The translations under genes were made by a program, and so were the position numbers. The notes beneath the pieces were generated by a model. It was given only the letters and a program-made list of their open reading frames with translations. It had not been told where the DNA came from and ran no database searches. From Fimbriimonadaceae bacterium (GTDB lineage Bacteria > Armatimonadota > Fimbriimonadia > Fimbriimonadales > Fimbriimonadaceae), in NCBI GenBank assembly GCA_019454125.1, contig CP075365.1, positions 986,218 to 1,050,217 of the forward strand: a DNA stretch of 64,000 nucleotides. Reading direction: 5' to 3'. This document shows, in pieces, positions 1-64,000 of this stretch (positions within the stretch are counted from its first letter, which is position 1; each line of letters starts with the position of its first letter).

Positions 1-1762
1 CCCAACGCACCGCACCGCCGAAACGCGAGGCCCAGTCCATCACCAAGGCGAGCCCAAGCGAGGCGAAGACGCTGAGCGGCACGCCGACCCCCACCAGGTA
101 AGCGACGTTGCCGAAGGCGTGTGCAGTGCGCTCGCGGTCGGGCCCGAAGAGCTCTCGATAGTTGGCGAGGCCGATCCAGCGCGGGGGTTCCACGCCGTTC
201 CACAAGGTCGTGCTCAGGACGAGCGAGGCCACTAGGGGCCCGATCGTGAACAGGATCGCGCCGACCAGCCAAGGGGCGACCAGGAGAAGCCCCCAGCGGG
301 CCTCCCAGCGACCGAGCGGGCCGAGCCTGCGCCAGCCAAGCCCACAGGCCGTGAGCGCGGCAAGCGCGACGGCGGTGCTGCCGAGCACGACCGGCGCGCG
401 CAGGTCCGCACGGGGGGCCCTCGCGAGCCGCGCGCGTTCATCGAGCGCGCCTTGGATCTGGGCTTGCGCGTCCGCCAGGGCTTCGGTCGCGTTCCGCTTC
501 CCGGCGAGGAACGCCTCCGTCGCCCGGTTCTGCTCTTGCCAGATCGTCTGGCCGATCGCCGAGCGCGGGCGCGAAGCAGCCACCGCCAGGAGCTGGAAAT
601 GAGTCTGGACCGCGGAAGCCGTGCGAGCGTCCTTCGGGTTGAACTCCGCCAGGGCCTCCCGGTTCGAAGGGATGTGGGCGCTGGGACGCGGATAGGTGGG
701 CAGGCCGCGCGCGGCGTCGCTCGCCATTTGTGCCCGCCGCTCGATGCCGCGCCCCTCGGTGCTGGTCGCAAACTTGATGTAATCCCAGGCGGCTTCCCGG
801 TGTCGGGCCCCGCGCGGGATGCAGTAGGCAAAGCCGCCCACCCAAGTCCGCGCCTGGCCAGACTTCGCGTCGGCGGGCATGGGCGGCGGAGCGACGCCGA
901 AGTCAAGGTCGGGGGCTGCGAGGAGAAGCCGTCGGAGCGACCAGTCCCCATCGATCTTCATCGCGACCTGGCCCCGCGAGAATGCGTCCGCCGGGGACGC
1001 GCCGGAAGTCACGGAGAGCGTCCGCGAAGCCTCGTAACCTCCGGCGAGCCCGTAAGCCTCCCCCATGAATTCCAGCGCCGCGCGTGACCGCTCGTTCTGG
1101 AGGACGCATCGCTCGCCGTCCAGGACCGGCGCCTGCTTCTGCAACGCGAAGAGCGCGAAGTACGAGTTGCCGACCAGCGGCAGGAACCCGTACCGGCCCT
1201 TGCCCGTGAGAAGGCGACTGACGGCAAGCGTCTCGTCCCAAGTCGCGGGGGGGCGGTCCGGCAGGCCCGCTTCGCGGAAGCGGGACCTGTTCCAATAAAG
1301 CGCGCGCGTGTCGCACTGGATCGGCACCCCGTAGAGCTCACCGTCCCAGCTGGCCTCGTCCCAAGCCGCCGGAACGTAGTCCTCGCGCCGGGGGGCGGCA
1401 GGGTCGGGCCTGTCGCGCGCGACAAGGCTTTCGAGGGACTCGAAGGCCCCTCTGCTCGCCCAGTCCGCCACTGAGAATCGGTCTTGGTAGACCACGTCCG
1501 GGGGATCGCCCGCGAGCAGGGAAGTCATGAGTTTCTGGGGGTTCATGCCCCCCAGTCCCATACCGAGGACTTCGATCTTGATGTTCGGATTGCGGCGCTC
1601 AAATTCGCGCACGACCTCGGCCTGCCCCACGTCGTCCAGCCCCAGGTTCAAGCCCCACACGCGCACGACCGTGCGGCTGGGCTCCTGCCTCTGGCACGCC
1701 GGACCAGACAGAAAGAGGGCAGCGAGGAAAATTGCGCGCCCAAGGCACTTAATCGCAGCCAA
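1..1762 (-). CDS. Sugar-binding protein fused to CUT1-type ABC permease (3' partial)
   Basis: One uninterrupted minus-strand frame reads from a TTG at 1762 to the left edge. A lipoprotein-like signal (hydrophobic IFLAALFLSGPAC) is followed by a family-1 extracellular solute-binding protein: RRNPNIKIEVLGMGLGG, then LMTSLLAGDPPDVVYQDR and LYGVPIQCDTRALYWN near the N-terminus, and AAWDYIKFATSTEG late in the domain. A helical stretch (EQNRATEAFLAGKRNATEAL) leads into membrane segments, including GLLLVAPWLVGAILF, a MalF/UgpA-like permease start. The permease continues past base 1. Binding proteins of this class are normally separate polypeptides, so the fusion is unusual. TTG is the only reasonable start that keeps the signal sequence; no strong ribosome binding site is seen. 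The substrate is unknown, probably a sugar or oligosaccharide. Confidence 0.85.
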   Translation of the reverse strand, partial: MAAIKCLGRAIFLAALFLSGPACQRQEPSRTVVRVWGLNLGLDDVGQAEVVREFERRNPNIKIEVLGMGLGGMNPQKLMTSLLAGDPPDVVYQDRFSVADWASRGAFESLESLVARDRPDPAAPRREDYVPAAWDEASWDGELYGVPIQCDTRALYWNRSRFREAGLPDRPPATWDETLAVSRLLTGKGRYGFLPLVGNSYFALFALQKQAPVLDGERCVLQNERSRAALEFMGEAYGLAGGYEASRTLSVTSGASPADAFSRGQVAMKIDGDWSLRRLLLAAPDLDFGVAPPPMPADAKSGQARTWVGGFAYCIPRGARHREAAWDYIKFATSTEGRGIERRAQMASDAARGLPTYPRPSAHIPSNREALAEFNPKDARTASAVQTHFQLLAVAASRPRSAIGQTIWQEQNRATEAFLAGKRNATEALADAQAQIQGALDERARLARAPRADLRAPVVLGSTAVALAALTACGLGWRRLGPLGRWEARWGLLLVAPWLVGAILFTIGPLVASLVLSTTLWNGVEPPRWIGLANYRELFGPDRERTAHAFGNVAYLVGVGVPLSVFASLGLALVMDWASRFGGAVRW

Positions 1763-1816
1763 CCCGTGTATAATTCCCTGTGACGGCGACCCGTTGCCGT
1801 CGATTCCAAGGCCTAA

Positions 1817-1832
1817 TACCAGTTTACTGGTA
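1817..1832. promoter_or_regulatory. Inverted repeat, possible operator
   Basis: TACCAGT-TT-ACTGGTA is a perfect 7-base inverted repeat with a 2-base centre, 55 bases upstream of the sugar-transporter start. Its size and symmetry suit a dimeric helix-turn-helix repressor of the LacI/GntR kind. No regulator gene is visible next to it, so this is inference only. Confidence 0.4.
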
Positions 1833-1898
1833 GCGGGGGACCCGGTTCCGGGGTGAATCGTCCACTGTGACGAAGGGTGGTTCTTGGCCCTAACCCGT

Positions 1899-1961
1899 CA
1901 GCTAACCTCGTCGGCCGATGCAAGGATCAGGCGCGATCGCGCCTGGAGGAGGAGTTAGCTG
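1899..1961. other. Nested inverted repeats, possible structured RNA
   Basis: CAGCTAAC at 1899-1906 pairs with GTTAGCTG at 1954-1961. Between them lies a perfect 18-base palindrome, CAGGCGCGATCGCGCCTG (1928-1945), followed by GGAGGAG. The two helices nest without conflict, giving a plausible two-stem RNA or a protein-binding cruciform. I do not recognise it as a known riboswitch. No start codon follows the GGAGGAG at a useful distance. Confidence 0.4.
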
Positions 1962-2337
1962 GATCGCGTCTCGACTAAAAACCGTAAGCGCTCGCACAAC
2001 GGCGTGCTCTCACAGCGCTCGGCGATTGGCGGGCACGGTCTTTGGGTCGCACCCACCGATTTTGACGGCCAAACCACAACGAGGCTGACTGGTCGGATTG
2101 CGCCTTTGCACCTCCCAGCCCGTCCGTTTTCCGCGTTGCCCCACGCCACCACAGGGGTCTATACGCGCGGCGACGGCGTCGGGTGATCCCGAAAGGTGCC
2201 CGGGCCCCTCAACGTCGAGGGGCCACCGGGCTTGTCCGCCTCCTGACGATCGCCCAGAGAAGGTCGGAGCCCAGCCGCCATCCCGCGAACTTTGATATCG
2301 TCCCGGGCGTAGCTCTGCTTGGAGCCAGAACCCTTCC

Positions 2338-3558
2338 GTGCCCGTGATGAAAAAACCCTCGCCGATGGTGGCCATCTGGCTCACCGTCTTCTTCGACTTG
2401 ATGTCCTTCGGCCTGGTCATCCCGGACGTCCAGCTCCGAGCGGAGAACCTCGGCGCGAAGGGCGCGATGGTGGGTCTCGTCATCGCGATCTATTCGATCA
2501 GCCAGTTCCTCTTCTCGCCGTACCTGGGCAGCCTGAGCGACCGGCACGGGCGGCGCGTGGTGCTCCTCTTCACCTCCATTTTTTCCGTGCTCGCTGCGTT
2601 CGCGTACAGCTTCTCGCACTCGATCTGGATCATGCTTGGTGCTCGTTTCCTGTTGGGCCTTAGCGGGGCTAGCCTCGGCGTGGCCTACGCTTACATCTCG
2701 GACGTCACGGCACCGGAGAACCGGGCCGCCGCGATGGGCAAGATAGGCATGGCGTTTGGCGTGGGCTTCATGATCGGGCCACCGCTCGGCGCGTACCTGG
2801 TGACGGCCGGAGGCGGGCAGCCCTTTCTCCTCGGCGTGGTCTCAGCCGCCTTCGCGTTCGTCAACCTCTTGTTCGTCTATTTCTTCCTGCCCCATATCCC
2901 ACCGAAGAAGCGGGAAAGCGCGGGCGGGCTCCTGGGTGAGATGAAGGCGGTGGGGCAGGCGCTCCGCACCCCTGGCCTCAGTGTGTTGCTGTTGATGTTC
3001 TTCGTCGCGAACTTTGCGTTCTCAAACCTGGAAAGCACGTACTTCCGGCTCGCCAAGGACGTGTACGCCATCAACCAGCAGCAGACTTCGTTCGTGCTCG
3101 TCTACGTGGGTTTGGTCGCGGCTGTGTTCCAAGGCGGCATGATCCCGCGGCTCGTCGCCGGCTTTGGCGAAGTGAAGCTCCTGCGCGTCGCGTACCTTTT
3201 GCAGGGCCCGGCGTTGGCGCTCGTACCGTTTACTCCAATATGGATCCCGCTCTTGATCGGGGCGCTGTTCCTGGGCGTGGGCAATGGCATGGCGCAGCCA
3301 AGTCTGAGCAGCCTTCTCAGCCGCAATGCGCCTGTGACCTTGGTCGGCGGCATTTTCGGCGTGCAGTCCGCCCTCGGGGCCATTGCCCGCATCTTCGGCC
3401 CGGTGCTGGGCAACCAGCTTTACGAGGTGCGGCCCTGGGTGCCGTACGCTCTCGCCGGTGCCCTGATGCTGGCCCCTCTGGCCCTGGCCCAGACCATCCC
3501 CGACCCGACCTCTGGGCCCGGAAGCGCGGGAGAACCCGCCGCCGAACCTTTGGTATGA
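2338..3558 (+). CDS. MFS transporter, TetA/drug-efflux type
   Basis: A 406-residue, 12-helix major facilitator protein. The cytoplasmic loop 2-3 motif A is clear (GSLSDRHGRRVV) and the second-helix DLMSFGLVIP resembles class TetA/MdtG exporters. The fifth-helix region GFMIGPPLGAYL matches motif C (GxxxGPxxGG), typical of antiporters. It probably exports a small molecule in exchange for protons across the inner membrane; the substrate cannot be told. Starts at GTG 2338 or ATG 2347 are both possible; the nearest GGAG (2321-2324) is rather far upstream. A small membrane protein follows 48 bases downstream on the same strand and may be co-transcribed. Confidence 0.85.
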   Translation: MPVMKKPSPMVAIWLTVFFDLMSFGLVIPDVQLRAENLGAKGAMVGLVIAIYSISQFLFSPYLGSLSDRHGRRVVLLFTSIFSVLAAFAYSFSHSIWIMLGARFLLGLSGASLGVAYAYISDVTAPENRAAAMGKIGMAFGVGFMIGPPLGAYLVTAGGGQPFLLGVVSAAFAFVNLLFVYFFLPHIPPKKRESAGGLLGEMKAVGQALRTPGLSVLLLMFFVANFAFSNLESTYFRLAKDVYAINQQQTSFVLVYVGLVAAVFQGGMIPRLVAGFGEVKLLRVAYLLQGPALALVPFTPIWIPLLIGALFLGVGNGMAQPSLSSLLSRNAPVTLVGGIFGVQSALGAIARIFGPVLGNQLYEVRPWVPYALAGALMLAPLALAQTIPDPTSGPGSAGEPAAEPLV

Positions 3559-3606
3559 TCCCCGCAGTCATGGCGGGTTGGGGGATGGCATTCTTCAGGG
3601 TGGGCA

Positions 3607-3972
3607 GTGCCCGCTGACCGCCGGGACGGGTTCGTCGGCTTCCTGGGATTGCTGGTCTTCCTGGCCGGTGTCGGGCTGGTCGCCTTCACCTTCTACCGGG
3701 CATTCCAGATGTTCTCGACCCCCCCGCGGATCCAACTCGGGATCAGCGTGAACGAGCCGATGGACCTGAACGCCGTTGCCTCGAACTTCTTGAACGTGGT
3801 CGTCCAAGTCTTGCTCCTAGCCGTGATGGGCGGCATCGGGTCTTTGATCGCGAACCGGGGAGTGAAACTGTACGCCGCCTCGCGCGGAGCGGAGGACCCG
3901 GCCCCCAAACGCGACCGCAAAGAGCCCAAGAAGGCCGAACCGGCCCCCCAGGGCCAGAAAGACGGGACCTAG
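3607..3972 (+). CDS. Small two-helix membrane protein
   Basis: A 121-residue protein with two predicted transmembrane helices (FLGLLVFLAGVGLVAFTFY and VVVQVLLLAVMGGIGSLIA) and a charged C-terminal tail rich in Lys, Asp and Pro (DPAPKRDRKEPKKAEPAPQG). It starts with GTG immediately after the MFS gene and stops 34 bases before tRNA-Pro. No family is recognised. The composition, codon pattern and clean helices support a real gene; a role with the MFS transporter is only a guess from position. Confidence 0.65.
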   Translation: MPADRRDGFVGFLGLLVFLAGVGLVAFTFYRAFQMFSTPPRIQLGISVNEPMDLNAVASNFLNVVVQVLLLAVMGGIGSLIANRGVKLYAASRGAEDPAPKRDRKEPKKAEPAPQGQKDGT

Positions 3973-4006
3973 AAGCCCGGCGGCAGAGGTATCATAGCGA
4001 TCCCGT

Positions 4007-4083
4007 CGGGATGTGGCTCAGCTTGGTAGAGCGCTGCGTTCGGGACGCAGAGGTCGCTGGTTCGAATCCAGTCATCCCGACCA
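4007..4083 (+). tRNA. tRNA-Pro (anticodon CGG)
   Basis: A complete 77-base cloverleaf. The acceptor stem CGGGATG/CATCCCG is perfect, the D arm carries GGCTCAGCTTGGTAGAGC, the anticodon loop is TTCGGGA (CGG), and the T arm is GCTGG-TTCGAAT-CCAGT. The CCA end is encoded (4081-4083). It reads CCG codons. TATCAT (3989-3994) just upstream is a candidate -10 element. Confidence 0.97.
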
Positions 4084-4103
4084 CTAGTTTCCTGATGGCC
4101 TTG

Positions 4104-4120
4104 CCCTGCCCTCGGCAGGG
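4104..4120 (+). terminator. Hairpin after tRNA-Pro
   Basis: CCCTGCC-CTC-GGCAGGG forms a perfect 7-base stem with a 3-base loop 20 bases after the tRNA. It lacks a strong T-run, so it may act in processing or as a weak terminator. Confidence 0.45.
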
Positions 4121-4148
4121 TTGAGAGTCGGGGCGACGTCCAAGCAAA

Positions 4149-4182
4149 AAAGGGAGAGTGAGGACATCCTCACTCTCCCTTT
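4149..4182 (-). terminator. Strong intrinsic terminator of the TPR gene
   Basis: A perfect 16-base-pair stem (arms 4149-4164 and 4167-4182) with a 2-base CA loop. Read on the minus strand, the descending arm runs into six T residues, so it should stop transcription of the TPR gene that ends at 4202. On the plus strand it would also face tRNA-Pro read-through. Confidence 0.85.
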
Positions 4183-4201
4183 CCTCTTCCGGCAGGCCGG
4201 G

Positions 4202-5863
4202 CTAAACGCCCGGAGGGGCGAGGTAGGGTACCCGGCCCGAAGCGAAGAAATAGCGCCACGCAGTCAGCGCGTCCGGCACTGGGCGTCCTTCAAGGCCTTT
4301 CTGGTCAAGCGTGCCCGCTTTCTTCAGCGCTTGGGTCGCCTGGGCGGACTGCTTGGCGGCGAAGAGCGCCGCTGCCTGGGCGTAGTGGGCTGCCGCATAG
4401 TCCGGCCCGGCGGCCACGGCCGCGTTGCCGGTGCGGACCGCGTCCGCCGTCTTGCCGTCCATCAAGTTTACGAGGGTCAGACCGGTGAGAACTTCGAACG
4501 ACTCGGGACGGGCCGCGGCGGCGGCGTCCAGGTACGCGCGGGCGATGGAGCGCTGGTACTCGGCCTCGTCCGACTCGATGCCGGGCTGCACCGCAAAGGC
4601 GATCGCCTGGTTCGCGCGCTCGATGTAGAGGTCCCAGCTCGCCGGCTCCGCCAGCAGCCCGCTCTCGAAGTGGTTGCGCGCTTCGTCGAAGCGGTTGAGG
4701 AGGAAGTAGAGCGCGGCCAGGTCGTACTGCACGACGGGGCTCTGCCCCGCGACGTTCAGCATGTCCGAGGCGAGGTTCGCCATCGTCTTCGTGTCCCGAC
4801 GCTTCAGCGCAAGGTAAGTCTGGGCCGACTTCACGGTGACGCTTGCGGGATCGGAGAGGATCGCTTCCTTCTCCATCTCCAGGGCCGTCGCCACGTCGCC
4901 GAGGTAGGCGTGGGCGGCGGATTGGATCGCGTAAGTCGACCCGTCCGGAGCCCCGTACCGGGCGAAGTCCTTCATCGTCTGCGCGAGGCCGCGAAGCCGC
5001 ACCGCGCGGAGCTGGGCGTAGAGAAGGCGGTTGCCCACCGCCGTGTTCTTGAAATCGGCGCGGAACGCGGGCTCTAGCATGGAGATCGCGCGCGAATAGC
5101 GCCCGGCTTCGATCAGGGCGTCCGCGAGCCTGAGCCGGTTGGCGTTGTTCGGCTCGCCGATGGCGTCGATCGTCAGTTCGTGAGACTGGGCACGGGACTC
5201 GGCGGCCGCCTTCAGGGCGCGGCCAATGCTTGCCACCGTTTCCATCCGGTCGCCGGAGCGGTTGAAGGTCGCAAAGGCCCGGCGTAAATGGACCGCACTC
5301 AGCAGATCGCGGGCAGCCGCGCTCTTGGGGTCGTCCTTGGCCGCGTCCTCGACGTACTTTTGGGCGATGTCAAAGGCGCCGAGGCCCATGTTCGCCCGGG
5401 CCATCACCAGGCGGGCCCGGTTGTCCTTCGGGTCGATCTTGAGCGCGATGCGGCCGTGCCCGATCGCCTGCTCCCACTTGCTGTCGGCCAGCGCGGCCTG
5501 GGCTTCCTCGATTTGAAAGTCGATGCCTTTCTCGATTCCATTGTCGACCTGCAGGCGGTAAGTCTGTTTGGCGCTCGCCCCTTTCTCGGTGTAGGCGGCA
5601 AAAGTGACCGTGAGGGGCCCCTGCTCTTCGGCGAGGGTGTCGAGCTTGAACTCGTACGGGCGGCTGGAATCGGTGCCCCGCAGGTCGTCCCCGACGTAGA
5701 ACTCAACGCTGGTGACAAGGTCGTTCGACTGGACCGTCACCAGGAAGTTGAACTCGCCGGAGATCGAGTCTCCCTCTTTGACGTTCACGCTCAACTGGAC
5801 CTGGGCGGCGGCCAAGGTGGCCAAGGCGCAAAGGGACGCGGCGATTACGGATCGAAAACTCAT
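4202..5863 (-). CDS. Secreted Ig-like/TPR repeat protein
   Basis: A 553-residue exported protein. A Sec signal peptide (MSFRSVIAASLCALATLAAA) precedes a beta-rich domain of about 90 residues (VNVKEGDSISGEFNFLVTVQ, VTSVEFYVGDDLRGTDS) that resembles bacterial Ig-like domains which measure physical deformation terms of the form VxFYxxDxL. The rest is tetratricopeptide repeats (for example WEQAIGHGRIALKIDPKDNR and FDEARNHFESGLLAEPASW). It probably works as a scaffold in the periplasm or at the cell surface; no catalytic motif is seen. It has its own strong terminator and is transcribed alone. Confidence 0.8.
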   Translation of the reverse strand: MSFRSVIAASLCALATLAAAQVQLSVNVKEGDSISGEFNFLVTVQSNDLVTSVEFYVGDDLRGTDSSRPYEFKLDTLAEEQGPLTVTFAAYTEKGASAKQTYRLQVDNGIEKGIDFQIEEAQAALADSKWEQAIGHGRIALKIDPKDNRARLVMARANMGLGAFDIAQKYVEDAAKDDPKSAAARDLLSAVHLRRAFATFNRSGDRMETVASIGRALKAAAESRAQSHELTIDAIGEPNNANRLRLADALIEAGRYSRAISMLEPAFRADFKNTAVGNRLLYAQLRAVRLRGLAQTMKDFARYGAPDGSTYAIQSAAHAYLGDVATALEMEKEAILSDPASVTVKSAQTYLALKRRDTKTMANLASDMLNVAGQSPVVQYDLAALYFLLNRFDEARNHFESGLLAEPASWDLYIERANQAIAFAVQPGIESDEAEYQRSIARAYLDAAAAARPESFEVLTGLTLVNLMDGKTADAVRTGNAAVAAGPDYAAAHYAQAAALFAAKQSAQATQALKKAGTLDQKGLEGRPVPDALTAWRYFFASGRVPYLAPPGV

Positions 5864-5927
5864 AAGAACGCTCGGTTTGTACCGGGATTATGACGCGACG
5901 CCCGGCGAGAAGATTCGAGTCTATCTG

Positions 5928-6596
5928 TCAGACGAACTTGAGGCGACGCCAGTGTCGCCAGGTCCTCCAAGCGTAGGAGAAGAGGTTCAGGGGGTCCCGG
6001 AAGACGTCGACGATCGCAGGCACGACCTCCGCAGGCCGACGCCGACGCACGATCATGGAGAGGTCGTAGCAAAGATATCCCAGCCAGGTCGCCGCTACCG
6101 CGAACGTGAGCCCTGCGCCCGGGAGCGAGGCGAAGCCGAGAAGGTCCTCAAGCAGGCACAGGACGCCCGCGGCAAGCAGCCCCAAAAAGTACAGCCCGTA
6201 GTACGAGAAGTCTCGTCCGGCCACGGCCGTGTAGAGCACGACAAGGACGGTGCCCATCGCCAAGCCGGCCGCGAGCCACGGCTCCGCGCCCGCCAAGACC
6301 TGGCCCCAGAGCAAGAGCACCGCCAGGAGGACGACGACGTCCAAGACGACCAGGGTCGGCGTGCGCTTGCCCACCACGCGCAGAAAGGAGAGCGCCACCA
6401 TCGAACCGAGCAGGGCCGACCCCGCCAGCCGGGCGTCGAGGACGGCGCCAAAGCTCATCGAGACCCCCGCCAGCGCGACGCACAGGGCCTGGCCGAACGC
6501 CACGCGCCGCACGAATTCGACGCGCACGCCATAGCGGTGCTGGGTCACGTTTCCGGGCACCGTCACGGGCTCGGGGAAAAAGGGCTGGAGGTACAC
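5928..6596 (-). CDS. Multi-pass membrane protein, Bax-inhibitor-1-like
   Basis: A 222-residue protein of about seven hydrophobic helices. The order and the C-terminal signature (LGYLCYDLSMIVRR followed by VFRDPLNLFSYAWR) recall the BI-1/YccA family, in which a D near helix 6 and an LYxDxxNLF segment precede the last helix. The match is by eye and partial. The GTG start at 6596 has AGAGG directly upstream, and a TATCCT hexamer 14 bases upstream could be its -10. Members of BI-1 are putative Ca2+/H+ leak channels or modulators of FtsH; the role here is unknown. Confidence 0.55.
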   Translation of the reverse strand: MYLQPFFPEPVTVPGNVTQHRYGVRVEFVRRVAFGQALCVALAGVSMSFGAVLDARLAGSALLGSMVALSFLRVVGKRTPTLVVLDVVVLLAVLLLWGQVLAGAEPWLAAGLAMGTVLVVLYTAVAGRDFSYYGLYFLGLLAAGVLCLLEDLLGFASLPGAGLTFAVAATWLGYLCYDLSMIVRRRRPAEVVPAIVDVFRDPLNLFSYAWRTWRHWRRLKFV

Positions 6597-6917
6597 CTCT
6601 GCCCCCTAGGATATCCGCCTTTCGCAGAATGCTCCGCCGGATAGAATCACGGCATGCATCAGCTCGGATTGGGATAGGTTTGGTCAGCGCAGCATCCTTG
6701 TGGGCGAGGTACGGAGCCCTGTCCCTCGCCATTCCTGAAGCAGTGCTGTGGGCATTGCAAATGACGGCGAGCTCGGTTTTGGCGCATGTCTTCGGACGAC
6801 GCATGCAACGTGAGCATACAGTCAAGCAATCGTGAGCGGGATGAACGCACCAAGCGATCCCCCAGCTTCCCAAAGCCTCTCTTAGCTGGCCCTTAGCGCC
6901 AGACCTGGGCCACGACT
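6597..6917. other. Gene-free stretch
   Basis: About 320 bases between two minus-strand genes. The only frames are a 68-residue plus-strand frame and a 64-residue minus-strand frame, neither with a ribosome binding site or family resemblance. I see no convincing hairpin with a T-run. It must hold the promoter of the gene ending at 5928 and the end of the mqnE transcript. Confidence 0.5.
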
Positions 6918-8087
6918 CTAAGCCTTGGCCATCGCGACCGGCGTCAACGTCCGCTTCGGCACCGACGGAGCGGCGCTCTCCGGGCGGACGATCTCGCGAT
7001 ATAGCGAATCCCGCTCGATCGGTTCGCGGCCGGCTTCGCGGATCATCGCGCACATGTTGGTGTAGGTCAGCGCCTGCGTCTTGTTCCCGAATTCGCCTTC
7101 CTTGTAGGTGATCTCGTACTCGTGCACGAGGCCGTCGGTGTCGTCTGCGCCGTACCAGAGCGACATCTGGGTGACCTCGGGGGTGTTCATGATCCAGAAG
7201 CTCTTGACGTGCTCGAAGTTGTCGAGCATCAGGCGAGCGACGGCGATGTTGCGCAGGTCGGTGTAACCGGTCTGGGGCTTAACGTGCTCCAGCTCGGTGG
7301 CCTCCGGGTGGAAGCTGAGGGGGGTGTAGCAGACGAAGTGGCCGGTCTCGTCCTGCAGCTCGCGCAGTTGGCGCAGGTGGTCTGCGCGTTCCTCGTCCGT
7401 CTCGATATGGCCGTAGAGCAGGGTTGCGTATTGCTTCAGGCCGAGCTTCGCTGCGGCGCGGGCGACCGACTTCCAACCCTCGCCGTCCATCTTACGCCCG
7501 AAGAGCTCGCGGTGGACGCGGTCGCTGAGCACCTCGATCCCGCCGCCGGGCAGCGAGTCGAGCCCGGCCTCGATGAGGTCGCGCAGCGCCTGCTCGTGCG
7601 AGACCTTGCCGACCCGGGCGATCTCCTCGATCTCGATCGCGGTGAAGGCCTTCACATGGACGCCGGGCAGAGTCTCCTTCACAGTCCGGACGAGGTCCAT
7701 GTAGTACTGGTAGGGCAGGCGCGGGTTGATGCCTCCGACCATATGGACCTCCGTGATCTCGACGTCCCGGTGCCATTCCAGCCGCCGCTTGACTTCTTCG
7801 ATGCTGAACTCGTACGGGTCGGGCCCGCCCTTCTTGGCATAGAACGAGCAGAACTTGCAGAACTTGTTGCAGATGTTCGTGTAGTTGATGTGCTGGTTGC
7901 GGACGAAGTACGTCCGCGCCCCGTGCAACCGCTCGCGCACCAGGTTCGCCATATAGCCGACCGCGGTCAGGTTCGGGTGCTGGAAGAGCCGCACGCCTTC
8001 CTCGACGCTCAGCCGCTGCCCGGCGTCGACCTTGGCGTAGATGTCCATGAGGTCGGCGGGGACGATGCGTTCGGGGGCGATAGCCAT
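6918..8087 (-). CDS. mqnE: Aminodeoxyfutalosine synthase
   Basis: A 389-residue radical SAM enzyme of the futalosine pathway to menaquinone. It joins 3-[(1-carboxyvinyl)oxy]benzoate to the adenosyl radical to give 6-amino-6-deoxyfutalosine. The 4Fe-4S ligands are Cys73, Cys77 and Cys80 (CNKFCKFC), preceded by the family-typical FVRNQHINYTNI and followed by FYAKKGGPDPYEFS. MVGGINPRLPYQYY and LPGGGIEVLSDRVHRELFGR are characteristic of MqnE rather than MqnC. The length is normal. No other mqn gene is in the window. Menaquinone fits the complex I subunit at 32.8 kb. Confidence 0.95.
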   Translation of the reverse strand: MAIAPERIVPADLMDIYAKVDAGQRLSVEEGVRLFQHPNLTAVGYMANLVRERLHGARTYFVRNQHINYTNICNKFCKFCSFYAKKGGPDPYEFSIEEVKRRLEWHRDVEITEVHMVGGINPRLPYQYYMDLVRTVKETLPGVHVKAFTAIEIEEIARVGKVSHEQALRDLIEAGLDSLPGGGIEVLSDRVHRELFGRKMDGEGWKSVARAAAKLGLKQYATLLYGHIETDEERADHLRQLRELQDETGHFVCYTPLSFHPEATELEHVKPQTGYTDLRNIAVARLMLDNFEHVKSFWIMNTPEVTQMSLWYGADDTDGLVHEYEITYKEGEFGNKTQALTYTNMCAMIREAGREPIERDSLYREIVRPESAAPSVPKRTLTPVAMAKA

Positions 8088-8203
8088 CTGTTCTTAGCTA
8101 CGAAGGGTACCCGGCACGAGTTTTCAATCCCGGGTGAAAGTTCCCCCTTCCATGAGGGGTCGGCCGCTCTCTTCCCATGTCGACCGACCGGAAGAGGGGA
8201 GCG

Positions 8204-8908
8204 TCACACGGAGACAATCGGGCTCTTGGAAGGTTCTGTGTTCGCCATCACGACCATAAGCAGGCTCCAGCAAGCCTCCACGAGCATCGCAAGCGGGAAT
8301 TGGAGCGGCAGCGGCAAGGTGTACAGCGCCGAGAGCACAGGAACCCAGACCAGCCAATTCATCACCTGGATTGAGAAGACCCGGTCTCGATAGACCTTCC
8401 ATGAGAAGAGGCCACGTAGCTGCGCCGTGCGAAAGCCGGACTCCTTCCAAAGAAGGGCCCCCACCGAGAGCGGCACAAAGAGGAGCGGGGCGAAGACGCC
8501 CATATCCACCGCCAACTTCTTCGCCACGGTCAAAAGGTCGTTCGAATGGCCGAACCAGACGCCCTGCATCGTGTAGAAAACGTCCACGACCACGCCCAGG
8601 ACGCCATAGACCAAGCCGACGAAGAGGGCGTCCGCGGGCGAAAGGCGCGGGCGGCCAGTCAGGAGCTTCGCGATCTCGGGCAAGACGCCGCCCGCCACGA
8701 ACCCCGCTACGAACGCGCCGCCCAGCCCCGCCGCGAGCTTGACAGCCATCACCTTGTCCGCGATGGGCCGCATGGGCGGCCAGACGAAGTAAGCGACCGC
8801 GACCGCGATGGCGAGAGCCTGGATGAGGAGGATGGCGGGGAGGTTCTTGGCTGCGGCGGCTGCGCCTTCCCGAAACGCCCTTCGAATCGCGCCGCCTTCG
8901 TTCGCCAC
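8204..8908 (-). CDS. Membrane protein with an Mpv17/PMP22-like C-terminus
   Basis: A 234-residue, probably six-helix membrane protein starting at GTG 8908 (TAGAAC lies 6 bases upstream, a near match to the leaderless -10 pattern of this genome). The C-terminal half runs through KLAVDMGVFAPLLFVPLSVG, then a YRDRVFSIQVMNWLVWVPVL block and a final helix with EACWSLLMVV. This spacing of QxxVDxxxFAP and W-x-x-NWxxWPxL blocks resembles the eukaryotic Mpv17/PXMP2 channel family. The resemblance is by eye and needs a profile search. It is divergent from the YihY gene with 57 bases between. Confidence 0.5.
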   Translation of the reverse strand: MANEGGAIRRAFREGAAAAAKNLPAILLIQALAIAVAVAYFVWPPMRPIADKVMAVKLAAGLGGAFVAGFVAGGVLPEIAKLLTGRPRLSPADALFVGLVYGVLGVVVDVFYTMQGVWFGHSNDLLTVAKKLAVDMGVFAPLLFVPLSVGALLWKESGFRTAQLRGLFSWKVYRDRVFSIQVMNWLVWVPVLSALYTLPLPLQFPLAMLVEACWSLLMVVMANTEPSKSPIVSV

Positions 8909-8965
8909 CCGGCAGTTCTACTCAGTCTCGGTCGGCCGTCTCCGGGTCTGGTCGTCTAGTTTCTT

Positions 8966-9820
8966 GTGAAAGGGGCCGTGGACCTTATCAAGAAGTCGTT
9001 CCAAGAGTGGACGAAGGACGAAGCCCCCCGGCTGGCGGCCGCGCTTGCGTTCTATGTCGTCCTAACTCTGGCTCCGACCTTGCTCCTTGTGATCGCGGTC
9101 GCCTCTATCGTCTACGGCGAGCAGGCTGTGCAGGGCGAAATTTTTGGCCAGATCGAAAAGTTCGTGGGCGCGGGGGCGGCGGAGACCATCCAATCCCTGC
9201 TCGCGAACAACCAACGTTCCGGTTCGGGCCCCTGGGCTGCGGCGATCGGTCTCGGAGCGCTTCTTTTCGGCGCCTCGGGTGTGGCCGTGGAACTCCAGAG
9301 CTCGCTGCGGAAGATCTGGGGTGGCGACCCACCCGCAGGCGGGCTCTGGGTGATGCTGAAGGAGCGCGGGCTCTCGCTGCTGTTCGTGCTCGTGGCGGGC
9401 TCGCTCCTTCTCGTTTCGCTCCTCGTAAGTTCCGCGCTTCGCGCACTTTCCGAACGCGTCCTGTTCCTTGGCGATTTTCAGTCCGAGGTCGCGTACGGAC
9501 TCGACATCGTCACCTCCTTTGTCGTCAGCACCGTGCTGTTCGCGTTCGTCTTCAAATTCCTCGCGAACGCCAGACTGGACCGGCGCGACATCCTCTTCGG
9601 GGCGGTCCTCACCGCGCTCCTCTTCAACATTGCCAAGTACGCGCTCAGCCTCTACTTGGGCAGCAGTCTGGCCGCAGGTTTTGCGGGGGCGGGCTCGTTC
9701 CTGGCGCTGCTTATCTGGATCTACTTTGTGGCGCAGATCTTCTTCTTCGGCGCGGAGATGACGAAGGTGCGGGCGCAATCCGAGGGGCGGGCACTCAGGG
9801 GGCCGCGGCCCGCGCCCTAG
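8966..9820 (+). CDS. YihY/BrkB family inner-membrane protein
   Basis: A 284-residue protein with six transmembrane helices and the family opening (FQEWTKDEAPRLAAALAFYV) followed by TLAPTLLLVIAVASIVYG and the central block ASGVAVELQSSLRKIWG, both hallmarks of YihY (formerly RNase BN/BrkB). The function of the family is not settled; it has been linked to envelope integrity and serum resistance. Start is GTG 8966; a second GTG at 8978 is in frame. The stop codon interlocks with that of the convergent HAD gene (shared CTAG). Confidence 0.88.
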   Translation: MKGAVDLIKKSFQEWTKDEAPRLAAALAFYVVLTLAPTLLLVIAVASIVYGEQAVQGEIFGQIEKFVGAGAAETIQSLLANNQRSGSGPWAAAIGLGALLFGASGVAVELQSSLRKIWGGDPPAGGLWVMLKERGLSLLFVLVAGSLLLVSLLVSSALRALSERVLFLGDFQSEVAYGLDIVTSFVVSTVLFAFVFKFLANARLDRRDILFGAVLTALLFNIAKYALSLYLGSSLAAGFAGAGSFLALLIWIYFVAQIFFFGAEMTKVRAQSEGRALRGPRPAP

Positions 9821-10443
9821 GCGGGGACGACGACGCCGAGGTTGGCGAGTGCGTCGCTCATCTGCTTGGCGGTGTCCCCCTTGGGGTCGATCCAAACCGC
9901 CTGCCACCCGCAGGCCACCGCTCCCTCCACATAGGCCGGGATGTCCTCGAAGAAAAGGCACTCGTCCGCCCGGATCCCCGCCGCGTTCTCAAAGGCCCGA
10001 TAAATCTCGCAGCTCGGCTTGTTCGCGCCGACCAGGTGCGAGGCGACCTTGACCTGTAGGTCCACCAGGGCGGGAAACCGTCCGTTCTTCACGAGGTCGT
10101 CCCAATGAAGCGCGTTCGTGTTAGAGAGGCAACCCGTGACGAGTCCGGCCCGGCGGACGGCTTCAACGACCCGGTCAGTCCCGGGATAGGGTTCGACCAA
10201 GATGTGGCAGTGGGCCGCTTTGGCTTCTTCGGGAGCAACGCCCAGGTAGGCGGTGAGCGCCGCCAAATAGGCAGCTTCATCCAGAAGCCCGGCCTGGTAT
10301 TCGTCGAACCCTGCGAAGTCCTGCAACCGGCCAAGGGGGGCGGCGGGAACAGGGAGCCCGGCGGCGGCCAGCGCCTCGTCCCATGTCTGGCATATCCGGG
10401 CCATCACCCCGCCGAGGTCAAAGACCACCGCCTTGATTCCCAT
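9817..10443 (-). CDS. HAD-superfamily (subfamily IA) phosphatase
   Basis: A 208-residue haloacid-dehalogenase-type hydrolase. Motif I is VVFDLGGVMA, with Gly in place of the usual second Asp, as in YihX-like members; motif II is GCLSNTN; a Lys follows at GANKPSCEIY; motif IV is LFFEDIPAYVEGA. Such enzymes dephosphorylate sugar phosphates or nucleotides; the substrate is not evident. ATG 10443 gives the natural N-terminus; a longer frame upstream is not conserved in character. TATAAG lies 12 bases upstream. It is divergent from the sugar-nucleotide gene and converges on the YihY gene with interlocked stops. Confidence 0.88.
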   Translation of the reverse strand: MGIKAVVFDLGGVMARICQTWDEALAAAGLPVPAAPLGRLQDFAGFDEYQAGLLDEAAYLAALTAYLGVAPEEAKAAHCHILVEPYPGTDRVVEAVRRAGLVTGCLSNTNALHWDDLVKNGRFPALVDLQVKVASHLVGANKPSCEIYRAFENAAGIRADECLFFEDIPAYVEGAVACGWQAVWIDPKGDTAKQMSDALANLGVVVPA

Positions 10444-10488
10444 AGCCCTGGGGTGCTTATACCAGGCGGGCAGGCCTGGAGCCAGGGG

Positions 10489-10494
10489 TAAATT
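10489..10494 (+). promoter_or_regulatory. -10 element (TAAATT), leaderless
   Basis: TAAATT sits 6 bases before the GTG of the UDP-glucuronate decarboxylase-like gene. No Shine-Dalgarno sequence fits in the gap, so the mRNA should start at or next to the start codon. Confidence 0.6.
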
Positions 10495-10500
10495 GCCGGT

Positions 10501-11445
10501 GTGCGGGTTTTGGTCACGGGCGCGGCAGGGTTCCTCGGTTCGCACCTCGTCGACCGCCTCCTGGCCCGTGGCGACGAGGTCGTGGGACTCGACAACGGCT
10601 CGACCGGCCGCTGGGAGAACCTGCGGCCCCACGCCAACCTCCGAATCCTCGAAGGGGACGCCTGTGACCCCCTTTCGGTCGACGGGCCCCTTGAGGGCAT
10701 TGTCCACATGGCTAGCCCAGCCTCCCCGGCGGACTTCGCCCGAATGCCTCTGGAGATCCTCCGCGCGAACTCCATCGGAACCGAGCGGTGCCTCCAGTTG
10801 GCCATGGAGAGAGGGGCGAGGATGGTTTTTGCCTCGACCAGCGAGGTCTATGGCGACCCCGCCGTTTCTCCACAGGCAGAAGCGTATTGGGGCAACGTCA
10901 ACCCGGTCGGCCCTCGTAGCCCTTACGACGAGTCCAAGCGCTTTGGGGAGGCGATGGCCATGGCCTACCACCGCCTCCACGGGCTCTCAGTGGGAATCGC
11001 GCGCTACTTCAACACGTTCGGGCCCAGAATGCGCGCGGACGATGGGAGGGCAGTGCCCACATTGATCCACCAAGCCCTACGGGGAGAGCCGCTCACGATT
11101 CAAGGCACGGGCGAACAGACGCGCTCGTTCGGTTACGTCGACGACACCATCGAGGGCACGCTCCTACTGCTCGATTCGCCCTTAGTGGGCCCTGTCAACA
11201 TTGGCTCGGAGGAAGAGTTGACAGTGCTTACACTAGCCAAGACCATCTTGGTGGCGACGGGTTCGGCGAGCGAGATCGTGCACGTACCGGCACCACAGGA
11301 CGACCCGAGGCAACGCAAGCCGGACCTTACGCGCGCACGTCGCGAACTTGGCTTCGAGCCGCGCGTCTCGCTCGAAGACGGCCTTTCGCGAACGATCGAG
11401 TGGATGCGCGAATCGAACGGTGACCGCGCGCAAGCGCTCGCCTAA
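10501..11445 (+). CDS. UDP-glucuronate decarboxylase-like SDR epimerase
   Basis: A 314-residue extended short-chain dehydrogenase. The Rossmann motif is TGAAGFLGSHL; the catalytic triad is Ser112-Ser114 region (ASTSEVYGDP), Tyr142 and Lys146 (PYDESKR). HMASPASPADFA, EAYWGNVNPVGPRSPYDESK and ARYFNTFGPRM closely follow UDP-xylose synthase (Uxs), which oxidises and decarboxylates UDP-glucuronate to UDP-xylose in the cytoplasm. Closely related dTDP-glucose dehydratases are a less likely alternative. Product sugars would feed surface polysaccharide, in keeping with the glycosyltransferase and LPS genes further on. Start GTG 10501 is backed by the -10 at 10489. The stop interlocks with the convergent isomerase gene. 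Confidence 0.85.
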   Translation: MRVLVTGAAGFLGSHLVDRLLARGDEVVGLDNGSTGRWENLRPHANLRILEGDACDPLSVDGPLEGIVHMASPASPADFARMPLEILRANSIGTERCLQLAMERGARMVFASTSEVYGDPAVSPQAEAYWGNVNPVGPRSPYDESKRFGEAMAMAYHRLHGLSVGIARYFNTFGPRMRADDGRAVPTLIHQALRGEPLTIQGTGEQTRSFGYVDDTIEGTLLLLDSPLVGPVNIGSEEELTVLTLAKTILVATGSASEIVHVPAPQDDPRQRKPDLTRARRELGFEPRVSLEDGLSRTIEWMRESNGDRAQALA

Positions 11446-12176
11446 GTGTCGAGCCCGCGGCTTCGTAGGAACTCAAAGCTCTCCGCGACGGCGTCGAACG
11501 GATCGCCCGGCGACTGGTCCAGCTCAATGATCGCGTACTCGACTCCGGCCTCCCGCGCGGCGGGAATAATCGCGCCCCAATCCAGCTCGCCCTGCCCGAC
11601 GGGGAGGAAGCGGTCCTTGTCGCCGTCCTTGAAGTGGGTCAAGGGCACGCGCCCCTCGATCCTGCGCAACCAGGCCGCGGGGTCTTGGCCCGCCCGCCAC
11701 GCCCAATAGAGGTCGAGCTCCGCGTGCAGCCCGCGCGGATTCGTCGACCACAGCCGCTCGTATCCAGGCACGCCTTCTTGCAGGTCAAATTCGAAACTGT
11801 GGTTATGGTATGCGAAGCGCAAGCCGAAGGGTTTGAGCGAATCCGCGACCGCCGTGAAGCGGGCGCCCAGCTTGTCCCAGCCCGGGCCGTATTCGCTTTC
11901 GCCTACTGCGGGCACGACCAAGAGGCCGGCGCCGAGGGTCTGCGCCATGACCACCGTCTCCGCGAGGCGCCCCTCCAGGTCTCCCAAGCCGACGTGGCAA
12001 GAGATGGTGTGCAGCCCGTTCTCATCCAGCAGCGCGCGGAACGCGGCCGGATCGAGGCCGTGCAGGCCGGCGGTCTCGACGTACCTGCATCCAATCTGGG
12101 CGAGCCGGGCCAGAGACCCCGCCGTATCGGCCGCCAAGGGGTCTCGCAGGGTGTAGAGCTGTGTCCCGATGCGCAC
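11442..12176 (-). CDS. Sugar phosphate isomerase/epimerase (xylose-isomerase-like TIM barrel)
   Basis: About 244 residues with the AP-endonuclease-2/xylose-isomerase-like fold: RIGTQLYTLRDPLAADTAG at the first strand, CRYVETAGLHGLDPAAF, HNHSFEFDL and AELDLYWAWRAGQDP, then LTHFKDGD with His and Asp as likely metal ligands, and EYAIIELDQ at the end. These proteins isomerise or oxidise sugars and inositols; the exact reaction is not evident. I chose GTG 12176, which gives the standard family start; the frame is open to a TTG at 12206. It shares stop-codon bases with the preceding convergent gene. Confidence 0.82.
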   Translation of the reverse strand: MRIGTQLYTLRDPLAADTAGSLARLAQIGCRYVETAGLHGLDPAAFRALLDENGLHTISCHVGLGDLEGRLAETVVMAQTLGAGLLVVPAVGESEYGPGWDKLGARFTAVADSLKPFGLRFAYHNHSFEFDLQEGVPGYERLWSTNPRGLHAELDLYWAWRAGQDPAAWLRRIEGRVPLTHFKDGDKDRFLPVGQGELDWGAIIPAAREAGVEYAIIELDQSPGDPFDAVAESFEFLRSRGLDT

Positions 12177-12276
12177 GGCCCATCTTGGCAAAAGCGGTCC
12201 CGGCAACGGTCGAGGGACCTAGCGTCCCAACCGACCGGGTTGGGAATCGCGTAAAAGCGATTTAGAGAGCAAAGTT

Positions 12277-12372
12277 CCGCAGGGGGTGCCGTAGCCGGCT
12301 GAGATGAGTCGCGTAGAGTCGCGACCTGTCCCCAAGAACCTGATCTGGGTAATGCCAGCGTAGGGATTGCGG
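12277..12372 (+). promoter_or_regulatory. TPP riboswitch (THI element)
   Basis: All the conserved parts are present: GGGGTGCC and GGCTGAGATG (CTGAGA at 12299-12304) on the pyrimidine-sensing side, an extended P3 hairpin (GTCGCG/CGCGAC), then CCTGATCTGGGTAATGCC and AGCGTAGGGA on the pyrophosphate side. P1 closes with CCGCA/TGCGG. Thiamine pyrophosphate binding is therefore highly likely. The next gene downstream is a prepilin-like gene, not a thiamine gene, which is unusual. A terminator 36 bases further suggests control by premature termination. Confidence 0.95.
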
Positions 12373-12407
12373 CGAGCCTTACCGAAGGCCTCAGGGGCCA
12401 ATGGGAT

Positions 12408-12444
12408 GCGCCGTCCAGCAATCGCCGGACGGCGCTTTCTTATT
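12408..12444 (+). terminator. Intrinsic terminator of the TPP riboswitch
   Basis: GCGCCGTCC (12408-12416) pairs perfectly with GGACGGCGC (12427-12435) across a 10-base loop and is followed by TTTCTTATT. Placed between the aptamer and the prepilin-like start, it is the probable expression platform. Confidence 0.85.
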
Positions 12445-12465
12445 CTGAACCCAAGAGGCCGACCG

Positions 12466-13227
12466 TTGAACAAAAGCAAAGCGTTTACGCTCATCGAACT
12501 TCTCGTCGTCATCGCGATCATCGCGATCCTTGCCGCAATCCTTTTTCCCGTTTTCGCCCAGGCGAAGCAGTCTGCGAAGAACACGGTTTGTCTGTCGAAC
12601 GCGAAACAGATCGCGCTTGCCGTAAAGCTCTACCAAGGCGATGCAGACGACAACATGCCGATCTTTTACGCCTACAACACCGAGCCAGGGCCGAAGGATC
12701 CGCTGCACAAGGGGACTGAACGGCTCCTGCTCCCTTACAGCAAGAGCAAAGACATCTTCCTTTCGCCGAACGACTTTGGCACTCCGTTCCAAAAGCGCGA
12801 CGTACCCGGGACAAAGAACTACTGGCAGGCTTATGGGTCGTCCTATAGGTTTACGAAGTGCCTCCACACCGTCGTCGAGGGCGAGTCTCGCCAGAACAAC
12901 GTGCCTTTTGACTACTCGCAAAGCGTTACGGAGACTATGGTGGAGTTTCCGGCCGAAGCCCGCGCGTTGCGCATTGAGATCTTCCCGTTCTTTTCGCGAC
13001 AGAAAGACCCGGACTGTGAGAAATATGGCTACGATTGCGACTCCCCCTATGACTACTACAGTCAGTGGTCTCCGACCGGGGGTTCCGTCGTCTTCATGGA
13101 CGGCCATGCGAAGTGGACAAGCGGCGCGGGCCAGTTTGATCAACAAGTCGTCTCGTGGGAAGGGCACCGCTCGAACGACCCGAACCCGGACTCTTGGTCC
13201 GGGACATGGTACGGAGCGTGCGACTGA
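12466..13227 (+). CDS. Prepilin-like protein (type IV pilin N-methylation, DUF1559-like)
   Basis: A 253-residue pseudopilin. The N-terminus is MNKSKAFTLIELLVVIAII with the conserved Glu at position 5 after the expected cleavage site, followed by AAILFPVFAQAK, the signature seen in very large paralogous families of Armatimonadota and Planctomycetota. The C-terminal region ends with the H-X9-DG type block (GGSVVFMDGHAKW). The TTG start at 12466 has AGAGG seven bases upstream; upstream ATGs lie inside the riboswitch terminator. It would be processed by a prepilin peptidase and assembled by a type II/IV machinery coded elsewhere. It lies directly under a TPP riboswitch. Confidence 0.85.
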   Translation: MNKSKAFTLIELLVVIAIIAILAAILFPVFAQAKQSAKNTVCLSNAKQIALAVKLYQGDADDNMPIFYAYNTEPGPKDPLHKGTERLLLPYSKSKDIFLSPNDFGTPFQKRDVPGTKNYWQAYGSSYRFTKCLHTVVEGESRQNNVPFDYSQSVTETMVEFPAEARALRIEIFPFFSRQKDPDCEKYGYDCDSPYDYYSQWSPTGGSVVFMDGHAKWTSGAGQFDQQVVSWEGHRSNDPNPDSWSGTWYGACD

Positions 13228-13241
13228 GGCAAGGGCCAAGC

Positions 13242-13247
13242 TAGAAT
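13242..13247 (+). promoter_or_regulatory. -10 element (TAGAAT), near-leaderless
   Basis: TAGAAT lies 9 bases before the ATG of icd, with no Shine-Dalgarno sequence in between. Confidence 0.6.
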
Positions 13248-13256
13248 AGCGGGCGC

Positions 13257-14705
13257 ATGTCTGCGCCCGTTCCCATCACAGTCGCCTATGGCGACGGCAT
13301 TGGCCCCGAGATCATGACCGCGACCTTACGCATTCTTGACGCGGGAGGAGCAAAGATCCAACCGGAAATCGTCGAGATCGGCGAGAAGGTTTACCTTCGT
13401 GGTTTGACTGCGGGGATCGAGGACTCCACTTGGGAGAGCCTGTGCCGCACAAAGGTCTTCTTGAAGGCGCCGATCACGACTCCGCAGGGCGGAGGCTTCA
13501 AGAGCCTTAATGTAACGGTCCGTAAAACCCTAAGCCTCTTCGCGAACGTGCGCCCATGTGTGAGCTATTCGCCTTTCGTGGCCACCCGGCACCCGGGCAT
13601 GGACGTCGTGATCGTGCGCGAAAACGAAGAGGACCTCTATGCGGGAATCGAGCACCGGCAGACCGACGACGTCTATCAATGTCTAAAGCTGGTCACTCGT
13701 CCGGGCAGCGAGCGGATCATTCGGTACGCGTTCGAGTACGCCAAGGCCAACAACCGCAAGAAGGTGAGCTGCTTCACGAAGGACAACATCATGAAGCTGT
13801 CCGACGGGCTTTTCCACAAGATCTTCAACGAGATCGGCGAAGAATATCCCGAGATCGAGAAAGACCACTGGATCATTGATATCGGAGCGGCGCGCCTGGC
13901 CGACACCCCCACGATCTTCGACGTGATCGTGACGCTCAACCTCTATGGGGACATCATCAGCGACATCGCCGCCCAGATCACGGGCTCGGTCGGACTCGGC
14001 GGTAGCTCGAACATTGGTGATTCCTGCGCGATGTTCGAGGCCATCCATGGCTCGGCGCCGCCATTGGCGGGTAAGAACGCGGCGAACCCGAGCGGACTGT
14101 TGCTTGCCGCCGTGATGATGCTGGTCCACATCGGACAGAAGGAAGAAGCCGAGCTTGTCCACAACGCCTGGCTAAAGACGATCGAGGACGGCGTCCACAC
14201 GGCGGACATCTTCAACCAGGGCGTCAGCAACCAGCTCGTCGGCACCAAGGAGTTCGCAGACGCGGTCGTGGAGCGCATTGGGAAGAAGCCTTCGCGCTTG
14301 ATCCCGGCCAGTTACGACAAATCGTCGCGATCCGCCCTCTCGATCCCGCCCCCTAGAGAGATCCCCCCTGCGAAGAAGGAGTACGTCGGGTTCGACCTCT
14401 TCGTCCACGACCGGTCGCGCAAGGCTGAGAGTTTTGTGGACTTGGTCCAGCAAGCGGCGGGGGAGGCGTTCGAGCTCGTGCTTGTCACTAACCGCGGCGT
14501 CAAGGTATGGCCCGGCGGTAACCCGGAGACGTACTGTGCGGACCATTTTCGGTGCCGCTTGATGGGGAAGAACCCGCCCGTCACCCACGCGGAAATCGCC
14601 CAGGTCTTGGTCCGAGCGGCGGAGCTGGGCATCGACTTCATCAAGACCGAGGGTCTCTGCACGTTCGACGGAGAACCGGGGTTCAGTCTTGGACAGGGCC
14701 AATAG
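13257..14705 (+). CDS. icd: Isocitrate dehydrogenase, long Thermus/Rickettsia-type
   Basis: A 482-residue decarboxylating dehydrogenase of the TCA cycle converting isocitrate to 2-oxoglutarate. It opens with ITVAYGDGIGPEIM; the substrate-binding segment is KAPITTPQGGGFKSLNVTVRK; the metal and substrate residues are in DIIDIGAARLADTP-like and LNLYGDIISDIAAQITG segments; cofactor binding is near EAIHGSAPPLAGKNAANP. A C-terminal extension of about 140 residues after the core marks the long form found in Thermus and Rickettsia rather than E. coli Icd. NADP use is inferred from the family. It has its own -10 at 13242. Confidence 0.93.
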   Translation: MSAPVPITVAYGDGIGPEIMTATLRILDAGGAKIQPEIVEIGEKVYLRGLTAGIEDSTWESLCRTKVFLKAPITTPQGGGFKSLNVTVRKTLSLFANVRPCVSYSPFVATRHPGMDVVIVRENEEDLYAGIEHRQTDDVYQCLKLVTRPGSERIIRYAFEYAKANNRKKVSCFTKDNIMKLSDGLFHKIFNEIGEEYPEIEKDHWIIDIGAARLADTPTIFDVIVTLNLYGDIISDIAAQITGSVGLGGSSNIGDSCAMFEAIHGSAPPLAGKNAANPSGLLLAAVMMLVHIGQKEEAELVHNAWLKTIEDGVHTADIFNQGVSNQLVGTKEFADAVVERIGKKPSRLIPASYDKSSRSALSIPPPREIPPAKKEYVGFDLFVHDRSRKAESFVDLVQQAAGEAFELVLVTNRGVKVWPGGNPETYCADHFRCRLMGKNPPVTHAEIAQVLVRAAELGIDFIKTEGLCTFDGEPGFSLGQGQ

Positions 14706-14757
14706 GCCCTTTCCGCGGGAACCGGAAGGGCGCACAACCAATTTTGGAGACGTAAAT

Positions 14758-15798
14758 ATGGCAATGCCGAGGACGACACGGCCCGATGGCGTCTGCGCGG
14801 ACGTCCGTGAGCGGTTGTCCTTTTTCGAGGTTGCCCCAAACCGCCCCGGGGTCACCTTGGTGGGTGCCGTCCGAGACGGGCTCCTGGCCCCGCGAAAGAA
14901 GTTGCCGAGCCACCTCTTGTACGACGAGGAGGGGTCGCGGCTTTTCGACCTCATTACTGAACTTCCGGAATACTATCTGACGCGGTGCGAACGGGCGATC
15001 CTTGAGAAGTACGCGCCAGAGATCGTGGCCGGCTTGGGTCAGGAGATCGACCTCGTCGAATTCGGTTGCGGGAGCGGCGCCAAGACCCGCGCCATGCTCC
15101 GCGCCACGACCGAGACCCAGGGAACGACGCGGTACATCCCGATCGATATCTCGGGCGAGCACATGCGGGCTTCGGCCTTGGCGTGGCTCGCCGAGTTCCC
15201 CAAGCTTGAGGTCCATGCCCTGGCGGCCGAATACCGCGACGGGCTCGACGCTGTGCCGGACGGCGACCGCGCCCGGCTCTTCCTCTTTATGGGGAGCAAC
15301 ATCGGGAACCTGGAACTGGAGGAGGCCACGTCGTTCCTGAACGACGTCCGAAGGCGCATGAAGGACGCCGACGGCCTGCTCATCGGCTTCGACCTTGTGA
15401 AAGACCCCCGGGCCCTGATCGCGGCGTACAACGACGCGCGAGGCGTCACCGCGCGGTTCACGAAGAACCTCCTCGTCCGCATCAATGCCGAGCTCGGCGC
15501 GGACTTCGACCTTGCGCATTTCGAGCACGACGCGCAGTGGGAAGCCGAGAAGGAGCGCATGACGATGCACATCGTGTGCACCCGCCGCCAGTGCGTCAGG
15601 ATCGAAGCGCTCGACCTCTTCGTGCCCTTTGAAGAAGGCGAGAAGATTTGGACGGAGATCAGCCAGAAGTACACTTTGGACTCGATGCGAAGCCTTCTTT
15701 CCTCAGCGGGGTTCGAATTGGGCCACGTCTGGCACGACCCGGACCAGTACTTTGCGGTCGGGCTGGCCCGCCCGGTGGGGAAGGACACTCTACGGTGA
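14758..15798 (+). CDS. egtD: L-histidine N-alpha-methyltransferase
   Basis: A 346-residue SAM-dependent enzyme making hercynine (trimethylhistidine), the first step of ergothioneine synthesis. Family motifs are clear: KKLPSHLLYDEEGSRLFD, ITELPEYYLTRCERAIL, the SAM motif EFGCGSGAKTRAML (residues 101-114), PIDISGEHM and FLFMGSNIGNLE. ATG 14758 has GGAG eight bases upstream; a longer frame from 14689 would overlap icd. Its stop overlaps the GTG of egtB (GTGA), so the two are translationally coupled. Confidence 0.95.
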   Translation: MAMPRTTRPDGVCADVRERLSFFEVAPNRPGVTLVGAVRDGLLAPRKKLPSHLLYDEEGSRLFDLITELPEYYLTRCERAILEKYAPEIVAGLGQEIDLVEFGCGSGAKTRAMLRATTETQGTTRYIPIDISGEHMRASALAWLAEFPKLEVHALAAEYRDGLDAVPDGDRARLFLFMGSNIGNLELEEATSFLNDVRRRMKDADGLLIGFDLVKDPRALIAAYNDARGVTARFTKNLLVRINAELGADFDLAHFEHDAQWEAEKERMTMHIVCTRRQCVRIEALDLFVPFEEGEKIWTEISQKYTLDSMRSLLSSAGFELGHVWHDPDQYFAVGLARPVGKDTLR

Positions 15799-17081
15799 GC
15801 CCGATAGCCGTCGACACGCGCAAGGACGCCTTGCGCCGCAAGCTCTCTGAGGTGCGCCAGGCAACGCTCGATTTGCTGGACACCGTGCCGGACGACTTCT
15901 GGCGGAGGCGGATACACGGCTTCTACTCCCCGATCGGGTGGCACTTCGGCCACGTGGGCCGCACAGAGGAGTTTTGGGCGTGCCACCGCGCCATGCAGTG
16001 GCCCGTCGCAGACGACCGCCTCACCTTCCTCTTCCACGACTGCCCCGAGAACCCGAAGGACAACCGTGTGAACGTGCCGGACCGCGAAGGCTGCGTCGCC
16101 TATCTTGAAGAGACGCGCGCCTCCGCCCTAAGGGCCCTGGAGCAAGCCGATCTCGGCGCGGACGACCCGCTCATCCGGGCCGGTTACGCTTGGGAGTTTG
16201 CCTATCAGCACGAGTGCCAGCACCAGGAGACCATCTTGGAGATGCTGTGCCTCATCCACCAGGAGCTCGGATCCGCTCCCCAAGGCCCGGCGGGGGTCGA
16301 GGAAGCAGGACCCACCGGCCCCGAGTTCGTCCCCGTCGCGGGCGGGACGTTCGTGATGGGCACGGACGACCCCTTCGCCTATGACAACGAGCAAGACCCG
16401 CACTCCGTGACGGTGGCCCCTTTCGAGATCGCCCGGAGGCCCGTGACGGTTCGGGAGTGGCGCGACTTTATCGCCGACGGCGGCTACAAAGCGGACCGGT
16501 ACTGGTCGTCTGAAGGCGTCGCATGGCGCGAGGCGAGCTCGGTGGTGCGCCCAGAGTACTGGCTGGAAGACCTCTGCCACGCCTATGGCGTGCGCGGGCC
16601 AAGAGAACTCGAACCGGACCAGCCGGTCCAAGGCGTCTCGTGGTTCGAGGCCGAGGCGTTCGCCAACTGGAGCGGGTGCCGGCTGCCGACGGAAGCGGAA
16701 TGGGAGAGCCTTTGGGGAAGTGCGCGGTGGCCTTGGGGCGAGCAGGATCCCACACCCGACCGTGCCAACCTCCGGCCACAGGCGGAGCACCCAGTGCCGC
16801 CACCGGACGGCGGGGCGACCACGAGCGGCGTCCTGGGCCTGGCTGGCGGCGTCTGGGAATGGACGTCAACCCCGTTTTCGCCCTATCCCGGTTTCTCCGC
16901 CTTTCCGTACGAAGGTTATTCCGCCGCCCACATGGACGGCCGTCACCGCGTCTGCCGTGGAGGGTCGTGGGCGACCTCGCCCGCGATCGCCCGCCGCACG
17001 TTCCGCAACTGGTACGTCCCGACGTACCGCCAAGGCTTTCTCGGGGTTCGACTGGCGCGTTCGACCGCTTCTGGCGGGTAG
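15795..17081 (+). CDS. egtB: Ergothioneine sulfoxide synthase
   Basis: A 428-residue non-haem iron enzyme that couples hercynine to a cysteine donor with O2. The N-terminal DinB-like domain supplies His50, His139 and His143 (PIGWHFGHVGR and YQHECQHQETIL), in the spacing of the iron triad known from mycobacterial EgtB. The C-terminal part is a formylglycine-generating-enzyme-like fold (GGTFVMGTDDPFAYDNE, VQGVSWFEAEAFANW, GLAGGVWEWTSTPF, HRVCRGGSWATSPAIARRTF). GTG 15795 overlaps the egtD stop. Whether cysteine or gamma-glutamylcysteine is used is not visible. No egtC or egtE is nearby, so the last steps must be coded elsewhere. Confidence 0.93.
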   Translation: MSPIAVDTRKDALRRKLSEVRQATLDLLDTVPDDFWRRRIHGFYSPIGWHFGHVGRTEEFWACHRAMQWPVADDRLTFLFHDCPENPKDNRVNVPDREGCVAYLEETRASALRALEQADLGADDPLIRAGYAWEFAYQHECQHQETILEMLCLIHQELGSAPQGPAGVEEAGPTGPEFVPVAGGTFVMGTDDPFAYDNEQDPHSVTVAPFEIARRPVTVREWRDFIADGGYKADRYWSSEGVAWREASSVVRPEYWLEDLCHAYGVRGPRELEPDQPVQGVSWFEAEAFANWSGCRLPTEAEWESLWGSARWPWGEQDPTPDRANLRPQAEHPVPPPDGGATTSGVLGLAGGVWEWTSTPFSPYPGFSAFPYEGYSAAHMDGRHRVCRGGSWATSPAIARRTFRNWYVPTYRQGFLGVRLARSTASGG

Positions 17082-17093
17082 GGTTGCAGACTC

Positions 17094-17828
17094 GTGGTCG
17101 AATTCCGCGATGTGAGCGTTTCCTACGGCCCGCTGAAGGCCGTTGACGGGGTGGACTTGACCGTGCCGGACGGGCGGACCTATGCCCTCATCGGCCCGAG
17201 CGGGTGCGGCAAATCGACTCTGTTGAGGTGCGTGGTCGGTCTCGTTTGGCCGACCAGCGGCTCGGTGAGAGTGCAAGGCGAGCCCGTTACGCGGGAGCGA
17301 GTCGTGACCTTGCGCCGAAAGCTGGGCTACGTCATCCAGGACGGCGGCCTTTTCCCGCACCTTACGGCCCGGGCGAACGTGGAAGCCATGCCGAGGCACT
17401 TGGGCTGGGACGGGACCAAGACCAGAGAACGGACGCGAGAGCTGGCCGAGACCGTCCACCTCGCCGAAGACGCGCTCGACCGCTACCCTGCGGAACTGAG
17501 CGGCGGTCAGCGGCAACGGGTCGCGCTGATGCGCGCGCTCGCCTTGGACCCGCCCGTGCTGCTGCTTGACGAGCCGCTCGCCGCGCTCGACCCCATGGTC
17601 CGGAACTCCTTGCAGACCGAGCTCAAGGAAGTCTGTGACCGGCTCAAGAAGACGGTGGTGCTCGTCACCCACGACATGGCCGAAGCCGCGTACCTGGCCG
17701 AAACGATTGTCTTGGTGCGTGAAGGCCGCATCGTGCAGCAAGGCTCGCTGGATGAGCTCCGCTCTAGGCCGGCCGTCCCGTTCGTCGAAGAGTTCATCGC
17801 CGCCCAAAGGAGCCTGGTGGCGCTGTGA
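17094..17828 (+). CDS. ABC transporter ATPase, EgtV/OpuBA-like
   Basis: A 244-residue ATPase. Walker A is GPSGCGKST, the signature LSGGQRQRVALMRAL, Walker B VLLLDEPLAALD, and the switch His is in VLVTHDMAEA. Sequence and partner place it in the osmoprotectant/betaine (OpuBA/ProV) group, but it lacks the C-terminal CBS domains of OpuCA-type proteins. It begins 12 bases after egtB with GTG and overlaps the next gene by GTGA, forming one transcription unit with egtD-egtB. The EgtUV ergothioneine importers belong to this same family, so ergothioneine or hercynine is the likely cargo; this is inferred from context. Confidence 0.88.
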   Translation: MVEFRDVSVSYGPLKAVDGVDLTVPDGRTYALIGPSGCGKSTLLRCVVGLVWPTSGSVRVQGEPVTRERVVTLRRKLGYVIQDGGLFPHLTARANVEAMPRHLGWDGTKTRERTRELAETVHLAEDALDRYPAELSGGQRQRVALMRALALDPPVLLLDEPLAALDPMVRNSLQTELKEVCDRLKKTVVLVTHDMAEAAYLAETIVLVREGRIVQQGSLDELRSRPAVPFVEEFIAAQRSLVAL

Positions 17829-19306
17829 GGGTTCACGCCTTCCTCCTCTGCCTGCTTGCCGGGTTTGCCGCCGGGGAGACCGTCACGGTCGGTTCAAAGC
17901 GGTTTGTGGAGAGCTACGTGCTCGCGGAGATCGCAAAGGGCCTGGCGGAACGCGAGGGCCTTACCGTCGACCATAAGCAGGGGATGGGCGGGACGGCCGT
18001 CCTTTGGCAAGCCTTGGAAGGGGGCCAGATCCAGGCCTATCCGGAATACACGGGGACGATCAGCGAGGAGATCCTCAAGCTGAAGGGGAAGGCGACGCCC
18101 GAGCAGCTGAGCGAAGGCTTGAAAGCGCGCGGCATCGGCATGACGGCCGAGCTCGGTTTCAACAACACCTACGCCTTCGTGATGCGCGAGGACAGGGCAG
18201 AGCGGCTTGGGGTCGCCACCATAAGCGACCTCTTGCGGCAACCCGACATGCGGGTGGCGCTGACCCCAGAGTTCTTGAACCGGAGCGACGGCTGGCCCGC
18301 AGTCAGCCGTGCCTATGGCCTCCCGCAAAAGGACGTCACGTCCGTCGACCACGCCCTGGGTTACCAGGCGCTCTCGAGCGGCCGGGCCGACGTCAAGGAT
18401 GCTTACTCCACAGACGCCCAGATCGCAGACCTGAAACTGCGGCTGTTGGTGGACGACAAAAACTTCTTCCCGGCGTACCGGGCCGTCTATCTCTACCGGC
18501 TTGACGCCCCCAGGGCCCTGGTCGCGGCTTTGGAGAAAGCGGCGGGCACGTTGGACGAGCCGAAGATGACGGCGCTGAACGCCGAGGCGACCCGTACGAC
18601 CGACTACGCCGCCGCGGCCCAGAAGTACCTTGCCGAACAGCCTGCGGGCGCGGCGGCCCCGGAGGCACCTGCCCCACAACGGGATTTGCTGGCAGAGACG
18701 ATGCAACTGGTCGGCCAGCACCTGACGATGGTTGCGGCGGCGGTGGTCCTCGGGGTGGCGGCAGGCGTCCCCCTGGGCGTGCTGGCAGCGCGGGGCCACC
18801 CGCTCGGTCAGGCAGCGCTGGCGCTTGCCGGAATCGTCCAGACCGTGCCGAGCATCGCCCTCCTCCTGTTCCTGATCCCGGTCTTCGGGCTCGGGGCGGG
18901 CGCGGCGATCGCGGCCCTTTTCCTCTATTCGCTTTTGCCCATCGTGCGAAACACGGCGGCGGGTCTGCAGAGCGTGCCCCTCTCTATCCGAGAGTCAGCG
19001 GCTGCCATTGGTTTCGAGCCGGGCGCCCAGTTGCGAAAGGTGGGCCTGCCCTTGGCGGCCCGCACCATCGTCGCCGGGATAAAGACCAGTGCCGTCATCA
19101 GCGTCGGCAACGCGACTTTGGCCGCGTTCATCGGGGCGGGCGGCCTGGGCCAACCGATTGTGAGCGGCCTCGCCCTGAATAACATCGGAGTGATGATGCA
19201 AGGTGCTGTCCCCGCCGCGCTCCTCGCCCTCGCCGTGCAGTTCGCGTTCGAGGGGGTCGAGCGACTCGTGGTGCCGGAAGGGCTGCGGCGGGAGGCAGCC
19301 CGTTGA
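17825..19306 (+). CDS. Substrate-binding protein/permease fusion, EgtU/OpuC-like
   Basis: A 493-residue two-domain transporter subunit. After a signal peptide (MRVHAFLLCLLAGFAAG) comes a betaine-type binding domain (VGSKRFVESYVLAEIAKGL, MGGTAVLWQALEGGQI, YPEYTGTI, FNNTYAFVMR) to about residue 275. An Ala/Pro linker (AAAPEAPAPQ) leads to a permease domain with the EAA loop region (ESAAAIGFEPGAQLRKVGL) and FIGAGGLGQPI. EgtU of Helicobacter and Streptococcus is also a binding protein/permease fusion, but with the permease first; here the binding domain is N-terminal. Its position behind egtD-egtB makes an ergothioneine-related cargo the best guess; glycine betaine or choline remains possible. 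Confidence 0.88.
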   Translation: MRVHAFLLCLLAGFAAGETVTVGSKRFVESYVLAEIAKGLAEREGLTVDHKQGMGGTAVLWQALEGGQIQAYPEYTGTISEEILKLKGKATPEQLSEGLKARGIGMTAELGFNNTYAFVMREDRAERLGVATISDLLRQPDMRVALTPEFLNRSDGWPAVSRAYGLPQKDVTSVDHALGYQALSSGRADVKDAYSTDAQIADLKLRLLVDDKNFFPAYRAVYLYRLDAPRALVAALEKAAGTLDEPKMTALNAEATRTTDYAAAAQKYLAEQPAGAAAPEAPAPQRDLLAETMQLVGQHLTMVAAAVVLGVAAGVPLGVLAARGHPLGQAALALAGIVQTVPSIALLLFLIPVFGLGAGAAIAALFLYSLLPIVRNTAAGLQSVPLSIRESAAAIGFEPGAQLRKVGLPLAARTIVAGIKTSAVISVGNATLAAFIGAGGLGQPIVSGLALNNIGVMMQGAVPAALLALAVQFAFEGVERLVVPEGLRREAAR

Positions 19307-20028
19307 GCGAGGTAAAGCGCCGCATCTCGCTGGCCGAGCCCGTCACCCAGCTGAAGTCCATCAAGATCGTGGACAACGGCGAGCCGCTGGTCGACTACAC
19401 CACGCTCAGCCCGCGGATCCGGGTGAGCCGCCCGCGCTTCCTCTATAAGCGCGTCACCTATCTGCGGCAGTCCGTCGCGGAGATGCTCTTTCGCGCGGCG
19501 GAGGCGCTCCCACCGGGATACTCGCTCTCCGTGATCGAGGGGTGGCGCCCTCCCTACATCCAGCGTCGGATGTACCTCTCGACTTGGGCCCGCTTCAAGG
19601 CCAGGAACCCGGAGTGGAGCGACGCGCAGCTCCGTAGGGTCGTCAACCAGTTCACTGCGCCGATCCACGGGCGCGTACCTCCTCCGCATTCGACTGGCGC
19701 CGCCTTAGACGTCGTCCTGAGTGACAAGGACGGCAACGAATACGACCACTCGAAGCCCTACGAGCTTCACGACGCCCGGTCGTTCGCGTTCGAGGCGCCT
19801 GAGCTTTCGGCCGAGTCCCGCGAGTACCGGACGATCTTGGCCGGGGCCCTTCGCGCCGGCGGGCTGACCAACTACCCCAGCGAGTGGTGGCACTGGTCTT
19901 ACGGCGACCAGGGCTGGGCGTACCGGACCGGTGCCCCCCATGCGATTTACGGCCCCACCGAACCGCCCGATTGGGCCGGGGCCCCAGAAGACATGCACGA
20001 TGGCCCCCTCGTCTGGGCAGAAGCCTAA
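19303..20028 (+). CDS. D-alanyl-D-alanine dipeptidase-like M15 peptidase
   Basis: A 241-residue zinc peptidase of the VanX/DdpX group. The zinc ligands are visible: His and Asp in PPHSTGAALDVVL (HxxGxAxD) and the second His in SEWWHWSYGD (ExxH), where the Glu is the general base. VIEGWRPPYIQRRMY is typical of VanX-like proteins. The family cleaves D-Ala-D-Ala dipeptides. TTG 19303 overlaps the transporter stop (TTGA) and has GGGAGG 7 bases upstream, so it belongs to the egt operon by structure. Why a dipeptidase sits here is not known. No signal peptide is seen, so it acts in the cytoplasm. Confidence 0.88.
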   Translation: MSEVKRRISLAEPVTQLKSIKIVDNGEPLVDYTTLSPRIRVSRPRFLYKRVTYLRQSVAEMLFRAAEALPPGYSLSVIEGWRPPYIQRRMYLSTWARFKARNPEWSDAQLRRVVNQFTAPIHGRVPPPHSTGAALDVVLSDKDGNEYDHSKPYELHDARSFAFEAPELSAESREYRTILAGALRAGGLTNYPSEWWHWSYGDQGWAYRTGAPHAIYGPTEPPDWAGAPEDMHDGPLVWAEA

Positions 20029-21337
20029 CGTGGTCTGGATCTATAACCTGCTGATCGTCCTGACGTTCCCCCTCTGGGTGCCCTGGATGCTGTTGCGCGC
20101 GAGCCGCCGCAGCGAGAAGGTCGACTGGAACCAGAGGCTCGGAGACTACCGCCTCCCGAAGCGAGACCCGGCCCGGCCACGGCTCTGGCTGCACGCGGTC
20201 TCGGTGGGCGAGGTCGTTGCCGCCCGCCCCGTCCTGCGCGCCTTGCGGCGGCGGATGCCCGAAGCCGAGGTCGTTCTAAGCGTGACCACCAGCAGCGGCC
20301 ACCGCACCGCCCGCGAGACGGCCGAAGGGCTCTACGACCACCTCGTCTACTTCCCGATCGACGTGCCGCGCTTTACGATCGGGGCCCTGGTGCGGGTCCG
20401 GCCGGCCGTCGTCGCGATCATGGAGACCGAACTCTGGATGAACTTCCTCTGGGCGTGCGACCTGGTCGAGGCCGAGACCTTCGTCATCAACGCCCGCATG
20501 AGCGACGGCGCGTTTCGCCGGGCGAAGTTCGTCCGGTTCTTCTACCGCTCACTGCTCTCCTACGTGGACCGAGTCCTCGCCCAGACCGAGACCGACGCCG
20601 AGCGCTTCCGGTTCTTGGGCGCACGCGAAGTCGAAGTCCTTGGCAACACGAAGTTCGACGAGGCGGCGGACGCCCTCCCTGGCGCGGACGGCCAGGACCG
20701 CGTCGACCTGCGCCAGCAGTTGGGGTTCTCGCCCGACGACCCCGTGATCGTGGTCGGTTCGACGCGGAGCGAGATTGAGGAGCACCTCGTGCGGGACACC
20801 CTGCTGGACCCCTCTCTGGCCGAGGCCCGGGTCGTCTGGGCACCGCGCCACATCGAACGCGCAGGACATGTGGAGGCCTGCCTCCGCGTTGTGGCAGACC
20901 GACACGGCGGCGAAGTCCGACGGCGGTCCGCCGCCGAAACGGGGAAGTACCTCGTGCTCGATACTTATGGCGAGTTGGCCCGCCTCTACGCCGTAGGAGA
21001 CGTGGTCGTGGTCGGCGGCGGGTTTGACCGGCTTGGCGGACAGAACATCCTCCAGCCATTGGCCCATGGGAAGCCGGTCGTCCATGGCCCGCACATGGGG
21101 AACTTCCGCGACGTGAGCCGTGCCGCCCTTCGGGCGGGCGCCAGCTTCGTGGCGGCGGACAGCACCTCCCTCGCCGCTACCCTATCGAACCTGCTCATCG
21201 ACGCCGAGCGTCGGCGCGAGTGCGGCGACGCGGGGCGGGCCCTGGTCGAATCCAACCTTGGTGCAAGCGAGCACTACGCCGAAATCCTCGCAAGAGCGCT
21301 CGAGGAAGCTAAGACTCCCGCCTCCGCAAAGGTCTAG
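20000..21337 (+). CDS. waaA: 3-deoxy-D-manno-octulosonate (Kdo) transferase
   Basis: A 445-residue GT30 enzyme that adds Kdo to lipid A precursors at the inner membrane. It starts with a membrane anchor (WIYNLLIVLTFPLWVPWMLL), then LWLHAVSVGEVVAARPVL with the catalytic Glu, VLSVTTSSGHRTA, METELWMNFLWACD, VLGNTKFDEAAD, and the C-terminal VVVVGGGFDRLGGQNILQPLAHGKPVVHGPHMGNF. This shows the cell makes LPS. ATG 20000 overlaps the dipeptidase by 29 bases; GTG 20030, one base after the dipeptidase stop, is an equally good start. Confidence 0.93.
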   Translation: MAPSSGQKPNVVWIYNLLIVLTFPLWVPWMLLRASRRSEKVDWNQRLGDYRLPKRDPARPRLWLHAVSVGEVVAARPVLRALRRRMPEAEVVLSVTTSSGHRTARETAEGLYDHLVYFPIDVPRFTIGALVRVRPAVVAIMETELWMNFLWACDLVEAETFVINARMSDGAFRRAKFVRFFYRSLLSYVDRVLAQTETDAERFRFLGAREVEVLGNTKFDEAADALPGADGQDRVDLRQQLGFSPDDPVIVVGSTRSEIEEHLVRDTLLDPSLAEARVVWAPRHIERAGHVEACLRVVADRHGGEVRRRSAAETGKYLVLDTYGELARLYAVGDVVVVGGGFDRLGGQNILQPLAHGKPVVHGPHMGNFRDVSRAALRAGASFVAADSTSLAATLSNLLIDAERRRECGDAGRALVESNLGASEHYAEILARALEEAKTPASAKV

Positions 21338-21370
21338 CGCCCGACGGACTCCTGGTACAACGGTCAAAGG

Positions 21371-23062
21371 ATGCACCGTGGCTGGGAGCTTCTGCTCGAC
21401 CTTCTCGTGACCTTGACCGCCGCCACGGTCTTCGGGCTGCTCATGGAGCGGATCCGACAAAGCTCGGTCGTGGGCTTCATCATCGCCGGGGTCATCGTCG
21501 GGCCGAGCGTGGCTAGGCTCGTCCAGGATCCCGACACCGTCACGGTCATCGCCGAGCTTGGCGTCGCCCTGCTCCTTTTCACGATCGGCCTGGAATTCTC
21601 ACTGCAACGTTTGATCCGGCTCGGCCGGGTCGCGACCTTAGGAGGGCTGCTCCAGATCAGCTTGGTGACGGTCGTGACCGGGTTGGTCGCCTTGGCTTTT
21701 GGGCTCGACTGGCGGGCCGCCCTCGCCCTTGGCCTTGTCGCGAGCCTTGCCAGCACCGCCGTCGTGCTCCGACTGCTGAAGACGAACAAAGCGCTGGAGG
21801 GCGCCCACGGCAAGAACTCAATCGGCATTTTGCTCATGCAGGACGTCGCCGTCGTGCCCATCGTGATCCTCCTGACCACTCTGGGGACGTCCGGCGAGAG
21901 AGCCGCGCCGCTCGGCGAGACCCTCATCAAAGCGAGCCTCCTCGTCGGCGCCTTGGCCCTCTTCGTGATGCTGGTCCTGCCGCGAATGCTCGACACGAAG
22001 ACTTTTGCCCGAAACCGAGAGTTCGCGGTCCTCGTTGCGATGGCGACCGCCGTCGCCGCCACCTGGGGTGGGCATGCGGCCGGGCTCTCACCCGCCCTTG
22101 GCACCTTTCTCGCCGGGTTGCTGCTGGCCGAATCACCCTTCGCACACCAGATGCGGGCCGACGTGAACGCCTTCAAAACGCTCTTCATCACGCTCTTCTT
22201 CGCCTCGATCGGGATGGTGCTCGACCTTCGGTTCGTGGGTGAGAACCTCGGGATCGTCCTCGCGACCCTGATCCCGGTGATGGTCGGCAAGGCCGTCCTC
22301 ACCGCATTGGCCTGCCGCCCTTTCGTGGCGTCCTTCGTCACGTGCCTGGCGGCGGGACTCGTGCTTTCCCAGATCGGGGAGTTCTCCTTTGTGGTTGCCA
22401 AAGTCGCCCAGAGCGGCGGTTTGCTTTCTCCGTTCGTGTTCCAGCTCGTGATCGCGGTGAGCGTCCTGAGCTTAATCGTAACTCCGTATATCGTTCCGCG
22501 GGCCGTGCCTTGGGCAAAGTGGGTCGCGCTCCGCTTCTTCCCGAAAAGGGCATTAGCTGTGGAAGAACGGGCCATGCGCCCGAAGCGGTCGGGCCACGTC
22601 ATCGTGGTCGGCTTCGGCGAGGCCGGCGAGCAGTCTTGCATGGCGATTTCGGCCGCCGGCCACCAAGTGCTTGTGCTGGATACGGATCCGCGACAGGTGA
22701 GGCGAGCGGAGGCACAAGGCTTCGAGGCGCATCTTGGCGACGCCACCCAGGACGCCACTCTCGATAGGCTGAACTATCAGGATGCGCTTTGCTTGGTCGT
22801 GAGCGTGCCGGAGCCGTTGGTCTCCGCCCAGATTGTCGGCATGGCGAAATCGATCTGCCCGCATGTGCGGGTCGTCGCCCGTGCCCGGCACCACGTGCTG
22901 GCGGCAGAGATCCAGGCGGGCGGCGCCGATTTCATCGCGGACGAAGAGGCCCTCGTCGGTCAATCGCTCGGCGACCTGGTTTCCGTGTGCGCCGCCGAAT
23001 GGCGACAGGGACAAAGAAACGACTTTAGGGACTCCAGTCCTTTGAAAAGCGCGTCAGAATAA
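21371..23062 (+). CDS. Monovalent cation:proton antiporter, Kef type (CPA2)
   Basis: A 563-residue membrane protein with 12-13 helices followed by a nucleotide-binding RCK/TrkA-N domain. The membrane part has the CPA2 pattern SSVVGFIIAGVIVGPSVA, LLLFTIGLEFSLQRL and LTALACRPF. The RCK domain begins HVIVVGFGEAGEQSCMAIS, with DTDPRQVRRAEAQGFEAH as the ribose-binding acidic segment. It probably exchanges K+ or Na+ for H+ under nucleotide control. TACAAC lies 9 bases before the ATG (one mismatch to TANNNT). A lipoprotein gene follows after 5 bases. Confidence 0.9.
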   Translation: MHRGWELLLDLLVTLTAATVFGLLMERIRQSSVVGFIIAGVIVGPSVARLVQDPDTVTVIAELGVALLLFTIGLEFSLQRLIRLGRVATLGGLLQISLVTVVTGLVALAFGLDWRAALALGLVASLASTAVVLRLLKTNKALEGAHGKNSIGILLMQDVAVVPIVILLTTLGTSGERAAPLGETLIKASLLVGALALFVMLVLPRMLDTKTFARNREFAVLVAMATAVAATWGGHAAGLSPALGTFLAGLLLAESPFAHQMRADVNAFKTLFITLFFASIGMVLDLRFVGENLGIVLATLIPVMVGKAVLTALACRPFVASFVTCLAAGLVLSQIGEFSFVVAKVAQSGGLLSPFVFQLVIAVSVLSLIVTPYIVPRAVPWAKWVALRFFPKRALAVEERAMRPKRSGHVIVVGFGEAGEQSCMAISAAGHQVLVLDTDPRQVRRAEAQGFEAHLGDATQDATLDRLNYQDALCLVVSVPEPLVSAQIVGMAKSICPHVRVVARARHHVLAAEIQAGGADFIADEEALVGQSLGDLVSVCAAEWRQGQRNDFRDSSPLKSASE

Positions 23063-23067
23063 ATAGA

Positions 23068-24468
23068 GTGCGGCGCTATTCGACTGGCTTCTCCTCACGC
23101 TTAGCCCTTTTCGGGGTCTTTGGGCTCGGGCTTTCTGCGTGCGCCTATCCGGAAGTTTTTGAGGCTTCCGAGCGGAGAGCGGTCCAAGAGTATTGGCAGA
23201 AAGTCGGGAAGATCGTCGTCGAATCCGCCGGCCCAAAGGGGCAAGAATGGGTAGCGCGCCAAACCGCCGAAGGCTCGCAGTACCTCCACGCAGTCCTTTA
23301 CTTCCGGGGCAAAGATAAGCTGCCCCCCAACCAGGCAAACTCGGGTGCGCCCAGCTCGGTGGCTGCCTGGCAAGCATGGCTCGACCGCAAATACGCATTC
23401 GACGGCGAAAGGGCGGAGATTGAGGCCGCGCGACGCGACGGGCGACCTGCACCCCCGACAACGGCGCTCGACCCGGGGCCCGCTCCGGCGGACATGGTGG
23501 CTGCGCTTGGCGAGCCTCCAGAGTTGGTGGCCGCGACCCGTCCAAAGCGCTACGCATTGACCTTTGATGACGGCTACCATGTCGATTTTGTCGACAACGT
23601 AAAGGTTCGTCCGAAGTATCCCTACTACCGTTTTACCGACGGCGTTATCGCTTACGGAACTCGTTTGGGTGAAGAAACCCCCGAAAGACTCCGTGCGACC
23701 TTCGCTGCCGCGGGCGTTAGCGACTCTCTCCAGAAAGTTATGATCCGGGTTTCCCGCCTAGAAGGGGGATTCGCGTCGGTGAACACTTATGACACGGGCG
23801 TCGTGAGCGTCGGCTTTATCCAGTTCGCGGCGCTCCAACAGGGAGGAGGTTCGCTAGGGCGGATGTTGCAGTGTTTCAAAGGTTCTTCGCCAGAAGAGTT
23901 CCATAGTTCCTTTAGGCGCTATGGCATTGATGTCACAGATGATGGCTTGGTCGCGGCGGTGGACCCCTCGACCGCAGAGGAATACATCGGCGCCGAAGCT
24001 TGCATGCTTATTGTGCGCGACAAACGGCTCACGGCTGTCTTTCAGCGCGCCGGCGAGAAGTGCGAGGCGTACCGCGTCGCCCAGGTGGTGGCGGCGCGTA
24101 ACGACTTCTGCCCTGACCAGGATCGCATCCAGTTGAACCTTGGGGGGAAAACCGTCTCCGTTTGTTTTGGCGATGTTGTCCGATCCGAGGCAGGCTTGGC
24201 GACCCTCATGGACCGTAAAGTTAACGTTGGCAACTTGAGGGAGGTGGCCCGGACACTGCAACGTCTTGTGGACGCCTATGGGATCACTGACCTAAGCGGT
24301 TTGCCTAGTGTTGAGTACGACCTCATCCGCGCAAGTTCTTATCGAGAAGATTTTCTTGTAGCCGCCGACCTCTCTCAGCCTCGACAGGTCGCGGCCCCGC
24401 AGTCTCGTGCGGGAACGCGCGAGATGCGAAAGGGCTCGACCCCTTCAAAGAAGGCGTCTAAAAAGTGA
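23068..24468 (+). CDS. Lipoprotein with a lysozyme-like glycosidase region
   Basis: A 466-residue exported lipoprotein; the lipobox is LSAC after a clear hydrophobic signal. Residues about 220-300 contain VSRLEGGFASVNTYDTG, VGFIQFAALQQGGGSLGRML and YGIDVTDDG. An EGGF...D...GFIQF arrangement is seen in lysozyme/chitosanase-superfold enzymes, where Glu is catalytic, so peptidoglycan or polysaccharide cleavage is possible. The remainder is not recognised; the C-terminus is basic (KGSTPSKKASKK). GTG 23068 lies 5 bases after the antiporter stop. The 3' end overlaps the convergent glycosyltransferase by 24 bases. Confidence 0.6.
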   Translation: MRRYSTGFSSRLALFGVFGLGLSACAYPEVFEASERRAVQEYWQKVGKIVVESAGPKGQEWVARQTAEGSQYLHAVLYFRGKDKLPPNQANSGAPSSVAAWQAWLDRKYAFDGERAEIEAARRDGRPAPPTTALDPGPAPADMVAALGEPPELVAATRPKRYALTFDDGYHVDFVDNVKVRPKYPYYRFTDGVIAYGTRLGEETPERLRATFAAAGVSDSLQKVMIRVSRLEGGFASVNTYDTGVVSVGFIQFAALQQGGGSLGRMLQCFKGSSPEEFHSSFRRYGIDVTDDGLVAAVDPSTAEEYIGAEACMLIVRDKRLTAVFQRAGEKCEAYRVAQVVAARNDFCPDQDRIQLNLGGKTVSVCFGDVVRSEAGLATLMDRKVNVGNLREVARTLQRLVDAYGITDLSGLPSVEYDLIRASSYREDFLVAADLSQPRQVAAPQSRAGTREMRKGSTPSKKASKK

Positions 24469-25359
24469 GGTAGGCAGGAAAGTCGCGAGATAGCGAAGAC
24501 GGCTTTGCCAGCGGCTCGGATTTATCCGTAAGGATTCTGCATAAGCGGCTCTACCCTCGGCCGCTTTTCCGTTTAGTGTTTTGACTGTTCCCAAGCAGGC
24601 CCAATTGTGCGCTATGGCATGGTTTAGCGCATCTTGGGAAAAGCGGTGTTTATAAGATTCCATCCGAGGTGCCAGCCATGACCTGAGAGTTTCATCATCG
24701 CGCCAAATTCGCTCAAGCTTGTGGCTCGCGTTTTCTCCATGGACGCGGTAGTCGGTCAGGAATTCATCGATATAGCCGACCTCATACTTCTCGGAAATCC
24801 TGATCCACATTTCCCAGTCGCCTGACCCAAAGTACGCGGTGTTGAAGCCACCCAGCTCCTCAAAACATTGGCGTCGCACCAGGGCCGCGCTGGCGATGAT
24901 TTTGTTGGCATAAGCCAGTGCGAGCAGCACGTCGCCCGTTTCCGTCCGTGGAAACTCGAAGCCTAACGGCGAACCCTCCGTCACCTTGCCCGCGCCGTCG
25001 ATGAAACGACCGTTCGTGTGCACCAAGCCGACCTTAGCGTGCGCGTCCATAAGCGCGACTTGCTTCCTTAACTTTTCTGGCCCCCACCGGTCGTCGTCGT
25101 TCATGATGGCGATGAACTCGCCGGTCGCGCGCTCAAGCCCGGCATTGAGAGTTCCGTAAGTCCCTAAGTTCGTCTCATTGAAGACAAGTGTCTTTGGACG
25201 CGTGTCAGACTGCAAAAACTCCCGGGTTCCGTCTTGCGACCCATCGTCCAAGGCGATAACCTCGAAATCTGTATAGTCTTGCGCATATATCGAGTCAAGG
25301 CACTCGCCAACATAACGAATGTGGTTGTAGCAAGTGACGAGGACGGAAACGCGGGGCAC
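24445..25359 (-). CDS. Family 2 glycosyltransferase
   Basis: A GT-A fold transferase of about 304 residues. It begins PRVSVLVTCYNHIRYVGECL, then VIALDDGSQDGTREFL (first Asp pair), the DXD-like metal motif IAIMNDDDRWGPEKL, and GDWEMWIRISE, where GDWE supplies the catalytic acidic residue. It transfers a sugar from a nucleotide donor, probably onto a surface polysaccharide. I chose GTG 25359, five bases after the upstream lipoprotein stop, since it gives the standard N-terminus; the frame is open to TTG 25395. Confidence 0.9.
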   Translation of the reverse strand: MPRVSVLVTCYNHIRYVGECLDSIYAQDYTDFEVIALDDGSQDGTREFLQSDTRPKTLVFNETNLGTYGTLNAGLERATGEFIAIMNDDDRWGPEKLRKQVALMDAHAKVGLVHTNGRFIDGAGKVTEGSPLGFEFPRTETGDVLLALAYANKIIASAALVRRQCFEELGGFNTAYFGSGDWEMWIRISEKYEVGYIDEFLTDYRVHGENASHKLERIWRDDETLRSWLAPRMESYKHRFSQDALNHAIAHNWACLGTVKTLNGKAAEGRAAYAESLRINPSRWQSRLRYLATFLPTSLFRRLL

Positions 25360-25364
25360 TGCAG

Positions 25365-26063
25365 TTAGTTGTTCAGCCGAACGTCGATAGACCAATCTCG
25401 GATGTCCAGGTCAGGATCCGGACAGTCGCCCACTGGTTCTATGCGTCCTGTATTGTCATTGGTCAGCGTACGACTTTGATCGAGACGGAACGTCACATAA
25501 CTATTGATCTCCGTGAGGTTTCGGCTGTCACCAAGGGCGTCCCAAATGCGTCCCCCGCCGGTCACGTTCCGATTGTTCATCGTCAGGAAGTTCGCCTGAA
25601 TACTATTGATGGAGTCTACGTTTGCCGCGCCAACTAATTGGCTAAGGTCGATCTCGAAGCCGATCGTGTCGCTATCGACGCCTCCTGGAAGATAATTGAT
25701 CGGAACCCCGATTGGGAAGGAGGTTTCCAAGGTTGCGTCGGCGAATTGATAAATCGTATAGGGCGGCGAGTTAAGGGGGTTAAAGAGGATGTAGTGCGTG
25801 GCGTTGCCCGTGACGAAGCCGTTACCACCAGGGATCACGATCGGAATAGGGCCGTCGTCGGTGGGATTGGCGACCTCCGAAAGACGCAAGGGAATGATAT
25901 AGATGTATGGGAGACCTCCCGTTGCTCCTGTGCGAATCTTGCCGTCGACGGCCATTCGAAAAACGAGCCGCTTTGTGAAGGAGGACGAGCCGTTACTCGG
26001 AAACTTTGCACACCCGGAGAGCAAGATCAACAGGGCAGAAAGGAGGAGGGCAAAGTATCTCAT
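25365..26063 (-). CDS. Lipoprotein of unknown function
   Basis: A 232-residue lipoprotein: MRYFALLLSALLILLSGCAKF has a typical signal and LSGC lipobox. The mature part is beta-rich (KRLVFRMAVDGKI, YIYIIPLRLSEVANP, THYILFNPLNSPPY) and ends in FRLDQSRTLTN...DIRDWSIDVRLNN. No family is recognised. The ATG overlaps the stop of the zinc-ribbon gene (ATGA), so translation is coupled. Confidence 0.75.
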   Translation of the reverse strand: MRYFALLLSALLILLSGCAKFPSNGSSSFTKRLVFRMAVDGKIRTGATGGLPYIYIIPLRLSEVANPTDDGPIPIVIPGGNGFVTGNATHYILFNPLNSPPYTIYQFADATLETSFPIGVPINYLPGGVDSDTIGFEIDLSQLVGAANVDSINSIQANFLTMNNRNVTGGGRIWDALGDSRNLTEINSYVTFRLDQSRTLTNDNTGRIEPVGDCPDPDLDIRDWSIDVRLNN

Positions 26064-26773
26064 GTTTGCTGAAGCTGGAAGAGGATCCGCTTGCATTGTT
26101 CGCAATGCACCACACGATCCAAGGCGACCATTTCCAACGCGCGTTCTGGGACATGCATTCCGCACGCCGCACATTCCTTTAGCAGAGTGATAGTGCTCAT
26201 GCCAGTTCCGAGTTTGTCCCGCAACCTTTCATAGCTGAAAAGGAGGTCTGGTGGCACAGCTTTCGCCAATTTCGCACGTTTGGCGACGATCGACTTATAC
26301 TGGGCTTGAAACTCCTCGTGGCGTGCCTTCGCGGTGGTCTGCTTCCCCATAGCCTCGATCCGAATCGCATCAATGCGATCCGTATACTCCTTGGCCGCTT
26401 CCTGGGCAATCGGGATCTTCTCGTAAAGTTCGAGGAGGCGGTCGTCTATATCGGAGATATGTTTCTTGACCGACTCAATCTCTTTTTCAATAGCCTCTGC
26501 CTCTTTCGAACTGACGACACTTCCGCCAAAGAGGTCTTTGTTCAAGCGGGCGACCTTGTCCGATAAGCTCTTTTGTTGCAGTTCCAGGTCTAGCTGTTCG
26601 GTGTGCAGCCTCTTGGCCTCGTCAATGACAGAGGCCCCCTCCTGCTGAAGGGCCCGCATCTGCTCGGCCTCCTCTTTGCCGACGTCAAGGTTCGCCGCAC
26701 GCTGACGCACCTCGAAGAGCGCGGCGTCCACCTGGTGCAACTTGTATAGCGCGAAGAGCCCTGTGTCCGCCAT
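26060..26773 (-). CDS. Coiled-coil protein with C4 zinc ribbon (CdsZ/HP0958-like)
   Basis: A 237-residue protein: a long antiparallel coiled coil (about residues 5-175, for example ALQQEGASVIDEAKRLHTEQ and IEKEIESVKKHISDIDDRLL) and a C-terminal zinc ribbon, with ligands in CAACGMHVPE and HCEQCKRIL. This is the layout of the zf-RING_7/CdsZ/HP0958 family, whose members bind RNA or act as chaperones for secretion or flagellar components. The function here is unknown. CATAAT lies 6 bases before the ATG. Confidence 0.85.
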   Translation of the reverse strand: MADTGLFALYKLHQVDAALFEVRQRAANLDVGKEEAEQMRALQQEGASVIDEAKRLHTEQLDLELQQKSLSDKVARLNKDLFGGSVVSSKEAEAIEKEIESVKKHISDIDDRLLELYEKIPIAQEAAKEYTDRIDAIRIEAMGKQTTAKARHEEFQAQYKSIVAKRAKLAKAVPPDLLFSYERLRDKLGTGMSTITLLKECAACGMHVPERALEMVALDRVVHCEQCKRILFQLQQT

Positions 26774-26800
26774 CGGCCTATTATGGGGCCACGCGGCGGA

Positions 26801-27007
26801 TCACCTAAGGTCGGGGCGAGCGGTAAGATTTAGCAGGCCGAACCGGCCGGAGACCAGTCGCTCCCGGTGGACGTTAAACATGCAGATGCTGCGGATGCCC
26901 ATGAGGTTCGCGACGTCGACCGCCTGGTCCCAACGGCCCGGGTTCACCTTGGAATCTAGGCAGGTGCGTTTCTCGGCGTCGAATCGGGGACAATCTCGGC
27001 AATCCAT
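26801..27007 (-). CDS. Small four-cysteine protein
   Basis: A 68-residue protein with Cys at 3, 6, 16 and 41 (MDCRDCPRF, KRTCLDS, RSICMFNVHRERL). The pattern C-x2-C-x9-C-x24-C could hold zinc or an iron-sulfur cluster. The segment NPGRWDQAVDVANLMGIRSI has natural protein composition. ATG 27007 is preferred over the TTG at 27022 because it puts the first cysteine pair at the N-terminus. It lies divergently from the next gene and just upstream of the zinc-ribbon gene. No family is recognised. Confidence 0.6.
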   Translation of the reverse strand: MDCRDCPRFDAEKRTCLDSKVNPGRWDQAVDVANLMGIRSICMFNVHRERLVSGRFGLLNLTARPDLR

Positions 27008-27022
27008 CGTCCTAATGACCAA

Positions 27023-28033
27023 ATGTTAAGTTCCCTGGCTCTGCTCGCGATTGGCCAATCGGCCAGTGCGACCGTCTCTTTTAGCGACGGAAAATTCATC
27101 GTATCCGGTTCAGCGGGTCGCGTGCTGGTGCCGCTCGCGGTGGAGCCCGACCCGCTTGTGGCCGGCCGGTCTACGGACTCGGTGACCCTCAAGAACGGGC
27201 AGGTCACGGTCTCTTTCTCCAAGCAGGGTCTCAAGTTGACCGGGCCCGGGGGCACTCGATCGACGACGCTAAAGGAAGTGCCCGTGAGCGGAAAGATTTC
27301 CTCCCGCTCGTCCAATTCCGAGCTCATGGCGAAGGTGAAAGCGGGCGAGCGGCGGTTGGAAGTCACGGGGCTTTCTGGGTACGAGCTCATGGGCGACGAC
27401 CTCTATCTTGTGGCGCGATGGGCCGGCAAGGACGGGAAGACTTGGCTGGAGACGTTGCTAAGGGTCGAGTCGTCGGGTTCGGCCGCGCCCACGGCGACGC
27501 TGGTCGGCAAGCTGCCGGGCTTCACCACGGGGCGGGGCGTCGTGGACGACGTCGTCGGTTCGCGCTTCGGACGGCTCGTCGTCCCGACAAACCGCGACGG
27601 GAAACTCGGGTGCGCGGAGATCGCGCCGGACGGCAACGGGCCCTGGACCCCGTTGAGCGCCTTCGTTTCTCGCGCCCTACCCTCGGCAGACGGCACAAAG
27701 GTTTTTGGCATTGTCGCGACGGGGCACAAAACCTTCTTGGTCGGATTTGGCTCGGTTAACGAGGCGAACTCCTACCACACTTCGGCAGAGATCAGTGGAA
27801 CGGTCATGGGTTTCTACGACCCACACTATCTCGCCTATCGGAACGCGGACAAGGTCAATTTAGTCAACCTTTCGACCGGCGCGACCTTGGAATTGACGCC
27901 CGATAGCGGATTTCGGTATTCCAGCTACGGAATGTTAGTTTGGAGGCCCGAGAAGGCACCGATATTTGCCACTCTTTACGATGGCAGTTTCCGGCCCACT
28001 GCTTATTGGCGAAAACCCGCCCAATCCCAATAA
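27023..28033 (+). CDS. Secreted protein of unknown function, beta-propeller-like composition
   Basis: A 336-residue protein with a short signal sequence (MLSSLALLAIGQSASA). The mature part is beta-rich with repeated Gly/Ser turns (SGSAGRVLVPLAVEPDP, DLYLVARWAGKDGKTW, GRLVVPTNRDGKLGCAEIA, HKTFLVGFGSVNEA), suggesting a repeated-blade structure. No family is recognised. It ends one base before the GTG of lpxB and is likely co-transcribed with it. Confidence 0.7.
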   Translation: MLSSLALLAIGQSASATVSFSDGKFIVSGSAGRVLVPLAVEPDPLVAGRSTDSVTLKNGQVTVSFSKQGLKLTGPGGTRSTTLKEVPVSGKISSRSSNSELMAKVKAGERRLEVTGLSGYELMGDDLYLVARWAGKDGKTWLETLLRVESSGSAAPTATLVGKLPGFTTGRGVVDDVVGSRFGRLVVPTNRDGKLGCAEIAPDGNGPWTPLSAFVSRALPSADGTKVFGIVATGHKTFLVGFGSVNEANSYHTSAEISGTVMGFYDPHYLAYRNADKVNLVNLSTGATLELTPDSGFRYSSYGMLVWRPEKAPIFATLYDGSFRPTAYWRKPAQSQ

Positions 28034-28034
28034 C

Positions 28035-29114
28035 GTGCGCCTTTTCATCAGTGCGGGCGAGGCGAGCGGCGACGCTTACGGGGCCGAGATCGTCCGCGCC
28101 CTTTCGCCAGAGCGGGGAAGCGTCGTCGCGATCGGCGGCCGAAGGCTGCAAGAAGCGGGGGCAAGGCTCCTGGCGGACTCCTCGACCTGGGGCGCGGTCG
28201 GAATTCTGGAATCGCTAAAGGTGGTGCCCAAGGTCTATCGAAGCTATGCGCGGGCTCGGAGCGACCTTGACGCCGACCCCGGCCTCTTTATCCCGATCGA
28301 TTTTGGCTACGTCAATGTCCGTTTGGCGAAGAGGGCGAAGAGCCGAGGCTGGAAAGTCCTTTACTTTATTCCGCCCGGCTCCTGGAGACGGAGCGACCAA
28401 GGTGCGGACCTCCCGCAAATCACAGACGCAGTGGTCACGCCCTTTCCGTGGAGTGCACAGATTCTGAGAGATAAAGGCGTAGACGCCTATTTCTTCGGCC
28501 ATCCGCTAAAGGAAATGGTCGCGCGGACTCCAGAACCGCCGTTTCGCGAAGGAATCGCGGTCTTACCCGGGAGCCGGACCCACGAAATCCAGCACAATTT
28601 GGAGGCGATCATCCCAGCGATCAACCGCCTCGGTTTACCCGCTAACGTGGCGCTTGCCCCCAATGTCCGGGAGAGTAGCTTCCTCGTTCAATGGAGGGCC
28701 CTGGGCGGCGGGGAAGTGACCCTGAGCCGCGACACTTATGCGGTGCTGAAGGGGGCTCGCGCCGGCGTGGTCTGCAGCGGCACCGCCACCCTGGAGGCGG
28801 CCCTTTCCAACCTGCCGATGGTCGTCGTTTACCGAGGGTCCAGGCTGATGCAGTTCGAGTACCGCATTCGACGGCCTAAGTTCGACTTCTTCAGCCTGCC
28901 GAACATCATCCTCGACCGGAAGGCGGTCCCGGAACTGCTCCAGGACGAGGCCTCGCCCGAAGGGATCGAGGGCCATTTGGCCGGGCTCTTGGCTTCCGGG
29001 TCGCTCCGAGAGGCGCAACTCCATGCGTTCGCCGAGATCAATGGGCTCCTTGGGGCCGAGAACTGCTTTGAGGACACCGCCAAAGTTGCCAGAAAACTCA
29101 TGGGGCCGCAATAG
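28035..29114 (+). CDS. lpxB: Lipid-A-disaccharide synthase
   Basis: A 359-residue GT19 enzyme that condenses UDP-2,3-diacylglucosamine with lipid X to form the lipid A backbone. It opens RLFISAGEASGDAYGAEIVR, has GAVGILESLKVVPKVYRSY, FGHPLKEM, IAVLPGSRTHEIQHNL, and the late GVVCSGTATLEAALSNLPMVVVYR block. Start GTG 28035 directly follows the previous stop; ATG 27981 is possible but would overlap. With waaA it shows a complete inner-core LPS route. Confidence 0.92.
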   Translation: MRLFISAGEASGDAYGAEIVRALSPERGSVVAIGGRRLQEAGARLLADSSTWGAVGILESLKVVPKVYRSYARARSDLDADPGLFIPIDFGYVNVRLAKRAKSRGWKVLYFIPPGSWRRSDQGADLPQITDAVVTPFPWSAQILRDKGVDAYFFGHPLKEMVARTPEPPFREGIAVLPGSRTHEIQHNLEAIIPAINRLGLPANVALAPNVRESSFLVQWRALGGGEVTLSRDTYAVLKGARAGVVCSGTATLEAALSNLPMVVVYRGSRLMQFEYRIRRPKFDFFSLPNIILDRKAVPELLQDEASPEGIEGHLAGLLASGSLREAQLHAFAEINGLLGAENCFEDTAKVARKLMGPQ

Positions 29115-29164
29115 GGTCCTGAACTTGGGAACGTTCTGCTCCCCTCCTTAGTTAGTCTGAGTGA

Positions 29165-29295
29165 TCCTCCTTCAAGAAAAGGGACGCGGACGAAGGCGAG
29201 AGCGACCGATACGTCCCGGAAGCCAGGCAAAGCAAGAAAGAGAACAAGCGAGAATGGCGCCGGGCCTTGAGCGATCAAGCCCGGCCTCTTTTTTT
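29165..29295 (+). ncRNA. Candidate small RNA with terminator (RNA i)
   Basis: A gene-free stretch after lpxB. TAGTCT (29153-29158) is a possible -10. GGGACG (29181-29186) pairs with CGTCCC (29212-29217), with CGG/CCG inside. A strong terminator follows: GCCGGGC (29259-29265) with GCCCGGC (29279-29285), plus TTGA/TCAA, and seven T residues. The block GGCAAAGCAAG before the terminator recurs before the terminator of the larger candidate at 48.8 kb. It could instead be only the 3' untranslated end of the lpxB mRNA. Confidence 0.45.
29259..29295 (+). terminator. Intrinsic terminator
   Basis: An 11-base-pair stem with one bulged C and a GCGA tetraloop, followed by CCTC and TTTTTTT. It ends either the lpxB mRNA or the candidate small RNA. 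Confidence 0.85.
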
Positions 29296-29387
29296 GCCAG
29301 CCTCCTTGAAACCAAAGGGATCCGCTTGCGGCTCAGACGACCTCCAGAATCGCACGCAGGTGCCGAAACTAGGTGGTAGAAGAGATT

Positions 29388-29497
29388 CCTGGGCCAGACC
29401 GAGCGCTTGACTCCCTGGACACTTGGAACGACGAAACCGCAAACGAGACCTGGCCCGCATGGATCTGTCCTCTCCGTCCATACGGGCCTTTTTTATT
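29388..29497 (+). ncRNA. Candidate attenuator or second small RNA (RNA ii)
   Basis: GGGCCAG (29391-29397) can pair perfectly with CTGGCCC (29450-29456), but that segment is also the 5' arm of the terminator at 29452-29488. The two structures exclude each other, the usual logic of a riboswitch or attenuator. The 52 bases between the arms (CGACGAAACCGCAAACGAG within) match no riboswitch I know. A promoter directly before the GNAT start makes it less likely that this element controls GNAT, so an independent RNA is also possible. Confidence 0.4.
29452..29497 (+). terminator. Intrinsic terminator upstream of GNAT gene
   Basis: GGCCCG/CGGGCC (29452-29457, 29483-29488) and ATGGA/TCCAT stack with one mismatch; TTTTTTATT follows. 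It is the second terminator within 200 bases without a gene between them. Confidence 0.85.
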
Positions 29498-29524
29498 GCC
29501 CAGATAGGGTTGCCGGCGAACGTA

Positions 29525-29530
29525 TAGACT
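29525..29530 (+). promoter_or_regulatory. -10 element (TAGACT), leaderless
   Basis: TAGACT lies 6 bases before the ATG of the GNAT gene; no ribosome binding site fits between. Confidence 0.6.
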
Positions 29531-29536
29531 TCCAAG

Positions 29537-30094
29537 ATGGTTGTCGGCTGGCAAGGCGACAGGGTGCGGCTCGTCCCCCTCGACATGGACCGCCACTTCG
29601 AGAACTGTGTCGCCTGGATGAACGATCCCGAGATCACGCAGTGGTTGCTTGTGGGCGACTTCCCGATGACCCGGATCGCCGAGCGCGAATGGTTTGAGGA
29701 GGCTTCTAAAGGCCGCACTGACGAGGTCGTGCTTGCGATTGAGACCCTGGCCGGCGAGCACCTGGGCACAAGTGGCATCCACCGCATCGACTACCGTCAC
29801 GGGACCTGCTTTACGGGAAGCCTGATCGGCAAGAAGGAGCTCTGGGGCCAGGGCTATGGCAGCGACCAGGTTCGCACCCGCGCCCGCTACATTTTCGAGG
29901 TCCTCGGCCTGCGGATGATCATGACGGCCTACCTGGAAGGGAACGAGGCGAGCCGACGGATGAGCGAAAAGGCCGGATTCGTCGAGTGCGGCCGGTGGCC
30001 CAAGAAGTTCTGGAAGCGCGGGGCTTATCGGGACGAAGTCTTGTTGTGCCTGACGCGCGACCAGTGGCTCGCCCAGCAAGAGCCCGGCGTCTAG
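29537..30094 (+). CDS. GNAT acetyltransferase, RimJ/RimL type
   Basis: A 185-residue N-acetyltransferase. VRLVPLDMDRHFENCVAWMNDPEI is the usual RimJ/RimL opening; the acetyl-CoA binding loop is LWGQGYGSDQVRTRA, followed by LGLRMIMTAYLEGNEASRRM and EKAGFVECGRWPKKFW. It acetylates an amine on a small molecule or a protein N-terminus; the target is unknown. It has its own -10 and stops head-to-head with the YchF-like gene, sharing CTAG. Confidence 0.88.
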   Translation: MVVGWQGDRVRLVPLDMDRHFENCVAWMNDPEITQWLLVGDFPMTRIAEREWFEEASKGRTDEVVLAIETLAGEHLGTSGIHRIDYRHGTCFTGSLIGKKELWGQGYGSDQVRTRARYIFEVLGLRMIMTAYLEGNEASRRMSEKAGFVECGRWPKKFWKRGAYRDEVLLCLTRDQWLAQQEPGV

Positions 30095-31146
30095 CTCTTG
30101 TTCCTGATGTGCAGGAGGTCGCCGTCCTGCACGACATATTCCTTTCCTTCGAGCCGCATCTTGTTCGACTTGTAGGCCGCGTCGAGGCTGCCTGCCTCGG
30201 AGTAGTCGGCATAGGAGACCACCTCTGCGCGGATAAAGCCCTTCGCGATGTCGTTGTGGATCGTGGCGGCGGCCTTAAGCGCACTGGAGCCGCGCCGGAG
30301 CGGCCACGCGCGCGTGTCGTTCTCGCCTGCCGTGAAGAAGGTCACCAGGCCCAGAGCGTCGTAGATCGCCCGGACGAGCCTGTGGCTGGCCGGTTCCACC
30401 AAACCCATGGACTGCAGGAACTCGGGCTGGTCCGCAGGGTCGAGCGAAGCGATCTCTTCCTCCAGGGTCGCGCACGCCGCGAACGCCTGGTTGCCCTTCG
30501 CTTTCATCTGTTCGATCCGTTGGGCGATCTCGGCCGGGGGGTCCGACGCGTTGTCTTCGCCCACGTTGAACACCACGACCGTCTCCTTCGCGCTGAGGAA
30601 CTGGTAGTTGCGAAGGACCTTCTCGTCCTCTTCCTCCAGGTCCATGCGCTTGATGGGCGTGCCCTCTTCGAGCGGACCCTTGATGCGGTCGAAGACCGCT
30701 TTTTCCGCCGCGTCGGGATGGCCCGCAGTCCGGACGTTCATGGATTTTGCGAGCCTCTCAAGCCGGTTCTCGATGATCTGCAGGTCGGTGAGGACCATTT
30801 CGACCTCCACCGCCTCCTGGTCCCGCAAGGGGTCGATCTCGGCGTGGAAGGGCACCATCGGGCTCTCGAACGCGCGGACGACGTGCAGCAAAAGGTCCGC
30901 CTTGCGCGCTTGGTCCAGGCAGCGCTGGCTGAACATCTTGCCGGTCCCCGCCAAGTCGTCGATCTCGTCCTCGAAGATCACCGTGGCCGGGGTCTGCTTC
31001 TTCGGCTGGACCTGCTTGACGATCGCATCGAAGCGGGGGTCAGGAACCGGAACGGCCGTCACGCTGCCTTTTGCCTGGCCCTGCGAGGCGGCGCGGTATA
31101 GCGTGCTCTTTCCCGCCCCCAAGAAGCCGATGATGCCCACTTTCAT
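30091..31146 (-). CDS. YchF/OLA1-like GTPase with atypical G motifs
   Basis: A 351-residue P-loop protein of the YchF family with the C-terminal TGS/DUF933 domain (LVTFFTAGENDTRAWPLRRG, IHNDIAKGFIRAEVVSYADY, GKEYVVQDGDLLHIR). The P-loop is GFLGAGKST instead of GLPNVGKST, and the usual DIAGL switch II segment is replaced by DEIDDLAGTGK. The G4 position VFNVGED fits YchF. Such proteins bind ATP or GTP and the ribosome. It is probably a divergent paralogue rather than the housekeeping ychF. Its ATG overlaps the stop of a 46-residue membrane protein gene. Confidence 0.85.
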   Translation of the reverse strand: MKVGIIGFLGAGKSTLYRAASQGQAKGSVTAVPVPDPRFDAIVKQVQPKKQTPATVIFEDEIDDLAGTGKMFSQRCLDQARKADLLLHVVRAFESPMVPFHAEIDPLRDQEAVEVEMVLTDLQIIENRLERLAKSMNVRTAGHPDAAEKAVFDRIKGPLEEGTPIKRMDLEEEDEKVLRNYQFLSAKETVVVFNVGEDNASDPPAEIAQRIEQMKAKGNQAFAACATLEEEIASLDPADQPEFLQSMGLVEPASHRLVRAIYDALGLVTFFTAGENDTRAWPLRRGSSALKAAATIHNDIAKGFIRAEVVSYADYSEAGSLDAAYKSNKMRLEGKEYVVQDGDLLHIRNKS

Positions 31147-31283
31147 CGGGGGTCTCCCTCAAACGTGACCTCGACCGGCCGGTCGCGCCATGCGTACGGA
31201 ACCGCCCAAAAAGCTATCGCCGTCACGATGAGAATCGCGAGCGGTACCGCCCAGCGGCGGATCTCCTCTTGCCCCTGCCTCAC
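31143..31283 (-). CDS. 46-residue single-helix membrane protein
   Basis: GTG 31283 opens a 46-residue frame with a charged start (MRQGQEEIRRWA), one transmembrane helix (VPLAILIVTAIAFWAVPYAW) and a short acidic/basic tail. Its TGA overlaps the ATG of the YchF-like gene (ATGA), so translation is coupled. TATAAT lies 8 bases before the GTG. The position, overlap and composition support a real gene that is too short for most gene finders. No family is recognised. Confidence 0.6.
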   Translation of the reverse strand: MRQGQEEIRRWAVPLAILIVTAIAFWAVPYAWRDRPVEVTFEGDPR

Positions 31284-31291
31284 GGCTGACG

Positions 31292-31297
31292 ATTATA
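31292..31297 (-). promoter_or_regulatory. -10 element (TATAAT), leaderless
   Basis: A perfect TATAAT on the minus strand, 8 bases before the GTG of the 46-residue membrane protein; it should drive that gene and the YchF-like GTPase. Confidence 0.65.
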
Positions 31298-31344
31298 GGC
31301 CCCAAAGCGATGTGGGCGGGGCTCAGCGCCCCAGCAGGGTCGGC

Positions 31345-31350
31345 TACACT
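31345..31350 (+). promoter_or_regulatory. -10 element (TACACT)
   Basis: TACACT lies 11 bases before the ATG of the MlaE-like gene; the leader would be only a few bases. Confidence 0.5.
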
Positions 31351-31361
31351 CTCGCCCAAGC

Positions 31362-32174
31362 ATGGCAACCAGCCCGCGCGCCGTCGGCAATCCCGCGCCC
31401 CCGAGTTGGAACTCGCCCGTCGCGGCGGTGCTCGCCGTGCTGACGTTCGTCGGCGAGTGCACCCTACTCCTGGGCGACGCGTTCCGGCGCGTCTGGAAAA
31501 AGCCCCGCGAGGTCCAGGAAACGTTGAACCAGATGGCATTCATCGGGGTGGCGAGCGTGCCGATCGTCGTCCTCACCACGTTCGCCTCTGGGGCGGTGCT
31601 CAGCCTCTACAGCGCGGAACTTCTGGTCCGCTATGGCGCCGCGAACCTGGCCGGAGCGGCCATCGGCTTGGCGGTGACCCGCGAGATCGCGCCCGTCCTC
31701 ACCGGCATCATGGTCGCGGCGCGGGCGGGGTCGGCGATGGCGGCGCAGATCGGCACGATGGCGGTGAGCGAACAGGTGGACGCGCTCAAGTCACTCAACG
31801 TCCATCCCACGAACTACCTCGTCCTGCCCCGCATCATCGCCTCGGTGACGATGCTGCCGATCCTGGCCCTCGTCGGGGTCTATGGCGGCGTCCTGGGGGG
31901 CTACTCGGTCTCTGTCTTCGTCGCAGGCGTTCCGGACGGGGCGTTCTGGCAATCGATCCGGCAATTCGTCGAACCGGCGGACTTCGTCAAGGGGATGGTG
32001 AAGACAGTGGCCTTCGGGCTGATCGTCTCCGTGGTCGCATGCCAACAAGGCCTTCGGACAAAGGAGGGTGCGGTCGGGGTCGGGCGAGCCACGACGAACA
32101 CCGTGGTGATCACGATGGTCCTCATCTACGTCGCCAACTATTTCCTTACGGCCATCTTCTACACCGGTCGATAG
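31362..32174 (+). CDS. mlaE: MlaE-family ABC permease
   Basis: A 270-residue permease for phospholipid transport between the inner and outer membrane. Family markers are QMAFIGVASVPIVVLTTF, TREIAPVLTGIMVAARAGSA, the conserved IGTMAVSEQVDALKSLNVHP, and the C-terminal AFGLIVSVVACQQGLRTKEGA with GVGRATTNTVV. It normally works with an MlaF ATPase and an MCE-domain MlaD; neither is in the window. It fits the LPS-bearing diderm envelope. A short gene of unknown function follows. Confidence 0.92.
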   Translation: MATSPRAVGNPAPPSWNSPVAAVLAVLTFVGECTLLLGDAFRRVWKKPREVQETLNQMAFIGVASVPIVVLTTFASGAVLSLYSAELLVRYGAANLAGAAIGLAVTREIAPVLTGIMVAARAGSAMAAQIGTMAVSEQVDALKSLNVHPTNYLVLPRIIASVTMLPILALVGVYGGVLGGYSVSVFVAGVPDGAFWQSIRQFVEPADFVKGMVKTVAFGLIVSVVACQQGLRTKEGAVGVGRATTNTVVITMVLIYVANYFLTAIFYTGR

Positions 32175-32187
32175 GGCCCATACTTCC

Positions 32188-32733
32188 GTGATGCGTCCCA
32201 CCCTCAGCTTGTTTGACGACCCGAAAGCGGACGCGGTCGCGGTTCCCTCCGCCTTGCTGGCCGGGATCGAGCGGCGCGGGAGGCGCGTCCTCGCCCTTGT
32301 GAATTCGCCCTCCGCCCGCCTTGTCGCGAGCGGGAGATTGCGCGAAGTCCTGGAGAAACCCGAGGAGACGCACGAGACGGTCAGCAAACTCGCCTTGGCT
32401 TCTGGGGGGGAAGGCAGGTCGGCCCTCGAGGCCGGCGCGGACGGGATCGTCTACCGGATCCTGGGCGCAAGCCCGGCACACACCACTCCGATGCAATATG
32501 GTGGCCACTTCTTGGAAGAAGACCGGGGCGTGCTCGCCGCCTGGGACGGGGCCGAAGTGGTCGTCCTGGTCGCGGACTTGCTCGAGCCTTACCTAGACTT
32601 CTGCGCGGACCTTCCCGGTGCGACGTTCGCATGGCTCGCGCCGGTCCCCGTCGCCGAAGTCCGGGCGATCCGCCCTGGTCCTTTGGCAGCGAACGCCCCC
32701 GAGGCTGACACACTGCTCGTCGCCCTTCCCTGA
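32188..32733 (+). CDS. Small protein resembling part of uroporphyrinogen decarboxylase
   Basis: A 181-residue protein. The middle segment (EAGADGIVYRILGASPAH, TPMQYGGHFLEEDRGVLAA) and VVVLVADLLEPYLDFCADLP recall pieces of the UroD/MtaA TIM barrel, where AGADG and a product-side strand are conserved. It is half the length of that family, so it is a domain fragment, a minimal paralogue or unrelated. GTG 32188 and ATG 32191 are alternative starts. It lies 13 bases after mlaE. Confidence 0.5.
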   Translation: MMRPTLSLFDDPKADAVAVPSALLAGIERRGRRVLALVNSPSARLVASGRLREVLEKPEETHETVSKLALASGGEGRSALEAGADGIVYRILGASPAHTTPMQYGGHFLEEDRGVLAAWDGAEVVVLVADLLEPYLDFCADLPGATFAWLAPVPVAEVRAIRPGPLAANAPEADTLLVALP

Positions 32734-32799
32734 TTCACTGGTCCTTCTTGCGGGTGCCTGCGGGAGAGGGCACCGACCTGCCATGATTCGCAACGGCGT

Positions 32800-34320
32800 A
32801 TGGCGGAAGGCCCCATCCCAGTCGTCGATCTTTGGGCGATCGCACCCGTGAGCCTCGTGATGCTGACCGGCATCGTTGTGCTCATCGTCGAGATGTTCCG
32901 CCCGAAGCACAACAACAACGTGATCGTCGGTCTGAGCCTGCTCGGTCTGACGGGGGCGATCGCAGCCGCCTGCATGCAGTTCGGCATGCCCGCCGGCAAG
33001 AGCTTCGGCGACATGGTCTATCGAGACCACTTCGGACTGGTCCTGCAGATCTTGATCGTCGGCGCGTGCTTCGTCGCGTTCCTTTTCAGCGAGCCCTACC
33101 TGCGGGAAAAACGGATCGCGTTCGGCGAGTTCTATCCCCTTGCCCTTTGGGCTTGCAGCGGCGCGATGATCATGGTCACCACGACCAACATGCTGATGCT
33201 CTTCCTCGGCCTGGAAGTCCTCAGCATCGCGCTCTACTGCCTTGCAGGGATGAGCCGCGCGGAAGCACGCTCGGAAGAAAGCGCCCTTAAGTACTTTCTC
33301 CTGGGAGCGTTCGCGAGCGCGTTCCTCCTGATGGGCATCGCCTTCCTCTATGGCCCCAGCGGCACACTAGACCTGAGCGCGGCGACCGCAGCGGCTGCGG
33401 CCGACCTCGAATCCTACAATGCCTTGGCCGCCTTCGGCGTCTCGATGCTCTTGATCGGGCTCGCGTTCAAGGCAGGCCTCGTGCCCTTCCACCAGTGGAC
33501 CCCGGACGTCTACCAGGGAGCGCCCACGAACGTCACCGCGCTGATGGCCGCGGTCGTCAAGGTGGCGGCCTTCGGAGCCTTGGTCCGGGTTCTCGACGCG
33601 ACCAGCGTCTTCCAGCAGTACTGGTTCCCGATGCTGTACTGGATCGCGATCCTCTCGATGACCCTGGGCAACCTCATCGCCCTCATCCAGAGGGACGTCA
33701 AGCGGACCCTTGGTTATTCGAGCATTGCGAACGCTGGCTATATCCTGGTCGCGCTCCTGGCGCACCTCAAGATGCCGGACCGAATCCCGCTTACGACGAC
33801 CATTTTCTTCCTGGGCGCCTATAGCCTCATGACCCTGGGCGCCTTCGCCGTCGTCTCGCTCACCGCTAAAAATGGGTCCGAGGGTACGAGGTTCGCCGAC
33901 CTTCGCGGGCTCTGGCACCGCGCCCCCTTCGCGACCGGCTGCTTCATCGTCTTCTCGGCCAGCCTTATCGGGGTGCCGCCTACCGTCGGCTTCTTCGGCA
34001 AGCTTTTGATCTTCCAGGACGCCCTCACGGCAGGCTTGCCGACCCTGGCCATCCTCCTCGCCGTTAACTCGGCGATCAGTGCTTACTACTACCTCGGCAT
34101 GATCCAGGCCGCCTTCGTCAGCCCCGAAGGGGCTCTGCCGGCCCGCTCGGCCCGCCCAAGCGCGGGGACTAACCTGGCCACCCTTGTCTGCGTTGTCGGG
34201 ATTTTTGCTATAACGATCGCTCAAACACCGGTGCTGAAAGCGATCGAAACTCCCGCCCTCAAGTACGCCCGCCCCGTACCCAAGGAAGAGCTCCGGATCT
34301 TTACCGCGCCTGGACAATAA
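32800..34320 (+). CDS. nuoN: NADH-quinone oxidoreductase subunit N
   Basis: A 506-residue antiporter-like subunit of complex I with 14 helices. The conserved Glu/Lys residues lie in FLGLEVLSIALYCLAGMSR and EESALKYFLLGAFASA; later KAGLVPFHQWTPDVYQGAPT and RDVKRTLGYSSIANAGYILV are typical NuoN. It pumps protons while electrons pass to quinone, here probably menaquinone (see mqnE). No other nuo gene lies in the window, so the gene is at the end of, or apart from, the nuo cluster. Confidence 0.94.
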   Translation: MAEGPIPVVDLWAIAPVSLVMLTGIVVLIVEMFRPKHNNNVIVGLSLLGLTGAIAAACMQFGMPAGKSFGDMVYRDHFGLVLQILIVGACFVAFLFSEPYLREKRIAFGEFYPLALWACSGAMIMVTTTNMLMLFLGLEVLSIALYCLAGMSRAEARSEESALKYFLLGAFASAFLLMGIAFLYGPSGTLDLSAATAAAAADLESYNALAAFGVSMLLIGLAFKAGLVPFHQWTPDVYQGAPTNVTALMAAVVKVAAFGALVRVLDATSVFQQYWFPMLYWIAILSMTLGNLIALIQRDVKRTLGYSSIANAGYILVALLAHLKMPDRIPLTTTIFFLGAYSLMTLGAFAVVSLTAKNGSEGTRFADLRGLWHRAPFATGCFIVFSASLIGVPPTVGFFGKLLIFQDALTAGLPTLAILLAVNSAISAYYYLGMIQAAFVSPEGALPARSARPSAGTNLATLVCVVGIFAITIAQTPVLKAIETPALKYARPVPKEELRIFTAPGQ

Positions 34321-34424
34321 GGTTGACCGGAAATCCGTCGCCGGATCCTGAACGCGGGGGCAGAATCAGCCGAAATCATTAGATGGTGCTTGACCTGGAT
34401 CGGGATTGCTCGATAGGACTGGCT

Positions 34425-35411
34425 ATGTCGAACTTCCACAAGGCTCAACAGTCAGCAATGGGGCTCCCGATCGAGATCCTTGCGTGGATTTGCGCCGCCA
34501 GCCCCAGTCGCCTTTGGGTCGTGGACTCGCTCGGGGAGCCTTGCTACCAAAACCAGCAGGCGGAAGAGATGGGCGCGGCCATGTGGCCCGCTTTCCGCCA
34601 GGCGATCTGCCTGGCCCTGGGATTCAAGGACTGGCAGAGCCTGGCCTCGGAAGAGTGTGGCAAGCCCATCGGGGCGACCATCGCCGACCCCCTAGGCTCG
34701 AGCGTGCGCTACGAGTCCCTCGTGCTCACGATCCCGGGCGACCCGGTGCAGGTCCTGGTCTGGATCCTGCCCACGTCCGGCGCTGAGAAAGCGGCCCGTC
34801 CGCCCCTAGAAGGGCCGGACTTGACCGATCTCCAGTCCGAGCTGGTGGTCAGGGCCATGCAGTACCAGGAGATGTACCTCCGCGAGGAGAAGCTCGCCCA
34901 TACGGACGGCCTCACCGGGGTCCTCAACCGGCGTGCTCTCGTCAACCGGCTCGAGCGGTCGCTCGCCGAAGCGGGCTTCGCCGGCGAACCGGTCTCCTTC
35001 ATCCTGCTGGACATCGACCATTTCAAGCGGCTAAACGACACCTTCGGCCACCAAACGGGCGACCAGGCCCTGAAGGGGATGGGCGTCCTGATGAAGGAGA
35101 GGGTGCGCGACATCGACTACGTCGGCCGAATGGGCGGCGAAGAGTTCGGCGTGGTGCTACCCCATATCCCGGCTCCAGCTGCCGTGAACGTGGCAAACCG
35201 GTTGCGGGCTGCGATCGAGGGGGCGGAGCTGTGCTGCACGCCGTTCACGGCGAGCTTTGGGGTCGCGACTACGGTCGATGGCAAGGCCACCGCAGACGAG
35301 ATCTACAACCAGGCGGACAAGGCGCTTTACGCCTCTAAGCACGGGGGCAGGAACCGCGTGACCCACTTCGGCGACTTGCCCGCGGAATCCGCCGACGCGC
35401 CCGCCGCCTAG
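34425..35411 (+). CDS. Diguanylate cyclase (GGDEF)
   Basis: A 328-residue protein with an unrecognised N-terminal sensor region (about 1-150, possibly PAS-like: [16 protein letters not shown]) and a GGDEF domain: [36 protein letters not shown], active site [12 protein letters not shown]. The inhibitory I-site RxxD (RDID) sits five residues before GGEEF. It makes cyclic di-GMP, probably with product inhibition. ATG 34425 has AGGA six bases upstream; ATG 34383 is in frame but has no such site. Confidence 0.9.
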
Positions 35412-35419
35412 CCTGAAAG

Positions 35420-35505
35420 TGGTGCCCAGCGTGGGACTCGAACCCACACGGCCTTGCGGCCAACGGATTTTAAGTCCGCTGCGTCTACCATTCCGCCAGC
35501 CGGGC
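35420..35505 (-). tRNA. tRNA-Leu (anticodon UAA)
   Basis: An 86-base class II tRNA. Acceptor GCCCGGC/GCTGGGC pairs with one G-U; anticodon loop CTTAAAA gives UAA; the variable arm GGCCGCAAGGCC forms a hairpin; T arm GTGGG-TTCGAGT-CCCAC. The CCA end is encoded. It reads UUA/UUG codons. Confidence 0.97.
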
Positions 35506-35657
35506 CCACACCGCATTTTGGGAGATAGCCCGCCCTGAATACCGGGCATGGCCGTGGCCCTAGAGTCCTGGTTTTTGTCGGTGAACTGAGCACGGGCTCG
35601 TCAATGGGGCCATAATCAAAGTTCGTCGAGCCCATCCAGGGCCGGAGCGTTTGACCA

Positions 35658-35828
35658 ATGGCAAAGAAGAAAGGCGAAAAGCGCGAGATCATCCGGCTCG
35701 TTTGCACCGAAGACGGTAAGCATTACGTGACGACGACGAAGAACAAGCAGAACACTCCGGACAAGCTCGAGCTACAAAAGTTCAACAGCAATCTCCGCAA
35801 AGTGACCCTGCACCGAGAGAAGAAGTAA
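35658..35828 (+). CDS. rpmG: Ribosomal protein bL33
   Basis: A 56-residue protein: MAKKKGEKREIIRLVCTEDG, then HYVTTTKNKQNTPDKLELQK, the bL33 consensus. Only one cysteine is present, so it is the zinc-free (C-minus) form, lacking the CxxC ... CxxC of zinc-binding bL33. GGAG lies upstream and CATAAT further upstream could be the -10. The stop overlaps the ATG of rpmF (TAATG). Confidence 0.95.
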   Translation: MAKKKGEKREIIRLVCTEDGKHYVTTTKNKQNTPDKLELQKFNSNLRKVTLHREKK

Positions 35829-36010
35829 TGCCGAATCCGAAACGAAAGTTTAGCCACCAGCGGACGGCCAAGCGCCGCACCCACTATACGACGGACTTGC
35901 CTGAAGTCACGCCGACCAAGAACGTGGGCGGCGAGGCCTTCTCCAAGAACCACTGCGCGTCGCCGGACGGCTACTATAAGGGTCGCCGGCTCCCCGGCTT
36001 CCGCGACTAG
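35828..36010 (+). CDS. rpmF: Ribosomal protein bL32
   Basis: A 60-residue protein with the bL32 start MPNPKRKFSHQRTAKRRTH and the end GYYKGRRLPGF. The usual four zinc cysteines are missing (only HCASPDGYYKG remains), so this too is the zinc-free form. It is translationally coupled to rpmG. The plsX/fabH genes often found after rpmF are absent. Confidence 0.93.
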   Translation: MPNPKRKFSHQRTAKRRTHYTTDLPEVTPTKNVGGEAFSKNHCASPDGYYKGRRLPGFRD

Positions 36011-36018
36011 CCTCGGGT

Positions 36019-37140
36019 TCAACCGAGCAACGACTTCCCGATCGGCCAGTCCACCCCTAGGTGGCTGGCTACGGTCGCTCCCACCGCGGTGTAGCCCGCG
36101 AACTCGCCTAAGTCCGCCTCAGGGCCTCCTTGGACCAGCGCTAACGGCGCGTATTCTCGTGTGTGGTCGGTCGAGGTGTCCGTCGGGTCGTTCCCGTGGT
36201 CGGCGGTGAGGGCCAGCAACGTCTCCGGGCCCAACCGGGATAGCCTGAGGCCCAGTTCGTGGTCGAAAGATTCCAGACACTTCGCGAACCCGGCTGGGTC
36301 GTTCCGATGCCCGTAGAGCATGTCGAAGTCTTCGAAATTTGCGAAGACGAACCGGGCGTCGCTGGTCAGCGCTTGATCCAGGGCCAGCCAGTGCTCCGCG
36401 TTGCTCTGGGAACGCCTCGTCTCCCTAAAGCCCCGCCCGCCGAAGAGCTCGGCGACCACCCCCACCCCGTAAACGTCGCCGATCCGATCGACCAGGTTCG
36501 GCGGCGCCTCGAGTGAGAAGTCCTTGCGGCGCTCGGTTCGGACGTACGCGCCCGGCGAGCCTGAAAAGGGGCGGGCGATCACGCGCTGGACGTTGTTCTG
36601 CCCGGAGCAAAGTCTTCGCGCCACGCGGCACATTCCGTAGAGCTCTTCAACCGGGACGGTCTCCTCGTGGCACGCGATCTGGAAAACGCTGTCAGCACTT
36701 GTATAAACGATCGGGAAGCCCGTTTCCTGGTGGAGCTCGCCGAGTTCCGCAATGATCTGGGTGCCGCTCGCCGCGCGGTTTCCCAGCGTCTGCGTCCCGA
36801 TTTCCCGCTCAAACTGCTTGATGAGCGAAATGGGGAAGCCCTCGGGGTAGGTGGGGAAGGGCCTCTCGACCACCGCGCCCATCATCTCCCAATGCCCGGT
36901 GACGGAGTCCTTGCCCATCCCGAGAGGCCGCAGGCGGGCAAACCGCCCGTTTGGCGTGCCAATGCCGCAGGCCGCTAAGAAGCCGGACCGTCCCAGGTTT
37001 GGGGCGGAGAAGCCCCCGACCGCCTCCCAGACGTGGCGGACGGTCGCGGAGTCGAGCGGGTCGCCGAAGTCCGGCGCGTCGGGCGCAGCCCCCGCCCCGC
37101 AACCATCCAGCACGAGCACCACTGCGCGGCGGTCGCTCAC
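36019..37140 (-). CDS. deoB: Phosphopentomutase
   Basis: A 373-residue metalloenzyme of the alkaline phosphatase superfamily converting (deoxy)ribose 1-phosphate to 5-phosphate in nucleoside breakdown. It opens [22 protein letters not shown] (metal Asp), has [14 protein letters not shown] with the catalytic Thr, [31 protein letters not shown] and [13 protein letters not shown] with the other metal ligands. GTG 37140 overlaps the ruvB stop (GTGA); the longer open frame to 37281 runs inside ruvB. It forms an operon with ruvA and ruvB. Confidence 0.94.
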
Positions 37141-38177
37141 TCCGCGTTCCCCGGTTCGGAGAAGAGGCTCGCGGGCCTTGCCGGTGCCTTCATGCCCAGG
37201 TGCTCGTAGGCGGCGGCCGTGACGCACCGCCCGCGCGGCGTCCGCTGCAAGAAGCCCTGTTGCATCAGGTAGGGCTCGCACACGTCCTCGATCGTCCCTG
37301 AGTCTTCGCCGGTGGTCGCGGCAAGGGTTTCCAGTCCGACCGGTCCTCCCTGGTATTTCTCGATGATCGCCCGCAGTAAGTCCCGGTCGAGGCGGTCCAG
37401 CCCGCGATGGTCCACGTCGAGCGCGGTGAGCGCTGCGTCCGCGACCCCCCGCGTGATCACGTCTTGGCCGTCCACTTGGGCGAAGTCGCGCACGCGGCGA
37501 AGGAGGCGGTTCGCGATGCGGGGCGTGCCTCGCGAACGCCGTGCGATCTCTTCTGCGCCACCCGGATTAGCCGAAACGCCGAGGATGCCGCAGGACCGCG
37601 TCACGATCTCCAGTAGCGCCGCCTGGTCATAGAAGGGGAACTGGAGGACGATCCCGAACCGGTCGCGAAGCGGCCCGGTCAGCAGCCCTTGCCGAGTCGT
37701 GGCCCCGACCACCGTGAAGGGCGGAACGTCGAGCCGGATGGAACGGGCCGCCGGCCCTTTGCCGATCATCACGTCGACCTTGCGGTCCTCCATGGCGGGA
37801 TAGAGGATCTCCTCGACCGGCCGCGCCAGACGGTGGATCTCGTCGATAAAGAGGACCGCCCCGGGATCCAAGTTGGTAAGGATGCCGACGAGGTCGCCGG
37901 GTCGCTCGATCGCGGGGCCGCTCGTGACGTGGAACGTGGCTTCCATCTCGGTCGCCACAATGTGGGCCAAGGTCGTCTTGCCGAGACCCGGCGGCCCATA
38001 GAGCAACACATGGTCGACCGGCTCCTGCCGCTGGCGGGCCGCCAGGAGGAAGACCCCAAGGTTGCGCTTGATCGCTTCCTGTCCGATGAATTCGGCCAGG
38101 CGGCGGGGTCGGAGCGACTGCTCGACGCCGAGCTCTTCCAGCTGTTCGCCGGGATCGAGTTCGGGGGTTCGGCTCAC
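37137..38177 (-). CDS. ruvB: Holliday junction branch-migration helicase RuvB
   Basis: A 346-residue AAA+ motor. Family markers: [20 protein letters not shown], Walker [17 protein letters not shown], Walker [21 protein letters not shown], sensor 1 [20 protein letters not shown], and the C-terminal DNA-binding wing with [12 protein letters not shown]. It works with RuvA and RuvC in recombination repair. GTG start overlaps the ruvA stop. Confidence 0.97.
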
Positions 38178-38770
38178 CGGCGCAAACTCCTCAGCGCGGC
38201 GCGAAGCTGCTGGGTCTCGTCTTCGTGCTCCTCGCGGGCTTGGGCGGCGGCCGCTTCGGCTTCCTGGCGCTTATAGCCGAGCGTCATGAGGGCGTCGACG
38301 ATCTCGTCCCCAGTTCCGTTTCGCTCGGTGACGACCGCGGTGGCGGGCACCGCCCGGCTTGAGAGGCTGAGGTCGGAGACCTTAGTCTTGAGTTCCAACG
38401 CGATCCGTTCGGCGAGCCGGGGCCCGACTCCCGGGACCTGGGTCAGCGTCCTGGTGTCGCCTTCGGCGATCGCGCGGGCCGCGCTCGTCTCGCCGAGGGT
38501 GCTCAAGACGGCGAGACTAATTTTTGGCCCGCACCCCTTTACATCGCGGAGGAAGTCGAAGAGCTGCCGTTGGTCCGCGTTGGCGAAGCCGTAGAGGGTC
38601 ACGTCGTCCTCGCGGAAGATCTGCCGAACGACGAGCGTCAGCGGTTCCCCGACCGCGACCGCCGCTGAGAGCGACAAGGGGGCCGAAACGGCATAGCCAA
38701 CCCCGGCACAGTCGACGACCAACCCTTCGGTTGAAATCTCGACGACGGTTCCAGTGAGACGGGCGATCAT
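38174..38770 (-). CDS. ruvA: Holliday junction DNA-binding protein RuvA
   Basis: A 198-residue protein: OB domain [20 protein letters not shown] with VGYAVSAP, two helix-hairpin-helix motifs ([17 protein letters not shown] and [20 protein letters not shown]) and a RuvB-binding C-terminal domain ([17 protein letters not shown]). It holds the four-way junction for RuvB. GGTGGAG lies upstream of the ATG. Confidence 0.96.
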
Positions 38771-38785
38771 GGCTCCACCTTTTGG

Positions 38786-40420
38786 TCAGCCACTGGTGGG
38801 CGTACCCTTCGTCTGCGCCACTTCGATCTTGAAATCGAGCTTTACTTCGTAAGCCCGCGGCCAGGGGAGCTTGATCTGAACGTCGGTCAGCCGCTCGACC
38901 TCGTACTGCCGGTTTCCGGCGAAGAACCTCGTGCCCTGTAGCTGTTCCTTGAAGCGTTGCTGGAGCCGTGAGCCGAGGTCTTCCCGAACCATTTCATCCA
39001 CTTGGTCGAACGCGCTCCCATAGGTCTCCTCCCGGTTAGCGCCAGGAGTCGAATCCAGCATTTTGTACGCGAGGGGACGGACGTACTTGTGGTACTCGAA
39101 GTCGTTCACCAAACGGTGGAGGATGAAGGCGCGCAGGGCGACCTCGCGCCGCACGGGGTCCACGCCGAGCTTGCGAGCAAGTAGATAGACGTTCGCGGCG
39201 GGGATCGTGGTCCCCATCGTGTTGCCGGCCGTGTTCCAGCCTGCATAGGCGAGAACGCGCGAGGAGCGGCCCTCGTCGGTCAATGCGCGGAACACGCGCT
39301 CGTCGCCGGTCCCGCTTGAGCCCAAGTTCACGTCCGCGACAGCCACAGGCATCCCTTGGTCCACCTCGCTCTTCAGCGAGCCGAGGAACGCGTCCAGCGC
39401 GAACTCGCGCGGGTCGGGCGTGTTCACGTAGAGGGAATAGTCGAAGCTCTCGCCCTGCCGGGCCACCCGCGCCCCCGAGGAGGCGATCTGCTCCATCAGT
39501 GAGTTGTCGATCGTGTCCGACTCGTAGAACGCGACCTTCTGACGTCCCGCCTCGTCCGCATAGACCACGCGGACGACCGGTGACCATTGCGCCGCCTGGA
39601 CCAGCGCCCGTGAAAGGAGCAGGTTGCCGATCTGGTCGATTCCCTCGGCAAAGGTCGTCCGGTCCCGCACGCCGAGGTTGGTCGCCATCGCCTTGAGGCG
39701 GGCCGTCTCGGGGACGTGAGGGCCGGTCGGCCGAGCGTCGTCCTGGCCGAACACGGCATAGTCGAACACCCCGAAGTTCGTCATGCGCACCAGCTCTTGC
39801 TGGATGCGGTGGTCGCGGTCGCGGATCACGTCGTAGCGCTCGATCTCCCCGGCGGGGATCCGCTCCTTAAGGTTCTTCAGGCTTTGAAGAAGGTTCTTAT
39901 CGCCGCTCGTGCGATGGGCCTCGCGCAATTCGACGTATCGGGCCAGGTCGAGCCGCCACTTCGAGGCGGTGCGCGTCGCGGTCGGCGCAAGCCGCATCAG
40001 CGTGCTGAACGCATAGACCCGCGTGCCCGGGGCGGTCTTCCGGATCCTCCACCAGTCGCGCAGGCGCTTGATAGCGAGGTTATAGCTTGTGCGGTCGGTG
40101 CGCGAAGCGATCAGACCACCATAGGCGATCATGTCCGTGTTCAGGATGACCGCCTCGTACCCAGCCATGCGGGGCCCCAGCCACTCAATGATCTGCTCCG
40201 GGCGCCCGGGCTGGGTGAAGCGGCCGAGCAACTCGGCCGGAGGGGTCTCGACCGTGACTCCCGCGAGCTCGCCGATCATCTGCGCGAACTGAGTCGTCGC
40301 AGGGCGGTCGTCCAGCGGGACCAACAGCACGCGCCGCTCTGCGCGGGCGTCCTGCTGGCCGCCCGCCATCGCCGCCGCCGCCAGGCATCCGAGGGCCAGG
40401 GACAAGAAACGGCGGCGCAT
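38786..40420 (-). CDS. Secreted DUF4127 family protein
   Basis: A 544-residue exported protein. A signal peptide (MRRRFLSLALGCLAAAAMAGG) precedes the DUF4127 signature: RRVLLVPLDDRPATTQFAQM, PPAELLGRFTQPG, then NTDMIAYGGLIASRT and AGWNTAGNTMGTTIPAANVY. The family is widespread in Firmicutes and related groups but has no established function; the order of Asp, Asn and Gly motifs suggests an enzyme. I chose ATG 40420 because it starts the signal peptide; ATG 40441 is in frame. Confidence 0.85.
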   Translation of the reverse strand: MRRRFLSLALGCLAAAAMAGGQQDARAERRVLLVPLDDRPATTQFAQMIGELAGVTVETPPAELLGRFTQPGRPEQIIEWLGPRMAGYEAVILNTDMIAYGGLIASRTDRTSYNLAIKRLRDWWRIRKTAPGTRVYAFSTLMRLAPTATRTASKWRLDLARYVELREAHRTSGDKNLLQSLKNLKERIPAGEIERYDVIRDRDHRIQQELVRMTNFGVFDYAVFGQDDARPTGPHVPETARLKAMATNLGVRDRTTFAEGIDQIGNLLLSRALVQAAQWSPVVRVVYADEAGRQKVAFYESDTIDNSLMEQIASSGARVARQGESFDYSLYVNTPDPREFALDAFLGSLKSEVDQGMPVAVADVNLGSSGTGDERVFRALTDEGRSSRVLAYAGWNTAGNTMGTTIPAANVYLLARKLGVDPVRREVALRAFILHRLVNDFEYHKYVRPLAYKMLDSTPGANREETYGSAFDQVDEMVREDLGSRLQQRFKEQLQGTRFFAGNRQYEVERLTDVQIKLPWPRAYEVKLDFKIEVAQTKGTPTSG

Positions 40421-40448
40421 AGGGAGACAGAAGAATACCATTGCTGGC

Positions 40449-41954
40449 CTAGGCGTCTTGCCCTCTATACTGGACGGCCTCGGAGAGATGTTCGCGTCGC
40501 ACGTCCTCGCTCGACGCGAGGTCGGCGATGGTCCGCGCGACTTTCAGCACCCGGTCGTAGACGCGGGCGGAGAGGTTTAGGCGCCCCGCCACGAGCTTCA
40601 TAAACTCGGCGCAGTCTGGGTCCAGGTGGACCGCCGCCTTCACCTCTCGCGGCGTCATCTTTGCGTTGACCTTCGCCTTGCCGAAGCGCTGGTTCTGGCG
40701 TTCGCGCGCGGCGGCGACGCGCTCGCGGAGTTTCTCGCTCGGCTCGCCTCCCGGCTTCCCGATCAGCTCCTCCGGGCGGAGCCTCGGCACGGTCAGGTGC
40801 AGGTCGATGCGGTCGATCAGCGGCCCGCTAATCTTGCTCGCGTAGCGTTCGCAAGAGGCCCCGCCGATGCACTTCGCCTCCGGATACCCCTTATAGCCGC
40901 AGGGGCAGGGGTTCATCGCCCCGATCAGGATGCACTCCGCGGGGAAGTCGAGCGAGGCGGAGACCCGGCTGACGCTCACCACTCCGTCTTCCAGCGGCTG
41001 CCTAAGGGCCTCCAGCACGTCCCGGTCGTACTCTGGCATCTCGTCCAGGAAGAGGACCCCCAGGTGCGCCATGCTGATCTCGCCCGGCTTCGGGTTCTTG
41101 CCGCCGCCCACGAGCGCGGCGTAGCTGGTCGTGTGGTGGGGCGAGCGGAAGGGCCGCTCCCAGACCAGCCCCTCGCGACCGGACTTGATTCCACACGCGC
41201 TGTGGATGCGCGTCACCTCGATCGCTTCCGGCAGCGTTAGCGGCGGCAGGATTGTGGGCAACCGGCGGGCGAGCATCGTCTTGCCGGAGCCGGGAGGCCC
41301 GTTCATCAGGAGGTTGTGGCCCCCGGCCGCGGCGATCTCGAGCGCGCGGATCGCGTGGGTCTGGCCCTTCACGTCGGCAAAGTCGATCTCGTATTCCGTC
41401 TTCGGCCGGGCCGATTCTTCGTGCTGGAAGGGCTTGACATCGAGGGCGCCGTTCAGCAGTTCGACGGCCTCGGTGAGGTTCCGGACGCCATAGACCTCCA
41501 GCTCCGGCGTGATGGCGGACTCGGCCGCGTTCTCAACGGGCACCACGAGCCGCTCCGCCTTGAGGTTGCGACACATGAGCGCCACGCTCACCGCCCCGTC
41601 GACCGGGCGGAGCGAGCCGTCCAGGCCGAGCTCGCCGATGAACACGGTCGAGCGAAGGGCCGCCATCGGGACTTGGCCGCTGGCCGCCAGAATCGCCATC
41701 GCTATTGGCAGGTCGAGCGATGGGCCCTCCTTGCGCACGTCCCCTGGGGCGAGGTTGCACACGATCTTCGTGAAGGGGAAGCTCAGGTCGCTGTTGCGGA
41801 TCGCGGTGCTCACCCGATCCTGGCTTTCTTGCACGGCTTTGTCCGGCAGGCCGACAAGGATGAACTTCGTCGCGCCGCCCTGCAGGTCGACTTCGACCGT
41901 CACGGGAACCGCTTCGATCCCCGCCAGAGTCGCCGCCAGGGCCTGCGCGATCAT
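40449..41954 (-). CDS. comM: ComM/YifB family AAA+ helicase (Mg-chelatase-like)
   Basis: A 501-residue protein. The N-terminal ribosomal S5-like domain is EVDLQGGATKFILVGLPDKAVQESQDRV in two parts; the AAA+ core has NGPPGSGKTMLARRLPTILP, PFRSPHHTTSYAALVGGG, Walker B VLFLDEMPEYDRDVLEALRQP and the zinc-binding NPCPCGYKGYP segment. ComM is a branch-migration helicase in natural transformation. TATGCT lies 9 bases before the ATG. Confidence 0.93.
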   Translation of the reverse strand: MIAQALAATLAGIEAVPVTVEVDLQGGATKFILVGLPDKAVQESQDRVSTAIRNSDLSFPFTKIVCNLAPGDVRKEGPSLDLPIAMAILAASGQVPMAALRSTVFIGELGLDGSLRPVDGAVSVALMCRNLKAERLVVPVENAAESAITPELEVYGVRNLTEAVELLNGALDVKPFQHEESARPKTEYEIDFADVKGQTHAIRALEIAAAGGHNLLMNGPPGSGKTMLARRLPTILPPLTLPEAIEVTRIHSACGIKSGREGLVWERPFRSPHHTTSYAALVGGGKNPKPGEISMAHLGVLFLDEMPEYDRDVLEALRQPLEDGVVSVSRVSASLDFPAECILIGAMNPCPCGYKGYPEAKCIGGASCERYASKISGPLIDRIDLHLTVPRLRPEELIGKPGGEPSEKLRERVAAARERQNQRFGKAKVNAKMTPREVKAAVHLDPDCAEFMKLVAGRLNLSARVYDRVLKVARTIADLASSEDVRREHLSEAVQYRGQDA

Positions 41955-41963
41955 GCGGGGGAA

Positions 41964-41969
41964 AGCATA
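41964..41969 (-). promoter_or_regulatory. -10 element (TATGCT), near-leaderless
   Basis: TATGCT on the minus strand, 9 bases before the ATG of comM, no ribosome binding site between. Confidence 0.55.
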
Positions 41970-41975
41970 GCCCCG

Positions 41976-42644
41976 CTAGGGGAGCCGCGACAAGGTCAAA
42001 GTCAGCTTTGCCGGGACTTGGAGCTCGTCGCTCGGCATCGTGACGCCGGTGACCGTCACTTTCGCCTCCAGCGGCCAGCCCTTCGCGCGGGAGATTACAA
42101 AGTCCCCTTCCGCCGTGACCGGTTTCGGGACGTCGGTCTCCGCGAACACCATGTGTACGGTGGCCTTTTCCTTATCGAACGCAGTCAGCGTCCACTGCCA
42201 TTTTGCGGCCGGCAGGTCGCCCACGCCCTCCGTCCGCTCCCAGGTTTGGCCAAGCTCCACCGGGGCGGCGAGATAGACAAGGTCGAGCGGGCGCAACGTG
42301 CGGGCTAAGAGGAAAGGCTCGGTGGGGCGCGGCGAGCGGTCGCGGACTTGGCCGCGCACGTCCCGCCTTTCACTCAGCTTCATGGGCACCGCTTCGTCGG
42401 AGGCGGGGTAGGTCTCGCCGTCGAACACATGCTCGGTGACGCTCGCCGCGACCTCGAGCGGGAAGAGGCCGTCGTCCCCCGGCTTGCCCACGGTCAGGCG
42501 CCATTCTTCCGTGAAACTGATCGCCTCGTCGTCCTCGGTCTCATAGGCGAAGACCGCGCGGTAACCGTGGACAGCCTCCTCCCGCATCTCGTAGCGTAGG
42601 GTCAAGGCGTCCTGGAAGAGGGCGAGGCTGAGGAGAAAAGTCAT
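41976..42644 (-). CDS. Exported protein of unknown function
   Basis: A 222-residue protein starting MTFLLSLALFQDALTLRYEM, a short signal-like start, followed by a beta-rich domain (YRAVFAYETEDDEAISFTEEW, FPLEVAASVTEHVFDGETYP, TAFDKEKATVHMVFAETDVP). No family is recognised. ATG 42644 overlaps the stop of the 87-residue gene (ATGA); the frame continues upstream but without protein-like sequence. Confidence 0.65.
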   Translation of the reverse strand: MTFLLSLALFQDALTLRYEMREEAVHGYRAVFAYETEDDEAISFTEEWRLTVGKPGDDGLFPLEVAASVTEHVFDGETYPASDEAVPMKLSERRDVRGQVRDRSPRPTEPFLLARTLRPLDLVYLAAPVELGQTWERTEGVGDLPAAKWQWTLTAFDKEKATVHMVFAETDVPKPVTAEGDFVISRAKGWPLEAKVTVTGVTMPSDELQVPAKLTLTLSRLP

Positions 42645-42904
42645 TTGACGGATTCGACGGGCGTCTCGTCCTTGTGGCGGTAGCCCCTTTCTCGGGCCAG
42701 CCGCTCTCGGCCGAGCGGGCCGTCCACGGCTGCGGCTTCCCGCGCGAGGTCTGTGCGGTCCTTTTCTGCCGCGCGCGTCTCTTCGGCGGCTTGGCGCTGC
42801 AAGTCGCGCTGTTTGCGGGCTTCCTGCCAGGGCTTCGCGCCGGCGACTGCGCCTGCGAGGGCTCCGACGGCCAAGGCGATGATGATCCATGTCGTCCGTG
42901 ACAT
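42641..42904 (-). CDS. Small membrane-anchored coiled-coil protein
   Basis: An 87-residue protein with an N-terminal helix (TWIIIALAVGALAGAVAG) and a charged coiled coil (EARKQRDLQRQAAEETRA, AAEKDRTDLAREAA). The stop is coupled to the next gene by ATGA. No family is recognised; the general layout is that of small envelope proteins. Confidence 0.6.
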   Translation of the reverse strand: MSRTTWIIIALAVGALAGAVAGAKPWQEARKQRDLQRQAAEETRAAEKDRTDLAREAAAVDGPLGRERLARERGYRHKDETPVESVK

Positions 42905-42977
42905 TGCTCTTCATTCTGACGGCCGACCTTGCCGTGCGGGTTCATACGGCGGGCCCCAAGGCCTCGCAAGACCCGCG

Positions 42978-44381
42978 CTACGCCTGCCGGACCAGCACCA
43001 TGTTCGTCAGGCCGCGCGTGCCGGGCGGGTAGGCAGAGGTGACGACATAGGTGTCGCCCCGTTGCAGGACTCCGCGCGCGACAAAGCTTTCGCTCAGGAA
43101 CGCGACCGCTTCGTCCGTGTTCGTGGTCGGCGGCATCAAGATGGATTGAACACCCCAGACCAGCGCCATTTGCCGCTGGGTCGATTCTTCGAACGCGGCG
43201 CAGAGGATCGGGGCCTTAGGGCGGTGCTTGCTCACCAGGCGCGAGGTCGTGCCCGTCGTGCTTGCGGTGAGGATCGCGCGCACGTGCAACGCGTCGGCCA
43301 GCGTCACCGCGGCCAGCGCGACCGCCTCGGTCGAAGAATCGGGGATTGGGCGCCCCGCGCCCATCCACGCCCGCGGCTCGTGCCCCAGTTCCTCTTCAGT
43401 CCGCTCGGCCACCCGGGCCATGGTGCGCACGGCTTCGATCGGGAAGCGGCCGGAGGCCGTCTCCCCGCTCAGCATCACCGCATCGGTCCCGTCGATGATC
43501 GCGTTGGCGATGTCGCTCACCTCCGCCCGGGTCGGCCGTGCGTGGTCCAGCATGCTCTCCAGCATCTGGGTGGCGGTGATGACGGGCTTGCCGAGCCGGT
43601 TGCAGCAAGCGATGATCTTCTTTTGGGCCAGGGGCACGTCTTCGATGTCCATCTGCAACCCGAGGTCGCCGCGCGCCACCATCACCGCGTCGGAGGCATC
43701 CACGACGTCCCCGATGGTCTCCAGCGCCTCCGGCGTCTCGACCTTCGCCACGATCTGGATCGTGTCGCTGTACTGCTCCACCACCCTGCGCAGCTGGCGC
43801 AAGTCGTCCGCGCTGCGGACGTAGCTCAAGGCGATGTAGTCCGCGCCGAAATGGACGGCCTGGCGCACGTCCTCAAGGTCTTTCTCGGTCAAAGCGGGGG
43901 CGTCGAAAGACTTGCCGACAAGAGTCACGCCTTGGCGCGACTTGATCGTGCCGCTCGTGACGACGGTCGCCTGTAAGTGGTGGCCTAAATCCGTCTCGAT
44001 GCGGAGCTCCACGTCTCCGTCCCCGAGCAGGACCCGGTCGCCCGGGGCCATCGCGTCCCAGACCGCCGATTCCGGGGCCTGGATCGTCGCGGTCGGGTCG
44101 GGGCCGATCGTGAGGGAGTCGCCCGCAACGACTTCGATCTGGCCGTCCTGGATCTGGCCGATGCGGAACTTCGGCCCCTGGAGGTCGACCAGGATCGCGA
44201 CGGGTGAGAACCCCTGGTCGCACTCGCGGACCCACTTGACGAACTCTCGCTTCGATTCCCAGTCACCGTGCGAACAGTTGAGGCGGGCTACGTTCATCCC
44301 AGCCTCGATCAAGAGCTCGACCTTCTCCGGTGAGGCGACCGCCGGCCCCAGGGTCGCGACTATCTTTGTCCGCCGACGCAT
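42978..44381 (-). CDS. pyk: Pyruvate kinase
   Basis: A 467-residue enzyme converting phosphoenolpyruvate and ADP to pyruvate and ATP. Motifs: RRRTKIVATLGPAVASPE, NVARLNCSHGDWESKR, VDLQGPKFRIGQI, the metal-binding KVETPEALETI, DAVMVARGDLGLQMDIEDVP, and the signature TATQMLESMLDHARPTRAE. The last domain is complete. TACTAC lies 8 bases before the ATG, one mismatch to TANNNT. Confidence 0.95.
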   Translation of the reverse strand: MRRRTKIVATLGPAVASPEKVELLIEAGMNVARLNCSHGDWESKREFVKWVRECDQGFSPVAILVDLQGPKFRIGQIQDGQIEVVAGDSLTIGPDPTATIQAPESAVWDAMAPGDRVLLGDGDVELRIETDLGHHLQATVVTSGTIKSRQGVTLVGKSFDAPALTEKDLEDVRQAVHFGADYIALSYVRSADDLRQLRRVVEQYSDTIQIVAKVETPEALETIGDVVDASDAVMVARGDLGLQMDIEDVPLAQKKIIACCNRLGKPVITATQMLESMLDHARPTRAEVSDIANAIIDGTDAVMLSGETASGRFPIEAVRTMARVAERTEEELGHEPRAWMGAGRPIPDSSTEAVALAAVTLADALHVRAILTASTTGTTSRLVSKHRPKAPILCAAFEESTQRQMALVWGVQSILMPPTTNTDEAVAFLSESFVARGVLQRGDTYVVTSAYPPGTRGLTNMVLVRQA

Positions 44382-44402
44382 CTGGCGTGGTAGTACCTGA
44401 TT

Positions 44403-44425
44403 CCCCCGCCCTTTGGTGGGGGGTC
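44403..44425 (-). terminator. GC hairpin after the redoxin gene
   Basis: CCCCCGCC-CTTT-GGTGGGGG forms a GC-rich stem between the redoxin stop and pyk. There is no T-run, so it may be a weak terminator or a processing site. Confidence 0.35.
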
Positions 44426-44981
44426 ACTGGATGTCCGGGATGCCGCAACCGATCGCCTGGGTGAGGGGCACCGAGACGGGCTTGCCCGCGAGGATCTCGT
44501 CGAGCGCCTCGCGCACATCCTGGCGGACCGTGCCTTCCTTAAACCGCCCGTGGTCGGAATAGGTCTCGTTCAAACGGCCGCGGTAAAGCATCGTGCCGTC
44601 CGGGCCGATGATGGCCACCTCCGGCGTGACCGAGATCGCCAGCTTCTTCACAAGTTCCAGCTTAGGATCCATAAAGCCCGGGAAGTTCAACTTGAACTCC
44701 TTCGCGTGGGCATCGATCTCCTCCTTGGTCACCGAGTCGTCCAGCAGCACCCGGAAGAAGCGGACGCCCTTCGGCTCGTAGGCCCCTTGGATGCGGGTGT
44801 ACTCAGGCGTGAACCGGTTCGAGATGGGGCAATCGATGGCGATGAAGAGGAGGACAGTCGCCTTGAAATCGGCGTCCACGAGGTTGTGGGACGCCCCCTG
44901 GAAGTCGGTAACCGGGGTCGAAGGGAGTTTGATCGTGGCTTGGGGGGCCAGGATCGCGGCGGCCAGCAGCGTCGACAGCAT
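44424..44981 (-). CDS. Redoxin (AhpC/TSA-like), exported
   Basis: A 185-residue thioredoxin-fold protein with a short hydrophobic start (MLSTLLAAAILAPQ). The core reads FKATVLLFIAIDCPISNRFTPEY, with a single active-site Cys in IDCPISN, then VRFFRVLLDDSVTKEEIDAH and SVTPEVAIIGPDGTMLYRGRL, as in AhpC/TSA-type redoxins that often stand next to cytochrome c/monooxygenase-like proteins in Acidobacteria and Planctomycetes. It is divergent from such a protein here, 62 bases away, so they may work together in periplasmic redox chemistry. Confidence 0.85.
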   Translation of the reverse strand: MLSTLLAAAILAPQATIKLPSTPVTDFQGASHNLVDADFKATVLLFIAIDCPISNRFTPEYTRIQGAYEPKGVRFFRVLLDDSVTKEEIDAHAKEFKLNFPGFMDPKLELVKKLAISVTPEVAIIGPDGTMLYRGRLNETYSDHGRFKEGTVRQDVREALDEILAGKPVSVPLTQAIGCGIPDIQ

Positions 44982-45030
44982 CTCTTTGCTCTGACGCCCA
45001 AGAACGGCGTGTCGTCACCGTGCGTCAATG

Positions 45031-45036
45031 TAAGCT
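45031..45036 (+). promoter_or_regulatory. -10 element (TAAGCT)
   Basis: TAAGCT lies 7 bases before the ATG of the cytochrome c gene, with AGGA in the gap. It decides for ATG 45044 over the upstream GTG 45020. Confidence 0.5.
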
Positions 45037-45043
45037 AGGAACG

Positions 45044-46261
45044 ATGCGGTTTGGACGCCTCCTCATTATGGTCTCAGCGGCTGGAACCCTGCTTCTGGGC
45101 TTGACCTGGCCCTCGAGGCCGGTCGTGGGCGAGCCAGTGACCTTCTCGCGCTCGATCGCACCGCTCATCCAGACCAAGTGCACGCCCTGCCACACCCGTG
45201 GCGGGCCCGCCCCCTTCCCCCTGGAGACCTACCGCCAGGTGAAGAAGAGGGGCGACCTCGTCCGCCGCATGATGCTCACCCGGCAGATGCCGCCTTGCTA
45301 TGGCGGAAGCGACTTCGGCGAATTCTGCTCGGCGGGTGGCCCGATCACGGACGAACAAGGCGTCCTCGTCCAACAGTGGTTGAACGAAGGGGCGCCAGAA
45401 GGCGAGCCGATCGAAAAGCTGGAAGTCCCTGACCCCACCAAGTGGCGCATGGGCGAGCCCGACGCCATCCTAGAGTTCGCCAACGGCGTCGAGACGAAGC
45501 TGGAGGGCCGGCCCTATTGGCAAGGGTACGCGCTGCCCCTGGGCGCGCTGAAGGGCAAGCGGCTCCGCGCCATCGACCTCCGGGCAAACCAGCCCCTCGC
45601 CATGCGCTACAGCCATTTCGGCATCGCCAAGGACGGGCTGACCCCGCAGCAGCTCGATCCCCGCGGATGGGAGACGGGCGGAAGCATCGAGCGGTTCTCC
45701 AAGAAGCTGGTCGGCACATGGGCGCCGGGCTACCACCCCTGGAAGATGCCGGACGGCGTCTCGATGAAGTTGGACTCGGACTATCTGCTGGTGCAGCCCC
45801 TCTACCTGCCCCGCGGCCGGCACGAGGACGCGGGCTTCAAGGTCGCTCTCTACTTCTCGGACGGCACGGCCGACAAGGAGCCGCAATGGGAGCGGGTCGG
45901 CGACGACCGCTTCGCGATCCCGGCGCCGGGCGCCGTCTTGCTCGAGCCGGTCGGCGAGCTCCCCCCCTGCCGGGTGATCGGCGTGATCCCAGAAGCCCGC
46001 TTCTTCTGCTCGTTCGCGGGCGTGACGGTAGGAGAGAAGCACCTCTTCCGGAGCTTCCGCTGGGAGCCGTACTGGACAGGTTCCTACTGCTTCCCCGAAC
46101 CCGTCCCGTTCCCGCAAGGGGCCAAGCTCCAAGGGCGGTTCCAGATGGACAACGACATCCACATGGGCAACAACGAGGGAACGCGCCCGGTGCAGATCCT
46201 GAGCGGCGACGATGAGCGGGACGAGATGGCCCGCATCCACGTGCTCTACGTCCGGGACTGA
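45044..46261 (+). CDS. Exported cytochrome c domain protein with monooxygenase-like region
   Basis: A 405-residue protein with a signal peptide (MRFGRLLIMVSAAGTLLLGL) and one haem site, CTPCH, in RSIAPLIQTKCTPCHTRGGP. The following MMLTRQMPPCYGG and WLNEGAPEGEP segments are the usual frame of cytochrome c domains next to copper type II monooxygenase-like folds (RYSHFGIAKDGL, HPWKMPDGVSM, GNNEGTRP). It likely carries electrons in the periplasm; a hydroxylase role is possible but not shown. It overlaps hutI by 16 bases at the 3' end. Confidence 0.8.
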   Translation: MRFGRLLIMVSAAGTLLLGLTWPSRPVVGEPVTFSRSIAPLIQTKCTPCHTRGGPAPFPLETYRQVKKRGDLVRRMMLTRQMPPCYGGSDFGEFCSAGGPITDEQGVLVQQWLNEGAPEGEPIEKLEVPDPTKWRMGEPDAILEFANGVETKLEGRPYWQGYALPLGALKGKRLRAIDLRANQPLAMRYSHFGIAKDGLTPQQLDPRGWETGGSIERFSKKLVGTWAPGYHPWKMPDGVSMKLDSDYLLVQPLYLPRGRHEDAGFKVALYFSDGTADKEPQWERVGDDRFAIPAPGAVLLEPVGELPPCRVIGVIPEARFFCSFAGVTVGEKHLFRSFRWEPYWTGSYCFPEPVPFPQGAKLQGRFQMDNDIHMGNNEGTRPVQILSGDDERDEMARIHVLYVRD

Positions 46262-47472
46262 TTGAGGGTCGCGGCCAACTGCCGTCCGCCTAACAGGATC
46301 CCCGTCGGTCGCAAGGGGTCGAGCCAATACGCCAGCTCCCGCTCGTCTTCGCGGGGCCATAGGCAAATGTCCGCACGCTTCCCGGGGGCTAGCACCCCAC
46401 GGTCACTGGAGCCCAGGCTCGCTGCCGCGTTCACGGTCGTCGCGACGAGCGCCTCGTGCGGGGTCATCCCGAGATACCGCGCGGCCAGAGCCATCACGAG
46501 CGGCAGGCCGTAGCCCGGCGAAGACCCGGGGTTGAAGTCGCTGGCGAGCACCACGGGTAACCCGGCCGCCATCATTTCAGGCGCGTCGGGATACTTCGCG
46601 AGGCCGAGGCCGAGCACGCTCAGGGGCAGGAGCACGGGCACGACCCCGGCCTTCGCCAAGGCCGCGATGCCGTCCGGCCCGGTGTGCTCCAGATGGTCGG
46701 CCGTCTTCGCGCCGAGTTCGGCTGCCAGCGCGGCCCCACCATGGTCGCCGAACTGGTCGACGTGGAGCCGCATCCCGAGCCCATGGGTCTTGGCCGCGTC
46801 GGCCAGGCGTCGGGCCTCTTCCGCTTCGAAATAGCCCTTCTCCACGAACATGTCCGCGTACTGGGCCCGTGCCGCGGCTTCCGGCAGCCCCGCCAAGACG
46901 ACCTCCTCGAAGTAGGCCTCACGCCTCTCCCGGTACTCGGGGGGCACCGCGTGGGCGGCCAGATAAGTCGGCACGATCGGAGGGCCGGCGGTCCCGTTCG
47001 TCGCCGTATAGGCGTCTAGGATGCCGAGCTCGGATGCGACGCTTAAGCCGTACCCGCTCTTCCCCTCGATGAGGGTCGTGCCGGCCAGGGCCATGCGGTC
47101 TCGATGCCCCGAGACGACCTTTTCCAAGTCGGCCGGGCTCAACTCGCGCGTCGCCCGGACCGTACTGAGGATCCCGCCGCCCGCGGCGGCCACTTCCTGG
47201 TAGCTCGCGCCTTTGGCCCGAAGCTCGAGTTCCCGGTAGCGGCTCCCGCCAAAGCCGAGGTGGGTGTGGGCGTCCACCAACCCTGGGGTCGCGACGCCCC
47301 CTTGCGCATCGTGCGTTTCGTCGGCACCGGAAGGCGCGTCCTTCGCCTTGCCGACCCACGCGATGGTCTCGCCTTCCACGAGGATCGCGGCGTCGGTCGT
47401 GACCTCGACCTCCCAAGAACCGTGACACCGGGGGGTCGCCAAACGACCGATGTTCTGGATGAGAAGGCTCAC
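46246..47472 (-). CDS. hutI: Imidazolonepropionase
   Basis: A 408-residue amidohydrolase of histidine degradation, hydrolysing imidazolonepropionate to N-formimino-glutamate. GLVDAHTHLGFGGSRYREL carries the HxH metal ligands; ASYQEVAAAGGGILSTVRATR and GTTLIEGKSGYGLS are family-typical; HVDQFGDHGGAALAAELG and the late LASDFNPGSSPGYGLP supply the other ligands. GTG 47472 overlaps the stop of the hutG-like gene (GTGA). Confidence 0.94.
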   Translation of the reverse strand: MSLLIQNIGRLATPRCHGSWEVEVTTDAAILVEGETIAWVGKAKDAPSGADETHDAQGGVATPGLVDAHTHLGFGGSRYRELELRAKGASYQEVAAAGGGILSTVRATRELSPADLEKVVSGHRDRMALAGTTLIEGKSGYGLSVASELGILDAYTATNGTAGPPIVPTYLAAHAVPPEYRERREAYFEEVVLAGLPEAAARAQYADMFVEKGYFEAEEARRLADAAKTHGLGMRLHVDQFGDHGGAALAAELGAKTADHLEHTGPDGIAALAKAGVVPVLLPLSVLGLGLAKYPDAPEMMAAGLPVVLASDFNPGSSPGYGLPLVMALAARYLGMTPHEALVATTVNAAASLGSSDRGVLAPGKRADICLWPREDERELAYWLDPLRPTGILLGGRQLAATLNQSRT

Positions 47473-48389
47473 GAGAGCCGCGTCACCAATCCGCTCGCGA
47501 AGTACATCAACGCCCCTGACCCAACAAGCGCCGTCAGCCCGGACGGATCGCGCTCCGGGTCGATCTCGACGATGTCCACAACGCGCACCCGGTGCGAGAC
47601 CCCGCACCGCCGCACCGCGTCCAACAGCTCCCATGACGCGAAGCCGCCGGGCCTCGCCCCTGGGCAACCCGGAGCGAACGCAGAGTCGAGGCAGTCGATG
47701 TCCACGTCCACATAGACGGCCTCGCAGTGCATGGGAAGGGAAGAGATGGCGCGCGTGACCGCCGTCCCCAATCCTTCAGACCGCGCGCGTTCCAGGGTCA
47801 CACGCTTCACGCCGGAACTCGAACCAAACCGCGCGTAGAACTCGGAGTTTGTGAAGGCCGCGATGCCCACCTGCACGATGTTCTGGCCGGGGAGGTCGTC
47901 GTCCAGAAGCGCGCGGACCGGATTGCCGTTGTGGAGGCCGTCTCCCAGGTGGCGCATATCCAAGTGCGCGTCGATCGTGACCAGCCCCACCTGCTCCAGC
48001 TTCAGGTTCAGCGCCTGCGCCATGCCAAGGACGCCCGCCCGCGTGACGCCGTTGTCGCCGCCGAGCAACACCGTCGCCTCGAACCCCGGCACCGCGCCCA
48101 TCATCGCCTCCATGATCGGCGCGGCCGCGTCTTCGGGGCTCGACCCGTTCAAACCCACGTCGCCCAGGTCCACCGCACGTAGCGACCGCACGTCCAGGTC
48201 GCGCTCCACGTCGTACGTTCCCCAGCGGGCAAGCGCCTGGCGGACCGCGTCTGGTGCCAAGTCGCACCTGCCCGGGGAGATCGAGTGGTTGAGCGGGACG
48301 CCGAGCACGGACAAGCTCCCCTTGGTTTGGTCAAGCCGGGCGCCTTCCAGCCACGACCTAGCCCTCGTCCATTGCAGGTCTTCGTGCAT
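47469..48389 (-). CDS. Arginase-family hydrolase, probable formimidoylglutamase
   Basis: A 306-residue ureohydrolase. The metal motifs are DAHLDMR and DVDIDCLDSAFAPG; the first motif is LLGGDNGV, with Asn in place of the usual metal-binding His of GGDH. Coupling to hutI argues for a HutG-type formimidoylglutamase yielding glutamate and formamide. The Asn change could alter metal content. I chose ATG 48389 because TATGCT lies 7 bases upstream; an in-frame ATG at 48401 overlaps that hexamer. Confidence 0.82.
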   Translation of the reverse strand: MHEDLQWTRARSWLEGARLDQTKGSLSVLGVPLNHSISPGRCDLAPDAVRQALARWGTYDVERDLDVRSLRAVDLGDVGLNGSSPEDAAAPIMEAMMGAVPGFEATVLLGGDNGVTRAGVLGMAQALNLKLEQVGLVTIDAHLDMRHLGDGLHNGNPVRALLDDDLPGQNIVQVGIAAFTNSEFYARFGSSSGVKRVTLERARSEGLGTAVTRAISSLPMHCEAVYVDVDIDCLDSAFAPGCPGARPGGFASWELLDAVRRCGVSHRVRVVDIVEIDPERDPSGLTALVGSGALMYFASGLVTRLS

Positions 48390-48396
48390 GGCCTTT

Positions 48397-48402
48397 AGCA
48401 TA
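48397..48402 (-). promoter_or_regulatory. -10 element (TATGCT), leaderless
   Basis: TATGCT on the minus strand, 7 bases before ATG 48389 of the hutG-like gene. Confidence 0.5.
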
Positions 48403-48507
48403 GCCCGAGGCACGCGGAAATGCGGGCGTTCGCGGCGTTCTTGAACTTCCCCCAGGCTCGTGGAAAACTTTTCGCGAGAAAATTGCGCGGCCCCCTAGTA
48501 TTTTCAC

Positions 48508-48864
48508 GTTAAGAGCGTGTAAAGTTCCAGTTGTTGAATCGCAACGGGCCCGAACGTTCCGGTTACCTACCGGTGTGGCCCTGGGATTTAGCGACAGGGA
48601 ACTGACCTGATCCCGGGGGAATCGCATAAGGGCGGATCGGGAGATGGAAGGGACACGCGGATGCCGAGCGGCGCGATACGGAAAGCGCACCGAGAGCGTC
48701 GGAAGCGTGGACAGGCATAGGCCATAGAAGCCCGGCCAGGCGCACCGAGGGGCGTAGACCGGGCTGGCCACTAGAGATCGCGCTCACATGGAGGGCGCGA
48801 CGCCGGCAAAGCAAGCGAGGGCGCGGCGTGTTATTGGGATCGAAATACACGCCGCCCTTTTTTT
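48508..48864 (+). ncRNA. Candidate large structured non-coding RNA
   Basis: About 360 bases without a gene between two minus-strand genes, ending in a plus-strand terminator. TAGTAT (48496-48501) could be the -10. Possible helices: CCGGT/ACCGG (48559-48573 region), ATGCC/GGCAT (48661-48665, 48714-48718), AGCCCGG/CCGGGCT (48729-48735, 48759-48765). GCGCACCGAG occurs twice (48685, 48740). GGCAAAGCAAGCGAG precedes the terminator, as in RNA i. It lacks the conserved cores of RNase P RNA, tmRNA, SRP RNA and 6S RNA. Type unknown. Confidence 0.5.
48823..48864 (+). terminator. Intrinsic terminator of the candidate RNA
   Basis: GCGGCGTGT (48823-48831) pairs perfectly with ACACGCCGC (48847-48855), followed by CC and seven T residues whose last bases form the antisense of the DUF2207 stop codon. 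Only a plus-strand transcript without a CDS can use it. Confidence 0.85.
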
Positions 48865-50656
48865 ACCAACTTCCGCCGCCACCGCCGCCGAAACCTCCCC
48901 CGCTGAAGCCTCCGCCCCCTCCCCCGCCGAATCCGGATCCTCCACTGGACGACTCCGATCGAGGCACCGTCGTGGCCGCAGAGCCGATCGCCCTGGTCGT
49001 CGAGTCCAACGAGTTCGCAAAATAGACCGGCGAGAAGGTCGTGTCGCGGGGCCCCACCCACCACACCGGCGGGCTTTGGACGACTTCCTTAAACGTGTCC
49101 GACCACCTATCGACCAACCCGAAGGCCACCGCGTAGGGGAGCAACTCCTCATAGCGCGCCTGGGCGATCTCCTTCTCAGCCACCCATTCCAGATAGGAAC
49201 GCCGCCCCTTCATGGCTTCGTAGAAACCCGCCACGCGGTGCCGCGCGCGAGCGCCGAGCTGAGTTCGCCGCGGCATGATCGAGGCAAAGCTTATGACGAG
49301 ACCGGCCCCGAGGGCCCCCCCGATAACGCTCGAGGCCAGCGAAACCTGTCCGTGCAGGATGTTGCGGCTAATAATGAAGAGGAACACCAGCAAAACCCCG
49401 CCCCCGATAAACGTGGCGAGCTTTGCCATGTCTGGACGGAGATGGTAATAGCCACGTCCCACGAAGTCGTCGAAAATCTTCTCCTTTAGGCGGGAAATCT
49501 TTACGCCAACGTCTGACACGAGTTTCGCGCGGGTGACGACCGATCCTTCTGGGCCGAGCGCTGCCAAGAGCTGGTCCTCGAACGCGGTGAGGCGCTGGGT
49601 CGGTTTTTTCGAAACGACGTTGATTACGGGATCTGTGCCAAAGAGGAACCTTTTCTCTGCGGAGAGCGTCAGGCACCCTTTAGCGGCGAGGGACACGATA
49701 GCGGCAGAGACATCGCGATTGTCCACTCGCTCGTCGATCAAAGCGCCGCATTCGGCCGGGCCAAGGCCGTCGGGAGGTTCAAACTCGACTCCAACCGGGC
49801 CAAGCTTGGGATCTTTCCCAAAGGCGTACCAGATTGGGAGCATCACGGCCAGAATCAAGACGGGGATCAGAAACCCCGAGTTCGGCCAGATCCACCAGCT
49901 AGCCAGGGTAAGAGGGTCTGGGTGCGGAACGACCGTGTCCGGCACAGAAAAGACGATGGTCAATCCCTCTCCAGGAATCAGCGGTTGTTTGCGTTGTCCG
50001 GAGAACTCGGTCTGCGAAAGCTTGATGGAAGTGAAGGTCTCGGGGTCAGCGGGGGAAGAGCCGGGAGAAGGTAGATAGTTCTGCGCCGAGGAACCGGTGT
50101 AACCGGTAAGAACCTTAGCCCTTGCCTTATCGGTCTCAGGGAAAGACACCTTAAAGCTTGACTCCTGGATCTCGGTGTCCCAGTCGTTGCCAGTGACGTT
50201 CCAATAAAGCTCGGCTTGCGGCTCCCAGTCCTTCCTTTTGTCGAACCAGTTAAACGCGTTGGTCACGGTGTAAGCGATGACGTAAGTCTTGTTGGTCCCC
50301 GGAGGAAACGTGACGTCTTCGTCACCGATCCGGATATTGAGATAGGCGCCGTCGCTCGTCACTAAAGTCGTCAGCGGTCGTCCGCTTTCGTCCTTGACCT
50401 GGATATCGCTCAAGGCGACCTGCCTCCGGAACGGAGTGTTGGTCTCATAGAGGAACGGGATCTTGCGAAAAATTCCGCGCCGAGGCTCCTGGAACTCGAC
50501 CGAGATCGTCTCCTTCACGCGCAAGAGGGAATCCTTGCCGATTGAGATTTCTGCGTCGAAGCTCTTGATCAGGAACGGATAACCGCCACCATATTGTCCG
50601 CAGGCGAGAGCCGCCCACAGCAGGAGAAGAAGCGCCACCGCCCGTCGAGCCATCAC
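48863..50656 (-). CDS. DUF2207 membrane protein with glycine-rich tail
   Basis: A 597-residue exported membrane protein. A signal sequence (ARRAVALLLLLWAALACG) precedes the DUF2207 domain: FDAEISIGKDSLLRVKETIS, FQEPRRGIFRKIPFLYET, then AYTVTNAFNWFDKRKDW and LYWNVTGNDWDTEI. Helices follow near residue 260 and 420, and the tail is almost pure Gly/Ser/Phe (SGFGGGGGGGFSGGGF), as usual for the family. The function is unknown. GTG 50656 and ATG 50653 are adjacent starts. Confidence 0.88.
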   Translation of the reverse strand: MMARRAVALLLLLWAALACGQYGGGYPFLIKSFDAEISIGKDSLLRVKETISVEFQEPRRGIFRKIPFLYETNTPFRRQVALSDIQVKDESGRPLTTLVTSDGAYLNIRIGDEDVTFPPGTNKTYVIAYTVTNAFNWFDKRKDWEPQAELYWNVTGNDWDTEIQESSFKVSFPETDKARAKVLTGYTGSSAQNYLPSPGSSPADPETFTSIKLSQTEFSGQRKQPLIPGEGLTIVFSVPDTVVPHPDPLTLASWWIWPNSGFLIPVLILAVMLPIWYAFGKDPKLGPVGVEFEPPDGLGPAECGALIDERVDNRDVSAAIVSLAAKGCLTLSAEKRFLFGTDPVINVVSKKPTQRLTAFEDQLLAALGPEGSVVTRAKLVSDVGVKISRLKEKIFDDFVGRGYYHLRPDMAKLATFIGGGVLLVFLFIISRNILHGQVSLASSVIGGALGAGLVISFASIMPRRTQLGARARHRVAGFYEAMKGRRSYLEWVAEKEIAQARYEELLPYAVAFGLVDRWSDTFKEVVQSPPVWWVGPRDTTFSPVYFANSLDSTTRAIGSAATTVPRSESSSGGSGFGGGGGGGFSGGGFGGGGGGSW

Positions 50657-50743
50657 TAACTAGAACGGCAGAGCGCCGCATAAGGCTTCAACGGGGCGCG
50701 GAGCCATTGGTCCCTCGGGAAAAGGCGGGGTCCGCGGCAGGGA

Positions 50744-50749
50744 TAGACT
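50744..50749 (+). promoter_or_regulatory. -10 element (TAGACT), near-leaderless
   Basis: TAGACT lies 9 bases before the ATG of the DinB-like gene, no ribosome binding site between. Confidence 0.55.
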
Positions 50750-50758
50750 CCGGCTCCC

Positions 50759-51250
50759 ATGAGCACGAATTCGCAAGGAATCGACGCGCGCGCCTATTTG
50801 GCCGGCTGGCTGCAAGGCCTGACCGGGATGTACACGTCCGACATCAACGCCATCCCCGAGGACAAATGGACTGCGACCTTCGGCGGCTGCACCCGCCCGG
50901 CGAGCGAGATTTCGGCAGACGCCATTTCGCTTATGGAATGGACGACGAACGCCATGAAGGGCCAGGTTGAAAGTGACTACATGGGCCACATGGACAAGGT
51001 CAAGGAGGCTTGCGCCACGCGGGCCGGAACGGTCGAGCGCCTCGGAACTGCCGCCCAGGCCTTTACGGCCGCGCTCAATTCATGCAGCGACCAAGATCTC
51101 CAGAAGATGGTCACTCCGCCTTGGCAGATGGAGTCGCCGCTCTTCGGCATCGCCCAAGTAGCCGTCAGCCACCTTTGGTACCACGACGGCCAGTTGAACT
51201 ACATCCAGTGCCTGCTCGGCGACGACAAAGTCCACTGGATGGGCGAATAA
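50759..51250 (+). CDS. DinB-like four-helix protein
   Basis: A 163-residue protein of the DinB/YfiT metalloenzyme fold. The C-terminal AVSHLWYHDGQLNYIQCLLG has the HxxxHxxQ pattern common to DinB members; WTATFGGCTRPASEISAD and AFTAALNSCSDQDLQKMV fill the other helices. Members are thiol transferases or stress proteins; the role here is not known. A GC hairpin terminator follows. Confidence 0.85.
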   Translation: MSTNSQGIDARAYLAGWLQGLTGMYTSDINAIPEDKWTATFGGCTRPASEISADAISLMEWTTNAMKGQVESDYMGHMDKVKEACATRAGTVERLGTAAQAFTAALNSCSDQDLQKMVTPPWQMESPLFGIAQVAVSHLWYHDGQLNYIQCLLGDDKVHWMGE

Positions 51251-51275
51251 CCCGGGCGGGACAGCCGACGAACCT

Positions 51276-51304
51276 GGCCCCCCTCCCCGGGAGAGGGGGC
51301 CTTT
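51276..51304. terminator. Terminator between convergent genes
   Basis: GGCCCCC (51276-51282) pairs with GGGGGCC (51295-51301), CTC/GAG extends it with one bulge, and CTTT follows. It lies between the DinB-like gene and the convergent AraC gene and may serve both. Confidence 0.65.
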
Positions 51305-51315
51305 CGTCGTTCTCC

Positions 51316-52233
51316 TCAGACTTCGGCGCCAACCGGCGCAAGCGGCATGTAGAGGTCGGTGCGCACCTCCTCAAGAGGGACCTTGGTGCAGTCGTTCACG
51401 TAGACCTCGAAGCTGGCGGACGGGGCGGGCTCGCGACCGGTCGCGGGCACCGCTTGCCCCGCGAACCGCGCCCAAGCGTCGCTCAGGCCCTCATACGACC
51501 CCATGTGCGTCGCAACGGCGTAGTCGCCGCCAGCGATCTCCAGCATAGTCACGCCGACCGGAGTGTCATCCGGCAGGGTGTAGCCGGGCGGAACGGCAAT
51601 GCAGGCGTCCGAACGAAGCTCCCCGGCAGGGACGCTGCCCGGGTCGTCATGAAAGACGCCCAGGACGGTCTCCACGGGCACTCCCGCAGGCCCCGCCCAC
51701 TCGAAGAGCGCGCCGAACTTCGACCCGATCAGGTGGTAGGGGCCGGTGTGGCGCAAGGCGATGCAGCGCATCGGTTCGATTGTCTTGATTGTCGCTTCCA
51801 TTGTCGTCTCCTGGGTGATGGTGAGCGCGGCGGCGGAGCGGCGGCCGTCCGGCCACCAGTGCACCTGGCTGTGGGCCCGGAGCTCATGGCGGCTGGGCGA
51901 GCGCCGATAGTCCGTCGGAGCCATCAGGTAGGCGCTCCGAAAGGCGCGGCTGAAGGCTTCCAGGCTGTCGTAACCCGCGTCCAGCGCGATCTCGCTCACG
52001 GACTGGTCCGTGTGCTCCAGCCGGTGGGCCGCCCGTTCCAATCGGAGCCGACGGACGAACTCGGCGATGGACTCACCGACTGCGCCCGAAAAGACGCGGC
52101 CGAAATGGTGACGCGAGAACCCGGCTTTGTCGGCGACTTCGGCCGGGCTCGGAGGCTGGTCGAGCCGCTCCAGGACGAACCGAATCGCTTCTCGAACGCG
52201 GGCCTCGTACTCGGCCACCGTGCTCTTTCTCAT
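51316..52233 (-). CDS. AraC-family regulator with GyrI-like effector domain
   Basis: A 305-residue regulator. Two helix-turn-helix motifs (PSPAEVADKAGFSRHHFGRVF and VSEIALDAGYDSLEAFSRAF) form the AraC DNA-binding domain at the N-terminus. The C-terminal half is a GyrI/SbmC-like ligand-binding domain (IKTIEPMRCIALRHTGPYHL, GYTLPDDTPVGVTMLEIAGG). This Rob-like order is used to sense small amphipathic molecules or drugs. TACCAT lies 9 bases before the ATG. Confidence 0.92.
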   Translation of the reverse strand: MRKSTVAEYEARVREAIRFVLERLDQPPSPAEVADKAGFSRHHFGRVFSGAVGESIAEFVRRLRLERAAHRLEHTDQSVSEIALDAGYDSLEAFSRAFRSAYLMAPTDYRRSPSRHELRAHSQVHWWPDGRRSAAALTITQETTMEATIKTIEPMRCIALRHTGPYHLIGSKFGALFEWAGPAGVPVETVLGVFHDDPGSVPAGELRSDACIAVPPGYTLPDDTPVGVTMLEIAGGDYAVATHMGSYEGLSDAWARFAGQAVPATGREPAPSASFEVYVNDCTKVPLEEVRTDLYMPLAPVGAEV

Positions 52234-52242
52234 CCGCCGCCC

Positions 52243-52248
52243 ATGGTA
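52243..52248 (-). promoter_or_regulatory. -10 element (TACCAT), near-leaderless
   Basis: TACCAT on the minus strand, 9 bases before the ATG of the AraC/GyrI-like regulator. Confidence 0.5.
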
Positions 52249-52371
52249 ATCGCTTCGCTACCCCGAAAGCCTGATCAGATTAGCTCGTTTGCGCTTCAGA
52301 TGTCCCACCGTGACTAAAGTGACGCGAAGCGATGGAGCGGGGCGTCTATCTTGGGTAGCATGGATAGGAAT

Positions 52372-52448
52372 CGGGGCATGGCGCAGTTTGGTAGCGCGCT
52401 TCTCTGGGGGGGAAGAGGTCGTGGGTTCAAATCCCGCTGCCCCGACCA
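52372..52448 (+). tRNA. tRNA-Pro (anticodon GGG)
   Basis: A 77-base tRNA: acceptor CGGGGCA/TGCCCCG, anticodon arm CTTCT-CTGGGGG-GGAAG (GGG), T arm GTGGG-TTCAAAT-CCCGC, encoded CCA. It reads CCC and CCU codons. The second proline tRNA in the window. Confidence 0.96.
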
Positions 52449-52458
52449 TCGTTTTCCG

Positions 52459-52908
52459 CTGGTCTTGGCCTTGGCATTGGCCATCGGGTGCGGCGGCTCG
52501 GTCGGCGCCTTTTTTGAACGAGTGTTCGTCAGCCCCACGACTCGCGTCGTCCAGGGGTTGGACGGACGACTGCGGTTCGACATTCTCAACGGCACCTTCA
52601 CCCAGGCCGTCACTTTTCTCCTCGCCAACGTCCTCTCGATCCCGCAGCTGCCGGCCCTGCTGGTCCTCAATGCGATCGACTTCAAAATCGAGGGCCAGGC
52701 GCCGACGAAGCCCCTCAGCTTGAAGGTCAAGTACGACCCCTCAAAGTTAGAGCAAGGCGTCGCGGAGACCGACCTCAAACTCTACCGGCTGGACGGCGGG
52801 GAAGCGGTCGAGGTCACTGGCGCGACGGCAGACCCCGAGAACAATCGAGTCGTCGCAGAGGTCATGGCCGAGGGCACTTACCTGGTCGCGGCCGAAAAGC
52901 CAGAGTAA
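52459..52908 (+). CDS. Putative lipoprotein with uncertain start, abutting tRNA-Pro
   Basis: The frame encodes a hydrophobic start (PLVLALALAIGCGG, lipobox-like AIGC) and a domain with KPLSLKVKYDPSKLEQGVAE, DLKLYRLDGGEAVEV and AEGTYLVAAEKP, as in surface beta domains. The only ATG codons in frame lie in or before the tRNA (52360, 52378). Downstream candidates are CTG 52459 or TTG 52465. Either the gene starts with a rare codon or its 5' end was lost to the tRNA. About 148 residues from 52459. Confidence 0.55.
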   Translation: MVLALALAIGCGGSVGAFFERVFVSPTTRVVQGLDGRLRFDILNGTFTQAVTFLLANVLSIPQLPALLVLNAIDFKIEGQAPTKPLSLKVKYDPSKLEQGVAETDLKLYRLDGGEAVEVTGATADPENNRVVAEVMAEGTYLVAAEKPE

Positions 52909-52938
52909 GTCGCGGCTGGTTCTCGCCGGATATCGGCG

Positions 52939-52944
52939 TAAAAT
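52939..52944 (+). promoter_or_regulatory. -10 element (TAAAAT), leaderless
   Basis: TAAAAT lies 6 bases before the ATG of hutU, leaving no room for a ribosome binding site. Confidence 0.6.
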
Positions 52945-52950
52945 CCAGTC

Positions 52951-54594
52951 ATGGCCACCGCGACACAGATCCGCGCCCCTCGCGGAACGACGATCTCATG
53001 CAAGGGCTGGCAGCAGGAGGCCGCGCTGCGCATGCTCATGAACAACCTCGACCCCGAGGTGGCCGAGCGGCCCGACGACCTCGTCGTCTACGGTGGCACC
53101 GGGAAGGCAGCGAGGAACTGGGAGTGTTTCGAGGCGATCGTCCGCACCCTTCGCGAGCTCGAAGACGACGAGACGCTGCTCGTCCAGAGCGGCAAGCCGG
53201 TCGCCGTCTTCCGGACCCACGACCTGGCGCCGCGCGTGCTCATCGCGAACTCGAACCTGGTGGGCAAGTGGTCGAACTGGGAGCACTTCAACGAGCTCGA
53301 GGCGAAAGGACTGATGATGTACGGCCAGATGACGGCCGGCTCTTGGATCTACATCGGCTCGCAGGGCATCGTGCAGGGGACTTTCGAGACGTTCGCCGCC
53401 TGTGCCGACCGTCACTTCGGCGGGTCGCTCAAGGGACGACTGGTCGTGAGCGCGGGCATGGGTGGCATGGGCGGAGCCCAGCCGCTCGCCGCGACCATGA
53501 ACGGCGCAGCCTTCCTCGGCATCGACGTCGACCCCACCCGCATCCAGAAGCGCATTGACACTGGCTATATCGACACGATGACCGACGACCTGGAGGAAGC
53601 GCTCGCCCTTCTCGAATCCAGGCCGAACCTGAGCGTCGGGCTCGTGGGCAACGCGGCGGACGTCCTGCCCGAACTCGCTCGCCGGGGCGTCGTGCCGGAT
53701 GTGCTCACCGACCAGACCAGCGCCCATGACCCAATCAACGGCTACGTGCCGAGCGGGATGTCTCTTTCCGAAGCCCTGGCCCTTCGCAAAGCCGACCCCG
53801 CCGAGTATCGTAAGCGATCAGTCGAGACGATGGGCCTGCACGTGGACGCAATGCTTGAGCTCAAGCGACTAGGGGCCGTCACATTCGACTACGGCAACAA
53901 CATCCGCGCCTTCGCCGTCGAGGCGGGCGTGGCCGACGCCTTCGACATCCCCGGCTTCGTACCCGAGTACATCAGACCGCTTTTCTGCGAGGGCAAAGGG
54001 CCGTTCCGCTGGGCTGCACTCAGCGGCGACCCGGAGGACATCCGACGCACCGACCGCCTCGCGCTCGAGGTCTTCCCCGAGAACGAGACCCTCAAGCGTT
54101 GGATGGTTCTGGCGAGTGAGAAGATCCACTTCCAAGGGCTGCCTTGCCGCATCTGCTGGCTCGGCTATGGCGAACGCGCCGAGTTCGGCCTGGCGATGAA
54201 TGACCTGGTCAAGCGGGGCGAGCTCCAGGCGCCGGTTGTGATCGGCCGCGACCACCTGGATTGCGGCTCGGTGGCTTCCCCGAACCGCGAGACGGAGGCC
54301 ATGAGGGACGGAACCGACGCGGTGGCCGACTGGCCGCTCTTGAACGCGATGGTGAACACGGCCGCCGGGGCATCATGGGTGAGCATCCACAACGGCGGCG
54401 GCGTCGGGATCGGCTATTCGCAGCACGCGGGCATGGTCGTGGTCGCGGACGGCACAGAAAACGCGGCCTTCCGGCTGGAGCGGGTGCTGACGAGCGACCC
54501 CGGCATGGGCGTCGTGCGCCACGTCGATGCGGGCTACCCGGAGGCCGAAGCCTTCGCCAAGCGGCACGGCGTCAAGATTCCAATGAACCCCTAG
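52951..54594 (+). CDS. hutU: Urocanate hydratase
   Basis: A 547-residue NAD-dependent enzyme converting urocanate to imidazolonepropionate, the step before hutI. Diagnostic blocks: [79 protein letters not shown] and, at the end, [20 protein letters not shown], with the active-site Cys region in [20 protein letters not shown]. Full length. It lies apart from hutI and the hutG-like gene. Confidence 0.96.
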
Positions 54595-54607
54595 CCCTTC
54601 GCGGGAC

Positions 54608-56113
54608 TTAGTACGCCTTGGCGAAGACCACCCGCTGCTGGCTGGGCTGGCCGGAGAACACGCACCTGCCCGGTTCGGCGTCATCGGCGCGCAGCGGCGT
54701 TCGCGGGATGCAGCGGATGGTCGCCTTCGTCGCCTCGTTGATCTTCTGCTCGGTCTCGCGCGTCCCGTCCCAGTGGGCGAGGACAAATCCGCCTCCGCCC
54801 TCGCCGCTAAACCTTTCGGTGAAGTCATCCCAAGCGTCCACCCGATGGGTGTTGGCCTCGCGCATGGCGAGGGCGCGCTCAAAGAGACCGTGCTGCATCG
54901 CGTCGAGCCCGGCATGGATTCCGTCCACCAATTGCTCAAGGCTCAAGGTGCGCTTTTCTCCATCGTCCCTGCGGACGAGGATGCAGGTGCCGGCCTCCAA
55001 GTCGCGGGGCCCGAGCTCGACCCGGACGCACGCGCCCTTTAGCTCCCAATCGTTGAATTTGAAGCCGGGCGACTCCTTCTCGCGCTTGTCGACCTTGACT
55101 CGGACAGGGAGCCCGTTCCAATTCGTATCCGTTAACGTTTGAGCGATCCGGTCGGCCGCTTCAACGACCCGGACATAATCGTCCTTCCGCCCGATCGGAA
55201 CGATCGCCACCTGCACAGGGGCGAGCCGAGGCGGGCAAACGAGCCCCTTATCGTCGGAATGCACCATGAGGAGAGTTCCAACCAAACGGGTGGAAACTCC
55301 CCAACTGGTTGCATAAACGTACTCCTGCTTGCCTTCTTGGGATTGGAACATAACGTCGAACGCCTTCGCGAAGTTCTGGCCCAAATGGTGAGAAGTGCCC
55401 GCTTGAATCGCGCGCAAGTCTTGGGTCATGGCTTCGATCGTGTACGTGTGGTCTGCCCCCGCGAACTTCTCGCCGTCGCTCTTGATCCCAGCCACGACAG
55501 GCACCGCCATCCAGTCTTGGGCGAACCGGGTGTAGATCTCCAGGATCGTCAGCGCTTCCTCTTCCGCCTCGTCATAGGTGACGTGAGCGGTGTGGCCCTC
55601 CTGCCAAAGGAACTCGGCGGTCCGCAAAAAAAGGCGCGGCCTAAGCTCCCAGCGCATGACGTTCGCCCACTGGTTGATGAGCAGCGGGAGATCACGGTAG
55701 GACTGGATCCAACTTTTGTAAGAGTGCCAGATGATCGTTTCGCTCGTCGGGCGGATGATCAACTCTTCCTCTAACCGCGCGTCGGGGTCCACGATCACAC
55801 CGTTTGGTGAATCTTTAAGCCTATGGTGGGTCACGACCGCACACTCCTTGGCGAAGCCCTCGACGTGTTCCGCCTCCCGACTCAGGAACGACTTTGGGAT
55901 GAGCAGCGGGAAATAGGCGTTTTGGTGCCCGGTGGCCTTGAACATGCCGTCCAGGGCGTCGCGCATCAATTCCCACATCGCATAGCCATGCGGTTTGATG
56001 ACCATGCAACCGCGGACAACGCTGTTGTCCGCCAGCCCGGCCCGTTTGACCAGGTCGTTGTACCACTCGGCGTAGTTTTCGTCCCGCGGCGTTATTCCCA
56101 AGTCGCTCGCCAT
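54608..56113 (-). CDS. proS: Prolyl-tRNA synthetase, archaeal/eukaryotic type
   Basis: A 501-residue class II synthetase without the bacterial editing insertion. [78 protein letters not shown] (motif 2 region) and [16 protein letters not shown] are typical of the ProS type of archaea, eukaryotes and Thermus. The C-terminal zinc-type domain end ([17 protein letters not shown]) is present with altered cysteines. ATG 56113 is chosen; the longer frame is not conserved. Confidence 0.94.
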
Positions 56114-56172
56114 GAGGGGAGATTGTGACACCCGGCGTCCGCCTTTGCGGCGATAGGTCCGGAAGGTGCGGA

Positions 56173-56178
56173 TACACT
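56173..56178 (+). promoter_or_regulatory. -10 element (TACACT), leaderless
   Basis: TACACT lies 6 bases before the ATG of the cNMP/reductase fusion; no ribosome binding site fits between. Confidence 0.6.
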
Positions 56179-56184
56179 TGCAGA

Positions 56185-57825
56185 ATGAGCACAGACCGCG
56201 ACCCCGTGGCCTTTCCAACGCTGAGCGAGGCCCAAATCGCGCAGATCGCCCAGTTCTCCGAGCCCAAAACGTTCGCGGACGGCGAGTACCTGTTCCAAGC
56301 CGGGGTAGCTGGTTTCAGCTTTTTCCTTATCCAAGAAGGCGCTGTCGAGATCGTTGAAGATTCCGATGTTAGGCGTCGCCGTGTCGTCGTGCACGGCCCA
56401 GGCGAGTTCACGGGCGACGTCGATATGATCACGGGCCGACCTCCGGTCGTGAGCGCAGTGGCCCAGGGCAAGACGACTGTGCTCGAGGTCTGTCCCGAAA
56501 GGCTTAAGAAGATTGTCAGTGAACTGCCGGTCTTAAGCGATTTAATCCTTCGAGCTTTTATCCAGCGGCGCGCGCTTCTTTTAGAGGGTCCGTTTGTTGG
56601 GATTCGGGTCATCGGCTCGCGGTTCAACCGTGAAACATTGCGGATCCGAGAATTCTTGGCCAGGAATGACGTCCCCTACACTTGGACCGATGTCGAATCT
56701 GATCGCGACGTGCAGACCCTGCTCGATCGGTTTAACCTTTGCGTCGCAGACACGCCGGTGGTGATCCTTTTGGACGGCACAATCCTTAAGAGTCCCAGCA
56801 CGGTCGAGATCGCCCATCATTTGGGGTTGAGCCAGTCTGTCAACCGCTCGCTCTACGACCTCATCGTGATCGGGTCCGGCCCGGCAGGTTTGGCCGCGGC
56901 GGTTTATGGAGCCAGCGAAGGATTGCGGACCCTCGTGATCGACAGCAGCGGCCCAGGTGGCCAAGCCGGGGCCAGTAGCAGGATTGAGAACTATATGGGG
57001 TTCCCCACGGGCTTGAGTGGCGCTGATCTCGCCCACCGGGCAATTATCCAGGCCCAGAGGTTTGGGGCGAGTTTCTTGACGCCGGGAGACGTGACGCAGC
57101 TGAGTTGTCGCAACCAGACAGCCCATAACATCCACCTTTCCGATGGCCGCGTCATCGCCGCAAGGTGCATCATTATCGCGACGGGCGCAAGTTACCGAAA
57201 ACTTGAGCTTCCTGAATTGCCCAAGTTCGAAGGACAAGGCGTCTACTATGCGGCGACGCAGGTGGAGGCCGTACTCTGCAATGAGAAGCCTGTCGCGGTC
57301 GTCGGCGCGGGCAACTCGGCCGGTCAAGCGGCCGTGTTCCTCAGCGACCGGAGCGAGAAGGTCTACCTTGTCGTGCGAGGCGACGACCTTCGCAAATCGA
57401 TGTCCTCTTACCTGGCAGACCGCATCGAGAACACTCCAAACATCGAGCTGGTTTGCGACTCGGAGATTGTTGAACTTTGCGGAGACTCCATGCTTGAAAG
57501 AGTCAAGATCGCCAACCGCTGCACGAAGGACGTGATGGATGTGAGTCTCTCAGGCTTGTTCGTAATGATCGGTGCCGATCCTTGTACGGACTGGCTTGCG
57601 TCAGGGCTGGGCCTGGACTCTAAAGGTTTCATCCTAACGGGCCCGGCGGCCAAGGAGAGCGGTGCATGGAGGCTCCTGCGCGACCCGTTCCTGCTTGAGA
57701 CCACTTGCCCTGGGGTTTTTGCCGCTGGGGACGTCCGCTCAGGTTCAGTCAAACGAGTGTCGAGCGCGGTCGGCGAAGGTTCGATGGCGGTCTCGTTCGC
57801 GCACCAATTCCTCGCGACGCGTTAG
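56185..57825 (+). CDS. cNMP-binding/glutaredoxin-like/thioredoxin-reductase-like fusion
   Basis: A 546-residue three-part protein. Residues about 20-130 form a cyclic-nucleotide-binding fold ([44 protein letters not shown]). Residues about 145-220 are glutaredoxin-like ([32 protein letters not shown]) with no CxxC. The rest is a two-dinucleotide-domain flavoprotein: [20 protein letters not shown] for FAD and [18 protein letters not shown] for NADPH. The CATC pair of thioredoxin reductase is replaced by [10 protein letters not shown], so the usual dithiol is missing. The substrate is unknown. Confidence 0.88.
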
Positions 57826-59159
57826 GGCCTTAGGCGCACGCGAATCGTCTTCGTACTAACGCTCTTGTTCGCTACGAAGACCTTCGTCGTCAACTTCGCC
57901 CAGCCGGGAGCGTCGTTCGGGTTGATCCAAGTCGCCCAGTCGTTGCCGGAAGTCGAAAGCCCCTTACCGTTTAATAGGAACTCGACGCGGTGCTGGGGAT
58001 CTCGCAGCCGGCTCCAGGCGGAGATAAGGGTGCGCTTTCCGATCGTGTCCCCATCCTTCAGAACAACGGGAACTATGGGATACTTTGCCTTTTCAGTCTC
58101 CGGATAACTGTTGACCGTTACACTTTGGCCCATACCTTTGCTTAAGAAATAGTCGCTCGAGATGGCCTGCGAATAGGCGGCGAGCACGCTTCGGTTCTGG
58201 GTCACAGCGTAGTTGTTGTTCTGTCGGTGGGCCAGTTCAAGGTTGTTGCCGTCAAAATAGTAGATTGCCTTGACGCGGGGAAACTTTCGAGGAAGGGCAG
58301 AGTAAAGCCCTCTAATGTTTTGGATCGCAAAGCTACTTTGGTCCTTGCCCTCCAGCGCTGAGAAATGAGTGGTTCCATATTCGCCGATCATGACCGGCTT
58401 GCGCGCCCCATACTTTTGGTAAATGTAGGTGAGCATGTCCACGGGATGGACGTGCCTCGCCGGGGTCCTGGGATTCTGGTTGAAGTAGGTGACGTTGTAC
58501 ATGTTAACGCCAACCCAATCCACCGCGTCGTCACCAGGATAGTAGGAAGGAATGTCACGGATCGGCGTCGAGTATGGGCACCAAACCATAGCTACGTTCG
58601 GTGCCTCCTCCCGCATGACTTTCGCGACCAGGCGGAATTTTTCGCGGTAAAGCTTTGGGTCTCGGTGCCAAGCCGTCCAATCCCCGTTCATCTCGCTCGC
58701 AAAACGCAACAAGATTCGGGCTCCTGTGTCTTTCATACCGCGAGCCAACATTCGGAGGGTTTGGTCGTCGCGAACGTGCTCCAATCCTTCGTTGGGCTCA
58801 AGGGCAATGTGGACCAGCTTGCCACTCATGGCAAGGAGCGTCACCCAGTCTTCGGGGAGGGGAGTCCCGTAACCCAAGTAGAAGAAGTAGGAAGCGTGTT
58901 CCTTGCCGGTCACGCTCTCGAACTCTTCCGGCAATCGGCGTGACTTACCGATGCTGTCGACGTAAGTTTGCTTTAGCGAAGAGTCGAGGTCGATGAAGGC
59001 CCCGAGATAACAGCCGTAAAGAGGCTCAAACTTGGCCTTGGTATAGTTCTTAAGGACTTCGGTCTCTGTCGGCGACCGGTGCAGATAGAGACTCAGATCG
59101 GCAGCGCTGGCCGAGCCGAGCAAGCCCACGGCTACGACAAGGCCAAGAAACCCCCTCAT
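57822..59159 (-). CDS. Exported GH26-like glycoside hydrolase
   Basis: A 445-residue exported protein. A signal peptide (MRGFLGLVVAVGLLGSASA) precedes a TIM-barrel hydrolase domain: GARILLRFASEMNGDWTAWH, where the Glu after ASE is the likely acid, VDWVGVNMYNVTYF and PVMIGEYGTTHFSALEG, where Glu of GEYG is the likely nucleophile. This pattern is seen in GH26 mannanases and relatives. The last 100 residues are a beta domain. TAAATT lies 8 bases before ATG 59159, favouring this start over TTG 59168. Confidence 0.8.
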   Translation of the reverse strand: MRGFLGLVVAVGLLGSASAADLSLYLHRSPTETEVLKNYTKAKFEPLYGCYLGAFIDLDSSLKQTYVDSIGKSRRLPEEFESVTGKEHASYFFYLGYGTPLPEDWVTLLAMSGKLVHIALEPNEGLEHVRDDQTLRMLARGMKDTGARILLRFASEMNGDWTAWHRDPKLYREKFRLVAKVMREEAPNVAMVWCPYSTPIRDIPSYYPGDDAVDWVGVNMYNVTYFNQNPRTPARHVHPVDMLTYIYQKYGARKPVMIGEYGTTHFSALEGKDQSSFAIQNIRGLYSALPRKFPRVKAIYYFDGNNLELAHRQNNNYAVTQNRSVLAAYSQAISSDYFLSKGMGQSVTVNSYPETEKAKYPIVPVVLKDGDTIGKRTLISAWSRLRDPQHRVEFLLNGKGLSTSGNDWATWINPNDAPGWAKLTTKVFVANKSVSTKTIRVRLRP

Positions 59160-59167
59160 TCCCCTCA

Positions 59168-59173
59168 AATTTA
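59168..59173 (-). promoter_or_regulatory. -10 element (TAAATT), near-leaderless
   Basis: TAAATT on the minus strand, 8 bases before ATG 59159 of the GH26-like gene; GAGGGG also lies in the gap. Confidence 0.55.
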
Positions 59174-59204
59174 CCTCTAGCTAGATTCTCGGCGGCCGAG
59201 CGGC

Positions 59205-60029
59205 TCAGGGCCAGTCCGGATAGATATCCTTGCGGACCGAGAAGTAGGGGCGCTTAAGCTCCTTATAGGTCATACGTCTGGCCCGGCTATCGGCCCAGAG
59301 CGTCATCGCGCCCTCGCGATGAAGAAAGTTGAAGTGCTCTATGAGGGATTGGGAGCTCGGAGGCGGCCCGTCCCAATCATAAACCTGTAAGAAGACGCAG
59401 GCCGGCGCCCAAGCCCCGTGTTCCCAGGCGACGAGCGTCTTGACGGGATCGTCGATCTCGCCGTCGTTCACGCCTTCGGAAACGTAGTAGCGCGGACCGA
59501 CAAAGCGGGCGTTCTTGGCCCCAGGGCCGTACTCGTTCAGGCGGGCGGCCGGGTTGCGCCGGTAATAGGCAAGGGTGCTGTTGCTTGCCTCGTTGTTGAA
59601 AAAGTTATAGGCGATTACCATTTGGTAATTGCCGGGAGAAAGGGGGCAACGTTTGATCTGGTGGTTCTTAAGGTAGGGGTCGATCTTTCCCGGCGCAGGG
59701 CTTTTTGTGGCGGGCCGGTCCATGTCCCCGTACCACCCGCCACGGAGGGCCCCGCCCGTGTTGTCATAGCCGATCCAGGGGTTTTGGGGCGGGTATCCGG
59801 GAACGTTGATCGTGCTTGCACCAGGAGCCCAAAAGTCCGAATGGTCCGTGCGATAAAGCTGGAGCCCGATGCCGACTTGCCGCATGTTCATCATGCAGGT
59901 CGTTTGGAACGCCGACGCTTTGGCGTTCGCAAAGACGGGGAAGATGATCGCGGCGAGGATCGAGATGATGGCGATCACGACAAGCAGCTCGATCAATGTA
60001 AAGGCGCCTGAGCGGGAGGGGCGGCGCAT
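59205..60029 (-). CDS. Prepilin-like protein (second copy)
   Basis: A 274-residue pseudopilin: SGAFTLIELLVVIAIISILA, then IIFPVFANAKASAFQTTCMM, with the conserved Glu at position 5 after the cleavage site. The C-terminal region differs from the copy at 12.5 kb (HFNFLHREGAMTLWADSRAR is the H-x-DG-like block). It stands between the GH26-like gene and the ANKH-like gene on the same strand. Confidence 0.85.
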   Translation of the reverse strand: MRRPSRSGAFTLIELLVVIAIISILAAIIFPVFANAKASAFQTTCMMNMRQVGIGLQLYRTDHSDFWAPGASTINVPGYPPQNPWIGYDNTGGALRGGWYGDMDRPATKSPAPGKIDPYLKNHQIKRCPLSPGNYQMVIAYNFFNNEASNSTLAYYRRNPAARLNEYGPGAKNARFVGPRYYVSEGVNDGEIDDPVKTLVAWEHGAWAPACVFLQVYDWDGPPPSSQSLIEHFNFLHREGAMTLWADSRARRMTYKELKRPYFSVRKDIYPDWP

Positions 60030-60070
60030 AAGAATCAGTATCCCTCACCCGGTCTTGCCGACACAACTTC

Positions 60071-61381
60071 TTATACGGGCGCAGCCTTGACTTTCGTCCG
60101 CGACCATGCGCCAAAAAGGACGGAGAGCTCGGCGAACTGCGCGGCGAGGACGGCGATGGCGGCGACCAGCACGCCCGGCATGCTCGCGGCGACCCCGATC
60201 GCCAGCAGCAGGGCCATGGTCAGGAGGGAAGCGACCGTCGACGTGAGCCGGACCTTGGTGAGGCGCATCGCGGTCAGTCCGCCGCGGACGAAGGCCACTG
60301 CCGAATAAAGAAGCGGCAGGATGGCCGTCAAGAAAATAGCGAGGTGTGCCCCTTGGACGTCCGCCTCAGGCGTGCCCTGCACGTGGCGCAGGAAGAGAAT
60401 GTCGAGCCCGGTTACGCACAGCAGGAGCGTCAGGCCCGTCATCGCCGCACCGATCTGGGTGCAGAAGCGGCGCAAGACCGGCTCCGCGCCCTTGTCGTGG
60501 TAGAAGCGGATCACCACTTCGGGGAGCGCGAAGGTCAGGGTCCGCATCAAGAAACCCAGCCCCGTGCTGTTTTGCCAGGCGGAAAGGGCGTGGACCCCGT
60601 CTGGGAGCCGCGAGAGCGCGCCGCTGATCAGGGGGCCGGTGGCGATCTGGATCATGGTCGCGCCCGTCAGAGGCAGGTGGAAAGCGGTCAGGGCACGCAT
60701 ATCGAGCTCGACCGCGTCGTCGGGATCCTTCTGTTGGGCCAGTTGGCGCAGGGCGGGGCGGGCCGCCCAGTGGATGAAGAGCGCTTCCGCGATGACGGCC
60801 GCGGTGAGGGCGCCGGCCGCGACGACGATCCCCGTGAACTGGCGGCTCGCGAGCATGCCAAGGCCGACCGCCGTGATGGTGACGAGCCGCACCATGGTGC
60901 CAAACCCGATCATCCGGGTGATGCCCGAGCGGATGAGCACGCCTTGCAAGTGACGCCGCCAGCCGATGGCCGGGCTCCAGGGGATCATGATCGCCATGGG
61001 CAATCGGGCCGCCTCGGCGACCTCCGGCTTCAGCGCGAGAACGCCGTAGGCGATGACGTCGTAAAGGGGGGTCAGCGCGACCAAGGCGTGGGCCGCGCCA
61101 GTCCACAACATCAGCAGGAGGGTGAAGCGCCGGATCGCGCCATAGGTAGCGCGGCCCCGGACCAGAGTCGTCGCCGTCGAAAGAAGGTCGATGACCGGAC
61201 TTTCCAGGAACAGGGCGAGCGCGAACAGCGGCTGGAACGCCGCCATGTTGACGGTCGGATCCGGCAGCCGGTTGATGTAGCTCATCGTGACCGGCCCCTC
61301 GACCGCCATCAGCAACCAGCTCAAGGCAAGGGGAAGGTAGACCGCCCAGACCGCGCGGCTCGTCAATGTCTGGGAGGTCAC
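60071..61381 (-). CDS. Multi-pass transporter resembling ANKH
   Basis: About 436 residues in twelve hydrophobic helices. The N-terminal YLPLALSWLLMAVEGPVTMS, RLPDPTVNMAAFQPLFALAL and FLESPVIDLLSTATTLVRG recall the ANKH family of citrate/pyrophosphate exporters and its bacterial relatives, close to the MATE/MVF fold. The match is by eye. GTG 61381 is preferred because TACTTT lies 7 bases upstream; an in-frame TTG is at 61390. Confidence 0.6.
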   Translation of the reverse strand: MTSQTLTSRAVWAVYLPLALSWLLMAVEGPVTMSYINRLPDPTVNMAAFQPLFALALFLESPVIDLLSTATTLVRGRATYGAIRRFTLLLMLWTGAAHALVALTPLYDVIAYGVLALKPEVAEAARLPMAIMIPWSPAIGWRRHLQGVLIRSGITRMIGFGTMVRLVTITAVGLGMLASRQFTGIVVAAGALTAAVIAEALFIHWAARPALRQLAQQKDPDDAVELDMRALTAFHLPLTGATMIQIATGPLISGALSRLPDGVHALSAWQNSTGLGFLMRTLTFALPEVVIRFYHDKGAEPVLRRFCTQIGAAMTGLTLLLCVTGLDILFLRHVQGTPEADVQGAHLAIFLTAILPLLYSAVAFVRGGLTAMRLTKVRLTSTVASLLTMALLLAIGVAASMPGVLVAAIAVLAAQFAELSVLFGAWSRTKVKAAPV

Positions 61382-61388
61382 AGAGCGC

Positions 61389-61394
61389 AAAGTA
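61389..61394 (-). promoter_or_regulatory. -10 element (TACTTT), leaderless
   Basis: TACTTT on the minus strand, 7 bases before GTG 61381 of the ANKH-like gene. Confidence 0.5.
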
Positions 61395-61476
61395 CCGCAG
61401 GCGCGGCACCGGTTCCGCCGCCCTACCAGGACGCGCGCAACCCCGATCCAGCACGCTTCGCCCTAGGCGGGAGCCT

Positions 61477-62766
61477 TCAGTCGTCTCGATGGCCGCGGAA
61501 GGTGTCGGGCCACTCGTTGTCGCCTTTCCCTTCGCTAAAGAGCCACGTCTTGTTGAACGCGATCTTCTCGCTGGCGCGGTCTTTGGCCTTTTCGATCGAG
61601 GCCAAGTAGACGCTGTTCTTGCCGAACTTCTGGTTGATGCGGTCTACCGCCCGGCTCATCTCCGCCCGGGCGATCGTGTCGTCGAAGAGCGAAGGGGTGA
61701 AGCCGGTTGGCTCGGCGAGGTGGGTGAAGGTGACGCCGACCTTGATCGGCCCTTCAAAGTCGCGTCCCTCCCAAAGTTCCAGCAGCCGTTCGGTCACGGT
61801 GACGCTGTCCTGGGTCGGGGGGAGCGGCCCCTCCGCGTGCCACGACCTCTTGCCGCTCACTCCGATCGAGATTCGCTGCGCCCAGAGTCCGTTCTTGCGG
61901 AGCCGCGCGCTGGCCTTATGGGCGAGCCGGAGCAGCACGTCGCGGCAGCCCTGGTCGGTGCGGAGCTCCGGGGCGAGCACGTTCGAATGCCCCAGGCTCT
62001 TGTTCGTCGCGTTCTCGCGGTCGAGTTGGTAGCCGCGGAGCAGGTAGTACCACCGCTCTCCGCCCACGCTGCCGAAAGCCCGCCGAAGCTGGGCCGGCGA
62101 ACGGGCCAGCATGTCGTCGCTCGTGAAGATCCCCGCGCCCTTCAGGCGCGCTTCCGTCCGGGTGTTGATCCCAGGGAAGGTCGTGAGCTTGAGCCCCTTC
62201 AGCCGGTCGGGCAGCTCGTGCGACTGGATCGTGGCCAGTCCGTCCGGCTTTTCGAACTCGGTTGCGAGTTTTGCCAAGAAGCCGTTCGGCGCGATGCCGA
62301 TGCTACAGGACATGTTTTCGGCGACGCGCTCGCGGATCGCCTTCTTCAGTCTCCGTGCGATCGCCTTCGCTTCCTCGGGCTGGCGTTCCTTGCCGATCAG
62401 TTGGAACCGCATCTCGTCGATGCTGCAGACCTTCTCGATCGGCAGCACGTCCTCGCACACCTCGAGCACCCGGTGGTGGTAGTGGACGTAGAGCGGGGGC
62501 CGGGCCTCGACCAGAACGAGGTCGGGACACAACAGCTTCGCCTCGCCGACCCGCGTGCCCGTCTTGATCCCGAACCGCTTGGCCTCGTAGCTCGCGGCGA
62601 TCGCGAAGGTCGTGTCCGCCATGAGCGGCACGACGATGACCGGCCGCCCGCGCAGCTCCGGCCGCTCCGCCTGCTCGACGCTGGCGAAGTAGGCGTTGAG
62701 GTCGAGGAAAAGCGCCCGCAAAGGCCGCTCGTCCTTGAACTCAAAAGGTAGCCGCGCGTCTACCAC
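61477..62766 (-). CDS. Y-family DNA polymerase
   Basis: A 429-residue translesion polymerase of the DinB/UmuC group. The catalytic residues are in LFLDLNAYFASVEQAERPEL and VCSIDEMRFQLIG; a helix-hairpin-helix region (FPGINTRTEARLKGAGIFTS) and a little-finger domain follow. The motif after the second catalytic block lacks the usual YxDxT form. It bypasses DNA damage at low fidelity. It is transcribed alone from a perfect TATAAT 5 bases before the GTG; no LexA-like palindrome is obvious. Confidence 0.9.
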   Translation of the reverse strand: MVDARLPFEFKDERPLRALFLDLNAYFASVEQAERPELRGRPVIVVPLMADTTFAIAASYEAKRFGIKTGTRVGEAKLLCPDLVLVEARPPLYVHYHHRVLEVCEDVLPIEKVCSIDEMRFQLIGKERQPEEAKAIARRLKKAIRERVAENMSCSIGIAPNGFLAKLATEFEKPDGLATIQSHELPDRLKGLKLTTFPGINTRTEARLKGAGIFTSDDMLARSPAQLRRAFGSVGGERWYYLLRGYQLDRENATNKSLGHSNVLAPELRTDQGCRDVLLRLAHKASARLRKNGLWAQRISIGVSGKRSWHAEGPLPPTQDSVTVTERLLELWEGRDFEGPIKVGVTFTHLAEPTGFTPSLFDDTIARAEMSRAVDRINQKFGKNSVYLASIEKAKDRASEKIAFNKTWLFSEGKGDNEWPDTFRGHRDD

Positions 62767-62771
62767 ACCTC

Positions 62772-62777
62772 ATTATA
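62772..62777 (-). promoter_or_regulatory. -10 element (TATAAT), leaderless
   Basis: A perfect TATAAT on the minus strand only 5 bases before the GTG of the Y-family polymerase. Confidence 0.6.
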
Positions 62778-62859
62778 CGCCTGCGGCTCCCCCCAAGGAC
62801 CAGCTTAGCTGGACATTAAGGCAGGGCCGGTAGCCCGGAGCGTCGGCGGGGCGGGTAGG

Positions 62860-62865
62860 TAATCT
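62860..62865 (+). promoter_or_regulatory. -10 element (TAATCT), near-leaderless
   Basis: TAATCT lies 8 bases before the ATG of the right-edge TPR gene. Confidence 0.5.
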
Positions 62866-62873
62866 CATACCTC

Positions 62874-64000
62874 ATGCAGATCGCCGTCCTGCCCCTGAAC
62901 GCCGGGCCTGACACCCGTCCCGCCTTGGCCCGCCAGATCTCGAACTTCGCGTGCGAGATCGCCCGGAACGTGACCGGACAGGAGATCCACGCCGTCAACT
63001 ATCTCGCCCAATACCAGGACGAGGGCGTGCAGCGGGTGGCGATGGTGAACCCGAGCGAAGCCCTGAACGAGCCGGAGATGATCGGCCAGTTCTGGCAGCA
63101 GGCGCCGATGGAGACCTTGATCGACGGCCTGCTGAACGAGCGTGACGGGGCTGGATCCATGATCCTTCGCGTCTACCAGCGCCCGGAGACCGAGCCGCAG
63201 GAGACACAGGAGTTCGACTTCATCGGCGGCGCCCTCTTCGCGCCCGTCCGCGGATTCGTCGAGACTTTGCTCCGGTGCTACGGCGCTTCACTGCCGGAGC
63301 AGATGGGCGACGACATCGGCCTCTTCGGCACCGAGAACGCGGAGGCGTTCGCGGAGTTCCTGCTGGGATTCGACGCCGTCCAGTATATCGAAAAGGCGAA
63401 CGGCATGGTCGCCCGCGAGTTCAACCCGCAAGGCGCCTATGAGTCGCTGGAGAAAGCCATGGCCCTCGACCCGGACTGGGAGGCGCCGTACCTCGCGCTC
63501 CTGAACCTGGCACGGCTTTGCACCCAGTTCCGCATCGGTGCCGGAGACGCGGCCGAAGCGGCCCTGAAGAAGGTGACCGAGACCGAACCGGACGACCCGC
63601 GCGGCTTCTATGCCTTGGCCGAGTTCTACGGCGCGGTCAACAACCTGCAGGCCTCTGCCGACACCCTGGAAAAGACCCTGGTCAAGCTTCAACAGCACGC
63701 CGCCAAGCTCCGCAAAGAAGCGGAAGGGGCCAAGGCCGTCGGGGACGTCGAGGCCTCGCAGAGCCTCCTGCAAGAAGCGGACCAGACCGACCGGGACCAG
63801 TCGCCCGTCCTCGCCCGCCTAGGCATCGCCCAGATGAACATGGGCATGCCCGCCAACGCGGAGCGGAACCTGCGAAAGGCGGTGGAGAACGAAGGGGAGG
63901 ACAAACCGAGCCTCGCCCTCCTGAGCCAGGTCCTCACCCAGACTGGTCGCGCCCACGAGGTGCCGCCCATGTGGAAGGAGCTGATCGACAAGTCCCCGCA
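62874..64000 (+). CDS. TPR protein (3' partial)
   Basis: One frame reads from ATG 62874 to the right edge (375 residues so far, no stop). The N-terminal 110 residues (MQIAVLPLNAGPDTRPALAR, NFACEIARNVTGQEIHAVNY) have no recognised domain. From about residue 170 on there are TPR-like repeats (AYESLEKAMALDPDWEAPYL, AEAALKKVTETEPDDPRGFY, NAERNLRKAVENEGEDKP). The lack of a signal peptide suggests a cytoplasmic scaffold. It is divergent from the Y-family polymerase with about 107 bases between. Confidence 0.8.
   Translation, partial: MQIAVLPLNAGPDTRPALARQISNFACEIARNVTGQEIHAVNYLAQYQDEGVQRVAMVNPSEALNEPEMIGQFWQQAPMETLIDGLLNERDGAGSMILRVYQRPETEPQETQEFDFIGGALFAPVRGFVETLLRCYGASLPEQMGDDIGLFGTENAEAFAEFLLGFDAVQYIEKANGMVAREFNPQGAYESLEKAMALDPDWEAPYLALLNLARLCTQFRIGAGDAAEAALKKVTETEPDDPRGFYALAEFYGAVNNLQASADTLEKTLVKLQQHAAKLRKEAEGAKAVGDVEASQSLLQEADQTDRDQSPVLARLGIAQMNMGMPANAERNLRKAVENEGEDKPSLALLSQVLTQTGRAHEVPPMWKELIDKSP

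Follow-up and report, generated by a model that had tools for sequence, protein, structure and literature searches.

Between positions 48414 and 48862 of the DNA analyzed here (64,000 nucleotides from a Fimbriimonadaceae bacterium, hereafter the window) lies a gap flanked by two minus-strand genes. A sequence-only reading had described the gap as gene-free and proposed that it encodes a new class of large structured RNA on the plus strand. Does the gap hold a noncoding RNA gene and, if so, is this RNA new? The first part of the description agrees with our results: the ORFs within the gap are short chance frames only. On the plus strand the gap is rich in purines, in contrast to the flanking genes. 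The arginase-family gene on the left, together with the amidohydrolase gene behind it, has the look of a hutG-hutI pair. The locus comprises the following features:

47469–48413, minus strand: arginase/formimidoylglutamase-family gene (hutG-like; Pfam PF00491)
48496–48501, plus strand: possible −10 box TAGTAT, read from the sequence, without a convincing −35 box
48508–48864, plus strand: predicted noncoding RNA gene, start uncertain (about 48508–48515); ORF-free, with an unusual fold and a 3′ terminator
48863–50656, minus strand: DUF2207 membrane protein gene (Pfam PF09972 and PF20990)

The predicted RNA is about 350 nt long. We rate the −10 box as weak because a sigma-70 scan gave no promoter for this RNA.

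Fold and terminator of the plus strand

The plus-strand fold has an energy of −156 kcal/mol (z −3.67), a value that none of 100 shuffles reached, and when folded from 48515 the RNA has a z of −4.65. The minus strand of the same region has no unusual fold (z −1.51). A fold better than that of shuffles on one strand, as sought in structured noncoding RNAs, was thus found for the plus strand. Among 95 equal-length stretches (this one and 94 others in the window), the RNA departs furthest from its shuffles. The several long helices noted earlier were recovered, most of the predicted helices having pairing probabilities of 0.85–1.0. According to this model, the RNA would fold into two domains followed by a terminator, all on the plus strand:

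48515–48658, plus strand: predicted 5′ domain closed by GCGUGU/ACACGC (pairing probabilities 0.95–0.99)
48523–48603, plus strand: long hairpin in the 5′ domain (z −5.33 on its own)
48662–48808, plus strand: predicted 3′ multibranch domain, closed by 48662–48670/48801–48808
48729–48765, plus strand: stem-loop with the core GGCCAGGCGCACCGAGGGGCGTAGACC at 48734–48760, common to a relative, Fimbriimonadaceae bacterium ACE_ARM1
48778–48800, plus strand: final hairpin ahead of the closing helix, with an equivalent relative place in the ACE_ARM1 RNA
48805–48815, plus strand: GGCAAAGCAAG, a partly single-stranded stretch ahead of the terminator, also present in a second candidate RNA (B, below)
48817–48864, plus strand: intrinsic terminator of 17 pairs followed by U7

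The repeated sequence of the sequence-only reading, GCGCACCGAG, occurs exactly at 48685 and 48740, slightly more often than chance would give. Of the two copies, the second alone sits in the stem-loop shared with ACE_ARM1.

The terminator arms, GAGGGCGCGGCGTGTTATT and AATACACGCCGCCCTTT, are followed by T7. This terminator had been called perfect; it is real, but it is perfect solely across a 9-bp core, with two one-base bulges elsewhere among its 17 pairs. A terminator scan overlooked the hairpin because of these bulges. With a hairpin energy of −22 to −24 kcal/mol, it is the strongest on the plus strand in the 64 kb window. Six out of 70 terminators in 464 kb of the window genome are preceded by at least 100 nt without ORFs, the longest such stretch being that of the present terminator. 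As no plus-strand gene lies upstream of it, a plus-strand transcript ending there must begin within the gap. The RNA would carry an intrinsic terminator with a U tract, as trans-acting sRNAs do. No gene follows on its strand, so it is not the leader of a neighbouring gene.

A probable relative behind proS

We ran blastn with the window RNA over 60 relatives. The single notable match (25 of 27 nt identical) was in ACE_ARM1 (genome G008), with an E value of 4.6e-4 in that one genome, or about 0.03 over all genomes searched. The hairpin loop is identical in the two genomes and the outer stem has three compensated pairs; when this hairpin was tested in the two sequences, 68 of 500 shuffles did as well, so the compensation is not significant alone. 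The matching sequence belongs to an intergenic stretch of about 570 nt that immediately follows proS and faces a PnrA/Bmp gene (pnrA). The ACE_ARM1 RNA is about 470 nt long and has a fold z of −7.06 when the region is trimmed to its likely ends. In both RNAs, the shared hairpin is followed by another hairpin, the domain closing strand and a terminator-like hairpin, and the alignment of the sequence 3′ of the shared hairpin outscores 994 of 1000 shuffles. The two RNAs do not align beyond the hairpin and this tail.

The proS gene also lies near the window RNA:

54611–56113, minus strand: proS (tblastn, 74% identity to the ACE_ARM1 proS)

The distance is 5.8 kb, and the chance of such closeness is about 0.5–1%. 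In the window proS is opposite in orientation to the RNA, and the relative orientation differs from that in ACE_ARM1. Taken together, the hairpin match, the compensated pairs, the order of elements, the tail alignment and the proximity of proS make it likely, with good confidence, that the two RNAs are homologous.

The hairpin is present in two of 291 Armatimonadota genomes. A motif pattern searched in 84,980 genomes gave three matches, in ACE_ARM1, one Woesearchaeote and one Zoogloeaceae record; the latter two are both within long ORFs and were taken as chance. The pattern had no match in viral contigs, and blastn of plasmids and phages gave nothing. All other matches of the motif model R1 in the family, order and phylum lay inside long ORFs. 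The plain-letter input for R1, and for the model R2 described below, omitted inserted bases (a single A in ACE_ARM1 and several in G001), so that the alignments were gap-free.

The same intergenic region in related genomes had been proposed as a check. Orthologues of hutG and of the DUF2207 gene do occur in relatives, without the RNA, and the related RNA was found beside proS instead. This result bears on the possibility that the region is a cis-acting leader or antisense element for its minus-strand neighbours (the hut operon or the DUF2207 gene). The hut promoter must lie in the gap, and the U tract at the 3′ end of the RNA runs into the DUF2207 stop codon. We nonetheless regard a cis-acting role as very unlikely: the minus-strand fold is no better than usual, the overlap with DUF2207 is about two bases, and the ACE_ARM1 relative adjoins proS and pnrA. 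A hut leader in particular is disfavoured because the hutG genes of relatives have no such structured region upstream.

A further possibility is that there is no RNA gene, and that we are looking at a chance fold in GC-rich intergenic DNA, a read-through terminator and a chance 27-nt match. The E value over all genomes searched is compatible with this explanation, and an apparently coding stretch of the window (36751–37107) has a plus-strand fold almost as far below its shuffles as that of the RNA. However, chance would require the fold, the terminator, the tail similarity, the proS neighbourhood and the folded noncoding character of the matching region to coincide, which we consider quite improbable. 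We consider it very likely that the gap holds a noncoding RNA gene.

A third ORF-free region lies directly behind proS in genome G001, which belongs to the window's own genus (their RNase P RNAs are 95% identical). It contains a terminator-like hairpin and has a fold z of −2.70. The structured intergenic RNAs directly behind proS span 11106–11580 of locus L154 (G008) and 11250–11570 of locus L140 (G001). Over about 120 nt the G001 RNA is clearly related to that of ACE_ARM1, scoring higher than all 1000 shuffles, but it has no detectable sequence relation to the window RNA, and sequence comparison did not reveal the window RNA in G001. Neither an HMM nor the model R2, both built on the core common to the ACE_ARM1 and G001 RNAs, matched the window RNA. 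Over the phylum, ACE_ARM1 was the sole clear match of R2; the first-look filter of this search lost even G001. A DNA search with the G001 RNA returned chance matches only. Three-way alignments produced automatically proved unreliable, and none is used here.

From these comparisons, the three RNAs appear to form a chain linked via ACE_ARM1. Either they are one RNA that changes very fast or they are different RNAs with shared parts; we favour the first reading because of the common proS neighbourhood. If the homology is true, a structured RNA has become nearly unrecognisable between genomes that keep 90% identity in their RNase P RNAs, and such rapid change would explain why comparative searches overlook genes of this kind. 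A stronger version, in which the three are one orthologous, rapidly remodelled, proS-linked RNA and represent a new structured class organized around a fixed docking hairpin and having its own activity or a protein partner specific to the lineage, seems to us unlikely.

Known RNA families and novelty

The window RNA has no family match in Rfam even at E 10, chance-level hits aside, and the ACE_ARM1 and G001 RNAs have none at E 2. One such hit was to the tfoR sRNA (RF02100), which matches the last 97 nt at 18.1 bits (E 0.067) against a gathering score of 70 and was treated as chance. We looked specifically at the families whose cores had been reported as missing, and none matched the window RNA. 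The SRP RNA and 6S RNA models do not match the window RNA at E 10. ARAGORN finds no tmRNA in the window, and Rfam is likewise negative. The RNase P RNA model (RF00010) has no match in the window; the RNase P RNA of this genome is encoded elsewhere (199681–199998, E 2.3e-84). The gene length and isolation, and the large sequence drift among relatives, would suit a very divergent SRP RNA, 6S RNA, tmRNA or RNase P RNA, but given these searches we judge that explanation very improbable.

The models of OLE, ROOL, GOLLD and other large RNAs in Rfam do not match the window RNA either. Like OLE, ROOL and GOLLD (PMC12286853), it would be a bacterial RNA that stands alone, folds elaborately and has a function known in part or not at all. 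Those RNAs differ in being longer (659 nt for ROOL and >800 nt for GOLLD; PMC12286853), in having many homologues with clear covariation and in being represented in Rfam. The orphan candidates that Brewer et al. 2021 (PMC8632094) drew from long GC-rich intergenic regions were recognized in the same way, by an intergenic region that is long and structured. Compared with those motifs, the window RNA is not in Rfam 15, and its homologues are far fewer than expected for a published motif. We found no noncoding-RNA study naming Fimbriimonas in the literature searched.

A predicted structured, noncoding plus-strand RNA outside all Rfam families is well supported by the fold, by the terminator and by a homologue whose loop is identical and whose stem is compensated. 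The proposal of a new class of large structured RNA holds in part: a new structured noncoding family without an Rfam entry stands, while an established new class and a large size do not. Relatives are few, the covariation comes from a single hairpin compared between two RNAs, and a length of about 350 nt is not exceptional. Our results support a new lineage-restricted RNA family and do not support a new class with a defined function. The family appears to be undescribed, yet it adds to the known orphan structured RNAs and does not amount to a new kind of system.

Candidate RNA B and possible modes of action

The 11-mer GGCAAAGCAAG lies just before the terminator in a second candidate of the window as well, and 464 kb of the window genome contain no further exact copy:

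29160–29293, plus strand: candidate small RNA B, start uncertain, with its own terminator and GGCAAAGCAAG

B and the window RNA show modest further similarity in the same order (matched by 3 or 15 of 400 shuffles, depending on gap cost), and on sequence grounds B is a possible paralogue. The surrounding region (29115–29520), between lpxB-like and GNAT-like genes, has two plus-strand terminators 200 nt apart, which suggests two tandem small RNA genes, at about 29160–29293 and 29331–29496.

The window RNA shares its own U7 terminator and the lack of an ORF with intrinsically terminated trans-acting sRNAs, and its 3′ stretch with candidate B, but it is longer and more folded than most such sRNAs. 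It might be a long sRNA that regulates mRNAs by pairing with them via GGCAAAGCAAG or the ACCGAG loop, with the help of a chaperone, the folded body being mainly stabilising. The strong terminator with an A-rich stretch immediately before it and the recurrence of the 11-mer in B fit such an sRNA. The part conserved with ACE_ARM1, however, is a closed stem-loop and offers no open seed, and we consider an sRNA of this type possible but doubtful.

The explanation that we prefer, to which we give about an even chance as a whole, is that of a noncoding RNA gene that stands alone, evolves fast and is restricted to its lineage. We infer that a free-standing RNA is transcribed from the plus strand, from 48508 (or 48515) to 48864, and ends at its own intrinsic terminator. 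Its family would evolve fast, be detectable in few Fimbriimonadaceae only and sit in the proS neighbourhood. A protein or RNA partner would dock at the conserved loop with its inner stem (AG-GCGCACCGAGGNGCGU-A), and the A-rich GGCAAAGCAAG segment and the terminator would act as an sRNA-like 3′ module. That the RNA acts in trans through a docking hairpin is a proposal we hold to be evenly balanced. The window RNA is a concrete candidate for a noncoding RNA gene in Armatimonadota, and its interest lies in its narrow, fast-changing occurrence and in a short conserved hairpin that could act as bait for finding the partner.

Other RNA elements were seen in the window. Two plus-strand riboswitches are clear, for c-di-AMP (1800–1931) and TPP (12272–12384). 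Close to a tRNA-Pro gene, a very strong minus-strand terminator hairpin (4115–4149, −27 kcal/mol) has a matching A run on its other side and is possibly bidirectional.
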